Shown: one piece after another, positions 1 through 64,000 of the stretch
Numbering within the stretch: the stretch's first letter is position 1
Layout of the letters: every line of letters begins with the position of its first letter
Origin: Acanthamoeba sp. SK_2022b
Taxonomy: Eukaryota; Discosea; Longamoebia; Acanthamoebidae
NCBI GenBank assembly: GCA_027943245.1
Contig: JANDJZ010000060.1
Location: 62,001 to 126,000, forward strand
Direction: 5' to 3'
DNA: 64,000 nt
The notes under the pieces: model-generated
Databases searched by the model: none
What the model was told of the DNA's origin: nothing
Seen by the model: only the letters and a program-made list of their open reading frames with translations
Program-made: the position numbers and the translations under genes

Positions 1-309
1 CGCGCGCGCAGTTGACTCACTCGCTGCATGTTTTGCCACGCGTGCGTTGCTTGAACAGTTCATCGAGCTGCCGGGACAGTACAGCGGGCTGTGCAAGCCG
101 CAGCCGGAGCTGCACGTGCGGGTCTCGAGCTTCGACCCCAAGATCCTGGTGATGGGCTCGCTTCGTCGGCCCAAGCGGCTCAAGATCCACGGCAACGACG
201 AGAAGGACTACCCCTACCTCGTCAAGGGCGGCGAAGACCTTCGGCTTGACCAGCGCGTCCAACAGGTGGGCGCCCACAATTTGCCCTGTGCGTGTGTGCG
301 AGAGGCTGC

Positions 310-377
<68 letters not shown>

Positions 378-2167
378 TCGCCAGCTGTTCTCGGTGATGA
401 ACGAAATCTTTGTCCACACGGCCGCCACATGCAAGCGGCGCCTGGCGATCAAGACGTACCAGGTGGTTCCCATGACCGGCAAGGTGGGCATGATCGAGTG
501 GCTCAACGACACGCGCCCTCTCAAGGCACGCCTCCGCCCTGCCCCCCCCCCGCCTCTCCTCCGTTCCTGTCCGCATGGCCTGCGAACTGACGTGATGTTG
601 GGGGGGGGGCACGCGCACAGGAAATCGTGGAAGAGGAGCTCGCGCGGGACGAGCGCAAGCGCAAGGACGAGGTGTCCATCCTCAGGATCCCCGCCGCGCA
701 GGCGCACAACCAGTGGATCCAGTCCTACGCGGCCAAGGCCAACCAGAAGACCCTTACCGGCCTCTACTACGGTACACACACGCGACACACAACACGCACA
801 TGAGCGACGGGAGGAGAATGGGGGCTGACCGGGTTCGTCGACGTGCGCGCGCCTAGCGATGTTCATGAACGCCACGCGTGAGGACACGATCAAGAAGGTG
901 GCGTCGACGAACGGGATGGTGCGGTGGGATCTCCTCAAGCGCGGCATTCAGGCCCTCTCCCAATCGCCCGAGGCCTACCTGGCCATTCGCGCCCAGTTCG
1001 CTCGCACTCTGTCCACCTTCAACGTCGCCTCCTACATCATCGGTAACCCCTCCCATTATCTCATAATGCGTTTTTCTTTATTAGTTTATTTATTTATTTA
1101 TTTATTTATTCTTATGTTTGTTGCGTGCCCCAGGTATCGGTGACAGGCACTTGGAGAACTTCTTGCTGGACCACAAGACGTATGGCTCGCCAATTCTGCA
1201 ATGGGTCTTGGTCCAACCAGCGCTGACGAGCTGTTGCATGTTATCCTTGGTGGTGGGCGTTGGTCGTTGTTGTCCATCACAGCGGCGGCCTGATCGGCAT
1301 CGATTTCGGGCACGCCTTTGGGTCGGCGACGCAGTTCCTGCCCATCCCCGAGCTCATCCCCTTCCGGCTGACTCGCCAGCTGACCAACTTCCTGCTGCCG
1401 CTCGACGCCGACGGTCTGCTCAAGCACAACATGGTCCACACCATGTCCGGTACCTCCCCCCTCTTCCCCTTTGTTTTTTTTTTTTTCGTCTTCTTTTTGT
1501 ATCTTTTTTGTTTATTTTTGTTTATTTGTTTGTTTGTTATTGTTTTTTGTATTTGTATTTGTTTTGTTTCTTTGTTTTTTTTTTTGTTTTTTTTGTTTTG
1601 TTTTGTTTTTTTTGCTGCTCTGACTCCGGCAATTCAATTCAGCTCTCGCGGAGAACAAGGACATGCTGCTCAACGTCATGGACGTATTCATCAAGGAGCC
1701 ACTCATGGACTGGGAGAAGCTCGCACGGCGCCTCGTCCGCGAGCAAAACGTACCACTTGGCCGCCAACCCCTCCCTCCCCCTCTCCATTTCACGATCGAT
1801 CTCTAACGTGTGAGTGGTTTGGGGGTGGTCTACGCTGCAGGAGGAGGAAGAGGAGGGCGAGGACTCGCGGACGTGGTTTCCCAAGGAGAAGATCGCGATC
1901 GCGAGGAAGAAGCTCGAGGGGTTCAACCCGGCCTACATCACGACCGAGGAGCTGGCCAAGTCGGTCCACGCCCAAGGCCCGAACGGCCCCGCGCCCTACC
2001 TGGCCGACCTCAAGAAGATCGTGCGGGGCGTGCCCAAAGACAACGTGCGCGCGCGCGCCGGCGAGAGGTGCGCCAGCGTCAAGGAGCAGGTCGACTGCCT
2101 CGTCGACCAGGCCACCGACCCCAACATCCTGGGCCGCACCTACGGCGGATGGGCGCCCTGGATCTAG
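1..2167 (+). CDS. DNA-PKcs-like PIKK, C-terminal kinase and FATC part (5' truncated)
   Basis: The window opens inside the gene. Joined exons give a PI3K-related kinase domain in order: SLRRPKR and VKGGEDLR in the N-lobe, catalytic loop [10 protein letters not shown], Mg-binding loop [11 protein letters not shown] followed by the DNA-PKcs-typical stretch [18 protein letters not shown], and a FATC end ([11 protein letters not shown], ending GWAPWI). The stop is TAG at 2165. The exons join in phase; for example 1179/1283 restores T-G-G before LIGIDFG. DNA-PKcs acts with Ku in non-homologous end joining, so a nuclear role is inferred. The intron at 266-384 is filled by a CA repeat, the intron at 526-620 appears to be GC-AG, and the intron after 1450 is T-rich. 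ATM, ATR and TOR are less likely because the segment after the DFG equivalent follows DNA-PKcs closely. Confidence 0.9.
312..375. repeat. (CA)n microsatellite in a DNA-PKcs intron
   Basis: About 32 uninterrupted CA units make up most of the intron at 266-384. On the other strand the tract gives spurious Cys-Val open frames. Confidence 0.97.
526..620 (+). other. Probable GC-AG intron in the DNA-PKcs-like gene
   Basis: The exon ends CTC AAG at 525 and the intron begins gcacgc. The acceptor is cgcacag, and the next exon opens GAAATCGTGG at 621 in phase 0. The joined peptide is DTRPLK-EIVEEEL. No GT near the boundary keeps the frame equally well. The intron contains C and G homopolymers. Confidence 0.6.
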
Positions 2168-2178
2168 GAATTCTCTCT

Positions 2179-2184
2179 AATAAA
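2179..2184 (+). terminator. Candidate poly(A) signal for the DNA-PKcs-like gene
   Basis: AATAAA lies 12 bases past the stop, inside an AT-rich patch in an otherwise GC-rich region. Confidence 0.5.
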
Positions 2185-2335
2185 TTATAATTTTATTTAT
2201 TTTATTTTATTTCAACTCGTTTTTTTCCATCTCTTCGCTGTACAACCGGCTGGTGATGAAAACACATTCATCAGAGTTCGCACTCTGTTCTTCCCTCTGT
2301 GTTGCGCCTTCTCTCCCGTTTCTGCGGTGTTGCCT

Positions 2336-2781
2336 TCAGTCGGCCTTGGCGCACTTGGCCTTGGGCACGGCGATCTCGTCGATGGCGGCGAGCCGTTCGG
2401 TGAGCGTCGGGTGGGAGTTGTGGTACATCGAGTAGTACCGGTCCACCACGAACGACGACAGGTTCTCCGCGTGCGTCTTGATCAGCGCGTCTGCCACATT
2501 TTTCGTTGTTTTGTTAGCGCGCCCCCTCGTGCCACATGTGCATGAGCCACTCGATCAAGAAGGCAAGCCCAGCGCGGTACCTCCGAGGGCGTGGTGGCCC
2601 TGCTGGACGGCAAAGGCATCGGCCTGGTACTCGAAATGTCGAGAAAGGACGTTCATGAGGAAGCCGATGAAGTGGGCAGCAGGTTCGAAGATGAACGAGA
2701 ACAGAGTGAGCCCGATGAACACCTTGCGTCGCGTCACCAGCAGAGAACCGGCGCGTCAGTTTTGGGCAACGAAGCGAAATG

Positions 2782-2842
<61 letters not shown>

Positions 2843-4648
2843 GGAGAGAGGCGGTACCGGTTGTGTGGAGAAGCCGAAGCTGGTGTAGAGATCGGTCGAG
2901 TTGATCATGGTGCCAAAGAGGTAGAAGTAGACGAATATGTTGATTTCCGAGAGCACCAAGTTCTGCAGGTTGTGGTTGAGGAACCAATGGCCTGTTGGCC
3001 CGCAGGACAAAGAAAACACAACGACAGCAGTGTCAGAACACCAACCACAAACGCAACGGCGAATACGAGGACGGGCTCCGTGGGGGAGGGGGGCTTGGTA
3101 CCGAGCTCGTGAGCGAGAATGGCAAGGATGCCGTCTTTGTCTACCTGCTGCAGGATGGTATCGTACAGCACGATGCGCTTGTTCTTCCAGAAGCCATAGA
3201 AGTAGGCCTGCACCGCCATCCACGGTGAGAATGAGGTCAACACACGTCGTGTCCTCCCTCCCTCCCTCCCAGTTGGGGCGGAGGGGAGCGGAGAGCGGCG
3301 GACATACGTTGCTGTGGCTCGAGCGCGTCGAGCCGTCCACAACGAAGAGGTTGGTCAGCGGAAAGCGGTTCTGCAGCGCGAGCTGGTTGATGGCAGTGCG
3401 GAGCTCGCCCTCCTCCAGCGGAGTGAACGTGTTGAACAGAGGGGCTGCCAAGAGGGAGGCCTCGCTCGTTAGCGAGCCAAACGACTGCACCCACACGTGA
3501 ATGAGAGAGGGGGGTACCGATGACGTGCGGATAGATTGCCATCAGGAAGAAGCTGATGACCGACACGAACAGCCACACATCTGAGTCCACGCGACGCAGC
3601 GAATGGAATGTCAACAACAGACAAAGACAACGACGACACGTGGAAAGAAGGAGGGAGGGAGAGAGGGAGAGAGCGAAGCGCATACAAAAGTAAAAGTGGG
3701 GGCCGCCCCACGCGATGACGTGCAGGATGCCCAGGAGGAGCGGCAGGCCGAGCACGGCCATCAGGCCCAGCGACTTGAGCTGATCGAAGAAGAACAGCTG
3801 CAACAGATGACGGAGGCCGTCGTGAGATGGCAGCATGAGGCGGGCCGACCGAGTCACGGCGGAGCGATTGGGAGAAGGAGAGGAGGTATCGGGGGGGGGG
3901 GGCGACTTACGGAGAGGGTCTGCTTGTTGAAGCCGAACTGCTGCTCGATGACAAAGGTGGAGTAGAGCTCGAAGGGCAGGTGGATGAGCGTCGAGTAGAG
4001 CTCGGCGATGACTACGAACACGATCGACTGCCACATCTCGTTCTCGGCGTCCAGGCCGGCCCACTGCGCCACGTCGGCCGACACTCCCCACAACTTGGCG
4101 TTGTGCGGCGTGTGTTGTTGGTCTACGGTTAGAGCTCGGAGAGGGAGAAAGGGAGGGGGTAGCGAGAGGCGAGCGTGCGCGGAGGAGATGAGGGGCGGGT
4201 ACCCAGGGCAGGGCGCCGAACACCATGAGGGCCAGGCTGTGCACGAACATGACAGTAGATTCGACAAAGTCGAACGAACTGCGGAACGCGGGATGGCGCA
4301 CGTTGGACGCACGAACGCGTAAGCCCCAAGAAACAGAGTGGGCGCACAGGCTGTGCTGCGGCAAGGTGGGGTAGGGGAGAGGGGGGGGGGGTGAGGTGCA
4401 CCTTCGCGCGAGGCCATACTGCTGCGATTTGTCAAAGACCTCCTGCTTGACGGCAGAGGCCACCTCAGCGGGGACGGTACGGACGTGGAAGCAGCGATGC
4501 TGGCGCACGCTCAGCCACGTCTCCACCACAAACGACACCACCGAGAACCCTGCAAAGAGATTACTGTAAATTGACACACGAGAGAGATCAACGCGGGAGG
4601 AGAAGACGCGGAGGGAGTACCAAGGAAGAACTCAAAGTAGGGCAGCAT
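2336..4648 (-). CDS. STE24: CAAX prenyl protease 1 (Ste24/ZMPSTE24 family)
   Basis: This is an integral ER or inner-nuclear-membrane zinc metalloprotease that removes the AAX tripeptide from prenylated CAAX proteins. The start MLPYFEFFLG is at 4648 and the stop TGA at 2336. Landmarks in order are VVETWLSVRQHR, a membrane segment containing the conserved FVIEQQFGFN, the KRIVLYDTIL region, and the zinc motif HELGH, whose Gly codon is split by an intron. HWFLNHNLQNL follows it. The second zinc-ligand region is RHFEYQADAFAV, and the tail has HPTLTERLAAI. All catalytic positions I can see are intact. There are roughly ten short introns, one carrying a TG repeat. The gene converges on the DNA-PKcs-like gene. 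Confidence 0.93.
2783..2838. repeat. (TG)n microsatellite in a STE24 intron
   Basis: About 28 TG units sit inside the intron between the exon that carries the membrane segment after HELGH and the exon beginning VFIGL. Confidence 0.95.
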
Positions 4649-5325
4649 TGTTCTTGCAAGTGACCACAACAGTGGACTAGATCGGCAAATTCAACAGAAG
4701 GTGCAGCTGTCTACTTCTGTTGTGCGAGGACCTGGCTTGGTGTGTATTGCAGTTGCAAGAGATACTGCGGCCTCTCTCTCTCTGTCAGCCCGTTTGCTGG
4801 TGCGGGAGTTACGGAGTCCCTGGGCAAGCCTGACATGACCGGCAAACATATTTATTTAACAATTATCAATGAATACCGCATAAATGTCACACGCAAAAAT
4901 ACCTAAACATTGTTGAGCGGCAGCACCGTGGTCCTTGTTGAGCGCTGCCCGCACCGCGAGCCAATACCAGCCGCCCTACTCGCCGTTGCCTCCAATCGGG
5001 GCGGGGAGGCATAGCCGGGATGCCAGCCTCGCAGTGGGCGCACGCGCTTTCCGCGGCAGGGCACGAGCCCCGGTGTCGTGGCTCTGTCCATAAATAGCCG
5101 AGTTGACGCGTACCGCCTTTTTCTTTTTCTCTCGCGCGAGTGCAAGCCGGCTTCTCCTCCCCCTCTTCTTGGTACCGCTACACAGTCCTCGTTCCCGTAC
5201 TATACTGCTTGCTACGCCGGTAGCACGTATACCACCAATAAACTGTGCAACTGCGAGCAAGCCAAACCAACAAGACCAACAACTACACACCACACTAGCG
5301 GTACAGCTCGTCTTCTGTTGAGAAG
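4649..5325. promoter_or_regulatory. Divergent intergenic region, STE24 / SPX fusion gene
   Basis: About 680 bp separate the two start codons. An AT-rich patch lies at about 4846-4905. A TATA-like element (cataaatag) at 5090-5098 lies roughly 230 bp before the SPX start. No ORF with recognisable content was found. Confidence 0.4.
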
Positions 5326-8300
5326 ATGAAGTTTGGCAAACATCTACTGTCTTCGGCGCTGCCGGCGTGGCTCGCCTCCTACCTGGACTATAAGGCCCTC
5401 AAGCGAGCAATCAAAGTGCAGGCCCAAACAGGTGCCGTTCAAAAAAAAAACCTTCTTGACCGCACCGCCGGTGTTGCCCCGGCAAGATTACATCGCCGGT
5501 AAAGATCAATTAACGCATTCATTCATGATTGTGCAGGCGACACCAGCCTCTTTGACACTCTGCTTTCGGCCGAGATTAAGAAGGCTGACGCGTTCCACAA
5601 GGCACGAGAGGAAGAGCTGTTGGAGCTCTTTTCCGTTCTCGTCGAAAAGTACTACCTCCATCGAACGCGCACGATTGTGGCGCTGACCGCTTGTCCTGTA
5701 GCCTCACATCGATTGGCGTGTGCCGCATCTCGTGTTTGTTTTTTCCCTTTTCTTTTTATTTGTATTTTTTTATTTGACGGCGTTAGTCGGACTTTTTCTG
5801 GCGGAAGATCAGCGAAGATTGCTTACGGGGTTCATGTTTGCACCAGGTCGGCCAGCAAGCGTCCTGCGGCCGATGAGAAGACCCCTCTGCTCAAGAAGAC
5901 CTCGACCGAAGTTACTACGGACGCGTCCGGCGAGGCATGGCGAAGCATGTCCCGCGAGGAAGTGCTGCAGCGTACGTCGGAGATTAAACGAGCCAGTCTT
6001 TACCCGCGAGCTGCTTTACCAACACGCTCTGTTTTTTGCGGAGCGCAGGCCTGGATGAAGTGGAGGCGTTGGCGACCAACCTGCTCAAGTTCTCTGCGCT
6101 CAACTATACGGGAGTGTCCAAGTCGCTGAAGAAGAGCTATAAGAAGACCGGCATCAGTTCTGAGGATGCGTGGCTGCCCCGTCTTCACCAGACCCACTTC
6201 TTCCTCTCCCGCAAGTGCGATGAGGTCCTCACCAAGACCACGCTGATCCGTCGGGAGGTGCGTACACGCCGGCCTTCTACTGACGCTTTGCCTTTGCTCG
6301 AGCTGTTCAGTCGCCTTCGACTGACACTTTGCCCCCCTCCACGCCTGTTGTCCCTAGCTCAAGGAAGACGACCGGGTGGCGGCGGCCCAGAAGAAGACAG
6401 CGCAGGGCGGCAACGACGGCTCGTCCTCGTCCTCTGCGGGTGACGCCGCTGATGGTCAGGCGCCTTCTCTGTGGGCATTCATTCTGGGCACGTTCATTCA
6501 CCAGATTGCCGACAATGCCAACAAGCTGGTGGTGCCCCTCGTCTACCTGCAGATCACCAGCGTCGGCGTGATGTCCATCCTCACGGGTGTGATGACGCTC
6601 CTCCAAACGTTTGGCACGCTGCCGGCCGGTCGCTGGTCTTCGATGATCGGACCCAAGGCGCTCATCCAGTGGATCACCCTCGGCAGGGCTCTCCTCACCA
6701 CCGCCCTCGCCATCGTCTTCTTCTCCTTCACCACCGGAGCTTTGCCCTCGGGCCTCACGCTCTTCCTCGTGACGTTGATCACCAGCGCTGATTGGTTCAT
6801 TCGAGGTAACCCCCCCCCTTTAGAAGTTGTCTCTGGCCCACACCCAGCTAAATTTAGCACTGCTGTGGCTTGTGGTGCACGCGTTATGTGTTTGCAGGTG
6901 CCATTGATACTGCGCGAAACGTGCTTCCCATGGCCTACTCGCAGAACAGCAAGAAGATGCTGGACGAAATCAACATTCGCTTCTTCACCGTCTTCGAGCT
7001 CGGCGCTCTCGTGGGTCCGGTCGTCCAGGTACGCTCATACTGAGTTCTCGCGACTGGCAACTGCCCCTTCCGTCGCTAAGCAAACGTGTTTTTTTTTTTT
7101 TTTGCGTTGTCGCAGGGCATCATCCTTGCCCTCGGCTGGGGCCTCGCGGTCACCCTGTGGGTGCCCGTCATCTTCCTCGTGCTCAACTTCGTGGTCAACT
7201 TCTGGATCCCCGAAGCCGACTCAAGCAAGTACTCGTTCCTTCAGTCCAAGGACAAGGGAGCCGATGGCGAGAAGAGCAAGAAGAAGCCCAGCCTCCTCGA
7301 GTCCTACTTGCGTGGTATCAAGGAATGCATCGACCCCACCATCGGTGAGCCCCTCCCCTCCTCTCGAGTTTCACCATCAGTCACTGCCAGCTCGGCGCGC
7401 TAACCGCGAGCCTTCTTGTCGCCTCTGGCCGAGGTCAGGTCTCCTCTTCATCCTGGTCATTTTGCTTCAGCTCAACAAGATCCGCTTGGTCATCCCGCAA
7501 ATCATCGCCGTTGAGCTCTTCAATGACGATTCCTACGCTGCCTGGATCTTCAGCACCTACTCGCTGGGTGGTGTCATCGGTACGCTCTTCTCCTTGGCTG
7601 CGCAGCTGTTCTCTTGTTTTTTTATATATATATATAAATATAAATTTAAACCAACGAGACCATACGATCTAATCGCCTTCTGCAGGCAGCGGAGTCTATG
7701 CTCTGGTGAAGAACACCTTCACGCCGGCGACCAACATGGTCTTCGCCTCCACTGGCGTCCTCATCCTCGCCGTCAGTTGGTGGCCCGCTCTGGCTCAGAC
7801 CAGCGTTATCCCGTTCCTCTCGCCCAAGGACGAGTGGCTGCTTTGGGTCCTTTTGGGTAGGCACAGCCCTCTCGCTTTGCTTTGCAGCTCCCCGGTGGGG
7901 CCTCGTGACTGACGCGTGCCGTGTTCATCTGCGTTCGTTCAGGTGCCATGATCTTCTCCATCGTGAAGCAGTCCGCCCGCACTTCGCTCCAGTCCATCTT
8001 CCAGTTCGCTCTCAAGGATTCCAAGTCCGCGGCCGACATCATGGCCCTCAACCGCTTCGGCGTCAACGGCCTGGGTATTCCCTCCCTCTCTTGCACACTC
8101 CCTTGCGGGTGTCGAGGTGCTCGTTTGCTGACTCTACTGCTCTCTCTCTCTCTCTCTCTCTTCATTCAGCCACTGGCCTCAGGTTCGCTCTGGGTCTTCC
8201 TTTCATCTTCCTCTCGGTCACCACGGCCTTCCTCTCGATCTCGGGCGGACTCGCTGTGATCTCGACTGTGATGTTCATCGGCACTTTCCTGTTGACCAAG

Positions 8301-11018
8301 TACGCCGTCGACGCCCTGATTTGCATTCGAGTGTCGCTCGATGCTAACCCCCCGACCTCTCTGTTCTCTTTCTCTCTCAGGCTGCCCATCAACAACCAGA
8401 ACCTCAAGAAGGACAAGGAGGCGGAGAAGGAGAAGGTCGATGACGACAACGTCGATTCCAGCGACGAGCAAGACAAGAAGAGCAAGAAGAGCAAGAAGAG
8501 AAAGGCCTCCAAGAAGCTGAGCAGGCAGCTCTCCGACGAGGAGATCGCGCAGCTCGTCGATATTCCCAAGGACTCGGGCGTTCTCGTCGTCTTCGAAGGT
8601 TGGCCCTCGCTCCCCCCCCCGTGAGTTCAGTGCTCAAGCGTACCACAAGTGGCTGACTCCCTTGCCCTCCCCTGTCCTGCTCCTTCATCACTCGACCAGG
8701 TCTGGACGGTGCCGGCAAGTCTACTCAGGTCGAGCGCCTCAAGTCGTTCATGCAGGGCGAGGGCTACGTGTCGCTGGTCACCACCTGGAGCAAGTCCGCG
8801 CATCACTACGACCTCATCAGGCAGCTCAAGCGACAGACCCCCATGCGGAGCATCCTGCTCACCGTGGTCCAGGCCATGGACTTCCAGCAGATGATCAAGC
8901 AGGACGTCATCCCCGCCCTCCGCTCCAAGAAGGTACCACACCCTCCTCCGTCAACGGTCAACGGGAGAGGCACCGCCGCATCCCCAAAATAACGACGCGT
9001 CGCTAGGTGGTGTTGTGCGATCGCTATTTCTACACGGGCATTGCCCGCGGTGTCGCTCGTGGGCTCAGCAAGACGTGGCTCAGGCAACTCTTCACCGCCG
9101 ACGTGGTGCGCACTGCTCCGTCCTGTTCTGCTCCCTATCTCGGAAGAACCTCCCCCCCTCTCTTAACCTGTTCTTTCTTTTGCATGTCTACTCGGACAGA
9201 ACCTGGAGCCCGATCTTGTGCTGTACCACCAGTGCGTGGCCGCGGTTGCCGTCTCGCGCGTGCTGTCCCGCTCCAACTCGAACACCGCTCAGCTGTCGGA
9301 CGACTCCATGACCCATCGCGTCATTGTCACCCTCAAGTCCGAGAACGGTGCGCTCGCGAGCAGCGCGCGCTCGGCCCACGCGCGCGTTCTGCTCACATTT
9401 TTCGTATTCCGCCAGGCGGAGACCAGAGCAGGGACCTGAGCGCCGCTAGGATCTCGGTGTACGAGGCCGGCTTGGACGTGGCCAACCCCGACCTGGACCC
9501 CTACGACAACTTCGTGTCCTTCCAGACCCGAGTCTCTGCGCAATACGACGCCATGATTCCGGTAAAGCAAGCCCCTCCCCCCTTTTCCCAAGCACTCGAG
9601 GCACCGAGTTGAGGCTGACTCCCTTTGTTCATTGCGTTCGTTTTCGCTTTCGTTTCGCAGGAGTACGGCTTCAAGGTGGTCGACGGCACGCAGGGAAGGG
9701 ACGAGCAGGAGACCAAGGTGAGGAGCTACGTGGAGCCGATGCTGGCCAACCTCAAGAAGGAAGTCTCGCGCCCGTTCAAGACCAACCTCTTCGACAAGAA
9801 CCCCAAGCTCGACAGCGGCAAGAAGGTCAAGGAGTACTACATGACCAAGGACGGCCTGCACTGGTACTTCCGGTACGCACATCTCGTCCCCGCGCCTCAC
9901 ACCTCCCTCCCTCCTCACAAACCGCATCGTCGTGTGTGTTGACCCGTTTTGTTGGTTGGTTGGTTGGTTGGTTGGTTTGTAGAACCATGTACTTCCCGAT
10001 GCGCAACCGCCTGAGCGAGCTGGTCGATCTGTCCAAGGCGCCTCGCGTGTTCCTGCACGGCAACCCGCACATCAACAACTTTGCCCGCTTCCCCGGCGGC
10101 TCGGCCATGATCGACTTTGACCGAACCTGCATCGGGCCCTACCTGTGGGACCTGGTGCGGCTCATGGTCTCCACCGCCTTCAAGCAGGACGGCGAGGACG
10201 AGATCGGCGGCACCTTCCTTCGCCAGGGCGTGCTCCAGCGCCTCAAGACCGGCTACGAGTGGGGCCTCCTCCACAAGGACGAGCCCAGCTCCCACCCGCA
10301 GCGCAACGAGCCCTTCATCTCGCTCGACGAGGCCCCCGCCCCCGCCCACCCGAAGCCGTTCGCCATCCCGCCCGGCGTCAAGGGCCGCCTGTCGATGGAG
10401 GTCCTCCCCTCCCCGGAGCTGCCCCACCACCACGGGTCCCAGCCCGCCCCGCCGCCCCCGCTCGTCCGCGGCCGTTCGGCCTCGGTCGTCTTTGGCGACG
10501 GCGGAAACTCGGACCCCAGCTTCTACCTCAAGCGGCTCGACGAGATGCGCAAGAACCACGCCGACCTCGACGACTCCCTCAGGGAGATGGCCACCACCTA
10601 CCTGGAGGTAACCAACGACCCAAAGACACACACACACACAACTCACCCTTGCAGCCCCTCGGCCGTGTCTCACCAAGTCTTCTCGTCCCGTGTTCTCTCT
10701 GTGTGTAGGCGCTCGGCGCGGAGGGAAACAACTACGTGCTGGTTGAGGCCGGCGTCTCGCCCAACTGGAGCGGACGCACGAGGACCCTGCTGCTCTTCAA
10801 GAAGAAGGACGAATCCCAGAAGGACAAGGAGGTGGCCGACGAAGCGGAGGAGGAGGTGGAGGCGGAGGAAAAGGCTCCGGAGTCGAACGTCGACGGTATG
10901 CTCGTCGACATCAAGCCCGTCCGTACCGATCCCGACGACAAGTGCGTCCCGCCCACCGCCGCTCCAATCCAACCAAGCCATCAGCAAAGAATGTCCCGAC
11001 GTTGACTCTGCGAATGGT

Positions 11019-11049
<31 letters not shown>

Positions 11050-11564
11050 AGGTTCTTCTACAACCCCTTCAAGCCCGATTACGGCAAGCGCATGCTCAAG
11101 GCGCAGGACCTGTACGCCGACGGCTACATCCATCACGCGGCCACTTTCTTCTTCAATGACGTCCAGTACTTTGCCCACGAGGTACTCTACTTATCCCCCC
11201 TCCACACCAATCCACATAACGCTCGCGAGCGGCCGAGCAGCGTGTGAATGGCCGACACGATTATTGACCGACCCGTTCACATTCGTCGTCTTCGTCCGTG
11301 CCCTTGTGATAGATCCCCAACATCAAGGTGGGAGTCAAGCGCCCGTTGACCGAGGCCGACCAGCGCGACCTTCTCTACGCCGTGGGCACGCAGCTGGGCC
11401 GCGGCCACGCCCACTCGATGCAGGACGGCCTCTCCGTCTCGCACATCCTGTTCCACCTCAACTTCTCGTGGCCCAAGATCTGCGAGGCCTCCGAGCGTCT
11501 CAAGGACGAGCTCACCTCGGCCTACCGTAGGTATCTCACCGTCGCCGGGTCGGAGAGCAGCTAA
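5326..11564 (+). CDS. SPX-MFS-thymidylate kinase-like-DUF2252 fusion protein
   Basis: I join 21 exons, all GT-AG, totalling 4,230 nt (1,409 aa plus stop). Residues 1-~180 are an SPX domain, the phosphate/inositol-pyrophosphate sensor: MKFGKHLLSS, YLDYKALKRAI and the lysine patch TGVSKSLKKSYKKTG. Residues ~223-645 hold 12 hydrophobic helices of MFS type with a charged loop after helix 6. A Lys/Glu-rich linker (~646-710) follows. The P-loop GLDGAGKST is at 718-726 and the DRY motif CDRYFYTG at 799-806, then LEPDLVLYH, as in thymidylate kinases. Residues ~930-1409 match DUF2252, an APH-like fold: HGNPHINNF 1022-1030 and MIDFD 1039-1043. The usual HGD Asp is Asn1024. No in-frame Met lies between the last MFS helix and the P-loop, which argues against two genes. 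A likely role is phosphate-responsive transport coupled to phosphotransfer at a membrane, but this is inference. Confidence 0.85.
8139..8160. repeat. CT-rich pyrimidine repeat before a splice acceptor
   Basis: A run of CT units just upstream of the acceptor at 8169. It probably acts as an extended polypyrimidine tract. A similar tract lies at 11026-11049. Confidence 0.85.
9952..9978. repeat. (TTGG)n repeat in an SPX fusion intron
   Basis: About six copies of ttgg lie directly upstream of the acceptor that opens the DUF2252 exon at 9983. Confidence 0.9.
11026..11049. repeat. (CT)n tract before a splice acceptor
   Basis: An uninterrupted CT tract ends directly at the acceptor AG of the penultimate intron of the SPX fusion gene. 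Confidence 0.9.
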
Positions 11565-12036
11565 GCCCGCCCTAGCCGTGACCACCACCGCGACCATCGA
11601 CGTGGAGACACACCGTCACAGACCAGAGAGACGGTGTGTCTCGCGTCGAGGCAACCCGGGCTGGGCGATGAGTGTGCGGGCGAGGGCAACCAAATGTGTG
11701 CGATAATGGTGAGCACACGGCCGGTCCCCGCCCCCCGCCTCTCCTCCCCCTTGCCCCCTCCTATCTTCTTTTGCTTTTGTTCCAATGTTTGAGAAAATCA
11801 TTTTTTTTAACCACCAAGGAGCCCACACGCAGGAGGATAAGGGGGGATGGGGTTTTCTTAATGACAGTATGAACAGATATGTACAACTTCACAGGGGTCG
11901 CTTCTCCACCGCCATCACCATCCATCTCCCGTCACGCAAATCACACAATACACAACACAAAGAAAGAACACACCTATGTGTATACGACGGGAGCGGCAGG
12001 GTGGCGGCGGTGGGTGGCGGCAGCAGAAGGTAACGA
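11565..12036. other. Convergent 3' intergenic region
   Basis: It holds the 3' ends of two convergent genes. There is a T-rich stretch at 11764-11808 and no recognisable coding, RNA or repeat element. Confidence 0.5.
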
Positions 12037-13981
12037 TCAGAAGTCGAAAAACTCGGTGAGTGTCTCCTTGAGCTGGTCGTCGTTGGTCCACAGGTTCCAG
12101 TCGAAGGAGATGCGCGGGTCCAGCTGCTGCATGCAGAACGACGAGCCCCCGCCGGCCTGGCTCGGAGTGGTCTCCGCTTGCGGGTAGCCCATGGGGGCCC
12201 ACCCGCACGCCAGAGGGTCCACGGAGAACGAGTACGAGGAGAGGGAGCCACGCTGCACGACGATGCGAAGGCCTTTGTCAGACACACGCGGCAGACCAGA
12301 GGAGCAGAGAAGGGCGGCGCACCTTGCCGCCCGACATGGGCGGGCCGCCGCCCGGAAGGCTAAGCGAGAAGGAGCCCGTGGAGGACTGCAGCGAGAGCGA
12401 GCCGGTCGGGGTGAAGCTAATGGAGGGCCTCCTCGGCGTCAGCGACGTAGAGTTGACGACCAGGGGCGGCACGGTGATCTCTGACGGGGCGGACGTCGAG
12501 GAGGTGGCGGCCGTTGTCGACGTCTGTAGTTGCGCGCCCGAAGCGTTGGCCGTGGCTTGCGAGGAGGGCGTGACCAGCGCCTGCAGGTCGTCGTCCTGGA
12601 ATGACAGGAAGCCCGCGATACTGGCATCGTCGAGCGAGATCGATTGCCTGCGGAACATTTCGCAGAAAAAGGAACATCAGCACACAGACGTCGGCGGAGG
12701 GTGAGAGGGGGAGGATGACGCACTTCTTGAGGGGCGGCTGCAGGGCCTCGCCCAGCGAGCCGGAGTGGGAGACGAAGGACAGTCGGCGCTTCTTGGTGAA
12801 CATGTAGTTGTCCACCCCGTCGAGAACGTTCTGCGCGCTCAGCGCCTTTGCACCGCCGATCGGGGTCACGGGCTCGCTTAGGTCCACAACTTGGCCTGCC
12901 AGCTCTGCAGTCGAATGGAGAGATTAAGCATTTGATAATCATCACTAGCTTATTGGGGATGGACATGTGTACGTTTTTTCTGCTGGGCCAGCACGAGCTC
13001 TTCCTTCTCACTGATTACCTCTTGCAGGTACCATTCGAGGCGCTTCTTCCGCAATCGCTCCGATTCGATGGCTTCGAGTAGGTGCTTGATAGTCCCAATG
13101 TCCGCGGATGTGATTGACGGAGCGGCAGCGGGAGGGGAGCTGATCGTCGTGGAATTGGTTGCGCTGCGCTGTGCCTGATGTGTGCTCAATGATCCCGAGG
13201 ATGATGAGGATAGATTACTCTGGGCGGTTCCTGTAGCCACGTGCGGTACCGTGGTCGCGAAGCCATTCGATGCGGCAGGGGCTCTTGCTGCTGTTGTTGC
13301 GAGCGAGGGATTATGCGGACGCGCCGCGAAGGGGCTCATGAGGCAAGACGACGGCAGGTTCTGGTGTGCTGACGACGAAGGCGGATAAAGGGACGAAGAT
13401 GACGGAAACGCAGAGGATGAACCGGTTGACGATGAAGCTGGAGCCGAAACGGCAGTGATGGTCGAGCAGGGAAGGGAGGTAGTGAAGATGGAAGAAGGCC
13501 CCTGGGGTGGCTGTGCGCTGCCGCCATTGAGCTGGCCCACGCTTCCCAGAAGCGAAGGCGAAGACAAGGGCGAGGATGCAGATGAAAAGGAGGAGCGACT
13601 CGGCGAGGCAGTCGAAGAGGTGGCGGCCATGACGTGCTGGGGCAACTGCTGCGCTGGTCCTGCCGGCGAGAAGGAGGTTGATGAGGATGATGAAGAGGCG
13701 GTCGCAGTAGCAGGATGGCGCTGCTGCACTGTCGCCGTTTGGCTGCTGAGGGAGGCCTGGAGTAGGGCTGCTGCGGGCGAGAGGGTAGAAGCAGAAGGCA
13801 CGTTATCCGCCGAGAAGGAGAAGCGCGGCGGTGTGTTGCTTCCCGATGCCGGTGCTGCGGCGGTTGCCAGAGAGCCGAGCTTCGAGGAGGGGTCGCGCGC
13901 ATCGCTGGCCCCCGTGGCAACGCTGCTCCCCCCGCCGGTTACTGGCGCGGGAGTAGTGGTGGTACGCGTTGAGGTCTCCAT
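12037..13981 (-). CDS. Low-complexity Ser/Ala/Thr-rich protein with a coiled coil, unknown function
   Basis: Four exons (13981-12973, 12904-12724, 12647-12323, 12252-12037) join in phase to 1,731 nt, 576 aa. The start METSTRTTTT is the only sensible ATG. Residues 1-~280 are disordered and Ser/Ala/Thr/Pro-rich. Next comes a charged helix likely to form a coiled coil (KHLLEAIESERLRKKRLEWY through EKEELVLAQQKK). After it is a basic nuclear-localisation-like patch (TKKRRLSF), and then Ser-rich segments. The last ~70 residues are richer in aromatic and acidic residues, ending LKETLTEFFDF. This layout is common in transcriptional regulators, but I see no DNA-binding domain and recognise no family. 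The gene is divergent from the next gene. Confidence 0.75.
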
Positions 13982-14560
13982 CGTAGTGTGCAAGCGAAAA
14001 TGGGGAGGAAGAACGAAGCCGCAGTGGCGCAGAAAAATGAAAACGACAAATACTAATTATTGGGTTGGGGACGTCGCTTGGGGAGGAGATAAAGAGCTCG
14101 CAACCGAGGGGAATGGAAAGGAAAGTGCTGTGGACGTGCGGTGGTGTGCACGCGCTAGATCCCAACCGTTTGGAGTGTGTCGAGCGCGTTGTGAAGAGCG
14201 AGAGGCAGCGGTTAGGGATGCTGCTCGCGCGCAGTGTAGCTATTGTGGTGTGTCCTGCGGGCTGGTGTAAGTGTAAACTGTAAAGGAGCGAGAGGCTGGT
14301 GGCCGCGGGACGGAATAGTGCAGGCGATGTCTTGGCCCATCCCCACGAAACGCGACTGCCCTGTTCGTCGGTCCAGTTGGCCAACCGCATGAAGGCTAAC
14401 CCGGGCAGCAGCAACGCTGACCGCCCTTCAGCGGGGACGATCTTGGCGTAGATGTCCCAGAGTCCTGCGGAACGTTGACCATGAAATTTCCCTGTCAACC
14501 AACAACCGCTGCCCCTCAACGGCCTTCGTTCTGTAGAAGGCAACAGATAAAATAATCAAA
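13982..14560. promoter_or_regulatory. Divergent intergenic region
   Basis: A 579 bp spacer separates two divergent start codons. It is less GC-rich than the flanks. A long minus-strand open frame crosses it but has no convincing protein features. Confidence 0.4.
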
Positions 14561-15692
14561 ATGCTGTCTGGGCTGGAGGTACCTTCCGGTGCCGAAGAGG
14601 TCCTCTACGTAGGGGTAGGCAGTTACTTGCGCCCCTCGTGCCCCGGTGCGAGCATCGACCAACAGCTCCCGCCCTTTCTCCGCCCCTACCTTGCCGCGGC
14701 CACTGCGCCGAGGGCGCGGGCGCTGCTCGTGGACCCCCAGTTTGCCGACGGCGAACTGCCCCTCGCGCTGCGGCTCGACCCCGTCGGCTGGGAGGCGTGG
14801 CGCCCCAACCTCCACCAATGGGAGGGCTTACCGGCTTCGGCCGAAGCGCTCGCTTTTAGCCAGAGACGTCGCCTCCCTGTGTATCGCCGCCTCCCCCCCC
14901 CCGGTCAGTGACCGTTCGCTCACGCCACGCACAGGCGCACCTACAGGAAGGGCGGGCTTGTTGTCGGCGTGGTGCCCGGGTGCCTTGCGTACGACGTCCC
15001 GGGACAGCGCGATGATGCCGGGTCGTCTTTGCAGGGCCGTCTCTATGAGCACGCGCGCGAGGTGCTGAGGCGGGGCGGTCGGGTGTGCCTGGGCGTCTAC
15101 TGCCACCCGTACTACGCAAACGAGGACAACCTGGCCGCGCTCGACCTCTATCACGCCCTGCTCGACGACGAGCGCCACAACTGCAGCGGTCGGCCTGGGG
15201 AGGAGGGGGACAGCCCCTCGTGCCGACTGCAGGGGCTCCTGCTGGCCGACTACGCGGACGAAGAGCGCGGGACGCGCGTGTGGCTCCTCAACGGCGGACG
15301 GCACGACCAGGACCTGGCCGTGATGAAGGAGGTGGCCCGATTCAATGGTGCGCTCGATCATTGCCCCCCTCCCTTCCCCCCGTCATATGTGGTCGCCTCG
15401 CAGAGGGTTGGACTCAATCCCAGGGCGGGCAGGAGCGGGGTTGAACGTGAGCGTGCCCGAGTACGTCTACATGCACCACCAGTACGGGCTCGGCCAACGG
15501 TTCACCGCTGGCCAATGGCCACACGAGCGGGAAGAAGGAGAGGGGGAGGACGGCGACGACGACGCAGGAGCTCTGCTGGCGCGCACGCAAGCCGCCATCG
15601 AGCGCGCGGTGGAGCGAGCGGGAGGCCGAGAGAGCGTGCTAGCCCTGGACGAAGCCGACTTGGGCGAGCTCTCGTGGGCTACCGCCCCATAA
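14561..15692 (+). CDS. Conserved-looking hypothetical protein, three exons, uncertain first splice
   Basis: The start MLSGLEVPSG is at 14561 and the stop TAA at 15690. Exon 1 has structured sequence (LYVGVGSYLRPSCPG, ALLVDPQFADGELPL). Exon 2 runs GGLVVGVVPGCLAYD, then RVCLGVYCHPYYANEDN and RVWLLNGGRHDQDLAV. Exon 3 is VPEYVYMHHQYGLGQRF, followed by an acidic tail. The second splice (AATG at ~15353 to GAGCGG at ~15431) joins cleanly in phase 1. For the first, the best donor (G|gtcagt at ~14906, after a C homopolymer) has phase 1, while the acceptor near 14931 needs phase 2. Either an unusual donor is used or the C tract carries a one-base error. I do not recognise the family. The protein is probably soluble, with no signal peptide or TM segment. 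Confidence 0.65.
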
Positions 15693-15803
15693 ACGCGCGC
15701 GCACGAGTGGCGGGTTGATACGTGTATTACATTACCTCTTCCTCTCTTCCTCTCTTCTCCACACGGCGAGTGGCGACGCCACTCGGGGTCACCCACCCCC
15801 CCT

Positions 15804-17473
15804 TCACTCGGCGCTCTTGCTCTTGGCCCTGGTCTGGGCGACCTTGAACATGGCGCGAGCCTGACGCACGGCCGACCGCGCCTTGATCAGCTGCAGCTCG
15901 ACCTCGACCTGGTGCGCCTGGGCGTGGAGCAACTGCTCTCTCGCCCTCTCCACCTCCTCGTCGACAGTCGTCCACTCCTCTTCCCCGATCACCAGCTCTT
16001 CCTCGTCCCCCGAGCTTCGGGGCACGGCGGCCTCCGCGGCCCTCCCGTTGTCCCTGGTGGTCCTCCTTCGCTTGTGCGCCCGAGTGGCGGGGTTGGGCGC
16101 TTCGGTGTACTCCTCACCCTCGTCGTCATCGTCGTCGTCGTGGTCGTCGTCCACGTCCTTCGGTTCGCGCTTGTGGATGTTCATGAACCGCTCGGCGTCC
16201 TGATGCAGCTGAATCAGGGCGTGAAGGGCCACGTCTGCACGGTGGACGCGCACGACCGAGTCAGCGACCACGACCGCGGTGTGGAACGAAGCACAAAGCT
16301 GAGCAGAGCAACAGCCATTAAATTGAGACACGCACCGCGCCTCTCTCGTGGCTCGTCGTCCACGGCCTGCGCATCGGCGGCGGCTTTGGGGCTGCCGTCT
16401 GCGGAGGTGAGGACGGTGGGCAGGGGGCCCGCCTCCACCAGTTCGTAGAAGTTCTTCATCCAGTACTGGACGCCCTCGTATCCCTCCTCCGTCCACTCCA
16501 ACCGGTATCGGGCGATCTGTTCTGCTCGCCGACCCACGCTCAGCCACAATAGCAAAGCAAAGTGGCTCGAGGAGGAGGAGGAGGAGGAGGAGGAGGGTAA
16601 CTCACCGAAAGCAGTGATGCCGACGAATTCGTCTTTGGTGAACGCGCAGGCGTCCAGGTCGTGCTCCTTGGGGTCCAGGGGCGCATCGTAGATGATGTCG
16701 AACAGCGGAAACGTGAGTCCGGCGGCCGTCATCAACGCCGGACTCTGCAGCGACTGTGGGGTCGGAGGAGCCCACCGCGCGCGCACACACGAACGAAAGG
16801 CCGTTGTTCGGTCACTATCGCATCCAGGGCCCTAGTCCCATTTGACTGGAGGAGCGGAGTTCGGGGGGGGGGGGAGGAAGGGGGCGCACGCAGTGCTTCC
16901 ATGCCATCAGCAGCAGGTAGTTGGCCGCGCCTAACATAAGCCTCTGCTTGTCGGTGCCCCGCATTGGCGCTTTGACGACCTGGCGGAGCGTAAGCGCACG
17001 GGGCCTTGGCGTTGGTGCGCCGCCCGCCGTTTCTGGGCGGGGGGGGGGGCTACATACGTTGTTGGCTTCGACGAAGGAGCTCAGCCCGGTGATGATGGTG
17101 CGGTGGACTTGCGAGACGAGCCCGTGGAGGGAACACGTCCTAGCGCCGGCGGTGGTGGTCCGGGTGCAGGGGAAGTAGTGCTGGGCGAGCCACCAGTAGA
17201 GGGAGTGGCGCGTGTACCAGTCCCGCGGGCGTATGGTGTTGGCCAGGTCTTGAAAATGGATCCGCAGGGTATCTGTTCAGCGCGAGCGCGCAGCGGAGGG
17301 GTCAGGGCACGCAGCGGAGGGGTCGGGGCGCGCAGTAGCGCGGGGGGGGGGTAGGCGGAGCGTGTACTCCTGAGCGCGGCGTCCGTTGCAGGCGACCAGC
17401 GGACCGGAGTGGAGCTGCTGGTCGTCGTGCTGCTCGGAACGCTGCGGAGAGGTTGCGAAGGGTCACGCTCCAT
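15804..17473 (-). CDS. Hypothetical protein with acidic and coiled-coil C-terminus
   Basis: Six exons (17473-17368, 17272-17058, 16979-16890, 16753-16606, 16521-16336, 16234-15804) total 1,176 nt, 391 aa, with all phases consistent. After a Ser/Thr-rich N-terminus (MERDPSQPLRS), the middle looks globular: IRPRDWYTRHSLYWWLAQ, RLMLGAANYLLLMAW, DAPLDPKEHDLDACAF, VQYWMKNFYELVEAG. The C-terminal 140 residues hold an Asp/Glu run, a basic NLS-like patch (HKRRRTTRD) and a long charged helix (VERAREQLLHAQAHQVEVEL), ending KSKSAE. A nuclear location is possible. The intron between exons 1 and 2 holds a roughly 22-bp tandem duplication. I recognise no family. Confidence 0.7.
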
Positions 17474-17675
17474 CTTCACCGACCATAGGGTTGCGCGTTG
17501 CGGTCTCCTCTCCGTGCGGGCGGAGCCGGTATGTAAAAAGAAAAACAAAGAAATGTGATGAGGAAACGTTAAAGAAATTTTTATTCTCCACGCGGTTACC
17601 CTTTTCCTCACCCTCTTCTGAACCCTTCGGGAAGGCGCCAAAGCACACCACTTCAGGAGTGCGATTGGGGTGAGG

Positions 17676-18292
17676 ATGAATCTGAAGAAGTTGAGTGGAG
17701 GGCTCTTGGGGAACCATAAGTTCTCGGTTGTGATATGTGTGCTGTCTCTGCTTGAGACTCTACACTGGAGCTTGCCGGCCGCGTGTGACGCTAACAGCCC
17801 GTACTTCTTCGAGAGGGAGGTGGACAACTTCCGTCTCTTCCAGTCTTCGTTTCTCCTGTCAGGCGATTCGATCGTGCGCCTCGCCACTCAGCTGGCCGAG
17901 AGCGAACAGGCGAGCATACACCAAGCGTGGGGAGAGTTAGCTGCCCATAGATTGCGAGAAGAAAGGTTAGGAGCTTCCTCATCACTGGAAGCGAGTGAGA
18001 GAAGACCTGCGACCTTAGATCCGACATCCCAAAGACCCGCTGTACTATCAGTAACGGTAAACTGTCCTTGCACTTGACGCTACGAATCCATCCACTCATG
18101 CGTGCAACGTAGAGGGCGAACGGAGATGCAGACGCCAACTTCGAAGGCGATGGCGATGGCGCATCGTCTCGCGATCCCGGCTTCTCCCTCTTCCTATCCT
18201 TGTACATACTGTATTCACAACTTGGTACGCAGCGCGCAAATCAGACCAGATTCACTTGTAGCCAACTTTGCAACTGACGTCTTGCCAAGCAG
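17676..18292 (+). other. Possible 5' exons of the TULIP-PqiA gene
   Basis: An open frame from ATG 17676 begins MNLKKLSGG, has a hydrophobic signal-like stretch (FSVVICVLSLLETLHWSL) and ends at a plausible donor (ACG|gtaaac, ~18057). An acceptor (cgtag at ~18113) opens an exon reading ANFEGDGDGASSRDPGF. It ends CTTG|gtacgc near 18223. An acceptor at ~18290 (aagcag) then leads in phase into the main exon. Phases agree throughout and would supply the missing signal sequence, but support is by phase only. An RNA read across these junctions would settle it. Confidence 0.35.
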
Positions 18293-18369
18293 ATCTCTCC
18301 CAGCAAAGGAGGAAGACCTTGTCGACTATCAACTCTCTCCCATTCCATCTCCTCGCTTGGCAGCTGGTG

Positions 18370-21300
18370 ATGGCTGGTGGTTTCGTCCCTGCAACTGCAG
18401 CTCTCATTCAGCCGAATGCCAGCGCCGATGCTTCACCGTGCGGCGATTTGCAGTGTTGGCTGAGCAGCTTGACCATCCCTATTCCCGACCAACGCTTCGA
18501 ATCCCTTGGCGTGGTGGGCACAATCACCAACGCGGCGTGCTCCAACATATCGATAGACCAGCTGGCCTCTGAGATGGTTGCACCCTCTGGCATTCAATTC
18601 CAAGCTACTGGGCTCAGCATCGCCTGCGCTCTCGACTGGGGGCTGGAGGTGATTGGCATCCATGCCTCGGGCCGGGCCAATGCCCAGGCCACCGATTCGA
18701 GCCTTCTGACCGCTGTGCAGCTCCATCACACCCCCTCTCACGGCGACGGCAACGTGACGCTGCCATCCAGCGCCACTATCACCTCTTGCTTGCCGAGAGT
18801 TCAGGTGTCGTCCGTGCAGTTCCAGGGCGACCTGGGCAGCTTTCTCAACTTCTTCGAGTACCAGATCGAGTTCATCCTCTCGGACCAGCTTGACTCAATC
18901 ATCTGCACCCAGTTGACATCGCTGGTGCAGAGCCAGCTCACCGAAGTGCTACGGGAGGTCGATACCATCATCGCGCCCTTACTACACCCGCCTGCGACCA
19001 TCCTGCCACCCGAGCCGCAGACCGGCATGATCGATCTTCGCCGCAGTCCGCTGATGGGCGTGGTGGATTACCTGCTCGACGACGTCATTGGAGCCAATGG
19101 ACCTGCGGGGCTCAACAAGATTGTCGACATCTTCACCAACGGGTCGGGGAGCCTGACCATGGCTGAACTGAACACATCGCTTCTCATCCCCATTAGCTCG
19201 CTGGGCACCGTCCGCCTGGGTCTGGAGAGCGTGAGCCTTTCGGGCTTGAACTCTTGGTCGCAGCTGGAGCTGTTCGACCCTTCGTTCGGTCCCTACAGCC
19301 TGACCTCTACAACCGTGCTGGATTCGCTGAACATCTCCATTGCCTTCTCGCTTAACGTCAGCCTCGTGGGGTCGAACGGAAGCTACCTTTACGAGGAAGC
19401 TGTGTTCCAGGCCGCTATGGTCAACAACTCACTTTACTCAGCGCTGCATCTGGTCGTTGACGCGGCTGCGGTGGAGAGCCTTACCCAATCGGAGGTGCCC
19501 GTGCCTGGTTGTCTGCTGTCTACACTTCGCTACCTCGATATGCCGCTTCTCGACATGTCGTTCATCCTGGAACATCTATACATCACCGCTGCAAACAACA
19601 TCAATGGCACCGAGAGACAGATCGACGTTGCCCTCGACCACGTCTTCGCTCTGCTCACCGACTCCTACGGGAAGGTCCTACCCGCGCTCTCCAACGGGCT
19701 CATACTCAGCCCGATGCGCACGCTGGTCAACCAGGGCTTCAAGCAGCTGCTGTCAAACCCCACCTGCACCGATCCCGGCGTGCCCTCCTTATTCAATGCC
19801 GAGTCCACTACCGCGGCCTTCTCCGCTGCTGGGGGTGTCTACACGGCGCTGCTTCTCTTCGTTGGCCTCGTGGAGTTGATCCGCTGGAAGGGCAGATCTG
19901 CGGTGGATTGTCAAGTTGTAAGAGCCTGCACTCCTGCCCACGGTGATGACGACGCAGAGCTCAGGCTGTTATCTAGGAGCGAACGGGCCGACGATGAGCT
20001 GAGTGGCCAACGTCGGGCGAAGTGGATGCGCTCTCTGCTGTTCAGTCAGCGGTTGCCTGTCATTGTGCGCCATGGCGTGTTGATCGTGCTGCTGTGCAAC
20101 GTCGCGCTCTTTGCCGCCTCCGTAACATCGGCCGGTGCGTCAGTCTACGTGTATCTCACGCTGGGCGACGAGGTCACCAGGCTGCCCGCCGTCTTCCTGT
20201 TCACTCTGCGGGGCAGCGTGATCGACATGTGGAACGCCGAGGCCTACGTCCTATCGCTCCTCATTGCAGTGTTCTCGGGTATTTGGCCCTTCCTGAAGCT
20301 CGCCTTGGTGCTGTGCTGCTGGGTGGTGCCTGTCCACCTGATGCCTCCTCGACGTCGTGAGCGTGTGCTGATGGCACTCGACGCCCTGGGCAAGTGGTCG
20401 CTCATCGACTCCTTCGTGGTCACCTTGACGGTGGTGGCCTTCCATTTCCACATTGTCCCGCCTGTGTCTCCCCACACTCCCCCTGGAACGGCGTCTGTCG
20501 ATGCCTTCCTGGAGCCCCACTTCGGGTTCTACGGCTTCATGGCAGCGACCATGCTCTCACTGGTCGTCACCCACGTCGCCGTGGCCTGTCACAGGTTCGA
20601 CCAGTCGCTCCCGGATGGCGCTGGGAAGTCAAGAGGCAAGCCTGCCCCGCCGCAGAAGTGGGAGGCTCTATGCAAGAACGCCTTTCCCTCCAGAGGGCGC
20701 TGGTCGTTGCTCATCACCGTCACGCTCGCTGGTCTCCTGCTGCTGGCAATCGCGCTGATCTGCATCGGGGCGGCAATCCCCTCGTTCGAGTTCCAGTTCC
20801 GAGGGGCGTTCAAGCTCCTACTCGACTTTCTGCACGACCCTGCCAACCGGTACCACTCGATCGTCACCACCGGGCTCGCGCTGACCACGAGCATGGTCCA
20901 CTCGGACCAAGTGGGCATGGTCTTCATCCTAGTGCCGTGGTTCTGCTTCGCTATTGTCATTCCGCTGTGCCACCTGCTGCTGCTTCTCGTTTTGTGGCTT
21001 ACCCCGTTGACGCCGAAGCTGCAGCGGGCGGTGTTCGTGGCCACGGAGGTGGCCAACGCCTGGTCGGCCCTCGACGTGGTCGTTATCTCCATCATCGTCG
21101 CCCTGCTCGAGCTCCAGACTCTGGCCCAGTTCATCATCGGCGATCGGTGCGACCTCATCAATGAACTGTTATCCAAGTACCTGGGTAATGTGCTCGAGGG
21201 GGACACTCGCTGCTTCGATGTCCAGGCCCGGCTCGACGAAGGCTGCTGGCTCCTATTCACCGCATGTCTCATCAACATCGCCGTCGGCCTGCTCGTGCAA

Positions 21301-21420
21301 CTGACCTGCCACAAGGTCCTGCGCAAGCGCGAACAGTTGATGGTACAGGAGGTAGAGGAGGAGGGCGACGACGACGACGAGGAGAGTAACAATCAGCACT
21401 GCAACAAGGGGCGGCCGTAG
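18370..21420 (+). CDS. TULIP/BPI-like lumenal domain fused to PqiA-like membrane domains
   Basis: One long intronless frame of about 1,016 residues from ATG 18370; it stays open upstream to about 18268. The first ~500 residues have many NxS/T sites and paired Cys. They read like a BPI/LBP-type lipid-binding (TULIP) domain: sheet-rich repeats, then LSDQLDSIICTQLTSLVQ resembling the helix of that family. A TM segment (GGVYTALLLFVGLVELI) follows. Two membrane blocks come next. The first has FLKLALVLCCWVVPV and GKWSLIDSFVVTLTVVAF, which matches the KWSMLDVFVVA signature of paraquat-inducible protein A. The second repeats it as NAWSALDVVVISIIVALL. The tail is acidic and cytosolic. Bacterial PqiA works with MCE-domain PqiB in lipid transport, so lipid handling is inferred here. 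A signal peptide is missing from this start. Confidence 0.8.
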   Translation: MAGGFVPATAALIQPNASADASPCGDLQCWLSSLTIPIPDQRFESLGVVGTITNAACSNISIDQLASEMVAPSGIQFQATGLSIACALDWGLEVIGIHASGRANAQATDSSLLTAVQLHHTPSHGDGNVTLPSSATITSCLPRVQVSSVQFQGDLGSFLNFFEYQIEFILSDQLDSIICTQLTSLVQSQLTEVLREVDTIIAPLLHPPATILPPEPQTGMIDLRRSPLMGVVDYLLDDVIGANGPAGLNKIVDIFTNGSGSLTMAELNTSLLIPISSLGTVRLGLESVSLSGLNSWSQLELFDPSFGPYSLTSTTVLDSLNISIAFSLNVSLVGSNGSYLYEEAVFQAAMVNNSLYSALHLVVDAAAVESLTQSEVPVPGCLLSTLRYLDMPLLDMSFILEHLYITAANNINGTERQIDVALDHVFALLTDSYGKVLPALSNGLILSPMRTLVNQGFKQLLSNPTCTDPGVPSLFNAESTTAAFSAAGGVYTALLLFVGLVELIRWKGRSAVDCQVVRACTPAHGDDDAELRLLSRSERADDELSGQRRAKWMRSLLFSQRLPVIVRHGVLIVLLCNVALFAASVTSAGASVYVYLTLGDEVTRLPAVFLFTLRGSVIDMWNAEAYVLSLLIAVFSGIWPFLKLALVLCCWVVPVHLMPPRRRERVLMALDALGKWSLIDSFVVTLTVVAFHFHIVPPVSPHTPPGTASVDAFLEPHFGFYGFMAATMLSLVVTHVAVACHRFDQSLPDGAGKSRGKPAPPQKWEALCKNAFPSRGRWSLLITVTLAGLLLLAIALICIGAAIPSFEFQFRGAFKLLLDFLHDPANRYHSIVTTGLALTTSMVHSDQVGMVFILVPWFCFAIVIPLCHLLLLLVLWLTPLTPKLQRAVFVATEVANAWSALDVVVISIIVALLELQTLAQFIIGDRCDLINELLSKYLGNVLEGDTRCFDVQARLDEGCWLLFTACLINIAVGLLVQLTCHKVLRKREQLMVQEVEEEGDDDDEESNNQHCNKGRP

Positions 21421-21519
21421 GTAGCCGGGGTAACCGGCTCGAGGACGAGCCACCCACCAACCTTACTCATCATTCTGGAAGCCACCAATGCGCTAAGCGC
21501 TATAACTATCATTAACTCA

Positions 21520-21525
21520 AATAAA
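21520..21525 (+). terminator. Candidate poly(A) signal of the TULIP-PqiA gene
   Basis: AATAAA about 100 bases past the stop, in the 135-bp convergent spacer before the citrate synthase stop. Confidence 0.5.
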
Positions 21526-21555
21526 GCCAACGTTTACACGACGCTAGGGTGGTGG

Positions 21556-24439
21556 CTACTGGTGCGACTTGGGATAGGCGAGGGAGACCATCCTGCGGCG
21601 GGAGTTCTGAGAGATGAAGTCCTTGCTCGTGGTCACCTTGGCTGCCGACCGCTCGTCCATGCTCGGGTAGTGCCTGACGCAGACCTCGATGAGTAAAGTA
21701 GTAGACCGATCACGGCTCTGGAGTGTGTGTATGTGTGGTAATGTGACTGTACCTGAGGTCGTGGCCGAGATACACCTGGCGCGGGCGCACGATCTTGTTC
21801 TCCGGGTCGTCAAGCAGCTCAATCCAGTGGGCGAGCCAGCCGACTGCGATCGACGGTCAGCGGCATGTGAGCCTCTCATGATAGAGGCAACGGGGCTTGT
21901 CATCGGGGGCACGTACCCGCTCTGGGGATGGTGAACAGGACGGGGAACACGTCGGTGGGGAAGCCCATGGCCTTGTAGATCAAGCCGCTGTAGAAGTCGA
22001 CGTTGGGGTACAGCTTCCTACACGCATCGCCACAAGATTTTCGTTGTTTGGCAATAAATAAAATAAAATAGAAAATAAAGGAAGTTCAACGCAGGCCCAG
22101 GGCGAACCTGGACACGAAGTAGTCGTCAGCGAGGGCCTGGCGCTCGAGCTCGACCGCGACCTCGATGAGCGGCTCGCGTCCGCACACCTCGAACACCTGC
22201 GTCCAACCCGCGGCCGAGCTCAGTCAGCAGTGACTCACATCGGGCACCAATCGCCTCAAGACAAGAACGCCGATCGCACCTCGTAAGCGGTCTTCTTGAT
22301 GATGGCCGCGCGAGGGTCGTAGTTCTTGTAGATTCGGTGGCCAAAGCCCATCAGCTTCTTCTTGCGGCCCTTGACCTGTCGCAGCGGGCGAGATTAGACC
22401 GCCCGGTCCTACTACGCCGCCGCCACGTATATGCATGCGCGTGGGTTACCTCCTCCAAGAACTTGGACACGTTCTCCTTCGCGCCGATGCCCTCGAGCAT
22501 GCGCAGCACAGCCTAAGGGTAGGTGGGGTGACACTTGAGTGGACCGGCGAGCGTGACAAAGAGTAAACGAGAGAGAGAGAGAGAGAGTCCCTACCTCGTT
22601 GGCTCCGCCGTGCAAGGGACCGAAGAGCGCGCCAGCCGCTCCGGCCACAGCAGTGAACGGATCGGCCAGCGACGAGGTGATGTGGCGCATGGCAGCGGTC
22701 GAGCAGTTCATCTCATGATCCGCTGTGGCAACGAAAGCAACAGAAGCAAAAAGATGTCAGCCCGGCCCCTCGTGTGCGGACAAGATGCAAATGACGAGTG
22801 GAATGCATGTGTGTACCATGGAGAATGAACAGAATTTCAAGAGCTCTGACCAGCTTGGGGTGAGGCCTGTAGTCCTTTTCCTGTTCCAAGCAATAATAAA
22901 TGCAATCAAATAAGGGAATAAATAAACGTTTAGCGATGAACAATTCAGACACCGGACTGCCGGGAGTACCTGGAGGTGGTCGAGCATGTACAGGAAGTTC
23001 TCCACGTAGGAGAGGTGGTTGACGGGCTCGTTATATGGCCTTCCCATCCTGTGGTTGGCGTTAAGGAACAGGCCAGGCGAGCCCCGGCGTCAGTGTGATG
23101 CGAAGGTAAAGCGCAAGGAGGTAAGGCTATGCTAATACCTGTGGCGGTAGGCGCAAGCGGCGATGGTGGGCAGCTTGCCGATGATGCGGTAGATCTGCTT
23201 GTTCCTCGTCTGCAGGTCATCGAACACGTTGTTTCCCTGAGAGCCAAGTGCACGCATTCAATGAGGGAGAAAATAAACAATTAGAGGGGGAACTGTAACA
23301 CATGTGCTAAAAATAATGACCCGCTTCAACGGGGGGTGTGAAAACCCTTACCGACAAGGCGGCGTTGGCCTCCGGGTAGAAGGTCGATAGAGCCGCCAGC
23401 GAGCTGCGCGGAGACAAGGTACCGTGCACACAAATCAGAATACAGTCGGGCATTGCGACGCAGCATGGCGATCAAGTGTTGACGCACCTCACCACCATGC
23501 CCATCGGGTGCGCATCATAACGGAAAGTCTGCAGCAGCGAGATCAAGTTCTGGTGGATGTAGCTGAAAGAAGAGCTGTCAGCAACAACGCGAGGCTATGT
23601 AGAAAAACTGTGAGCTGATGCGCAGTGGGCGTACGACGTACGTGTGGTTCATGATGCGGGAGTTCCACTCTTCGAATTGTTGCTGAAATGTACACAACGT
23701 TGAAAGTGAGTGCGAGCAAACACTCCAGATGCTGCGTAGTATGGCGTACCTTGTTGGGGAGGTCTCCCTTGATCAAAAGATAAGCCACCTCCAGGAAGGT
23801 GGACTTCTCGGCCAGTTCTTCGATCGGATAGCCACGGTATCTGCTCCAATCGACCAACGACCCCACACCTTGATGAGATCAACAAACGGTGAACTGGATC
23901 CAAGAAACAGGGAGGCACACCTGAGGATGCCCTTGTCGCCATCGATGTAGCTGATGCGGGAGGTAGCCGACGCAGTGTTGAGGTAGCCCGGGTCGTACGC
24001 CCTGATGACGTGTTGCCACAAACGGTCATTCACACAAGAGCGCAGGAAAGCGCCGGAGGCAATGGCTGGCGCTGCTCGTACCTGAGACCTAGGTCCTTCA
24101 GGTTGAGAGCAGCAATTGTACCGTTCTTGATGGGTACTTCGATCGTCTTGCCGCTACGGTTATCCGTGATAGTCACTGTCTCCTTCCTGAGGGCGCGGAG
24201 ACATTTAGTAAATTATATATATATAAAAATAACAGAATCAACACATGAAGTCATGAACAGGTAACCCCACACAGCACGAGAAAGGAAATGACGCGCGCAA
24301 GGGGGGGGGGGGGTTCGCACTTGTCGCCGGAAGCAACGTCGGATGTGCAGAGTTCGCCACTGTCTATCTGGAGGTGAGCCTCCAAACGATGAAGTCGCCT
24401 TGCTGCCACGATTGCGTTGGAAGGGGAAGCCGCTGCCAT
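21556..24439 (-). CDS. Citrate synthase, peroxisomal/glyoxysomal type with PTS2
   Basis: The enzyme condenses oxaloacetate and acetyl-CoA to citrate. The start is [10 protein letters not shown] at 24439 and the stop TAG at 21556, with about 12 introns. The N-terminus holds RLHRLEAHL at residues 15-23, an exact R-L-x5-H-L type-2 peroxisomal targeting signal at the position used by plant glyoxysomal citrate synthases. The core has [19 protein letters not shown], then HPMGMVV. The catalytic set is complete: His in [10 protein letters not shown], His in [14 protein letters not shown], and Asp in NVDFYSG. The C-terminus (YPKSHQ) is not a PTS1. The conserved [18 protein letters not shown] also fits the peroxisomal clade. 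A mitochondrial paralogue would be expected elsewhere in the genome. Confidence 0.95.
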
Positions 24440-24669
24440 CTCTGAGATCTGTTGATCTGGTTGTGTTCGAGCAGAAGTGAGCTCTGCAGAGAGCACCCAC
24501 CTTATCTGCGGCTGAAGCCGAGAAATATTTCAAGAATTCTGTTGCAGCTGCGCATGAATATTCGAAGTTTTTATGCACAACAAGCATCGGGAGATGTCGT
24601 GTTCCCCTTCACGTCGTGCTCCGCCGGCACGCCTGCCGGTGGGGCACGTTTGCTAGGCATCGTTTCGGG

Positions 24670-26391
24670 TTAATGGCGCCACTTCTTGTCGTGGCCATCC
24701 TCCATTTGCTGCAGGGTGCCCGGTGGCGGTGGGTGGTGCGTGAGATAACCGAAGATGGCCAGAGCAGAGAGAAGAGAGAAGATACCGGTTCGATGAAGCC
24801 CCGAAACTCAGGGGCGCCCTTGCTGATCGTCCAGCGGGCACCGTAACCTTCTTTGGTGCGCACCTCATATGTCGCGATGTCGTGCTGCGGCGATGGAGAA
24901 GGGAGGTGAGACCAGAATGTCTACAACTACAATCATGAGCCACCAGCGCCGAGAGATTGGTGTGTGGAAGGGAGCATACGGGGAGCATGTGAAGGTTGAT
25001 CCAGGCCGCCTGCGAGAAAATCTTGCGCGTCACCCTCTCGGCGTTCTTGTTCTTTACCTCTTCGGCTCCCTACAGCAGCTCCGATGTGGAGGTTCTTAGA
25101 CTTGGCGATCTCTTCGTGGTGGCGATGAGAGGAGGTCGAGAGAGAGAGAGAGAGAGAGAGAAAGGGAGAGGAGAGTGCGTGTCGCGTACCGAGCTGGTGC
25201 CCCACCACCCATCAGCGGCGCGGTGGCCGTGCTTGGAAAGTGCGCGGCCACCCACCGTGATACGCGTGGACGGGGAGGACGATGCATGCGGGGCATTCAG
25301 CGCTTGAATGAGCCGCTCGCAGCTGCAAATCGACGGACACAAGGAGGAGAGAGGGAAAGCGAAGCGAGAGCCACAATATTAGCCAAGAATCGACAAAAGT
25401 CGGGTGTCTGTACCTGGGCGGGAAGTCGTCAACGCTCTTGAACGTCTGACGCAGTCGCAGGCAAGTGAGGATTCCTCGGAGTCCCATTTTCTGGAGGAGC
25501 GTGAGATCTCAGCGCGTTGAACAAAGTGTGGGTGTCTCGAAGGGCACCTCGAGCAGATTGCACAGGAGAGTTTGCTGGACGGCGGAGTCGGAGGTACTGC
25601 TGATCTTGTGGAACGTCTCTAAGACGAAAGGCGTGAGAGCCGTCATGGGCGATACATTGTCCACCGTGGCCAATAGCCCCTGCCCTAAAGTGCACACACA
25701 AACACAGGCTCGTCAGATTCCGGGGCCAGGCGCACAAGCGCGGCCATGGTAAGGAGAGGCAGCAGCATGCACCTTCCATTGACACAAAAGAGATGGGGAA
25801 CTCGCCGGTGGCTGCCCACTTGCACAGCACCTTTGCCAGCTGTCAAAGGCACACGCCACGCCATCTCAATACCAATATGGATTAATGAGTGTCCGACAAA
25901 AGAAAGCCAAGGCAGTGTACGTCAAGGTAGTAGGGCTTGAGGGGCATCGAGCTCAGGTGGTCGCCCTGTTTTGCCGCGTCGAAATCGTGGTCGGTGACAT
26001 ACGCTCGCCGAGTTGCAGGTTCGATGCTCTTCTTGGGGTTAGCGGCTGGCTTCGATGGTGGTGGGCTTGGTGAGCTGCCCGTAGAGGCAGATCTGTACAA
26101 GATCGTGTAGTAGCGAACGAGATTTTCGGGCGAGATGAAGTGATCCAGGTCGGTTTCCTCTTTGGTCAGGCGGAGGCCAGTCTTGTCGGGTTCCTCGTCA
26201 CTTTCTCCATCCGGCACGACTTGGCCTAATCGCTGCTCCTCCCCAAGTGCATCCTCCAGCAGAATCTCGCAATGGCGAGGCGTAAGCACGCGATTTTCAC
26301 CTGCGTCACCGGGTGTTCTGGATTGTAGGGCACGCAATAGAGACTGCAAGCGTGCACTCACCAGGTCCATCCCCTCCCGCTGCTTGTCCAT
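24670..26391 (-). CDS. Conserved hypothetical protein with WINLHMLPHD and MEDGHDKKWRH C-terminus
   Basis: The start is MDKQREGMDLV at 26391 and the stop TAA at 24670, with about eight short introns. The N-terminal half is variable and charged with a Pro/Ser spacer. The middle is alpha-helical (LAKVLCKWAATGEF, LTPFVLETFHKISS, CNLLE). The C-terminal third looks most conserved: GRALSKHGHRAADGWWG, FSQAAWINLHMLPHDIATYE, GYGARWTISKG, EFRGFIEP, MEDGHDKKWRH. I recall similar endings in plant and protist proteins of unknown function but cannot name a family. There is no signal peptide or TM. A GA repeat lies in an intron at 25138-25161. An internal gtgagt...cag of only 18 nt near 26363 is taken as coding. 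Confidence 0.7.
25138..25161. repeat. (GA)n tract in an intron
   Basis: An uninterrupted GA tract on the + strand. On the coding strand it is CT and lies upstream of an acceptor. Confidence 0.85.
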
Positions 26392-26545
26392 CTCGTCTCT
26401 TGGTCTTGTTTGCACTTTCCCTGAACGTTCGCACAAGCACCGGGTGGCTCAGGCAGAGGGATGGTACGCCAAACTGATCATTTAGAGCACCGTGGCTTGC
26501 AAGGTTGTAATGAGAAAGAGAAGGCTGTTGATGAGAAATGCAGGA

Positions 26546-28236
26546 CTACACGCGATCGGGCCACTCCTTCCACACTTGCTCAAAGCCAACCCCGGTGTGG
26601 TCCCACTCTCGGCCCGTCTCGACGTGGTCGAGCACCATCTGCGCCACGTTGATGTAGGTCTCCTGCTTGAGGAAGCCGATGTCGTGGTGGTGCTGGTCGA
26701 CATAGCTGAGTGCACGGACGGTCTTGACGATGTGCTCGTCCTGATATTTGGTGTGGTCCAGCACATTGTCCCACACGCCGAACCAGGGATTTTCATGACC
26801 TCCCTACCAGCGTCAACACCAAATACGGGGTCAGCTCTCAATGGGACGGAGAGAGTTGCACTGCACACAGAACCGAGGGCTCGCACGCACCAGCTCCGGC
26901 TTGCGCGGTTTGTAGTTGAGGAGCTGGTCGAGGTTGAGCTCAGGCCTGCCTCGAGAAACGAAGTAGCCTAGATCGATCGCCAGCTTGTCGCGCAGGAGCC
27001 TCGCCGCGTTCTCAGGGCGAAGCGATCGAACGTAGGTGGGTAGGAAGATGGACGACGTCACCGCGTGCATCCTAATGGCGAATAGGTCAAGCCTTGGAAT
27101 GCGCTACCATACGGAAAGGAAGGAGGAGCGTACAGGAAGAAGTCAAATGTGATCTTCTTCTCAGGGCGCACGGCACCGGCCATAACGGCGACGGCCAACT
27201 GTTGGAGCTCGTGGGCTTTCTCGTAGACCTTGTCCAGGGGACAGGCCCACTGGGCGGCGTGGTTGCGCAGGATGGGTCCGCCGCCTTGCGTGAGGAGCGC
27301 CCGCATCTTCAGCTGGTCCTCAACCTTTACCTTGTCGTCGAGCTCCTTATCGGCGGCCACCGCAAACGCCACGTCCTTGGCTGACTTAGAACCTGCGACC
27401 AGAGGCAAATGTAATGTAAGGCAGCCGCGGAGAGAGAATGCTAGATTGCTTCAATTAAAACAGGCGAGACGCGGTACCGGCAGCATTCTCGTCGACGTTG
27501 GCCACGAGCGCGGCCACCTGCGGGCTGTGAATGGCTGCCTGCGCCAGACCTATGTTCATGCACGCGACAGACGTGAGAACGCACATTCGCAACCATGTGG
27601 AGGACGACGGGGCACGACCTTCGGCAATCATGCAGTTGAGGTTGAACTCAAGCCCGTAGCCAAGATGAATGAGGGGGTGGTAGGCCCCGCTCAGGAAGCG
27701 GGAGTAGAATTGGCTGCGCTGGCCGATCTCTTCCTCGAACAGCCAGCGTTCCAGGGTGCGAACACCATCGCCGCCATCACGCTCTACCTCTTTAGTGAAG
27801 AAGTCCAGGTAGTCGTGGTAGTAGTTGTCGTCGCCCCAGTGCTCCTCGATGTTGAAGGACGCGTCGCGGTGAGCCGGCTTAATGGGAAGCTGAATGCGGG
27901 ACTGGTGCGCGTGGATGGCGCGGATGCGATCGGCGCTGGCGCCCAACGAAAACGCGGCCAGCAAGTGGTGCGTGAGGTGGTTGTGGAAGCCCTTTTTGTC
28001 GTCAAAGAGAATGTGGTGCTGTGGCAATGTTAGTCTACCCGTGTGCTGCTTCATCATTATTTTCATTTTTGCTTATAATAATAATAGCTGGCTGGCGGTG
28101 GGCGTACGCGTTGGTGGTTATCTTCAAGGCACTCAGCCAGTGCATGACGAGCTTCGTCAGTGATGCCAGGCAGGTGGAAGCCCTTAGGGATGTGGGTGTT
28201 GGCCAGGTAAAACTGGCTGCGACTGGTGCTGGTCAT
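26546..28236 (-). CDS. Questin oxidase-like protein (DUF4243 family)
   Basis: The start MTSTSRSQFYLAN is at 28236 and the stop TAG at 26546, with five introns. Family landmarks are HHLLAAFSLGASADRIRAIH near the N-terminus, then EEHWGDDNYYHDYLDFF. SGAYHPLIHLGYGLEFN follows, and near the end HTGVGFEQVWKEWPD. These match the questin oxidase-like family, whose fungal members oxidise anthraquinone intermediates (Baeyer-Villiger-type ring opening). Several conserved His residues (HHLL, YHPLIHLG, YVDQHHHD) could bind a metal or cofactor; this is inference. The substrate in this organism is unknown and no polyketide synthase lies nearby. The protein is probably cytosolic or peroxisomal, with no N-terminal signal. 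Confidence 0.88.
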
Positions 28237-28591
28237 TGTTCTGTGTTGCTGTGAGTTGACGCTGTTCAGTTGCGTGGTGCCGAGACGAGCAGGGGAATTG
28301 AGAAATAGTCTCAGAGGTGATAAGTGTGCAGACTGTGTGTGGGTAGTGCTTGAGTGTATTGGTCGTGTGTGGCGCATGAATAAACCGCAGAAGGACGGGC
28401 GAGCTTTTGTGGGTTGCAGCTGCGCCCAATCGCAACATTTGGTCTTTTTTGCGACATGAATGCGAGCTATTTGCCCGAGAACGGCTTGATGGGGACATTT
28501 TTGCCGGACGAGCCCTCACAGGAATGCTCGTCCATCCCTGCCCATGGCGCACAGGAGAAGCCGCGGGTGGGAGATGAGGGATTGTCACTCT
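28237..28591. other. Intergenic spacer, NPRL3 3' side / questin oxidase 5' side
   Basis: Both flanking genes are on the minus strand, so the spacer should hold the terminator of one and the promoter of the other. No coding or RNA feature was seen. Confidence 0.4.
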
Positions 28592-30776
28592 TTATGCAAG
28601 ACCATCTTCGGAAGCCTCGTGCATGCAAGGAACAACAAGATCATGATATTTGTCCAACACCTGCCCCCCCCCCAACAAGCCACATGCGCAGGTGTGAGCG
28701 ATCCGCTCGCACGCGATCACGCGTGCCGAGGACATGAAAATGTGACTGAGGGAGCTCGAGCGAAGACGCACCTTTTGCAGATCGTCTCGGGTGATGCCCA
28801 TTCGCCACAGAATCTCTTCGGCGTGGTGATGTCCTCGGAACAGCGGGCAGAGCCGCAGGAAGAGCTTGTAGATCATGCCGCCGTCGTTGAGCTTGTCCAG
28901 GTAGGCCGCCTCGTGCGGCTGCAGCGGCTGCGGCATTGACGGATAGATCTCGGCCGAGGGCTCCTCCGCAGCCGCCGCTGAGAGTTTGGATTTGGTGGCG
29001 CCGTTGCCGTTGTGGGTGGCTCCAGTGTGGCCACTGCTGACAGAGATGTCCACCTCTTCATCGTCCAGCACGACGACGTTGGAGATGAGCGGCTTCTTGA
29101 CGTCATCCCCCGCACCGCCGTTCTCGAACGTCAGCTGCTTCTTCTGCTTCCGTTCCCGCTCGCGCTCGCGCTCCTTTCCTCTTTCCCGTTCGCGCTCCCT
29201 CTCGCGCAAGTTGATCTCGACCTCGACCGGAATGGTGAGGTAGTAGTAGGTGTTGAGCTCGATGATGAGGTCGTGTCGCAGCAGCCACATGACCACGTTG
29301 AGGAAGTCCTTCTGTTTGTTGGCCGCCAGCTTGTGGACGTGCGTGACGAGCGTGAGCGGTGTGGAGAAATCGCGCAGGATCTCTGCGAGCCGGAAGTTGA
29401 GGAAGCTGTGCGAGAACGACTGGTCAAGGGAGAGGAGGTAGTTGGAGTAGAGGTCGCTCTTCTTCTCCTTCATCCGCGGATTGATGGTAAATATGGAGTA
29501 CTGCGAAAGCGACTTGATGAGCTTGCCCTTTTTCCAGTAGATCAGATGTGCCACCATGCGGAAGATGTGAGGTAGTGGGATGTTGGTCTCCCAATTGATT
29601 TCCTGTGCGTCATTCAGGAGACCGTCAGTGACATCAAGTCTATCAATAGTGAGCACTGCACCCACAGACCGACGACAGGTGGCGTGCCTGAAACGATTTC
29701 GGCGGTTGTGGCGTTGAATGGAGGGCATTGATAAATAGTTTGAGTGTCGGGGAAGCGTCTTGGGGGAGAGAGTCGAGAATAGCGGATCGAGAACCTGCGT
29801 GAGTCGGAGATGAGCAAGAAGAAAAAGACATCACAATTGTCATCAATAAATAGATAATACGCAGAAAAGCCAACAACAGAGAGTAATGAAAGCGGTACCG
29901 AGGAGGAGTAGAGTGTGATAAGGTCGTATGGGGAATTTGGGGTGCTTGAGGGAGTCATCGAGCGACAGATGGAGATCGACCCAGCGATTTAGACACAGAC
30001 GGGCTTGGCCATGATCAGATAGACCGTGGTAGATCTCTCGCAGCTCATGTGCGAGAGCCGAAGTATTGAGGATATCGTCGGTCAGCTGCTGGTGATCTAC
30101 ATCACGCACCGCACAGCAGAGCATTGTGAGCACACAGCGGGCACAACCCAGCCCATGGGGGGAGAGGCGGGACGCACCTGGCGGCTTTTCGCCCTCCTTG
30201 CAATTCGAGATCTTCCACAGCCACCGCTCACGCACGGCGAGCATGGACTGAACCTCCGAGGAGAGGTAGCCACAGCGGAACTGCTCGTGTTTGAGCGCAT
30301 TGACCAGCTGGAGAACGGCTTCGCGGTACATTTGGTATCGCCTCCCGTTGTCCTGTTGGGCGAGGGAGCGCGTGAGCAATTGGTGGTCGTGGGGCGTTGA
30401 GCGCGCGCTGCCCGCGTCATGCGAGAATGACTGCGCCATACCTTCTGAGCCTCTTCTTCCGTGACCACAAAAATAATGTTGAACGTGGTGAGCTCGTCCT
30501 GCACTGCACCACCTTCGGTTTCCCCGCCCACGCTGTTTCTCCGCTGGTTGCTGTGCCGCAGCCCAGAAAGCTTCAACACGTTCACCTGTGGCGGCGCGGG
30601 CGCAAGGCACGCCGCGATTGAGCAAGGCACATCCCGGCAAGAGAGTCCTTTCATTCCGTGCCCAAGTACCTTGGGCGCCTTCTTGTCCGGGTCGTTCAGC
30701 AGCACCGGATAGCCAATGAATCGCGTGTTGTCGATCGAGAGCTCAAAATAGTGGCCTGCCAACGACCGCTTCGGAC

Positions 30777-30813
<37 letters not shown>

Positions 30814-31722
30814 CATCAACGATGACCGTTTGTAAAAAGATTGCAAAAGTTGCAGGAGCAGAAGAAGACGGGGGTCTCACCTTACAAACGGCGCAAGGAT
30901 GACCGATGACATGTTGTAGGGCGTGCCTTCCCACTGGAGCCGGTTCACGATGGGTGGATCGTTGCCGCCGTCCTCCTTACGGTTTCCGCCTACCGTGGAC
31001 TAGTCACATATGTCAGAGTGAGCGTGCCAGTTGAGCCATCGTGGGAGCGCGGTTGCGGCTGTGCAGGTGCGTGAGCATACCAGTGTGCGACGCACAGCCG
31101 AAGAGGCGCCAATGATGGCGGGCTGAGTTTGGCTGCGTGTGGGTGGCATCGCCATGCGAGGGCGGCCGCCGCCTCCACCAACGCCCCCGCCGCCTCCGCT
31201 GCTCCCGCCGACCCCGCTGCCGCCTGGACCGGCCTCGGAGGGGACGTGGAAGCGAGTGGTATAGGCCCGCAGTGTCTCCTGCGTCACGCGATTGCGCACC
31301 ACTTCGGGGTACCTGAAGACGAGCTGGTCGCCCCTTTGCGTGCTGTGGCAGACGAAGATTATGCCCAGGAAGCTCTCATCGAGCGCCATTCCAGCTCCTC
31401 CCTCCTCCCCCGAGCCGCCATTCGAATGATAATCGTGCGCCCCAGCTGGCTGCGGCTTGAGGCTCGATCTACGCGTGCGGTGGACATCTCTCGCTGTCTG
31501 CTGTGGGTGATGAGGATGATCGTCTTCACTCGTTTCCTCTCCATCAGTGCCGCTGCCCCGCCGCACCAGGCGGCCTCCCTGGTGCTCGTCCTCGTCCTCT
31601 TCCTCTGTCGACGAGTCGTCGTCATCTTCCTCATTTGTTGGGATCACTTCGTGTTGGGCGGCGAATTCAACGACTCGGCCGCCAGCGCCTCCCCTCCCTC
31701 CACCACGAGTGGTCCTCTGCAT
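28592..31722 (-). CDS. NPRL3: NPRL3-like GATOR1 subunit (nitrogen permease regulator 3)
   Basis: GATOR1 is the GTPase-activating complex that turns off Rag/TORC1 at the lysosome when amino acids are scarce. After an acidic, low-complexity N-terminus from MQRTTRGGG, the longin part has FLGIIFVCHSTQRGDQLVFRY. Next comes the Npr3 signature FELSIDNTRFIGYPVLL. Then TFNIIFVVTEEEAQK and QVNALKHEQFR-like helices follow. The second half has IPLPHIFRMVAHLIYWKKG, VVMWLLRHDLIIELNTYYYL and the C-terminal winged helix CPLFRGHHHAEEILWRMGIT. The stop is TAA at 28592. A long Arg/Glu repeat (RERERERERG) interrupts the region after the YYYL strand. An additional first exon starting MAPQYACPKVAAS at about 31916 is possible (phase 0 splice to AGG). 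Confidence 0.92.
30782..30812. repeat. (CA)n microsatellite in an NPRL3 intron
   Basis: About 15 CA units in the intron just upstream (on the minus strand) of the exon encoding SPKRSLAGHYFEL. Confidence 0.9.
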
Positions 31723-31966
31723 GGTTGGCGGCCTGCAGAGCGGATCCCTTGGAAATACAACCCAATCGCTCGATGTTGGCCAATGTGCCGGGGAGGCTAT
31801 AAGGAAAAGAATAAGGAAAAGGTTTTGCATACCAAGAAATTCCAGCCCGACAAGAAGAACAGTCGAAGATCGGAGGAAGAGGCGGCAACCTTGGGGCACG
31901 CGTACTGTGGAGCCATCTTGATAATTGCTTTGTGATTTTGTGCCACAAGGCCAACCAACACAGAAA
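31723..31966. promoter_or_regulatory. Shared divergent promoter, NPRL3 / RMC1
   Basis: 244 bp lie between the two start codons. This falls to about 50 bp if the alternative NPRL3 start near 31916 is used. Both products act on lysosomal signalling and traffic. Confidence 0.55.
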
Positions 31967-34900
31967 ATGGAGGGACCAGTGCCCAGCGAAGCAGGGGCGG
32001 CCAGGGAGCTTCTTGATAAGCGAAAGGAAGATGAAAAAGGGAGCGAGGGGAGCCAAATGACCCGAGAAGCAAGAACGGGAGATGGCGGTTTAGAAAACGA
32101 CGAGCTTGAATCTTCACGGCGTGGAGTGGAGGCCCCCGCGCAAAAAGTGGACCTCACGGCATCGGAAATCTATCAGCTCATGAGCTACCATGTCCAGCTA
32201 AATGAGCGCCGACGGGCTCAGTTCGCGTCTATGGACAGCAGCATCCCACATTTCTTCGATGAATCGAATCTGCTCCTTGTCTACGTGCAGCAGCAAGAGC
32301 TGCGCGTCGTCAGCTGCCGCCCCTCCGCGCCGCCTGCCGAAGGCAGCCCCACCCCGCTGGCCCTCAAGGCCGGGGCGCCTCCCAAGATGAGAGAGGAGAT
32401 GCTCAGGTACCTTCTCTGTACTTTTCCTCTGTTTTTGATTATTTATAAATGCTTATTCTTATGTTGCTGGCCGTCACCTCAGGATGAGCTTCAAGACGCT
32501 CGACACACACTCCATCCTGGGCGCCAAAGTGGCGCCGGACAACAAGTACATCGCCATCCAGCGTTCGCCCACGGAGATCGTACGCGCCCCCTACACAACC
32601 CTGTCCCACCCTTCGTGTCGCGGCGCAACGTTCTCATCTTTGTCCTTTCCATCCACTCTGTCTGGTGATCAGCATTTCTTCTCGTTGGACGTGAACCACA
32701 ACGTGTCGTGGACGCAGCCGTGCAAGCGAGCCACGACTGCTCGCGTTCTGGACTTTTATTGGACCGTGCCGGACAACCTGCTCATGGTCACCACCACAGG
32801 CGTCGAGCTCTACCAACTGCCCCTCCCCGACGCGCCCAAGGTTCTCTCATTTGATAAACCCAACCCGTGTAGAGGAAGGTCGTATGGCTCACTCTCTTCT
32901 GTTTACACGATAGCCGCTGTTTGGCCAGCTGAAGCCAAAGCTGCTCAAGGAGTTCAAGGCGCCCATCAAATGGTCCATTTACTCGGTGCGCAGAGAGCCT
33001 CTTTTCGAGTCTCGTCTCGGGGGAGACCTTCCTCCCTCGTTTACTTTTGGAGGGTCAACTGATTCGGCTTTGTGTCGGTCTCTAGCCCATGCTGCGTATG
33101 TTGGTGGCCTCCGTGGGCGGCCCAGGCGGGAACACGCTGCAGGTGTTCTACTTCAAGAAGGACACGCCCATCAAGCTCCAGCGATTCGACATCGATCTCG
33201 CCAACGAACAGGATCTCCTCTTGCCGGGCGACCTCTTTTTGGCCAAACTGTATCGTGTCGCCTCCGCCTTCATGATTCATCGCAGCTTGTTTTGCTCTCT
33301 GTCATTGGTGCTCTCTTTTTTTAATCTTTATTGCTGTGATGTCACAGATACGGGCGTATCTACGCGATTCATATTCACAGGGCGAGGCGGGCGATGGTAC
33401 TCTACCAGATCACGCTGGATGCCATCACGCGAAAGCACATCTATCCGCTCCACACCACCGGCCGCATGTACCCCCACATTGTAGATAACCTCATCCTGCT
33501 GCACGATCGTGACTCCAAGGTTCGTCGTCATATTTGTTTCACCGCGCCCCCACTCTGCGACCTGTCCTCAAGCGTTTCGCCGTTCAGATTTGCATGCTGT
33601 ACGACATCAAGGACCGAGGGTCCATCCAGTTTCCGATCGTGGGCGGCCTTCCCATGCGCCCGCTCAAGGAAGATAAGACCGTTGAGCTATGTACGGAGCT
33701 CTGCCTCTCTTCTCCGGCTGGTTGCATCTTTGTTTCTCTTCCTCTTCTTCTTTGTGCTAAATCGTGCTCGACTCTCTGCGACAAACAGACAGTGACGCCT
33801 GGCGCTTTGTGAGCCCCAACCTCGTTCTCGATACCGCGAAAGGTTTCATGTGGGAAGTCGAGGTCGACCTGTCCAAAGGTGGGAACGATTTTCTCTTCTC
33901 TTCCCCCCCCTCCTTCCCCTTTCCCTCCCCAATCGTCTAACGTGCTGGTGGTGTACTAGTGGCTGTATCGTTCTCCAAGCGCGACCGGTTGGTCGAGTTC
34001 CTGGTCAGGAGGGTCGACGGCCGGCCGGTGCTCCTGCCCCTGGTCAAGACCATGATCGAGGAACAGGACTCTCTCGCGTCGATCGCGCGAACGTTTGATC
34101 TGATCAACGCCACGGCTCGCCACGCAGTCGTGCCCAGCGGAAGGTACGGCTCGTCGCCTTATGCGCCATACCGCATACGCTCCACAAAACACCTGGAAAA
34201 CGCTTACCTGAGCGCGCACGCGATAGCAGCAGACGTTCGGTAGACGGGTTGACGGCGAGAATGCCCTCCACGCAGTTTGCCAGCTCGGGCTCCCCCGCCC
34301 GCACTCCCGGTCGCGCCGTGTCCGACCCGCAGCTCGGGCGCGGACTGTCGCCGGCGTTTACGCCCAACAAATCGTCGCCCTACGCCGTTACCAACGGCTC
34401 GTCTGGGTTCCGCACGCCGCACACGCCCGTCTCTCCCTACGCCAGCACAGACTCGCCGGGACCGCAAGCGTCAACCATGTGGAGCTCGGCGCCAGAGCCC
34501 TTGCCCGCGCTGTCGTCGTCGCCTACGTCGATGCTCGTCTACTCGAATGGCCCCTCGCCCGCCGCGTCGCCTTCGTCGTCGTTCACCTCGCTCCCGGCCG
34601 TGTTCAACGGCGTTCCTGGCGTCGGCTCCCTGTCGAAGCGAAGGGCCGAGATGGGCCCGGCGCTGCGCACCAAGGACGGTCACGCAGTGATCGACCAGGC
34701 CGACATGTACGCCCACGTGTTCCTGCCGCTCGACGACGACAAGGTGCGCCCAATCTTCTCGCCGCAGCGTGTCCACGTGTGCGCGCGTTGTTCACCAACT
34801 CGCCCGGCTGGGTCGCTCCCTCCCAACAGACAACAACGAGCAGCAAATATTTTATCGCCGTCGTTACAGAGTACATTCGTAGCCTCGGCTATTACCACAT

Positions 34901-35706
34901 GCCCATCGAGGTACGCCCCACCGCCAGAGGTCCAGGATTGTTGCAGTCTTCTTATGCCGTTCTGTCTGCCTCCAAACATCAGGACTACATCTTCAAGCTG
35001 TTGATTAGCGTCCTGGTGCAGGACAAGAGGTACTATCAGCTGCATCAGTTCCTCCAGTACCACATCATCGACGACTCCGTACTCCCCCTCCCCTCTGCTG
35101 CGTGTATCCCTTGTAGGGACACGTGATCTGATGCGTGTGATCCTGGTATTACCTATGCGCGTAGGTGCATGTGGCCTGCCAACTGTTGTCGCTGGAGAAG
35201 CAATACGCGCCCGCGTATCAGCTGGCTCTCGACATGCTCAAGCGACTGGTTTCCCGGTCAAACGTGGTGGCTGATCAAATCGTGGAAGTGCTCCTTACGT
35301 CCGGCCAGGTGCGGCTCCAGATCGCTCGATTCCTGTGTGTGTGTGTGGCGTGTTTTGACACTAAGCGTTTGTTGTTGATGGTGATGCCGTGTTGCAGTTC
35401 CTGCCTGTCCTGAAATTCATCGACAGCCATAAGGACGTGCGCTACTCGGTGCGACGTATTCTGGAAGCGGCGTTCTCCTCCGGCGACGATACGCTCTTCT
35501 ACTTGGTCTACCGGTTCTTTGAGAAGCGAGGCGAGATCAACCACGAATGCGCGGCCTACACGCAGTCGTACCACCTGCTCTTCAACACGGCCAAAGGCAG
35601 CAGCAGCAAGAGCCATCCCTCCTACATCCCGACGCCTACCTCCTTTACCTCGGTAGCAACTTCGCTGTTTGCCTTAGAAAACGGGCACCCCGCAACGCTC
35701 AAGTAA
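31967..35706 (+). CDS. RMC1: RMC1/Mic1-like regulator of the Mon1-Ccz1 complex
   Basis: RMC1 is the third subunit of the Mon1-Ccz1 exchange factor, which activates Rab7 on late endosomes and autophagosomes. The start MEGPVPSEAG is at 31967 and the stop TAA at 35704. The N-terminal half is a beta-propeller: LLVYVQQQELRVV, SILGAKVAPDNKYIAIQRSP, LDFYWTVPDNLLMVTTTGVE, then YAIHIHRARRAMVLYQI. A Ser/Pro-rich disordered insert spans about 34260-34640. The Mic1 domain follows: YAHVFLPL, YIFKLLISVLVQDKRYYQLH, VACQLLSLEKQYAPAYQLAL, DMLKRL and VLKFIDSHKDV, then LFYLVYRFFEKRG. There are about 12 introns. The insert is longer than in animals. Confidence 0.9.
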
Positions 35707-35882
35707 ACGTCGCCCTCCTGCTGCGGAAACTCTTCTTTGCGCAGAGATACCTTGGTTGCGTTCCCGCCCAAAAAGCTTCCCGGCGCAAGATTGCCTGCGT
35801 TTGTTCTCAGCGTTCTGGGTGCCAGCGCACAAGCGTAAAGCCAGCACACTAGTAGAACTCTCGCCATCTGTTTGTCTTGAGG

Positions 35883-38629
35883 ATGGCGGAGTCCCGACCA
35901 CGCCGTATCGCTAAGAGGACACGGCAGCCCCCGCTGTACAACAATGTTGCAAAGGTGCAGCCACAAAGAACCCGTAACTACTGTTCAAGACTTGACATGT
36001 CCCCAAGCAGGAGGATCTGGCTGAGGCGGTCACCAATCCCGCATCCCTCAACGAACGGAAGAGGCTGTGGAGCAGTGTTAACCGTTCTCTGCCTGAAGAA
36101 GCAGGTACCCTGTTTTCCCTCTTCCCTATTTCCTTAAACAACAAATGAGCATTCAAGCTTCAATAGAAGGTTCTTTGTCAAGTCAGCTTGGGCTACTGGA
36201 CAGTATGAATCGTTCTCTGCCAGAGGAAGCAGGTACCCTTTTTGCCCTCTTAATGATTCCCTTTACCTCTAATGAATCCGCTCGCCCAGTTCTCAAGGAC
36301 CACTGGCACTGGGAACGAACAACGCAAACTGAGGCATACAACCGAGCCAGCAAGCTAGTGGCTCACCTTCCTTTCAAGCCCACAGAGGAATGGTGTTGCG
36401 AAGCCCCTCATTGTCCAGAGCTATGGGCACAGTACACAAAGGACAAAGGGATCATTCAAGCTGGTGCGTGCAACCTTTTTGATTATTTGCAATCACGCTA
36501 ACATCTGGAATCTCTACAGCTGCTGAATGGCCCAGCCAAGGCACTGTTTGCTCAGCCTTAATCCTGTTCTCTGCTAATCTTGTTTCCTGGCTTAGGTAGC
36601 GAGCATGATGTCCTGCCGCTTGTGACACCCATGGTAGTGCATGCCCTTTCAACGACAAGAGGCCTGTTTGTGTACGACGACGGAAACTTCAATCACAGGG
36701 GTCGGCAGGACGAAGTCTGTGCAACAATGCCAGACATCATCATCACAAACGTCAAGGGGAGATATAGAGCAGAAAAGGTGCCCAAGCATGCCCTCGATCA
36801 GGTAGATTCTTTGTCTTCTTTAATTTCTCAGAGAGCTTACGAAGTATGTTGGTCCATTAGGCCGACACGCCACTCAAAACAACTGCCGACTCTCTCTATA
36901 AGACCAAATGGAAGGACACTCTCGCTGTCATCGAGGTCAAGCGGGATCTGAGCAGCCAAAGTCTCTTGAAGACTGTATCCGGGCGAACCGCACTACTCCA
37001 AGTACTCGATTCGTACGCACGCGTCTCGCGGGATCGCAGAACGCCAGTCGGACACTTCTATGCAGCTGTGTGCAACCTCGAGATCATCTACTTCCTGGCT
37101 TTGACCGCCACTCCCGAGAAACTACCCGAGATAAGCATTAGCAAGGCCTATACGCTTGTTCCGGGGCCCATAGGGTCTGCGCCCAAGGGATTCCGCTTGC
37201 TGCGCTGTATGCTACTTGCTGTTAACCATCAGTACGGATGTCTCCGCCAAGCCAAGCCAGCTCTTGACAGCGGCGAGAAGGGCGATGAGGATGAGCCAAC
37301 GGGCGACAGCGATCCACACAAGCACGAGGACAGGGACAATCCTCCTTCGAAAGAGAGCAAAGACAAAGACCACGAAACAGGACAATCAGGACTTCAAGGC
37401 GCGCCTGCTTACCCCCCAGGTGCGGGCGTGCCATCGTTCAAGGTATGTTTTCATTTTTACTGGCGCTTGTGGACGAACGCTCACTGTTCGACACAGGAAC
37501 AGCAAGTTGCATTGCAGAATGGACGAGGGGAGCTATACGAAGCAGTTCTCAAGCGCCCTCTGGGCGAAAACGAGGGCCACGCGGTCTTTGCTGGCCACCT
37601 GTACAAGCAAGGCAAGAAGGTGGCCACTCTCACTCTGTGGCACTTGCCAACGCCGGTCTCATTCATCTTATTCACATGTCACATGCAGATCTATTCGCCC
37701 ACGCAGCCGCGAGATGAAGTAGCCATCAAGGTGCAACAACATTCCGACTCCAATCAGGTCCGCGCAGAGGCGCACATGTTGGAGTACCTGCGCAAGCGAG
37801 GAGTTGGAGGCGTGCCGAAAGTGCTCTTCTTTGGATTCGAGAAGAACGGCGGCATGCAAGTTGTGGTCACTGACTTGGTCGGCGTGTCGTTGAGGCAGTT
37901 ACGTGTGCCTTTCTCCCATTTTTCCCTCCGCGCCCTTATGATAACGCTAGCCACACTCTCTAACAGGCTCTATCGACAAAAGAAGCTATCGCGCACTCTC
38001 GTGCTTAGCATCGGGGAGCAGCTCTTGAATGTCGTCAGGCAGATACACGCCCACGGGATCCTACACCGCGACATCAACCCCGACAACATCATCTGCCTGC
38101 TTGATCAGCCACACCCTGGTGGCGCCCTAGCGGTACTCATCGACTTCGGTATCGCTGTCCCAATCAACGACGAGATGTGGCACCCCCTTCAGTACCCTGA
38201 CGACTACCCCTTCTGTGCTCATCAGTTCCATCCTGGTTCAGGCTCAGACCCCCTCGGCATTTGAGCTCATTGACCTTACGTTGTTTTCTCTTTACAGGCA
38301 ACTGTGGCGATGAGATGGGAGATATAGACTCGCTGGTGTTCACCATCTGCTACCTGCTCACGGGCCAACTGCCCTGGTACAAGTCCACCGTTCGGCCGAC
38401 CGACAGGGTGCCGCCGCTCAGGTGGCTGAAGAAGGCCTTCTGCTACATGGCGATCGAGGGCAACATTGCGGCCATCGCGGGCACTCAGTTCCAGAAGGTG
38501 CTGCTTGCCTATTTCCACTCCGTCACTAAGGCCAAATGGCGAAGTGCCGACAAACGCCAGTACGAGTATGTACAAGCCCAGGAGTTCCTGCAGAGGAACA
38601 GCTTCGCAATCTGCGTGAAGGAACCGTAA
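35883..38629 (+). CDS. PD-(D/E)XK nuclease-like / protein kinase fusion
   Basis: The start is MAESRPRRIAKRTRQ at 35883 and the stop TAA at 38627. After a helical N-terminus (HWHWERTTQTEAYNRASKLV) comes SEHDVLPLVTP, then MPDIIITNVK and LAVIEVKRDLSS. The D and E-x-K spacing is that of PD-(D/E)XK nucleases. A charged linker leads to a kinase domain with VAIKVQ (Lys), ILHRDINPDNII (catalytic loop), VLIDFGIAV (DFG) and DIDSLVFTICYLLTGQLPWY. All kinase catalytic residues are present. The layout resembles fungal FunK1-type proteins and nuclease-kinase effectors of the Crinkler group, so a role in genome conflict or host-microbe interaction is possible but inferred. Base composition looks less GC-rich than in neighbours. 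Splicing at 36470-36600 is uncertain. It could instead be a regulatory kinase with a dead nuclease fold. Confidence 0.75.
36075..36122 (+). repeat. Duplicated exon/intron boundary, copy 1
   Basis: The end of an exon reading VNRSLPEEA plus its donor (gcag|gtaccctg) and the first intron bases. The same block recurs at 36202-36249. Confidence 0.75.
36202..36249 (+). repeat. Duplicated exon/intron boundary, copy 2
   Basis: It reads MNRSLPEEA plus gcag|gtaccctt, near identical to 36075-36122. Splice phases of both copies are compatible, so both exons may be used in series or as alternatives. Confidence 0.75.
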
Positions 38630-38819
38630 GGTGCGGGCACTCCTTCCTGTCACTGTTGGGCGCCTGTGCTTACTTACAAGGTAACTTGTTAGGCGACCTA
38701 CGAGGCTCACCTCGACCTCCATCCGGTGGCGTTCCTCCCTCGACATGGGGCAACATAGAAAGACGGACAAATTGTATGACGGGGGAATGGTTACAGCGAG
38801 AACACGCCACTAGTGCCAC

Positions 38820-40961
38820 TCACAAATGGAAGTAGAACTGGAGAGCCGGAAGGCCCTGCTTGCTGTAGAGGGTGCACACAGGCCAGTCAGACCAGGCGTA
38901 GCGCACGCCAGTCAGGCGGGAGCCCTGTGGGACGGCCGCGGTGACGTCCACCACGGTGCCATCCTCAACGATCTCGCCCTTGGCAGCGATCCACTGGCCG
39001 TCATTGACCTGCAGCTCGTAGCCGCTGCAGTACTGCATAACCGACGCACAGCTCAGCTATCAGCAAAGAAGAATCAAGTGGGAAGATTGAAGGTGTCCAC
39101 GCAGAACAGGACAAGGAGAGGCAACCTTGGCGTCGACTTGGCAGATGTTGTCGTGCACGACCAGACCACCGGGCACGGTGTTCTTGTTGAAGTGGATGCG
39201 CGCGTGACCGGCACTGTGGCTCACCACGAAGGCGCTCGCGGCGCGCGGGTTCTGTGTGTTTTACGCCCAGCGCGCAGGGAATGTGAACGTCGGGACGAGA
39301 ACGACGGCATTCACACGATCGCCTTTTGTCTCTCGGGGTGAGGACGAACCAGATAGTCGACGTTTTGGCCGTAGGCAATGTGGTCGGCGACGAGGGCCAA
39401 GCGACGGCCCACCTCCTGCTTATTGCGCGGATGAATGTTGCCTGCAAGCAGGCGTGGTAAGTACATCACCGAACGGGAGGGAAGCGTGGCCGGAGGCAAG
39501 GGGTACCCTCAGGCGAAGTGGGGTCGCCCAGATCGATGGCCGTGGCCATGCCCACGTCAGTCAGCTCGAGGGCCTTCTCCTGAGCCTGCCTGATGTCCGC
39601 GATAGCGGTGTTGACTCCTACGACACGCGAGGCGTGTGAATGCCTGTCTTGTGTTTCTGTGCGTGCGGGGATGTGCGGCGAACCTCCGAGCCACGGGGCC
39701 AGCTGCACGAAGAGGAAGACAAGCTCCTTGCCCGAGTTGGCAAATTTACTGCGCCAATCGTTGATCATGGCCGGGAAGGCGCAGCCGTAGTACTCCGCGT
39801 GGCCGGTGTTCGACTCTCCCTGGTACCAGATCGCACCTGCAGCAGCCCACAATCAATTAATTGATGCGATGGCCTCTTGATGCCATTGGCCGCCGGGATT
39901 TAATCAAGTCAAGGCATACCCTTGAGGCTGAGGTCGAGGAAGGGCACGATCATGGCATTCCACAGGACCGAGTTGTCGTTGGGTCCAAGCTTGGCGGGCT
40001 CGACGGCCTTGTGCTCCTGCTCGGAGACCTTGCACTTGGATAGGGCGTCGGGGCTGCTCCACGCCTGCACGATCGTGCCGCCCCAGTTGGAGCTCACCAG
40101 GCCGATGGGCACCTGGTACTTGTCGTAGAGCTGCTTGCCGAAGAACCAGCACACGGCCGAGAAGTGCTGCCACGACTTGCCGCCCACCGATGTCGCGTTG
40201 GCCACGCTCCACGGCTGCTCAAGAGTCTTGAGGGCGGGCAGAGGCTGTATTCCATTCATGAGTAGGTGGGACCAGTGAGACGTCGGCAGGAGCAGGTGGC
40301 AGGCTGCAACTTGGAGGAAGCGTATGTACGTCGACGGAGATTGTGCCCTGGCCGACGGTGAGGAGTCGGACGTGCGGGTACCTGTTGGCGAGCGCGATCT
40401 CCTGTGTGGCGTTGAACGCGGTGTTGACGGTGAACTGCATGTTGCTCTGTCCGCCGCACAGCCAGACGTCGCCAAAGTAGACGTCCTCGAGCAGGACCTT
40501 CTCTGTTGCGATGTTGCCCAGCACCGTACCCGGACGTGAGTAACTTGATTTCTCAGTTTTACACGTATAAATAAATTAAACTAGCAAGGAATTACCGTCA
40601 TTGGAGACTACGAGGATGGCGTAGGGCCCGCCAGCCGCAGTCGCTGGAAGGGCGTGCACCCACTTGCGGTCCGTTCCCGAAGTGAGGTCGTAATTGCGGT
40701 TGTTGAAGGTCACGCGCACCCTCTCGTGGGCGGTTTTGGTCCAGCCCCACAGCCTCGCCACTTGCGGCGCCTTTCACACCGAACCCACGCAGCCAAGTTA
40801 GGTCGGTGTCTACGTAAAGCGACCAAAGACGGGGGGAGGGCACGAGCGAGACGCACACGCTGGAGGACCATGTGGGAACCGAGGGAGTTGGAGACGAGCT
40901 GCGCATCGGCGGCCCACACGGCGAGCAGGGTCAGAGCGAGGAGCAGGAGCAGTGACTTCAT
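38820..40961 (-). CDS. Sialate O-acetylesterase-like protein, catalytically intact
   Basis: A secreted or lysosomal SGNH-type esterase that removes O-acetyl groups from sialic acid or similar sugars. The start MKSLLLLLALTLLAVWAADA at 40961 is a clear signal peptide; the stop is TGA at 38820. Order: SNSLGSHMVLQR and VARLWGWTK, then TVLGNIATEKVLLEDVYFGD. The nucleophile block is LCGGQSNMQF (Ser codon at 40444-40446). IPIGLVSSNWGGT-like and AIWYQGESNTGHAEYYG segments follow. The Asp/His end is AIDLGDPTSPEGNIHPRNK (His codon 39431-39433). The C-terminal beta domain is YELQVNDGQWIAAKGEI. There is no membrane anchor. Sialic acid is not known to me in amoebae, so the true substrate may be another acetylated glycan. 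It lies head to tail with a paralogue. Confidence 0.9.
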
Positions 40962-41172
40962 GTCGCGGTAGTTTGTTCCTGCTGTTGGGGGCCGATGTTG
41001 GGTATTTGGTGGTGTTTGGAGGAGCTCGTGATTGGCCCATCGAGCCATTAATAAAAATTATCATGTCGTTTCTATTCGTGGGCCAAAGAGTGAGAAGAGA
41101 ATGGAGAAGTTGAACGAAAGTTGTCGCACTAACTTTTTTGCCGACCTCTACTTATCCACGCGGATGCAACGG

Positions 41173-43645
41173 CTAGGTGGTTTTGTCTTCGCCCTTGGGT
41201 TGTCGCAGAAGTAGCCTCCTGCGTAAGCACCTGCAAAGGAACAGGCCTCCCACCAACACTGCGACCACCACTGCCCACACCAGCACCAGATCTGGGTCTG
41301 CTGCGCTTGGCTCGACCACCTCGCCGCGAAGTTGCGCCGATGCTCCTTCGGAGTCGCTGGCGTCTGCTTCCGGCAACTCAAACATGAACGGCAGGACGGG
41401 CAGACCGTTGTCGTTATTGAAGAGCGAGCACACCGGCCAGTCGCCCCAGCCATAGCGGACGGCAACGATAGCCAGCGGGGCCTTGCGTAGAGGGTGTGGT
41501 CGCAGGTGAGGCAAGGTCGACTGCGGCAGCTCGATGTCAACCTGCGCGCGGTTGTGCGGGGTGATCGAGCCCACGGCGTTGAACCACCGCCCGTTATTCA
41601 TGTAGAGCTCGTACTCGGCACAATGCTACAGTTGAAAAATGACAGTGAGACACACTGTCCGCACTGCACGTACGGCGAAGTGCAGCGTGGCCGATTCAAG
41701 CACCTGGGGAAAAGGGCAGCTGGCGTTTCGCGTAACTAGCTCGACATACGGATCAAAGGACACTCGCACCTTCCCACAGGGAAAACCAGAGAGGAGCTGA
41801 GCTGCGATGGCCTTAGGATACTGGAGCGTGTTCGCACGCATGTAACAGACTCGGAGAGTCAGCAGAAGGCAAACGAGAAGTGAAGCGTGAGTCTCAGCAC
41901 ACCTGAGGGCTCGAGCTCGCTCCGTGGAGGAGCCGGTCCGCTTCGAGCACCAAGCGACGAGCCACTTCCCTCTTGTGGCGGGGAAGATATGGTTCTGGAA
42001 CAGGCCCACGGCAAATAAACGGTAAGCGAGTTGTTGCTCACCACTAGCGCCACAACAAATCAATTTTAAGATACGTTCAGGATCTCCCAGGTCAACGGCA
42101 GACGCCATGCCCACCAAAGGTAACATCTCTGACACGTTCTGCTGCACGCGACGAAGCTCGGCCATGCCGGAACGGGTGCCTGGTACCGCCGATCAATGCA
42201 CAACTTGTGATCACTACAGCTAACCGAGCGGGCTCGGCTAAGGAAAACTTACCGTAGATGTGCGGCGCCAGCTGAACGTACAAGAAGGCCAGCCCTCGCG
42301 TATTTGGAGCCCACTTTGATCGCCATTCAGAAATCAGCGCTGGAAAGCCGCACTGGTAGGTCCCCAATCGACTGGGCGGGATAGTGGACTCATCATCCTT
42401 TCACTTACACTTCCATGCGTAAGCAGTGACGAACCTGTCGGCCTCGCCGTGGTACCAGACAACGCCTGAATGTTGGAATATTGTCAGCGTTACTCTGAAC
42501 TCTCGACCCAGCGCAATCAGCATTACCAGATAGCGTCATGTCCAAGAGAGGCACGACCATTGCGTTCCAAAATAAGGAGGTCTCCTCCTTGGCCCTCCCG
42601 GTAACTGTCCAGAGCCCGACGTGAAGGGAGGTGATGGTAACAGTCAGCACGCGCGGCGAGGGTGTGGCGTGGACAGGTCGTACGGTCTCCGGTGCAGGCG
42701 ATCACAGTTGGCAGGCTGCTCCAATTCTGCTGACAGATGATGGCAATGGAAACGTTAGAATAGCGAGCGGGCGATATGCTATTTCGGTGTGGTGGGTACC
42801 TTGAGAGTGGAGCGTGGCCAGGTCGCAACCATCAGGCCGACTGGTACTTTGTGCTTGTCATAGAGCTCTCTCCCGTACAACCAGCACAATGCCGAGAACG
42901 AGTCCAGTGAACTTTTGGCCAGATTCCACCTATCCTGTTTATTGGACTCTGCTAACGGCTGTTGGGAAGAAGTTGGATATGGATTAGTGCGTGAGCTTGT
43001 GAACTAAAGCGCGTGATGAAGTTGAGCGGTACACCTCGAAAGCCATCGTGCGATAGATGCTAAGCAGTCGCACGAGCGGGTAATCGTCCATGGCTTGCGC
43101 TTCCTGCGAAGCGTTGAACACATCCTTGATGCGCAGCTGCATGTTCTCTTGTCCAGCACAGAACCATACATCACCGAAGTACACGTCCTCGATTACCGCA
43201 CTGCCTGACAAAAGTTTGAGAAAAGGATGACATACGGGGTTGTGCGTCTAACGTGTACCGGAGGCCAGACTGGAGACTGTGAGGGTGTAGGGGCCGCCAG
43301 CGGCGGTTGGCGGAAGGGAGGCCAACCACTTCTTCTCTGAGTTGGCCCAAGCAGAAACGACCACGGGGAGCCCGCCCGGCCCGGCCAGCTCCACCTTGAC
43401 CTCCTCTCCCTCTGCCTGCGCCCATCCCCACACCTGCGCTGACTCAGGCGCCTTCCTCACAGGTGGTCATTTTAGTTACCGCCCTTAAAGTAACATGTTG
43501 TATAAAATGATTAACAGAGGGGTACCCGCTGAAGGACCATGTGCGAGGAAAGCACACTGGACACAAAGTTGGCGGTTCTTGCGGCAGGTGTGTAGGCAAC
43601 AACTATCACTGCCACGAACAGCAGCGAAGACCAGTTGCCTCGCAT
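41173..43645 (-). CDS. Sialate O-acetylesterase-like pseudoenzyme with C-terminal membrane anchor
   Basis: A paralogue of the gene just downstream on the same strand. The start is MRGNWSSLLFVAVIVVAY at 43645 (signal peptide) and the stop TAG at 41173. Shared blocks are LSSHMVLQR, SAQVWGWAQ, VIEDVYFGDVWFCAG, SLFWNAMVVPLLDM, VVWYHGEAD, CGFPALISEWRSKW, SAVDLGDPE and YELYMNNGRWFNAVG. The nucleophile motif QSNM is QENM (Glu codon 43146-43148). The IHPRNK motif is YLPRHK, with Leu for His (codon 41984-41986). Esterase activity is therefore unlikely. Unlike the paralogue it ends in a TM helix (LVLVWAVVVAVLVGGLFL) and a basic tail (CRCLRRRLLLRQPK), giving a type I membrane protein. A glycan-binding surface role is inferred. 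Confidence 0.85.
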
Positions 43646-43887
43646 CCGCCAGATGCCTCAAAGGGCAAGAAAAAGAGTGCACACTTGGTGTCAAGAGAGG
43701 AAGCTTACTTGCGTACCATAAACATGTCCCAATCTGAGCTGACGTCACCTTGCTTGTTTAGTCATTCATGCCTTTTCCCGCGCACAGCAACCAAGTGAAT
43801 GGTATCAAACCAACTGCACCGCTTGCACGACATCTCATGTTTTTGTCCTTGAACATGCTTTAGACAGTGTGTAAGTAGGGCTGAAAT

Positions 43888-44733
43888 TCAGAAGTTGGTG
43901 CCTTCTGCCCGATTGATGCGGTCCCTGAGCTCCTGGGGGATGGACGTCTTCTTGCCCTCCTGGTAGTCGTAATAGACCAGCCGCGAGTACCCCAGCGCGC
44001 ACACAGCTCCCTGTGCATTGCTCTCCTACGTGTACATGCACATAACAAATCATCAGCACAGCGAGCTTGTGGGCTCCAGGGAGGTTTGGTTACTACCACT
44101 TGGAATTCGGTAGTCCACGATGTCTCGCCGATGGCAGTGGTGCGGGTGGAGATGGTCACAGTATCGGGCCACGTCACCGGGCGCAGGTAGCGACAGTTGG
44201 ACTCAGCCAAGATCAAGCTGTACCTGGCCGAGGGCGACAAGTCGATGCCTGATGCACCATTGGGCTCAATCAGATAACGACCACAAACACCACTGTTTCA
44301 CTTGTTGGCTCGAGCCACCATCAGCACCCCAGGCAGTGTTGGGGCAGCGTTGAGGCTGGTGTAGCGGTACCGAGCTTCAGTGCTTGTTCACAGCGGAGGG
44401 TCTCGAACCACCCTGCCGGAGGGAAGGGAGAGAAAGGAGGCGAGAAAATGAGGAAAGAACGAAGCTGCATCACTGCAGTGGGAAGATGGGGGAGGACGTA
44501 CGGAAGTGCACTACATTGTTGACGTGGTTGAAGGCGTCAAGCTCTCCCCAGTTAACCGGACGTGTGATGCTGAGAGGCCACCGTACCTTTTCTTCCCCAC
44601 CTTCGTCCCTCGTGCTTAGTGGCATCGCGCGCACATGCGGGGGCCACAGCAAGGCCTTCGAGCCAGTAGCAGTGCTGCACTTGCCCACGACACCAAACCA
44701 TGTTCGTGCCGTGCCGCGGCGTACGGAACGCAT
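43888..44733 (-). CDS. Hotdog-fold acyl-CoA thioesterase (4HBT/FcbC-like), probably mitochondrial
   Basis: The start is MRSVRRGTARTW at 44733 and the stop TGA at 43888, with several short introns. The first ~35 residues are Arg-rich, Ser-rich and lack acidic residues, like a mitochondrial presequence. The hotdog signature is VNWGELDAFNHVNNVVHFR, with the catalytic Asp in DAFNHVNN. It is followed by WFETLRCEQALKLG, then YSLILAESNCRYLRPVTWPD and TISTRTTAIGETSWTTEFQV. The tail is LGYSRLVYYDYQEGKKTSIP. It hydrolyses acyl-CoA thioesters; chain length cannot be told. It shares an 86-bp promoter with the next gene. Confidence 0.85.
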
Positions 44734-44819
44734 CTTTTTGTTGTGTCTGAATGCGTCGACAGAAATAGATCCGAGATAAAAAGATAAAAAGATATAAAAA
44801 TAATTAAAAATAAAAAAGG
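44734..44819. promoter_or_regulatory. Very short bidirectional promoter
   Basis: 86 bp between divergent start codons, strongly A-rich (repeated gataaaaag and taaaaa), in contrast to the GC-rich flanks. Confidence 0.6.
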
Positions 44820-45971
44820 ATGAAGAGGGCCACGTTTGCGGAACCAGAGGAGGCCGACGAGGGTGGGGCTGGCGAGCTGGCCGTTGCAGCATCTCCTCAT
44901 CATCGTCTGCACCAGCCCAGCCGCAGTTGCCTCAAGGAACACCACCAGGAAGGGAGCCACGTATTGTCTTCGTCTTCAAAGGTCGCCCTCTCGAGCCTCC
45001 ACCATCAACATCACCACGTGCATTTCCTCTCCAACTCGGGCACCGCGATAGGCGGCTCGCAAACTGCGCCATCCAACCAACTCGTCGTCATCGATCTCAA
45101 CAAACTGCGGTCGAGCCAAGCAGGCCAGGCCCTCCTCTTTAGGTACTTGTTTGTTATGTTCTCTTTTTGCGATATATTGATGATATAAAAATAATAATTA
45201 TTCATTAAATAACTGCATAAGTCAATAATAATAATAATAATAAATCAATAAAAAAAAATGACAGAGATCTTATTTGTCTGCCAGGTCGGTGCCCTTTGGT
45301 ATGCTGCGAGCGCGCCACACATACGCGACGCGCTTTGCCGTGGTAGGTGGTGGCCGCCGCACGTTGGTGGACGGTGTGGCCGAGAACATCGCCTCGGAGG
45401 TGTCCGTGTGCAAGGTAAGCTCCCTCCCTCTGCTCGGCGAGTAAGCTGCTGTTCCCCGTGCACGTTCTCCTGACACCGCGTTGTGCCTGATGTCCACGCC
45501 ATCACTCACTCAGGAGCCCACCAGCGATACAACGACAGCGCCAGAGGAGATGTTCGAAGTCATATTCAGGCCGCTGAGCCGAGGCCCCTTTGAGGGCGTG
45601 TTCTATCTGTGGGTCGAAGGGTCGGCGCCAGCCGGCGAGCTCATGCGGACCGAGTCCTGCGACATGGCCGAGGCCAAGCGCAACGACGACGAAGATGCAA
45701 AGGCGGAGAGCGCAGGCGAGGCAAAGAAGCGAAAGACGGAGCCGTCCTCCCCTCATTCTCCCAGCCGGTGTCGCCTTGAAGTTGTCATCACGGCTCAGGT
45801 ATGCGTTTTTCTGTGTACCTCATCTGGCCAACAGAGCAGGCGCTCACGTGTGTCATGCAGATACTGCGGAAGGGCATGGGCAAGCCGAGCCTGCGCGACG
45901 GCGTGCGATGCATCGCCATCGACGAAGAGGAGGACAGCGACGCCGACTCGGACGGCTGGGCGGGCTTCTAG
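44820..45971 (+). CDS. C20orf27/ADISSP-like protein (UPF0687)
   Basis: The start is MKRATFAEPEEADEGG at 44820 and the stop TAG at 45969; four exons are visible. A His-rich stretch (HHQHHHVHF) precedes the body: SVPFGMLRARHTYATRFAVV, then TTTAPEEMFEVIFRPLSRGP and GVFYLWVEGSAPAGELM. The C-terminus RKGMGKPSLRDGVRCIAIDE, ending DGWAGF, matches the end of animal C20orf27, which has a similar TPMLLDGVKCVG ... WHGF. The animal protein has been described as adipose-secreted. There is no signal peptide here, so an ancestral intracellular role is likely. It carries an acidic/basic insert (DMAEAKRNDDEDAKAESAGE). Confidence 0.7.
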
Positions 45972-46195
45972 GCACACGAGAGTGGCACCATCATCGCTGT
46001 GTGGTTTTGTTGATAGTTGGTGAGTGTGTAAAAGGTGTTGATAAAGGTTTACATTCCCTTTCTTCCGTGAAGAGAAACCTTGGCCCAAGGAAGCTCAGAC
46101 CACGGTGCACACCCACTGGATCTCCTTTCCCTTCCTCGTCTGAGGAAGGCTTGCTGCGTCTCTTCTTCTTCTTCTTGGAAAAATCTCTTGGTGGT

Positions 46196-47808
46196 TTACT
46201 TGCCGCCGGGCTGTATGCGCTTGTTGCGAGCCCCGCGGCTCTTCGTGGTCGAGGTTCTGACCTCCGCCTCCAGGTCGGCTGCCTCCTTCTCCTTTTCTTC
46301 CTCCTCCTCCTCGGCTTCCTGTTCATCGTAGAGCGGCACCAGCTTGCTCGCATTGGGAGGCAGCTTGGGCGGCTTGAACCTCCAGCTCGAGGCGTTGGTG
46401 CGGCCTACAAGTCAAGGGGTCAATACATCGTCAGATCATCACAGCGATGAAAGCGAGAGCCACACGTACCAGAGACCATTATCTCCTCCGGCCAGTGCGA
46501 GGAGGTGTGGCCCTTGCGGAAGGCCTCCTGCCTCTTGCCGATGACATCGGAGGTGAGGCGCGCCAGTGGGGTCATGCACACGTACGCCACAAGCCTACGC
46601 GGAGGGAGCACGGAACCGTCCTTTGGCAGCGGGTGGGCCTGGAGGGGAGAGGGACAACGATGATGTGTCAGTCACTCGAGGCCTTGGTCACCGACCAAAA
46701 AAGCTCTCCAGGCCTGGTGCCTTACCGTGGTGGGCGGAGCGTTGCAGTGAATCACGCGGCTATCCCAGAGGACCATGTCGCCAGCCTGAGCGCACACTTT
46801 GATGGGGCTCAGTCCCGCTCGCTTGATCTCATTCTGCCATGGGCTCTCCTGTTCATCAGCAACAAGAGGGAAGAAATAGAGAGTGAGTCACCGTGTATCC
46901 TCGATGGTAGCTGATGGCCACGTACAGGACCGAATTTCTCGAGCTTGACGAAGTCGCGAGAGCTGTTGGCGAGGTGTGGATGGTTGCGGAAGATGTCCTT
47001 GAACACCTTGTGTGAATCGGGGACGACGACCAGGCCGCCGTCTTTCTCGCCTGCGTCGTAGTAGTTGACGAAACCTTGTACGCAGATCTTGTCGGGCTTC
47101 TGGCCACCGTTCTGGTCGAGGTGGAACCAGCCCGTCTTGGTGAGCCACTTCTCGTTGTACTCGAAAGGCCTGAATATGCAGAAGCCATCGAAGCTTGTCG
47201 CCAACTGCGAGCCAGCAAAGAAGAATGAAAGTCAGTTCAACGTACCACCCACTGATGCTACTGCACCGTGCACACGTTTGCGCTAGATATCACGTACATC
47301 TGGAGCCTGCCAGATAGTGCTGTAGATGGTCTGCACCGTGGCCAGGCCACGGTTGAACCATAGGAAGGCGCTCTGGCCTACGCCCTCCGACACGATGATA
47401 CCCTTGCCATACGGATCAGGCCAGCCTACAAATAACAGAGCGAAAATGTATCAATTTAATTGTTAAAAACAATTAAAAAGTGTAAGTACGGACCTGTATT
47501 CCAGGTGCTGGGGTCATTGCGCTTGATGCTTGCGGTGGGCATGGACTCTAGAAAGTCCCAAGCTAGCTTGCGTCCCTCCTCGAGCTGTGAAGTATTTTTT
47601 AAGGTTAATAATTCAAGTTAAAAAGGAGAGAAAAAGTAGGCACCTGGTCCGGAGTGACCACGTCCTTGAACACGGCGTAGCCATGTTCTTCGAGGTAGGC
47701 GTAGCCGGCAGGGTCGTCCACTGCAAACCTAGGAGGCGCATATGGCGCTATGCGCGGGGCCTGTCCTGCGTGTCCACCGCCTCTTCCACGTCCTCCTCCC
47801 TTCCGCAT
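46196..47808 (-). CDS. Phytanoyl-CoA dioxygenase (PhyH) family protein
   Basis: A Fe(II)/2-oxoglutarate-dependent dioxygenase. The start MRKGGGRGRGGG is at 47808 and the stop TAA at 46196. Gly-rich first residues lead to YAYLEEHGYAVFKDVVTPDQ, the usual PhyH opening. The iron-binding HxD is in TGWFHLDQN. GLVVVPDSHKVFKDIF follows, then the distal His in MVLWDSRVIHC and the 2-oxoglutarate Arg in RRLVAYVCMTP. The C-terminus is a Glu/Lys-rich tail ending NKRIQPGGK; no PTS1 is present. The substrate may be a branched fatty acyl-CoA or a small metabolite. The metal-binding residues are all present. Confidence 0.88.
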
Positions 47809-48268
47809 TGTTGTTGTCAGTAGGATGGTAGTTCGTGTGCTTGTGTGTCCCAAAACGATAAGTTGAGCTTTTTCCTGGTCGCCCCACCGAGAAAAAGCTC
47901 AGGGTAGTCGGTTCGCAGAACCTGAACCCAGGAAAAAGATCTCTGCCTTTGTTGAGAAGAGAAAAAAAGAGAAAAAAGCTTTGAGGTTTGTCCCCTGGAT
48001 TTGGCTGCTTTGTAGTGAGGGTGGAGGGCAGCTGCTACCCCTGATGGTCGGGTGCTTTATCACTTGCGCGCAATGCAAAAATAATGAAGCTCTCTGAGCA
48101 CAAGCGCTGTCCACAAACATCAGGGCTTTTCTCGGCTGCTGCGGGCAGACATGAGCTGTTCTCTACTGCCCCTGCTCCCCGAACTGTTTCTGGCCGATAG
48201 GGGCTGCAGCAGCAGCGACTGTGGCATCAGTACCTGCAGGTAGCGTAATGATGGGCCACAATGAAGCG
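47809..48268. other. Intergenic spacer (460 bp)
   Basis: It separates two minus-strand genes. It should hold the PhyH promoter and the 3' region of the RhoGAP gene. No coding or RNA feature was seen. Confidence 0.4.
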
Positions 48269-51200
48269 TTAATCACAGTGGTGGTGCGGCGTGAGTGTAG
48301 AGGCCATGGTCACCTTGGCCAACGGGGAATACTTGTCCTCTTCCTCTTCGGTCCACGCCCGCTTGACAGAGAACTTGAGCGCCCCCTGCAGCTCCATCAG
48401 GTCTCTGATTATGTCATCCTTGAGCTCGCTCAGCTCAAGCCTAGAGCGCGCGCACACACGTGCACAGTCAGTCGAGCCCAATGCACACGGCTCGGGCGGA
48501 TATGGAGAATAGGACCGTGTGAAGGCTTCGGCCTTCGTCTTCTCCTTGATGATCTGGGCTGACTGGCGGAGCTTCTGGTATTTTTCCTTTTTGTGGCGCG
48601 CCACGGGGATGGCGCCCAGAAACATCTCGAGCGACGTAAGGAACTGGTCCTTGGCCGAGCCTACTGCATCCAGAGCCCTACGATGGTTCTCGCTCTCCTA
48701 CACCCCACCCCGGAACGTGTGAGTGGACATGGTGAGGGTGAGTTGGCGGAATGGCGTGGACAGCATACCCTGAAGAATTTATCGACATACTTGGGGAAGT
48801 CAGCCAGGAATATCTCTTCTTTGTCTTGGCCTTCGGACAGCTTGTGGCCAATCCTCCGCGGATCACGATTGGCGTCTTCGTCCTGGATTACGAGCACCTT
48901 CTCCATCACTGGCAGCAGCACCTCCCGCAGCATATAAAAGTCCAGCTCCACTTTCCTGCAAACACACACCGCCACCCGGTTGGCCGTGAGTGCACGTGCT
49001 GATCGACTGATCACGCGGTGACATGAGCAGTACTTCTTCTTGAGCAACAGCTCTTCCACTTCCTTTGATAGCTCTTCAGTTTCCTCGCTGAGCGCCTTGA
49101 GCTCTTTCTGCTGTTCATCGCTCTCCTGTATGGTCCGTACACATTAGATGGCCCCGGCGCAGCACGGTTGGCACAAGGCTTGCCCGCACACGAACCTCGA
49201 TAGTCTTTTTCGTTCTTTGTTTGATTTGCTGCTGTTGGGCGTAATCCTGACTCTGCTCCGGCGTCATCATTTGCACGTAGGATATCGGTATTCGCCCAAA
49301 CTCCCCTGATGAATATGGCCCATCAGTTCTTGTACGCATGTTAGGTGGGGTGCGTGTGCTCCTACCTGACTTGGCTTCGCAGAAGGGCCAGGTGTGGTCC
49401 TCCACCACTACCCTAAGCACGGCTCCTTGAGAAAAGGAGAGCTCATCGGACTGCAAACCAAACCATCCATGGCGTGAGATGACATTTCCGTCCATTTTAG
49501 GGGGTGCGTGGTCAGTCACGAGCCTCACCGATTTGGCTTCGTAGTCGTGCTGGGCCCGACAACACACCGCTCCCATTCCCCTTGCCGTCAGTCGCGGGTC
49601 AATGACCTTATTCTGTTGTTTGCAGCGAATCAGCAGTGGGGTCCACGATATAATAAGGCCGGTGTGGTGTACCCTGAAAACGTATTCAAACTCTTGTATG
49701 AGGACGACCACGATGGAGTTGATCTTTGGCGTGTCGGCCATAGCCGCAACCGGGTCCTGATCAGCACACCTGTCCTCAACACAGCACACGCGTGGTCAGC
49801 AACGAACGAAACTACCAAGACAAATTGGTGGTTGACTAACCGGAGCAATGCCGGTGCAAATACAGTGGCGATGTTGGTGGGCGCCATCTTGTTCTTGTCG
49901 GAGTGGGCGGCCACGCGAACAAGGAAGGAGAAGAGATAGCTGCAAGCAGGGCGCAGACACACAGGAAGAGGTTACTCGCCAATCTCCCGCGCGAATGATG
50001 TTTTGAGCTCCACGACGCGTGCGAGGGAGGGAACAAGGGCCACGCACTGGAGTAGGGCTTTGTTGATGGGAGGTAGTCGGTTGACGAGATAACGCAGGAA
50101 ACGCAGTTGCAGTGCTTTGTCGGTTGTGCCTGCAATGAATGTTCGATTAGTGCGTGATGGTTGGACTTGGAGTGAGACATGAGTTGTCCGCGCAAAATAC
50201 TGAGATCGCGCACCCGAGGCTGATATGAAGTGTTCGTAAAGTGGGAAGGTCATCAGAGGTTCTGGCAACTCTCGAAAGTAGTACTTGAGCAGACCGGTCA
50301 CAGTGTGCGGATCCTGCTCCGACGTCAGGTCCACGTCCTCGCCTTTGTCAAACCGGGCCGCGTATTTGTCCATCAGCGTCGCGCTGCCGGAGAGCCTGAA
50401 GATGCCCTCCACCGCCAATACTGCAACACCAGGAATTGTTAGTCACGCCCTAGCATAGATGTCGTGAAGCAAGAAGTACTTCGTTCGTTGTCGATGTAAT
50501 TGATGCACTTGACGATGAGGGCGGGAATCTGTGAGCCGTCGGGGTTGTGTACAGCCAGCTCCAGCGGCCTTCCGAAGAGCATCTCCGCTCGATCTGAACA
50601 GCGTTACGGAGTGCAGTAGTGTGAGCTCCCTCCAAGCTTATCGGGATAGAGAGGGGTCTATACCTTTCTTCATCTTCTTTACAGACAGCGTGGCAGAGGA
50701 AGTGGCGGTCAGCAGTGGCGGAGGCGACGGCATAGGACCGTTCTTGCTCCCGCTTCGGTCCATGATCTTCTGTAATGCCGCCATCCACTCTTTCCTCTCC
50801 TGTGAAGCAAAGGCGGGGGAGGAGTGAACAACTGCTGGTTCATAAAAAGCGAGAGTCTGGTGCCAGGAGTTCTCAACCGTTGGCGATTCGGTCTTGAGAG
50901 AATAGTTCTGCAACTTCTTGCCGTCGGCATTCTCCAGCTTGGCGTTGGGCGATAGGATGAGATCCCATGCGTAGGACTTCTTTTTCACCTCCCCCTCCTT
51001 CAGCAAGTACTGCTGCACGTCAATTACATCCGTCGGCTTCCCCTCCTAAACGGTTAGTTGTTCAAAATGTTAGGCCACTTATGAGCAAACCACACAGAGA
51101 GGGGAAGAGAGAGAGAGAGAGAGAGAGATGGCTACCGAGACGTTCTTGTAGTAGAACAGAAGGTCGTTGTCCAACACGAACCATCGCTTCTCCCACTTGT

Positions 51201-52326
51201 GCTTGTTGTTGGCGTATATATAAAGAGTGCCTCGCATCGACGAGGTGGGCGTCTGTGGAAAGAGAGAGATGCGGGAAGTCAGTCCCCTCGCAACCACTTT
51301 GAGGGATTGAGATGAACATGCCAGTGCTGCGGTGACGTCCTCGCTTGTAGCTGGAGTCGAGAGGGGTGAATTGAGAGACGCCGCTACTGCGCTGCCGCCC
51401 TTGGCTGTCACCCAAACGGGTTAGGCAGTGGAGCGTGAGCGTGCATGATGTGGAAGCATGATACCGCTCGTGGCGGTGGCATCCCGTAGGATGTTGCCGC
51501 GGGTATGGGTCAGGACAGCGCGGTGCTTGAACCAGGGTGTGGGCTTGTCCACAGGATCGTCGGGCCGTCGAAGGCACAGCACGATGCCTTGGTTCAGCTG
51601 CTCCTGTTCAAACAGCGGGCGGTTCACATCCAAGGCTGCGCAATACGGTTTGAGTGTTGGCTTAGAGGTATGTAGCATGAGAGGTATGAACTCATACGTT
51701 GCGACTCGCCCGACAGATAGAGGATAAGGTCGGTGTCATCGTCACGGTCGAACTTCTTGCGCACGAGGGGTAACCACTCGCGCAGCGGAGCCGTGAAGTC
51801 AAGCAAGACCGTTTTGGCCCTGTCGTAACACTTGACCTTCACCACCTGGTACTTTTTCCGCAGCTCTATGTCGCACTGTGTTTTTCACCACGCGTAAGCT
51901 TGGGCTTGCGTTTGGAATAAAGGTTTGGGAGGGGGCTGGAGGGAGGGGGCTAGCGAATACCTTGGGCCTCGTGGCGTCGGGGAGAGGGAGAGACTCGTGT
52001 TCCTTGAGCCAACACATGTCCACGGCGCTGGGGACAAGAGTAGGGGGGAGGCGCGGTGATGATTCGTCGCGCATTGAGGACGAGGACGAAGGGGAGGGCA
52101 CGGCGAGCGTGTCCTCGGCCATCTCACTGCTGGACGCCATTAGGGGGGAGGGGCGTCGTGGGTGATGAAGGAAGACCACGTAGTCACTGGATTCGCCCTT
52201 GAACTGGCGCGAGAGGGACAGGAGAATCTCCTCCTTGATCTCTCGTATCGTCTTCTCTCGCGGCTCTTTCACTACCACATTGCGGAAGGGAGCCTTCAGA
52301 AAGTGAACACGGACGACCAGCGCCAT
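48269..52326 (-). CDS. Talin-F0-like / PH / RhoGAP / SH3 multidomain protein
   Basis: The start MALVVRVHFLKAPFR is at 52326 and the stop TAA at 48269; roughly 900-1,000 residues in many exons. The N-terminus resembles the talin F0-F1 head: an ubiquitin-like fold with DYVVFLHHP, WLKEHESLPLPDA, then DIELRKKYQVVKVKCYDRAK. A PH domain follows: MRGTLYIYANNKHKWEKRWF, then VLDNDLLFYYKN, and RKEWMAALQKIM. RhoGAP comes next: EGIFRLSGSATLMDKYAARF (Arg finger), LLKYYFRELPEPLMTFPLYE and NKMAPTNIATVFAPALLR. The SH3 domain has RAQHDYEAKS, DELSFSQGAVLRVVVEDHTW and GRIPISYVQM. The tail is long and helical (KALSEETEELSKEVEELLLK, ARHKKEKYQKLRQSAQII), possibly BAR-like. It likely inactivates a Rho/Rac GTPase at integrin-like or phagocytic adhesions (inference). 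Confidence 0.88.
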
Positions 52327-52698
52327 GATGTGTAGCAGTAGAAGTTGTGGATTGTTGTTGTGGGAGTTGTTAGCGAAGAGAAGCTCTGGTGGAAGGTGGA
52401 AAGAGGGTGGCTGGCGTTGCTCCTTGGTCGGCCGTCCTTCCACACTACCCAGTCTTTCGTTTCCCTCGTTTCTATTGTTTGGCTGTGTAGTCTTGTCGCC
52501 CCTTGCTTAATTGGATAATTTCCTCTTTTGGGCCGGACCTCTTTTGATTTAGCGGCAACTGAAATAATATAATTAAAAATAATATAATTATGGCGCCACA
52601 AAAATAAGATTACAGATATTTTGTAAATGATAAAAACAAGAACAACAGGCACACGGGAGGCACCATGTGTGGAATTACGAAGTGCTTCATTGAGACAA
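52327..52698. promoter_or_regulatory. Promoter of the RhoGAP gene and 3' region of the SAPS gene
   Basis: AT-rich spacer. It contains a direct repeat of about 14 bp (aataatataattaa) at 52563-52591. Nothing coding was seen. Confidence 0.4.
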
Positions 52699-53307
52699 CT
52701 AGGCCAAGGGAACCGTCACCGAAGGAGTTGTGGGTCCGCTCGAGTTGGTACTCACCGCTTCCCACCATCCTTGGTCTGCATCACCACAGCACGCCATTAT
52801 TGGCGCCGACGTCAGTCCCAGACCACGAGGGAAACCAACACAAGACAACAAAAGGATGGTACCGGCCAGGAGCGACGTCAAGTCGGGGTCGCTAAGCGAA
52901 GTCCGAGTGAGGCTGTTCATGATCTCCTTGACCGGTGGTCGCAGAGCGGTCATCTCCGGGTCCGGTGAGCTCCTACATACGTGCATGAGGTCTCGTTAGC
53001 CCGGACACCACTGGGGCACATCTGGAGGCCTCATCAGGCGTACCCAGCGAGGCCGCAGAGCGGCAAGACCTGAAGAATCTGGCGAATGAACGAGCCCTCT
53101 TTGATCACCTACAGCAGGCAAAGGGAAGAGTCGTGAGACGGCCGCAAGGCTTGTGAACGAATGGGAGGAATAGTACGGCAAGCAAGAAGGAGCGCGGTTT
53201 GTCCTTAATCAGAATGGGCTTCAACGTCTGAATGATAACCGTGTGGAGAATGTCCATGCGAGGATTGTCGATGAGCAGCTCCTGTGATGACAGAAATCGG
53301 TTGTTGA

Positions 53308-53368
<61 letters not shown>

Positions 53369-56020
53369 AGGAAAAACAATCGACCGATGGTTTAGGGTGA
53401 GATTGGTAGAGATCAGTACCACTAAGAGAGCGGGGAAATGGAATGACATGAGCAGTGCAAAGAATTCCTCGGCGAGCGCGTCGTTGGCGGAGGGAACAGT
53501 GAAGTGGAGCACCAGCGATCGCATCGACTCGGCAATTTTCAATCGCAGCAGCCCGAAAGGTCGTTTCCTCGTTTGTTGCTGGGATCTCTGCTCTCCGTTG
53601 GCCGCGCTCATGGTGACCGCTATTCTCCCATGCCGCTTAACCATCCGCAGCCCGATCATTGCATCGCTCTCCGCTTGCTTGGCTTCAGTCTCTCGCTGCC
53701 AATCGGCTTTGCCCAGCTCCGATGCTCCTTCGGGAAGTAATCGCCGCACCAACGCCGGCAAGCTTTCTTTAAGCACCTCGACGAGGACTTGATTGAAATG
53801 CGATTCCATTTGGTCGCTTTCGTTCTTTTGGCCGCTTTCGTTCGTTCTGCCGATTCCCGGATTGCCTTCGCTCTTGCCTGCTTGTCGGATGTCGACTCGC
53901 GGCAGGCCCTCCTGATTCTGCGTGGCGGTGTGTCGGTCCGCTGAAGGTGAAGCGGAAGAAGTTGACGCGGTGGTCTCCTCTTGATTGCTGCCAGCAGCTT
54001 CTTCCTCTTCCTCCGCCCTCTTCCTCTTCTCGGCATCGCGCATTCGGTCGCAGACCAACAGCGACGAGAGAAGAGCCAGCCCCTCGCCCACCACCTTATC
54101 GTTCTGCTTACGGTGTACAACGGATTCGATCAGGTTTCGGACGCATGCGTGACTCCCAAGGAGCAAAGTAGGGTGCGGGGCACAAACCTGGTGTTGCAAA
54201 ATCGAGCGCAGGAAGGACCGGAGTCGGGCCTCTTCCATGAAGTCGTAGAAGATGGGTGGCGGGAGTTGACTGATGTTCAGATGCGAGCGCGCGATCATGA
54301 CCAACTGCCCCAGCAGACCGAACGCCTAACAAACGATGAAGCCAATGAGCCGACTCCACGCGGTCGACGCGACGCTCAGGCAGCCAAGCTGGGTCTTCAT
54401 CATTACCTTTTCGGTGACCTCGGCTCGTCGTCTTTGATCATCGCCACCTCCATCAGATTGCAGGATGGTAGCGATCACCCGATCCACAAAACTGCCGGCG
54501 ATCAACCACTATTTGACGATGAGGAGCCATTAGGGCCACCCAGCACGCTTAGGAGGAGTCTAAGATGACCTGGTAAGAGCTGTACCTCATTGAAGGCGAC
54601 CACCAGGCTCGGGTTGACGTCAAACTCGGAGAGCGGGAGCTGAAGGACGCGCGGCCCGCCGGTGGGCAGCCAGGCCGAGGGCGGGGCCTCGCTGAGGAGG
54701 CTCACCAGGGTGGTGAGCACGTCGGACACGATCAGATGGTCCAAGTGCAACAAAAAGAAGTCCACAAACATCTCTGCAGGCGTGTCGACGAGATATGAGA
54801 GCACCTGCCACGAGGCACCGGTGAGTTCATAGTAGCCACCAACACTGGCGGGTGCAATGCGATGCAATGCGATTGCCTTACTTTCTCGCGGGACTGTGGT
54901 CGATAGGCCAAGACCTGGAGGAGCGTGCCGGCCTCTGGTGGCGGCGCCCGGAACCGGGGTTTGCCGTCCTCGTCCTCGGGTGTAAAGAAAGATGAGAACA
55001 GATGGTGGATGATCCTGCGGTCAAATGATCCGTTCACACAACACGCGATACGTAAGCAACCACAGGCATCTTTTCCCTGTGCAAGCACGACAAGAAACGG
55101 GAGAAACGTACCTAGTCTGGCCGCTATCGTCAAACACGCCACCTTGCCTCACCTCCAAAGAGAGCAGCTCCTGGCAGAAACTCTTGACCTCCTCACTGAG
55201 CAGGCATCAGTCTACAGCCCACAGAAGACCTCCCACCAAACCAGTCGAGCACACGTACGGGGTGAGCGACGCTTGCCGTTGTTGCATTGTCTCCGTCTTT
55301 GAGGGCGAGCTCGGTGGGCTGGTGCCGTTGCCGCCGAAGGCGTACTGCAGGATCTTGTCCACCACTCGTTCCCGGTTGACGCTGTTATGGCGAAGTACTG
55401 TCAATAATGACCTAGCCAGTGCGCTCACACTGAGACAGTGTGATGGCCTGGGTTGCGGAGCGTACAAGAGGATGAGCTCCTGGTTGGCGCGCTCGGCTTC
55501 CCAGAGCAGGTGCTCGGTGCTGGCCTCAGCGAGCAGGCGCTCCAGGGTCACGTCCTCTCTGCTGGTGCGCCACTCCTTGAGCATCTCGCCTATGTACATG
55601 AATCCTGCTCCGCCACCGCACCACCACAGGTCACTCAGGGCTCTCACGCAGCTGTACCGCGGAAGGATAAATAATGAATTGATAAATAAATAAAAAAAGC
55701 ATCGCATAGCACCCCACGCGGTTACGGCATGAACGTGAACGAGGTGGTGCAACAAGGAAAAAGCTAGCCCTTGGGCGCGGAGGGGGGGGAGGACGGAGAA
55801 CGAAAGCGAGGGATTTGGTATGGATGGGCAACAGCATAGGGGCTTGTGGGTGCGGCAGTAAAGAAGGGTTGACATAAAATAGCCAGAAAAAGAACCTGTG
55901 GGATGTACCAAAATATTCCTCGAGGACAGGAGCGGCAGCAGGCCGGGAGGCCTCGATGGAGGGGAAGCGGAGGCCTGTGGGGGTCTCCAAAGCAGCCACC
56001 ACCCCATTCTTCCTCTCCAT
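52699..56020 (-). CDS. SAPS-domain protein (PP6 regulatory subunit / Sit4-associated)
   Basis: SAPS proteins recruit and direct the PP6/Sit4 phosphatase. The likely start is MERKNGVVAALETPTG at 56020. Its exon ends F-G|gtacat and joins in phase 1 to the next exon near 55591, giving EEYFGEMLKEW. The SAPS region has EDVTLERLLAEASTEHLLWE, AERANQELILFL and DKILQYAF, then FVDFFLLHLDHLIVSDVLTT, VAFNEWLIAGSFVDRVIATI, NLIESVVHRKQNDKVVGEGL and RMDILHTVIIQTLKPIL. The C-terminus splices to DQGWWEAVSTNSSG and stops at TAG 52699. A charged, Ser-rich insert separates the two halves of the SAPS region. The first intron (~320 bp) is unusually long for this window, so the 5' end is less certain. Confidence 0.8.
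53307..53369. repeat. (AAC)n/(TTG)n trinucleotide repeat in a SAPS intron
   Basis: About 20 triplets inside the 138-nt intron at 53282-53419. The intron has no in-frame stop and its length divides by three, so retention would add a poly-Asn tract. Confidence 0.93.
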
Positions 56021-56194
56021 CTCGCTTCTGCGGCTGCGACAGACTCACGCAGCCTCCTGCTCCGCGCTGCTGTAGTACTGCAGCTCGCACGGACAGGGGA
56101 CACAAGTGGAATGCCAAGAATTCTTGTAGACAACAGGAAGAAGCGTTCTTCTGTTCTGTGTTCTTGACAAAATCGTGGCCAGATGTGGCCTCAC

Positions 56195-59100
56195 TCAGAT
56201 GGTGGGGCAGATGAGGCTAGCATCGGTGAGGGTGAACGACGCAGAGAGGGTGCCAACCTAGAACGAGCACAACAAAGGTGAAGCAGCACGTCAGTAGCAG
56301 CTGCGGGAATTGTTGCGTGGCGGGGCTAACCTGAATATTAAAGAGGCCGGCTTCGGCGACGAACTGCTGCTCGCGGTTGTAGAACGCCAGATCGTGGGTG
56401 GCCAGCGTGAAGGTGGCGACGTGGGACTGACCAGGCATGAGGGTCGCCGTCTTCTCATATCTCTTCAGCAGCTGTTACGGGAGGTAGATAAGTTTCTAAG
56501 AAATCGATACGATCCCAGTCGATCGGTGTGGCAAGGTACCTTGACGGAGGGGGCGACGGTAGCGTAGACGTCGCTTACGAAGAGCTGCACGACCTCCTTA
56601 CCAGGGACCTTACCGGTGTTGGTCACTCGGACCGAGACGGTCAAAGGCTTGCCCGGCGCCACCTTGGTGTCCGACACACGGAGGTTGTCGTAGGCGAAAG
56701 CTGCACGTACACATCCGCCCCCACAACGTAAGCTATTGTAAGGAAGGCGCTCTTCGAGCAAAGGAAGCCTGTACTGGTGTAGCTGAGGCCGAAGCCGAAC
56801 GGGTAGAGCGGAGTGGTGACATCCGAGTACCAGTGCCAGTAGGGCACGTGGATGTCGCCCGTGGTGCGCGGGTAAGTGAATGGCAGCTTGCCCGAAGGGC
56901 TGAACTTACCGAACAGCGCCTCGGCCAAGGGCTCGCCCGCATCTGGCGATGATTTAAACTGGTCAGGCCTCAACATACAACTCAAGCCAAATAGGGGTGA
57001 AAACAACGACGTACATGGACCGGGGAGGTAGGTGTGGACCACGGCCGAGGTGGCGTTGATAATCTCTTCGGGTATGATGCGGGGGCGAGCCTCCACGAGC
57101 ACCAGCACAGTCTTGATCTTCTTGCCGCTCTTGGCGATGGCCTGTGAGAAATGACGGACAACGCACAAAATCAGTCGGTAAAAAATGTAAATAAAAAAGC
57201 GCAATGCGGGCAAGAGGAGCAGGCACATCTTGCACGGTCTTGATGAGCTTGATTTGTGAGAGGGAGATGGTGAGATCGTTGATGTCACCAACGACCTCGG
57301 CTTCGGGACCTTCACCAACGGCCAGGACGACAACATCGGCCTTAGGGCGCGGTCCTTATTAGCACACACGAGCTGCCGGGATAGGCGCAAGGCTGGCGAG
57401 CTTACCGAAGTCTGGATGAAGGCATCGATCTCACGCAGAGCAAAGTCATCGCACTTGTCGAAGTCACAGGCCCCTGTGATATCCCGGGAGGGAGTTCAGT
57501 GGTGGCTTGAGCATTTAGGAGACCGCATGGTAGTGTGCATACCGATGAGCTTAACATCAGAGCCTGAAGGAACCAACGAGTGGAGGCCCTGGTAAATGGT
57601 CGACGTGCCAGGGTAGGGATCGAACTCACTCGGGCTGACCGCACCCTGAAAGCAAAAAAATGGCTGGTAGGTCCGGAGCCCGGAGCCATCAACACTGAGC
57701 TCAGCTCGATCGGGACGCTTACCTGCCAGTGGATCGACCAACCACCGCACTGATTCGGGAGCGAGTTGGCAGCAGGACCAACCAACAGGATCTTCTGGGC
57801 CTGAAATCGAGAGTCGGAGTTTAAAAAGCTGCAGCACTGTTGTGTCTCCCGGAGGCGAAGTGGTGTAACGCACCGTTGCCGACAGAGGAAGCGCGTTGTC
57901 CTCATTCTTAAGAAGCGTGAGGGATTCCCTCACTACGTTCTCGGACTCAAGTCGGTCGCTCTTGCTGCCAACCTAGACCAACTAAAAGTCAGCCACATAC
58001 AAACCAATTAAAAGCCTTATCCAACAGCAGAAGTACCGTGGCGATGTTGGGGTTGGAGAGGTTGGACGCGTAGGGGTTGGTGAACAAACCCAGGTCGTAC
58101 TTGATCTTGAGGATACGCTCAGTGGACTTATCAACAATCTCCCTGATGGCCTGGTCCTCTTGGGCAAGAGTGTACAGGTCATCCGAGAAGGAGTAGTCCT
58201 AACACAAACCGTTGGTACAGGCTGCCTGTAGCAAGCATGGGGGCCAGCAAGCAACTTACCGAAGGGACCATGCTCATGTCCACGCCAGCCTTAAGGGCCA
58301 TCCTGATGGCCTGTAAACGCTTGGTTCGTCAACAGAACAACAACAACAACAATACGAAGAACGTAGGCATGTGCGACATCGTTACCTCCTTGTTGTCGGC
58401 AGCGACGTGGTGGTAGTAGACGAGCTTCTCGATATCGTTCCAATCGGTCACGGCGAAGCCCTCAAAGCCCCAGCTGTCCTTGAGGTAGTGGTTGAGGTAC
58501 TGCTCGGAGGTGTGGACCGGAATGCCGTTGATCGAACCGCTTTTGAACGTAACGAAGTTTAGTCGCCGTGCTCCTACATAGCCGAGTGTACGGCATGGGT
58601 GGTTTACCTGTTGATCATCACATTCTGGGCTCCGGCCTGAACGGCCGCGATGAACGAGGGAGCAAAGTACTGGAGCAGCATCCGATCGGGGATCTGAGAA
58701 GAATCGGCGGTCAGCAACTGGCGGGGACCAGCTCGGAAGATAGGTACTTACCCAGGCTTCGGTCCTGTCCTTACCCGAGATGGGCGCGGGATAGCCCAGG
58801 TAGTGCTTCAGAGAAACGGCCACAGTGGTGGACCATTCCTCAGCGATTTCCTTCTCGTACTCGTCCTCCTCGTTCTGGCGCTTGCGGCACCACACCGAAG
58901 TCTCGAGCTGATCCTGTACACATTCATGGGTGAGAGTTGGTGCCCAACGGCATTCTCTGCGTCAAGGCGGAGACGCTGAGGACAGCAGCGCATGTGTACG
59001 TGGGAGAAGCTCTTGCCCATGTAGCCCTCGACGGCAGCTCGACCATAGGTGGAGATCAGGTAAGGATCCTCGCCAAACTGTGGGATCACCGTGCGCGCAG

Positions 59101-60165
59101 TCAGCAGGCGTCCGACAGAAGGAAATCGTGTGGGAGGAATGGGGCATGGCTTTGCATACGGTCTCGTAGAAGCGAGGCCAGAGGGGCTGGATGCCAAGGC
59201 CAAGAACGGGGGTGAAGGCCCAGGGGATGCCGGCCGTCCTAACCGCAGCGGCCACGCAGTTAAATTGGCCAGAGGCCATCAGTGCATGCGCCACACCGAC
59301 CGGAGTGTCACTCTACCTGGTGTCCTTGGCGGTGATCTTGGCACCCGCATAGGCGAGGATGGGCGACCACGAAGCCGCGAGACCAATGTTGTGAGGGAAC
59401 ATGACAGCGCCGCGCACGTAGTTGGCACCTTCGTTGCGCGCATACCCAAGTGCAGGAGAATCAGTGTGTCGTGGAGGCCAAGAATGATGCGAAGCGGTGG
59501 AGCTTTACCGTGCACGGAGTCTAGACCGTAAATGATGGGCACCGACGAGTTACCGTACTGGATGGCCGCCTCTTGGACTGTGTTGACGAACTCGATCCAC
59601 TGCGTTACGTTCCATGCGATCTCGGGCTTGCCGCTCCGGTTTGGCACAGGCGAGGAGCCGGAGAAGGGCCTTTTGCAACCGGTTAGCCCGGAGAATTAGC
59701 ACTTAAAATGGAATATAAAGAACAAATGGGGAGGTTTGTTGTGGCTATTGCGAGAAGGACGCACGAGTTGAGGTACGAGCCTACTCCGTAGTTCTTGATT
59801 CCGTAAAGGAGTGCTGTCTTGTTGAGTGACGCCAAAAGGTTGCCCTTACCGTCGGACTCCTGGAGCATGCCAATGTCCAGCTATTTCACGAATAATAAAA
59901 ACGTTAAATCAGTCATAGTTGTTGATTTATTGTTGATTGCAATAAAATAGTAATATTTGTCCAAATATTTATCATATATTCACCAATTGACGCGTGGCAG
60001 TACCTGGGTCATTTGGCCAACTTTTTCCTTGAGGGTGAGGCTGGCCATGAGGCGAGCGACAAAGGCATCCCTCTGCGCGGTCCGGGAGGGGCGGGCCGAG
60101 GTTCCTGTCAGCAGTGCCACGGCCAACGCAACCGCAAACAAGAGTGTCCACGTAAGGGTTTTCAT
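56195..60165 (-). CDS. Secreted GH3 beta-glucosidase with fibronectin-III-like C-terminus
   Basis: It hydrolyses terminal beta-D-glucosyl units. The start MKTLTWTLLFAVALAVALLT at 60165 is a signal peptide; the stop is TGA at 56195, with about 17 introns. Landmarks: LTLKEKVGQMTQLDIGML, VPIIYGLDSVHGANYVRGAV, MFPHNIGLAASW, GIPWAFTPVLGLGIQPLWPR, FGEDPYLISTYGRAAVEGY and VAVSLKHYLGYPAPISGKDR. The nucleophile block is GFEGFAVTDWND (Asp in TDW). RESLTLLKNEDNALPLSAT, GEPLAEALFGKFSPSGKLPF and YPFGFGLSYT follow, then the FnIII-like domain VRVTNTGKVPGKEVVQLFV. All expected GH3 parts are present. A role in cyst-wall cellulose or bacterial and plant glucan breakdown is inferred. Confidence 0.94.
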
Positions 60166-60366
60166 GTCGTCGGTGGCTGGCTGGTAGCGGGAAGAGCGAA
60201 GACGATGACCGCAGAGCATTTCTCAGCCCGCGTAGTGCTCGCTTATTGGTGGAGTAGCAACAGTAGTAGCTGATTGGTGGCGGAAACACTTCGTTGGCGC
60301 ACAAACAGGTTGCGAAGGATTTGTACAGCTATAATCGAACATTTACAAGAGGTCGTCACGACACAC

Positions 60367-60732
60367 TTAAAAGGGGGCTGTGACGGACTGGGCCGAGCCA
60401 CCGTTGACGACGAACTGCACGGTCGACTTGCAAGCCTGGCCATTGCCTGAAGAGAAGGTCCACATGTTGGTGGCCCAGCCGGGGGTCATGCTTACGAAGC
60501 CCTGGCCATTGCCGCAGTCGATCTGGACCGAGGTCGAGCCGGGTATGGTGACGGCCAGCCACCAGACGCTTGAGCCGCTGTACCACGTCACCGAGAAGTC
60601 TCCACCCGACGAGTCACAGGGGCATGGGCACTCACAGCTGTCGCTGGCCACGGCAACGGCGACGAAGGCGGAGAGGACCACCGCGAAAAGAAGCGCAAAC
60701 AGAGCACCATAACGGGAAGAGAAGGAAGTCAT
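60367..60732 (-). CDS. Small secreted protein resembling expansin domain 2 (CBM63-like)
   Basis: A single exon of 121 residues. MTSFSSRYGALFALLFAVVL through AVAVAS is a signal peptide, followed by a Cys cluster (CECPCPC). The mature part has VWWLAVTIPGSTSVQIDCGN, then GFVSMTPGWATNMWTFSSG and STVQFVVNGGSAQSV. Surface aromatics and the order of strands recall the C-terminal cellulose-binding half of expansins without the catalytic half. It lies next to the GH3 gene on the same strand. A wall- or cellulose-binding role is inferred; it could be an unrelated small beta-sandwich. Confidence 0.6.
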   Translation of the reverse strand: MTSFSSRYGALFALLFAVVLSAFVAVAVASDSCECPCPCDSSGGDFSVTWYSGSSVWWLAVTIPGSTSVQIDCGNGQGFVSMTPGWATNMWTFSSGNGQACKSTVQFVVNGGSAQSVTAPF

Positions 60733-61212
60733 TGTTGTAAAAGCAGCAGAAAGGTGCGGTGGTGTCTGTTCAGGGGGCGACTTCCTTTCGACTGGGTGAA
60801 AAGAAGCGAGGCTTGTGTAGGAGAGTTGGTGGTGTGGATCGGCTCTTGAAGGGCTATTTATGTGGAGGCAGCCAGGAGTTAGAATGGGGGCATATGTGAG
60901 GTAGTATAGGAGCCACAGTGCCTGATCAGCGCTCATTCATGGTGCTGGTGTGAAGCCCACTCCCTCAACAGCTGATGTTGGTCCAGTTGATGAACTAGGT
61001 TGCACAGGCCACAGACATGGAGCCCTAATAAGTGACGACTTCGAACTCCCGCCCGGTCGGTTAGACAATCGCAACTTCTGCTCCACAGGCCGGAAGTCTG
61101 CAGCTCTTCGTCGCACAGACGACCCAAACTCCCAAAAGACGTATGCGTAACATTTCTTCTCTTTACGAATTTTGTCGACACATGACCCACGGCTTGGGTG
61201 AGGCGGGATTTT
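60733..61212. other. Intergenic spacer (480 bp)
   Basis: It holds the promoter of the small secreted protein and the 3' region of the MORN gene. No convincing coding or RNA feature was seen. Confidence 0.4.
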
Positions 61213-63209
61213 TTACTGCACGACGCAGCTGGCAATCCGCCGCCTGCCCGACCTCTCGCGGTCCTTCTTCTGGTTCAGCGCCTCCTGCTCTACGCGCTTC
61301 CTCTGCGCGATCCTCTGCATGTAGGCTTCCACGAGCACCATCATCTCCTGGGGCAGCACGGGACCCGGCGTAGAGATCCGCTTGCTGCGCCTTCGCTTCG
61401 ATGTGGAAGTGGAGGACGAAGAGGATAGAGCGGTGACGGCGCCGTCGTGCTCGGAGCCTGAATCGCGCAGCCCAGCCAGCCTGGCGACAGAATCTCTGCG
61501 CTCCTTGCCGCTGGCGCTTCCTGAGCTGGCGCTGTCGTCGAGCGGGGTGAGCGCGTCGGAGGGCTTCCACTCTGCCATGTCGCGCTCAGAATCCTTTTCC
61601 TTCTCCTTGCCCTTGGACCGGCCGCCATGGTGGTGGTGGTGCATCGTCACCAGATCCATCATCATCTTGCTCACGGCGGTTACGCTGGTGCTCCTCTTCT
61701 CGGACGTAGACTGTCGGAGGCACAAGGACTTCGGTAAGACTCGTTTCCAGAATAAAACAGGTCTATGGAGGGCCACGTACTCTCTGGTCCGCCAAGAGCA
61801 GCTCCGGATTGCTTCCCACATACTCCACGCACAGCACAACCAGCGACTGCACCATGAACCTGGCGGGGGAGATAGGGAAAGGGAACACGACCTGAGCAGG
61901 AGGTACGGGGAGGTGGCTGTTGGGGCAGGTGCGTACTTTTGCTTGGGATCCTCGACGCGGCATCCGTGGTGCCAGGTCTCGTGGCGTATACGGCCGTGGG
62001 CGTAGGTGTACACGCCCTTGCCATGCTTCTTGTCCTCCACCCACTCGCCTTCGAATTTGTCGCCGTTGGCGAACTGCAGCTCGCCCTTGCCCGTGCGCTT
62101 GTCCTTGGTCCACTGGCCCACGTACTTGTCGGCATTGTGGAATGTGTGGATACCGAAGCCGTCCCGCAGCCCGGATTTCCACTCGCCCTTGTAGTGTGAG
62201 CCCGACTTCCACACCATCTCGCCCCAGCCCTCCTTCCGGTCGTTCTGCCACCAGCCTGGTGGACACCCACACACGTGTAAGCTAGAGGCCTCTAGCTCAA
62301 AGGCTCGAGTCAGCTCTGGCGGGTGGGGTACCTTCGTAGTGCACACGCTCTGCCTCGTCATCCTCAGCGAATGTGATCCGGCCCTGGCCGTATCGTTTGC
62401 CATTCCACCAGGAGCCCACGTAGCGCACCTGTGGATTCTGCCATGTCATCACTCCCTCGCCGTGCATCTGGTTGTTCTCCCAACCGCCCTTGTACACTTG
62501 GCCTGCAAGCGTAGGAACCGTCAGCAGTCGGCACACCCATAAATTTGGGATTCTTGGATTGGAGGGAAGAGAGAAAAAGAGGCGCACCTGTGGGCCACTT
62601 CATCGAGCCCGTTCCTTGCATCATGTCGTCCTTCCACTGGCCCTTGTAGATACAACCGTTTCGCCAGCGCAGCTTTCCCTTGCCGTGGCGTCGGCCGGCG
62701 CGGAAGTCGCCGTCGTAGTCGATGCGGCCACGGGGATCGTCGGCGCTGTAGACAAGTCGACCTCGACCCTCCCAACGCCCGCGCCTAATCTGGCCGACGT
62801 AGCGCTCGTGGTAGGGCTTGACTCGCTGGACCATACCGGCAATGGACCCCTCGCGACATGCCTGCAGGTCGGCGTTCATGAAAGAGCTGGTCTCATCGTC
62901 ATCTTCTTCTACAGCCTCCCCGTCCACTTCCTGGCTCTCCTGTCCTCTGTAGTTGAGGACAATATTGGGACTGTGGTTAGGCTGTTCTCGTGCTCCATCT
63001 TCCTCCTCCTCGTCGCTGCTGGTCGTCGCGTTGGCGCTCGTATCGACAAGGGGGGCAGAAGATGTTGCTGCCCCGTTCTGTTGTTGCTGTTTACTGACGT
63101 TGGCTTGGGCGAGGCTATCCTCGTCCATGCTGTCGTGCTGTGGCTGTTCTGCTCGACCTCTGTGATCCATCAAAACCTCCTCCATGCTGCTGTGTAGTGT
63201 AGCGCTCAT
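61213..63209 (-). CDS. MORN-repeat protein, nine repeats
   Basis: The start is MSATLHSSMEEVLMDHRG at 63209 and the stop TAA at 61213; six or so exons. A disordered acidic N-terminus of ~130 residues precedes nine MORN units, from YVGQIRRGRWEGRGRL through YKGQWKDDMMQGTGSMKW, YVGQWTKDKRTGKGELQF and FEGEWVEDKKHGKGVYTY. After the repeats comes a short hydrophobic helix (FMVQSLVVLCVEYVGSNPEL). The Ser/Lys-rich tail has a His run, a basic patch (STSKRRRSKRIS) and a terminal helix (MMVLVEAYMQRIAQRKRVEQ). MORN repeats commonly bind membranes or act as cytoskeletal scaffolds. No kinase or SET domain is attached, so this is a scaffold candidate. Confidence 0.88.
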
Positions 63210-63828
63210 CGTCGCTGAATGGTTTGCTCGCGTACTGCCTTCTTTCCAAGCTCGTTTCAGTTGTAGTTGTGTGGAGGAGGAGCGGTTATCTGCTGTGGCG
63301 ACGTGCTTTGTGACTCAGGTGTAGTTGTGTGGTGGCTCTTGGATTTGGGAGGCTCTCTCACCCTCTGCGTTTCTTTCTTCTACGGCGGCGTTCAACGACC
63401 TTTGGCTCGAGACAATGCTGGCTGGGGGGGGGGGCACGTAGCGGAGGCTAGGGTGCTGCCAAGCGAACTCCTCCTCCGCCGAATGCCCGCATGTTTTCGC
63501 GCGACTGGCGTGCATTCCGCAGGCGCGTCTGGCACTCCGTACTCAGCTCATGTACATCACTGCTACCGCACCTCATCATCAGCTGCCAGTCTTGCTCGTC
63601 TCCGGCTGCGCCTCCCGCGAAATTCTTTCCTCTTTTCGCCCGATCCCACGCCGGTTGTCCCTCCTCGCCAACCCACGGTTCGAGTGCCGTCGAGTGCCGC
63701 AGATATCAGAAATTCTACTGGTAGGTGTTGTGGCATGTATGGCATGTTTCACACAAATTTGGCGTCACAAAGAAATGGCAGATCAAAGTACAGGTTCCTA
63801 GCAAGCCATTGCGCGGAAGAGAGGAAGC
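63210..63828. promoter_or_regulatory. Divergent intergenic region at the right end
   Basis: About 620 bp between the MORN start and the last gene's start. It contains a G homopolymer near 63424-63434. No convincing coding feature was seen; a 5' untranslated exon is possible. Confidence 0.35.
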
Positions 63829-64000
63829 ATGGAACACACGGTGGAAGCTCAGCTGCGGCGTGAGCTGGAGCAGGAGCGCTGTGCCCGTAAGCAGCTTGAA
63901 GAGGAACTGCGTGCCTTGCGCACCCAAGTGGCTCAGCAGGGTGCTTTTTTATTTTTCTTTTTTATTATTATTGATAATTATGAGATTAATTCCACGATAA
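63829..64000 (+). CDS. Coiled-coil protein, first exon only (3' truncated)
   Basis: ATG at 63829 opens MEHTVEAQLRRELEQERC and continues as an uninterrupted Glu/Arg/Leu heptad-like helix (KQLEEELRALRTQVAQQ). It ends at a donor (CAGCAGG|gtgctt, ~63941) followed by a T-rich intron start. The rest lies beyond the window, so no function can be assigned. Confidence 0.55.
   Translation, partial: MEHTVEAQLRRELEQERCARKQLEEELRALRTQVAQQGAFLFFFFIIIDNYEINSTI

Follow-up and report, generated by a model that had tools for sequence, protein, structure and literature searches.

One Acanthamoeba gene joins SPX, MFS, thymidylate-kinase-like and DUF2252 domains: a candidate phosphate-handling protein

A gene of Acanthamoeba sp. 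SK_2022b encodes four modules in one chain, in the order SPX, MFS, P-loop kinase and DUF2252. It lies in a stretch of 64,000 nucleotides (the window; contig JANDJZ010000060.1, positions 62,001 to 126,000). A sensor, a transporter and a kinase are thus held together in a single protein, and this arrangement is conserved in divergent sequences; a version in bacteria is encoded near ppk1. These features make the protein a candidate for phosphate or polyphosphate handling.

Gene model and domain order

The features of the gene, in window coordinates, are as follows.

5326..11564, + strand: whole coding region, SPX-MFS-P-loop kinase-DUF2252; 21 exons, 4,230 nt, 1,409 aa
5326..6360, + strand: SPX domain, residues 1-185; PF03105; phmmer matches to SPX1, Vtc4 and XPR1 structures; Y22, K26 and a lysine cluster K139/K142/K143/K146
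6463..8390, + strand: MFS transporter domain, residues 220-648; PF07690, 40.7 bits; 25-26% identical to the MFS domains of two Elusimicrobiota-type proteins
8391..8561, + strand: lysine-rich linker, residues 649-705, without Met; shares an exon with the end of the MFS domain and the first strand of the kinase
8562..9762, + strand: thymidylate-kinase-like P-loop kinase of the ST1543 type, residues 706-960; PF02223, 63.9 bits; phmmer to 2plr, E 2.6e-30; 94.5% identity to homologue P0001
8595..8725, + strand: Walker A EGLDGAGKST, residues 717-726 (numbers placed by the exon table), interrupted by intron 12
9019..9027, + strand: DRY motif, residues 800-802 (numbers placed by the exon table), kept in the clade
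9838..11564, + strand: DUF2252/APH-like domain, residues 986-1409, and the stop codon; PF10009, 29.8 bits, and PF01636, 34.8 bits
10056..10082, + strand: HGNPHINNF, residues 1022-1030, at the catalytic-loop position; Asn where a stand-alone DUF2252 has Asp

The exon model, rebuilt from the sequence, runs from an ATG at 5326 to a stop codon ending at 11564 without internal stops, and it reproduces the 21 exons of consistent phase and the 4,230 nt of the initial annotation. All 20 introns (68-198 nt each) have GT-AG borders; the donor of intron 12 (GTTGGC) is atypical, and intron 14 could begin in phase at either of two donors (9103 or 9106), one residue apart. The introns rule out bacterial contamination at this locus. 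Other contigs of the same assembly may be bacterial. The window protein aligns over its full length with P0001, an uninterrupted homologue of 1,393 aa on a 4,464-bp contig; in this alignment all 20 exon junctions are ungapped, the nearest gap being more than seven residues away. Identity to P0001 is highest in the kinase, against 80.5-88.9% in the other domains, and lowest in the linker (48%). Pfam matches were listed up to E 1 and judged against curated cut-offs, and all five exceed them: SPX (31.5 bits, cut-off 27.8), MFS_1 (cut-off 33.4), Thymidylate_kin (27.0), DUF2252 (22.3) and APH (23.2). The four domains therefore stand in the order first proposed for them.

The absence of an in-frame Met from the last MFS helix to Walker A, noted in the initial annotation, was also borne out: no Met lies between M636, in that helix, and M735, and Walker A begins at residue 717. 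A single exon (8381-8598) holds the end of the MFS domain, the linker and the first kinase strand. Two further possibilities raised at the outset were a new start at the MFS-kinase join and homologues always split into two genes. Neither gained support: uninterrupted reading frames span the join in P0001, P0069, P0070 and P0081, which are fused homologues, and the bacterial homologues too are single genes. A gene-model error that merges two neighbouring genes, SPX-MFS and kinase-DUF2252, is hardly credible: the atypical donor of intron 12 sits near the join and the single-chain model of this locus rests on genomic sequence rather than cDNA, but the Met-free stretch, the shared exon and the open frames that cross the join in these homologues and in the bacterial proteins lead us to reject it.

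Features of the four domains

SPX domains are regulatory, and SPX proteins are central phosphate sensors of eukaryotes. The PF03105 match of the window protein covers residues 1-30 only; with phmmer, residues 1-168 and 1-179 match the SPX1 and Vtc4 structures. The domain retains Y22, K26, K139, K142, K143 and K146, spaced as in Vtc4, for which inositol-phosphate-binding residues Y22, K26, K133 and K129, K132, K136 are described (PMC9911596). We therefore predict that it senses inositol pyrophosphates. P0069 and P0070 have Asn at the K26 position and score below the Pfam SPX model, so it may be that not every such protein binds inositol phosphates. The SPX part of the P0068 structure model is of low confidence. 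A literature search for SPX domains together with Acanthamoeba recovered nothing on such a protein in titles and abstract openings.

The predicted model of P0003, an Elusimicrobiota-type protein, shows an MFS fold. Among MFS structures, the highest-ranking matches by fold are carriers of three kinds, ferroportin-like, vesicular amine/acetylcholine and glucose-6-phosphate, and the nucleoside transporter NupG, also an MFS protein, is among the matches. With a pTM of 0.42 for P0003, the models tell little about the relative placement of the domains. The cargo of the transporter is not readable from the sequence, and that named in our proposal below is one we infer.

The initial annotation had assigned the kinase to the fold common to thymidylate kinases and PPK2, P-loop kinases that are thought to have a common ancestor (PMC8776046). 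The kinase is nearest to Sulfolobus ST1543, and a PPK2 identity was rejected: PF03976 is missing among the Pfam matches of the window protein. The same model scores below its cut-off in P0069 and P0070, and above it in the bacterial P0074. The Arg that contacts thymine in the human enzyme (R76; reference site from PMC8679000) is present in 13/13 canonical enzymes and in none of the 63 kinases of the clade to which the window protein belongs, counts that, like the kinase tree, leave out P0038, P0040, P0048, P0049 and the tandem kinase tandem_L013b (GPDNVGRST), in which the P-loop pattern found nothing; P0071, which has no kinase start, is likewise uncounted. The window protein has Phe at this position. 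The clade kinases keep the Walker Lys (59/63) and the DRX Arg (63/63), and both are retained in all six eukaryotic rows. Without the thymine-contact Arg, the domain is unlikely to be a dTMP kinase, and its reaction is a matter of inference; this argument would be weaker if ST1543 truly makes dTDP.

In the DUF2252 domain, the catalytic-position residue is Asn in the window protein and P0001, and Ser in 48/48 of P0002-P0049; the stand-alone G046 protein has Asp there (GDxH). We take this Asp to be the catalytic-loop Asp with the role known from APH-type kinases. Since it is missing, the DUF2252 of the window protein is probably a pseudokinase. DUF2252 has been placed among the Pfam families of the protein-kinase clan (PMC9758233). 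Fold searches bore little on this domain, their lists being filled by the kinase and MFS domains. A family search of the genome, exon by exon, found at least one DUF2252.

Homologues and gene neighbourhoods

Without the SPX domain, the MFS-kinase-DUF2252 arrangement occurs in 42 of 48 Elusimicrobiota-type proteins; P0040, P0048 and P0049 have no recognised kinase. The window protein is 30% identical to P0004 in a full-length alignment, and the three domains follow the same order and can be aligned end to end with those of the Elusimicrobiota family. The combination of transporter, kinase and DUF2252 is therefore not an invention of this genome alone. The initial annotation knew of no described protein with this layout. 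We found the same four parts in P0001, P0069 and P0070, and the layout minus SPX is present in one bacterial phylum.

For P0069 and P0070, Pfam lists just the kinase and DUF2252; SPX was recognised with an HMM of the window's SPX, and MFS by 37-43% identity to the window's MFS. P0081 has the first three parts, SPX-MFS-kinase, up to a cut inside the kinase. In P0068 (EukProt), SPX is joined straight to the kinase and DUF2252. The window's kinase falls into a single clade with those of P0001, P0069, P0070 and P0081 (support 99/97). The 44 Elusimicrobiota-type kinases make up a group of their own (91/89), outside which the window's kinase sits on a long branch. Transfer from within the known Elusimicrobiota is therefore unsupported. 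A single clade of the six eukaryotic rows was neither recovered nor rejected (p-AU 0.40), and the same is true of a grouping of eukaryotes with Elusimicrobiota (p-AU 0.31), in a tree that included 14 of the 44 Elusimicrobiota-type kinases. Both kinase trees carry long-branch warnings. P0004, used as a single-protein query against genome and viral contigs, retrieved no relative, nor did a profile scan of the viral contigs. The searches of protein sequences each scored the 7,992-7,997 candidates with most shared words.

Of the loci read in the Elusimicrobiota phylum, 5/7 carry after the fusion gene a metallophosphatase gene, a second MFS gene and the gene of polyphosphate kinase PPK1. CYTH and SixA-type genes are nearby in 4/7 of these loci, PHO4 in 3/7 and PhoB-PhoR relatives (at least 74% identity) in 3/7; the neighbour families are Pfam-confirmed at L008 only, and the other loci were read as far as their sequence reaches. 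L032 encodes MFS-DUF2252 without a kinase and has no PPK1 nearby. Kinases of this kind also occur alone, and in two of four such loci their neighbours are Ppx/GppA, SixA, CHAD or PhoU genes. In two of four tandem-kinase loci, L012 and L013, blast with the genes of other loci and inspection of the frames found no phosphate gene. At the stand-alone DUF2252 locus L037, searches with the phosphate genes gave no match. Some relatives are fused to Ppx-GppA domain III (P0074, P0075), inorganic pyrophosphatase (P0076) or NUDIX (P0079), and archaeal CHAD loci are described as containing SixA, PPX, dTMP kinase and MFS genes (PMC10892726). The proximity of the SPX-less bacterial relative to ppk1 suggests that the fusion likely helps cells to move or store phosphate. 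The phosphate or polyphosphate link proposed in the initial annotation is thus upheld, by PPK1 two genes on from the bacterial homologue and by the Vtc4 binding residues kept in SPX.

Proposed function and comparison with known systems

We tentatively propose that the protein couples a transporter to a phosphotransferase for phosphate or polyphosphate storage, with inositol pyrophosphates as the predicted switch. By analogy with VTC, binding of inositol pyrophosphates to the SPX domain would lift an inhibition of the protein when phosphate is plentiful. The MFS domain would then carry a phosphate compound through a membrane, either the plasma membrane or an internal one (vacuole- or acidocalcisome-like). 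The putatively cytosolic kinase, with its ATP-site motifs kept and its thymidylate-contact residues lost, might act on the cytosolic side, where it would phosphorylate the cargo or shuttle phosphate between ATP and chains of phosphate. DUF2252 could be a pseudokinase that binds nucleotide or phosphate and serves as a scaffold. A bolder version of this proposal is speculative and unlikely: an SPX-gated single-chain machine that couples phosphotransfer to membrane transport, with the kinase making or loading a cargo rich in phosphate that the fused MFS would transport within one cycle. Eukaryotes would then have a phosphate or polyphosphate storage system distinct from VTC, which arose when an SPX sensor joined a transporter-kinase of the type found at bacterial ppk1 loci. 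To our knowledge, how polyphosphate is made or stored in eukaryotes without VTC or PPK1 is an open question.

Nucleotide uptake and salvage, with the MFS domain importing a nucleoside or nucleotide, the kinase trapping it by phosphorylation and SPX linking the process to phosphate status, is an unlikely alternative. The thymidylate-kinase fold, the ATP-site residues kept in the eukaryotic rows, NupG among the fold matches and the Streptomyces-type fusions of MFS to a canonical thymidylate kinase are consistent with it. It is opposed by the replacement of the thymine-contact Arg throughout the clade, and by bacterial genes that lie with those of PPK1, PHO4 and CYTH at L008 and, within the extent of the loci, at most others. 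We consider it improbable, too, that the protein is a regulatory membrane receptor (transceptor) whose domains all only sense the phosphate state, with weak or absent catalysis. The replaced catalytic Asp of DUF2252, the regulatory nature of SPX domains and the three bacterial proteins without a recognised kinase point that way, but the kinase is the most conserved domain between the window protein and P0001, and its Walker Lys and DRX Arg are kept in nearly all and all of the clade. The third alternative, a membrane-bound dTMP kinase, is decidedly doubtful. Several NCBI and JGI records use this name, ST1543 was deposited as a dTMP kinase, and P0006 (86.0) and P0068 (104.2) exceed the TIGR00041 dTMP kinase cut-off of 83.25, but P0001 (71.2) falls below it, as does the stand-alone L011 kinase (80.9). 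Besides the missing Arg and the polyphosphate gene neighbourhood, both genomes tested, that of the window and a complete Elusimicrobiota chromosome, have separate thymidylate kinase matches that score better than the kinase of the fusion. The fused chain and the ppk1 neighbourhood of its bacterial version suggest that a group of database 'dTMP kinases', those that share the ST1543-type substitutions, may have their role in phosphate or polyphosphate metabolism instead.

Our literature search found no publication combining "SPX domain" with "thymidylate kinase". The plant PHT5/VPT1 proteins end after the MFS domain. These SPX-MFS vacuolar phosphate transporters have SPX and MFS in one chain, as here (PMC4821872), whereas the window protein adds a kinase and DUF2252 after the MFS; this comparison is one of domain layouts. 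The VTC complex unites an SPX sensor, phosphotransfer and membrane passage in one machine (PMC9911596), and the window SPX has the Vtc4-like Y22, K26 and lysine spacing; a P-loop kinase and an MFS domain stand in place of the VTC catalytic domain. This domain (PF09359) is absent from the Pfam matches of the window protein, and an exon-by-exon search of the genome, which does not make its absence firm, gave no match. Streptomyces and other fusions (e.g. P0051, P0084) also join MFS to a thymidylate kinase, but theirs is canonical (TIGR00041 170 bits in P0051, 178 in P0084) and very distant in the tree, and no DUF2252 is listed for them. Sulfolobus tokodaii ST1543 (PDB 2plr, 4nzy, 4rzx, 5h70) is the nearest solved kinase by sequence and fold, with identical thymine-contact replacements; it is a stand-alone chain of ~213 residues without MFS or DUF2252, whereas the window kinase is embedded in a fusion. 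The Elusimicrobiota 'dTMP kinase' proteins (e.g. P0006, P0032) share the order MFS-kinase-DUF2252 with the window protein, but without the SPX domain.

Gene model and domain order

The gene lies on the forward strand and has 21 exons and 20 introns, all of the latter GT-AG and 68–198 nt each. The rebuilt model agrees with the initial annotation, which had joined 21 exons to 4,230 nt: the spliced frame of 4,230 nt comprises 1,409 codons and a stop, with no internal stops. The proposed union of SPX, MFS, thymidylate-kinase-like and DUF2252 domains in one chain is borne out by four Pfam families above cut-off in that order.

Features of the gene at 5326–11564 and Pfam matches above cut-off in its product
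5326–11564, forward strand: four-part gene
8381–8598, forward strand: exon 12, which covers the end of the MFS, a linker rich in lysine and the opening strand of the kinase
Residues 1–30: SPX
Residues 226–577: MFS_1
Residues 716–861: Thymidylate_kin
Residues 993–1061: DUF2252
Residues 1013–1076: APH

Methionine, claimed to be missing between the last MFS helix and Walker A, is indeed absent between residues 636 (last MFS helix) and 735, and Walker A begins at residue 717. Given this gap and the bridging of MFS and kinase by exon 12, an independent kinase gene would have no ATG before Walker A. The source assembly totals 44.9 Mb in 1,129 contigs; the window itself has a G+C content of 57.6% and probably derives from an Acanthamoeba-like amoeba. 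Within this eukaryotic stretch ARAGORN calls a tmRNA, marked with an asterisk, at window positions 3324–3929, which is probably a false match.

SPX-bearing relatives

A whole-protein search recovered four matches at E ≤ 0.001 (7,995 candidates scored), and a profile of the kinase-DUF2252 half recovered 28. The protein P0001 (JGI; 1,393 aa) is encoded without interruption on a single 4,464-bp contig and aligns end to end with the window protein at about 82–84.5% identity. Since its frame is uninterrupted, whereas the window gene has 20 introns, P0001 looks like a spliced transcript. All 20 exon junctions of the window gene are gap-free within seven residues on each side in this alignment. The kinase is the most conserved part, at 94.5% identity, followed by MFS (88.9%), DUF2252 (81.6%), SPX (80.5%) and the linker (48%).

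Two further proteins, P0069 (1,234 aa, 3,869-bp contig) and P0070 (1,231 aa, 3,892-bp contig), each cover 98% of the kinase-DUF2252 half, at 36% and 35% identity respectively. Their Pfam listing at E ≤ 0.01 contains no SPX or MFS_1. An HMM made from the SPX domains of the window protein and P0001 detects SPX in P0068, P0069, P0070 and P0081 and, besides these and P0001, in none of the 93 proteins. The MFS regions of P0069 and P0070 share 37–43% identity with those of the window protein and P0001 across >400 columns. P0081 (772 aa), whose SPX scores 18.2 bits and falls under the Pfam cut-off, has the order SPX-MFS-kinase and ends within the kinase, probably at an intron. P0068 (EukProt GFYU01001947.1, 794 aa) has the order SPX-kinase-DUF2252, with MFS not among its Pfam matches. 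In a 33-row kinase tree, which carries long-branch warnings, the window protein, P0001, P0069, P0070 and P0081 form one clade (support 99/97) and P0068 is unplaced. The SPX domains and the tree suggest that P0001, P0069, P0070 and P0081 are eukaryotic.

Residues Y22 and K26 and lysines 139, 142, 143 and 146 of the window SPX are spaced as Y22, K26, K129, K132, K133 and K136 of Vtc4 (PMC9911596). Mutating equivalent residues alters VTC control (PMC10167327). Both P0069 and P0070 have Asn at the K26 position.

The bacterial three-part version and its neighbours

In precomputed Pfam matches, 42 of the 48 Elusimicrobiota-type proteins P0002–P0049 combine Thymidylate_kin, DUF2252 and MFS_1; MFS_1 is missing from P0038, P0044 and P0045, and P0040, P0048 and P0049 have no kinase match. 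Eight of the 48 bear the name Elusimicrobiota or Elusimicrobia in source records. With each species represented by a single genome, a profile scan found seven loci, three of them Elusimicrobiota fusions and four tandem stand-alone kinases.

Loci from the one-genome-per-species scan
L008, L009, L010: Elusimicrobiota fusions
L011: tandem kinases, Omnitrophica
L012: tandem kinases, Melainabacteria
L013: tandem kinases, Armatimonadota
L014: tandem kinases, Anaerolineaceae

DUF2252 was matched in 6 of 198 genomes of the Elusimicrobiota phylum, at four three-part fusions, one MFS-DUF2252 gene without kinase (L032) and one stand-alone DUF2252; the three-part fusion is thus a minority trait there. The kinase-less variant is seen at L032 (G089:C85) and in P0040, P0048 and P0049. 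In P0022 a metallophosphatase domain is joined to the fusion, resembling the separate neighbouring gene of other genomes. Many of P0051–P0067 and P0082–P0091 are MFS joined to thymidylate kinase (Streptomyces where named; P0084 Nitriliruptorales). By score, P0051 and P0084 are canonical dTMP kinases, and such chains represent an independent fusion.

A stand-alone DUF2252 (G046) carries the motif GDAHPEN. Its Asp is replaced by Ser in all 48 fused domains of P0002–P0049 (45 called by one pattern and three by eye, one of these with Gln ahead of Gly) and by Asn in the window protein, P0001, P0068–P0071 and bacterial P0072. In the fused domains the later Asn is retained, as is a D-x-D motif (DWD in two), and they are probably pseudokinases or repurposed. 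The window gene holds the sole DUF2252 match found in the source genome.

Seven phylum loci carrying the three-part gene or the variant that lacks the kinase were read (L008, L009, L010 together with L036 from that genome, L032, L033, L034 and L035). Downstream come, in this order, a metallophosphatase (6/7), a second MFS (6/7) and PPK1 (5/7); the L035 contig stops before any PPK1 could show, and none of the three follows the L032 gene. As far as locus ends allow, several loci ending early, nearby genes include CYTH (4/7), SixA-type (4/7), PHO4 (3/7, one a 40-residue piece at the edge) and PhoB-PhoR relatives (≥74% identity; 3/7). The PhoR relative at L032 is 46% identical. Neighbours were assigned by Pfam at L008 only and elsewhere by tblastn with L008 proteins. 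In the complete genome CP096137.1 (L010/L036), PPK1, the second MFS and SixA each matched as two pieces, probably reflecting sequencing frameshifts.

Among the tandem loci, SixA-type and Ppx-GppA genes adjoin L011, and L014 is adjoined by an ABC-transporter ATPase (interpreted as PstB), PhoU, CHAD, metallophosphatase and Ppx-GppA-domain-III/HD genes; blast and inspection of reading frames found no phosphate genes at L012 and L013. The second kinase of all four pairs has Arg for the Walker A Lys (GTDGVGRST in L011, L012 and L014; GPDNVGRST in L013), which suggests that this copy may be inactive or regulatory. Related kinases are fused to Ppx-GppA domain III (P0074, P0075), inorganic pyrophosphatase (P0076) or NUDIX (P0079); P0080 also belongs to this set, which includes Ppx-GppA domain III/HD fusions. 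Archaeal CHAD loci contain SixA, PPX, dTMP kinase and MFS genes (PMC10892726).

Possible function and comparison with VTC

A search of the source genome with PF09359 (VTC) gave no match. PPK1 was matched twice, at L038 (contig C467) and L039 (contig C736); the L038 gene is a 687-residue frame without introns, and we take its contig for bacterial. An intronless thymidylate kinase at L015 (contig C961) also has a bacterial look, and the assembly may include bacterial contigs (C961, C467).

We tentatively propose that the window protein is a transporter under SPX control and coupled to a phosphotransferase, serving phosphate or polyphosphate storage. The cargo, acceptor, membrane and SPX ligand binding of such a machine are presumptive. 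No paper among 5.39 million open-licence papers searched contains both 'SPX domain' and 'thymidylate kinase'; subscription literature fell mostly outside this search, and the layout may be published. In working principle the nearest system is VTC, but the window protein stands outside the VTC family because the VTC catalytic domain is absent from it.
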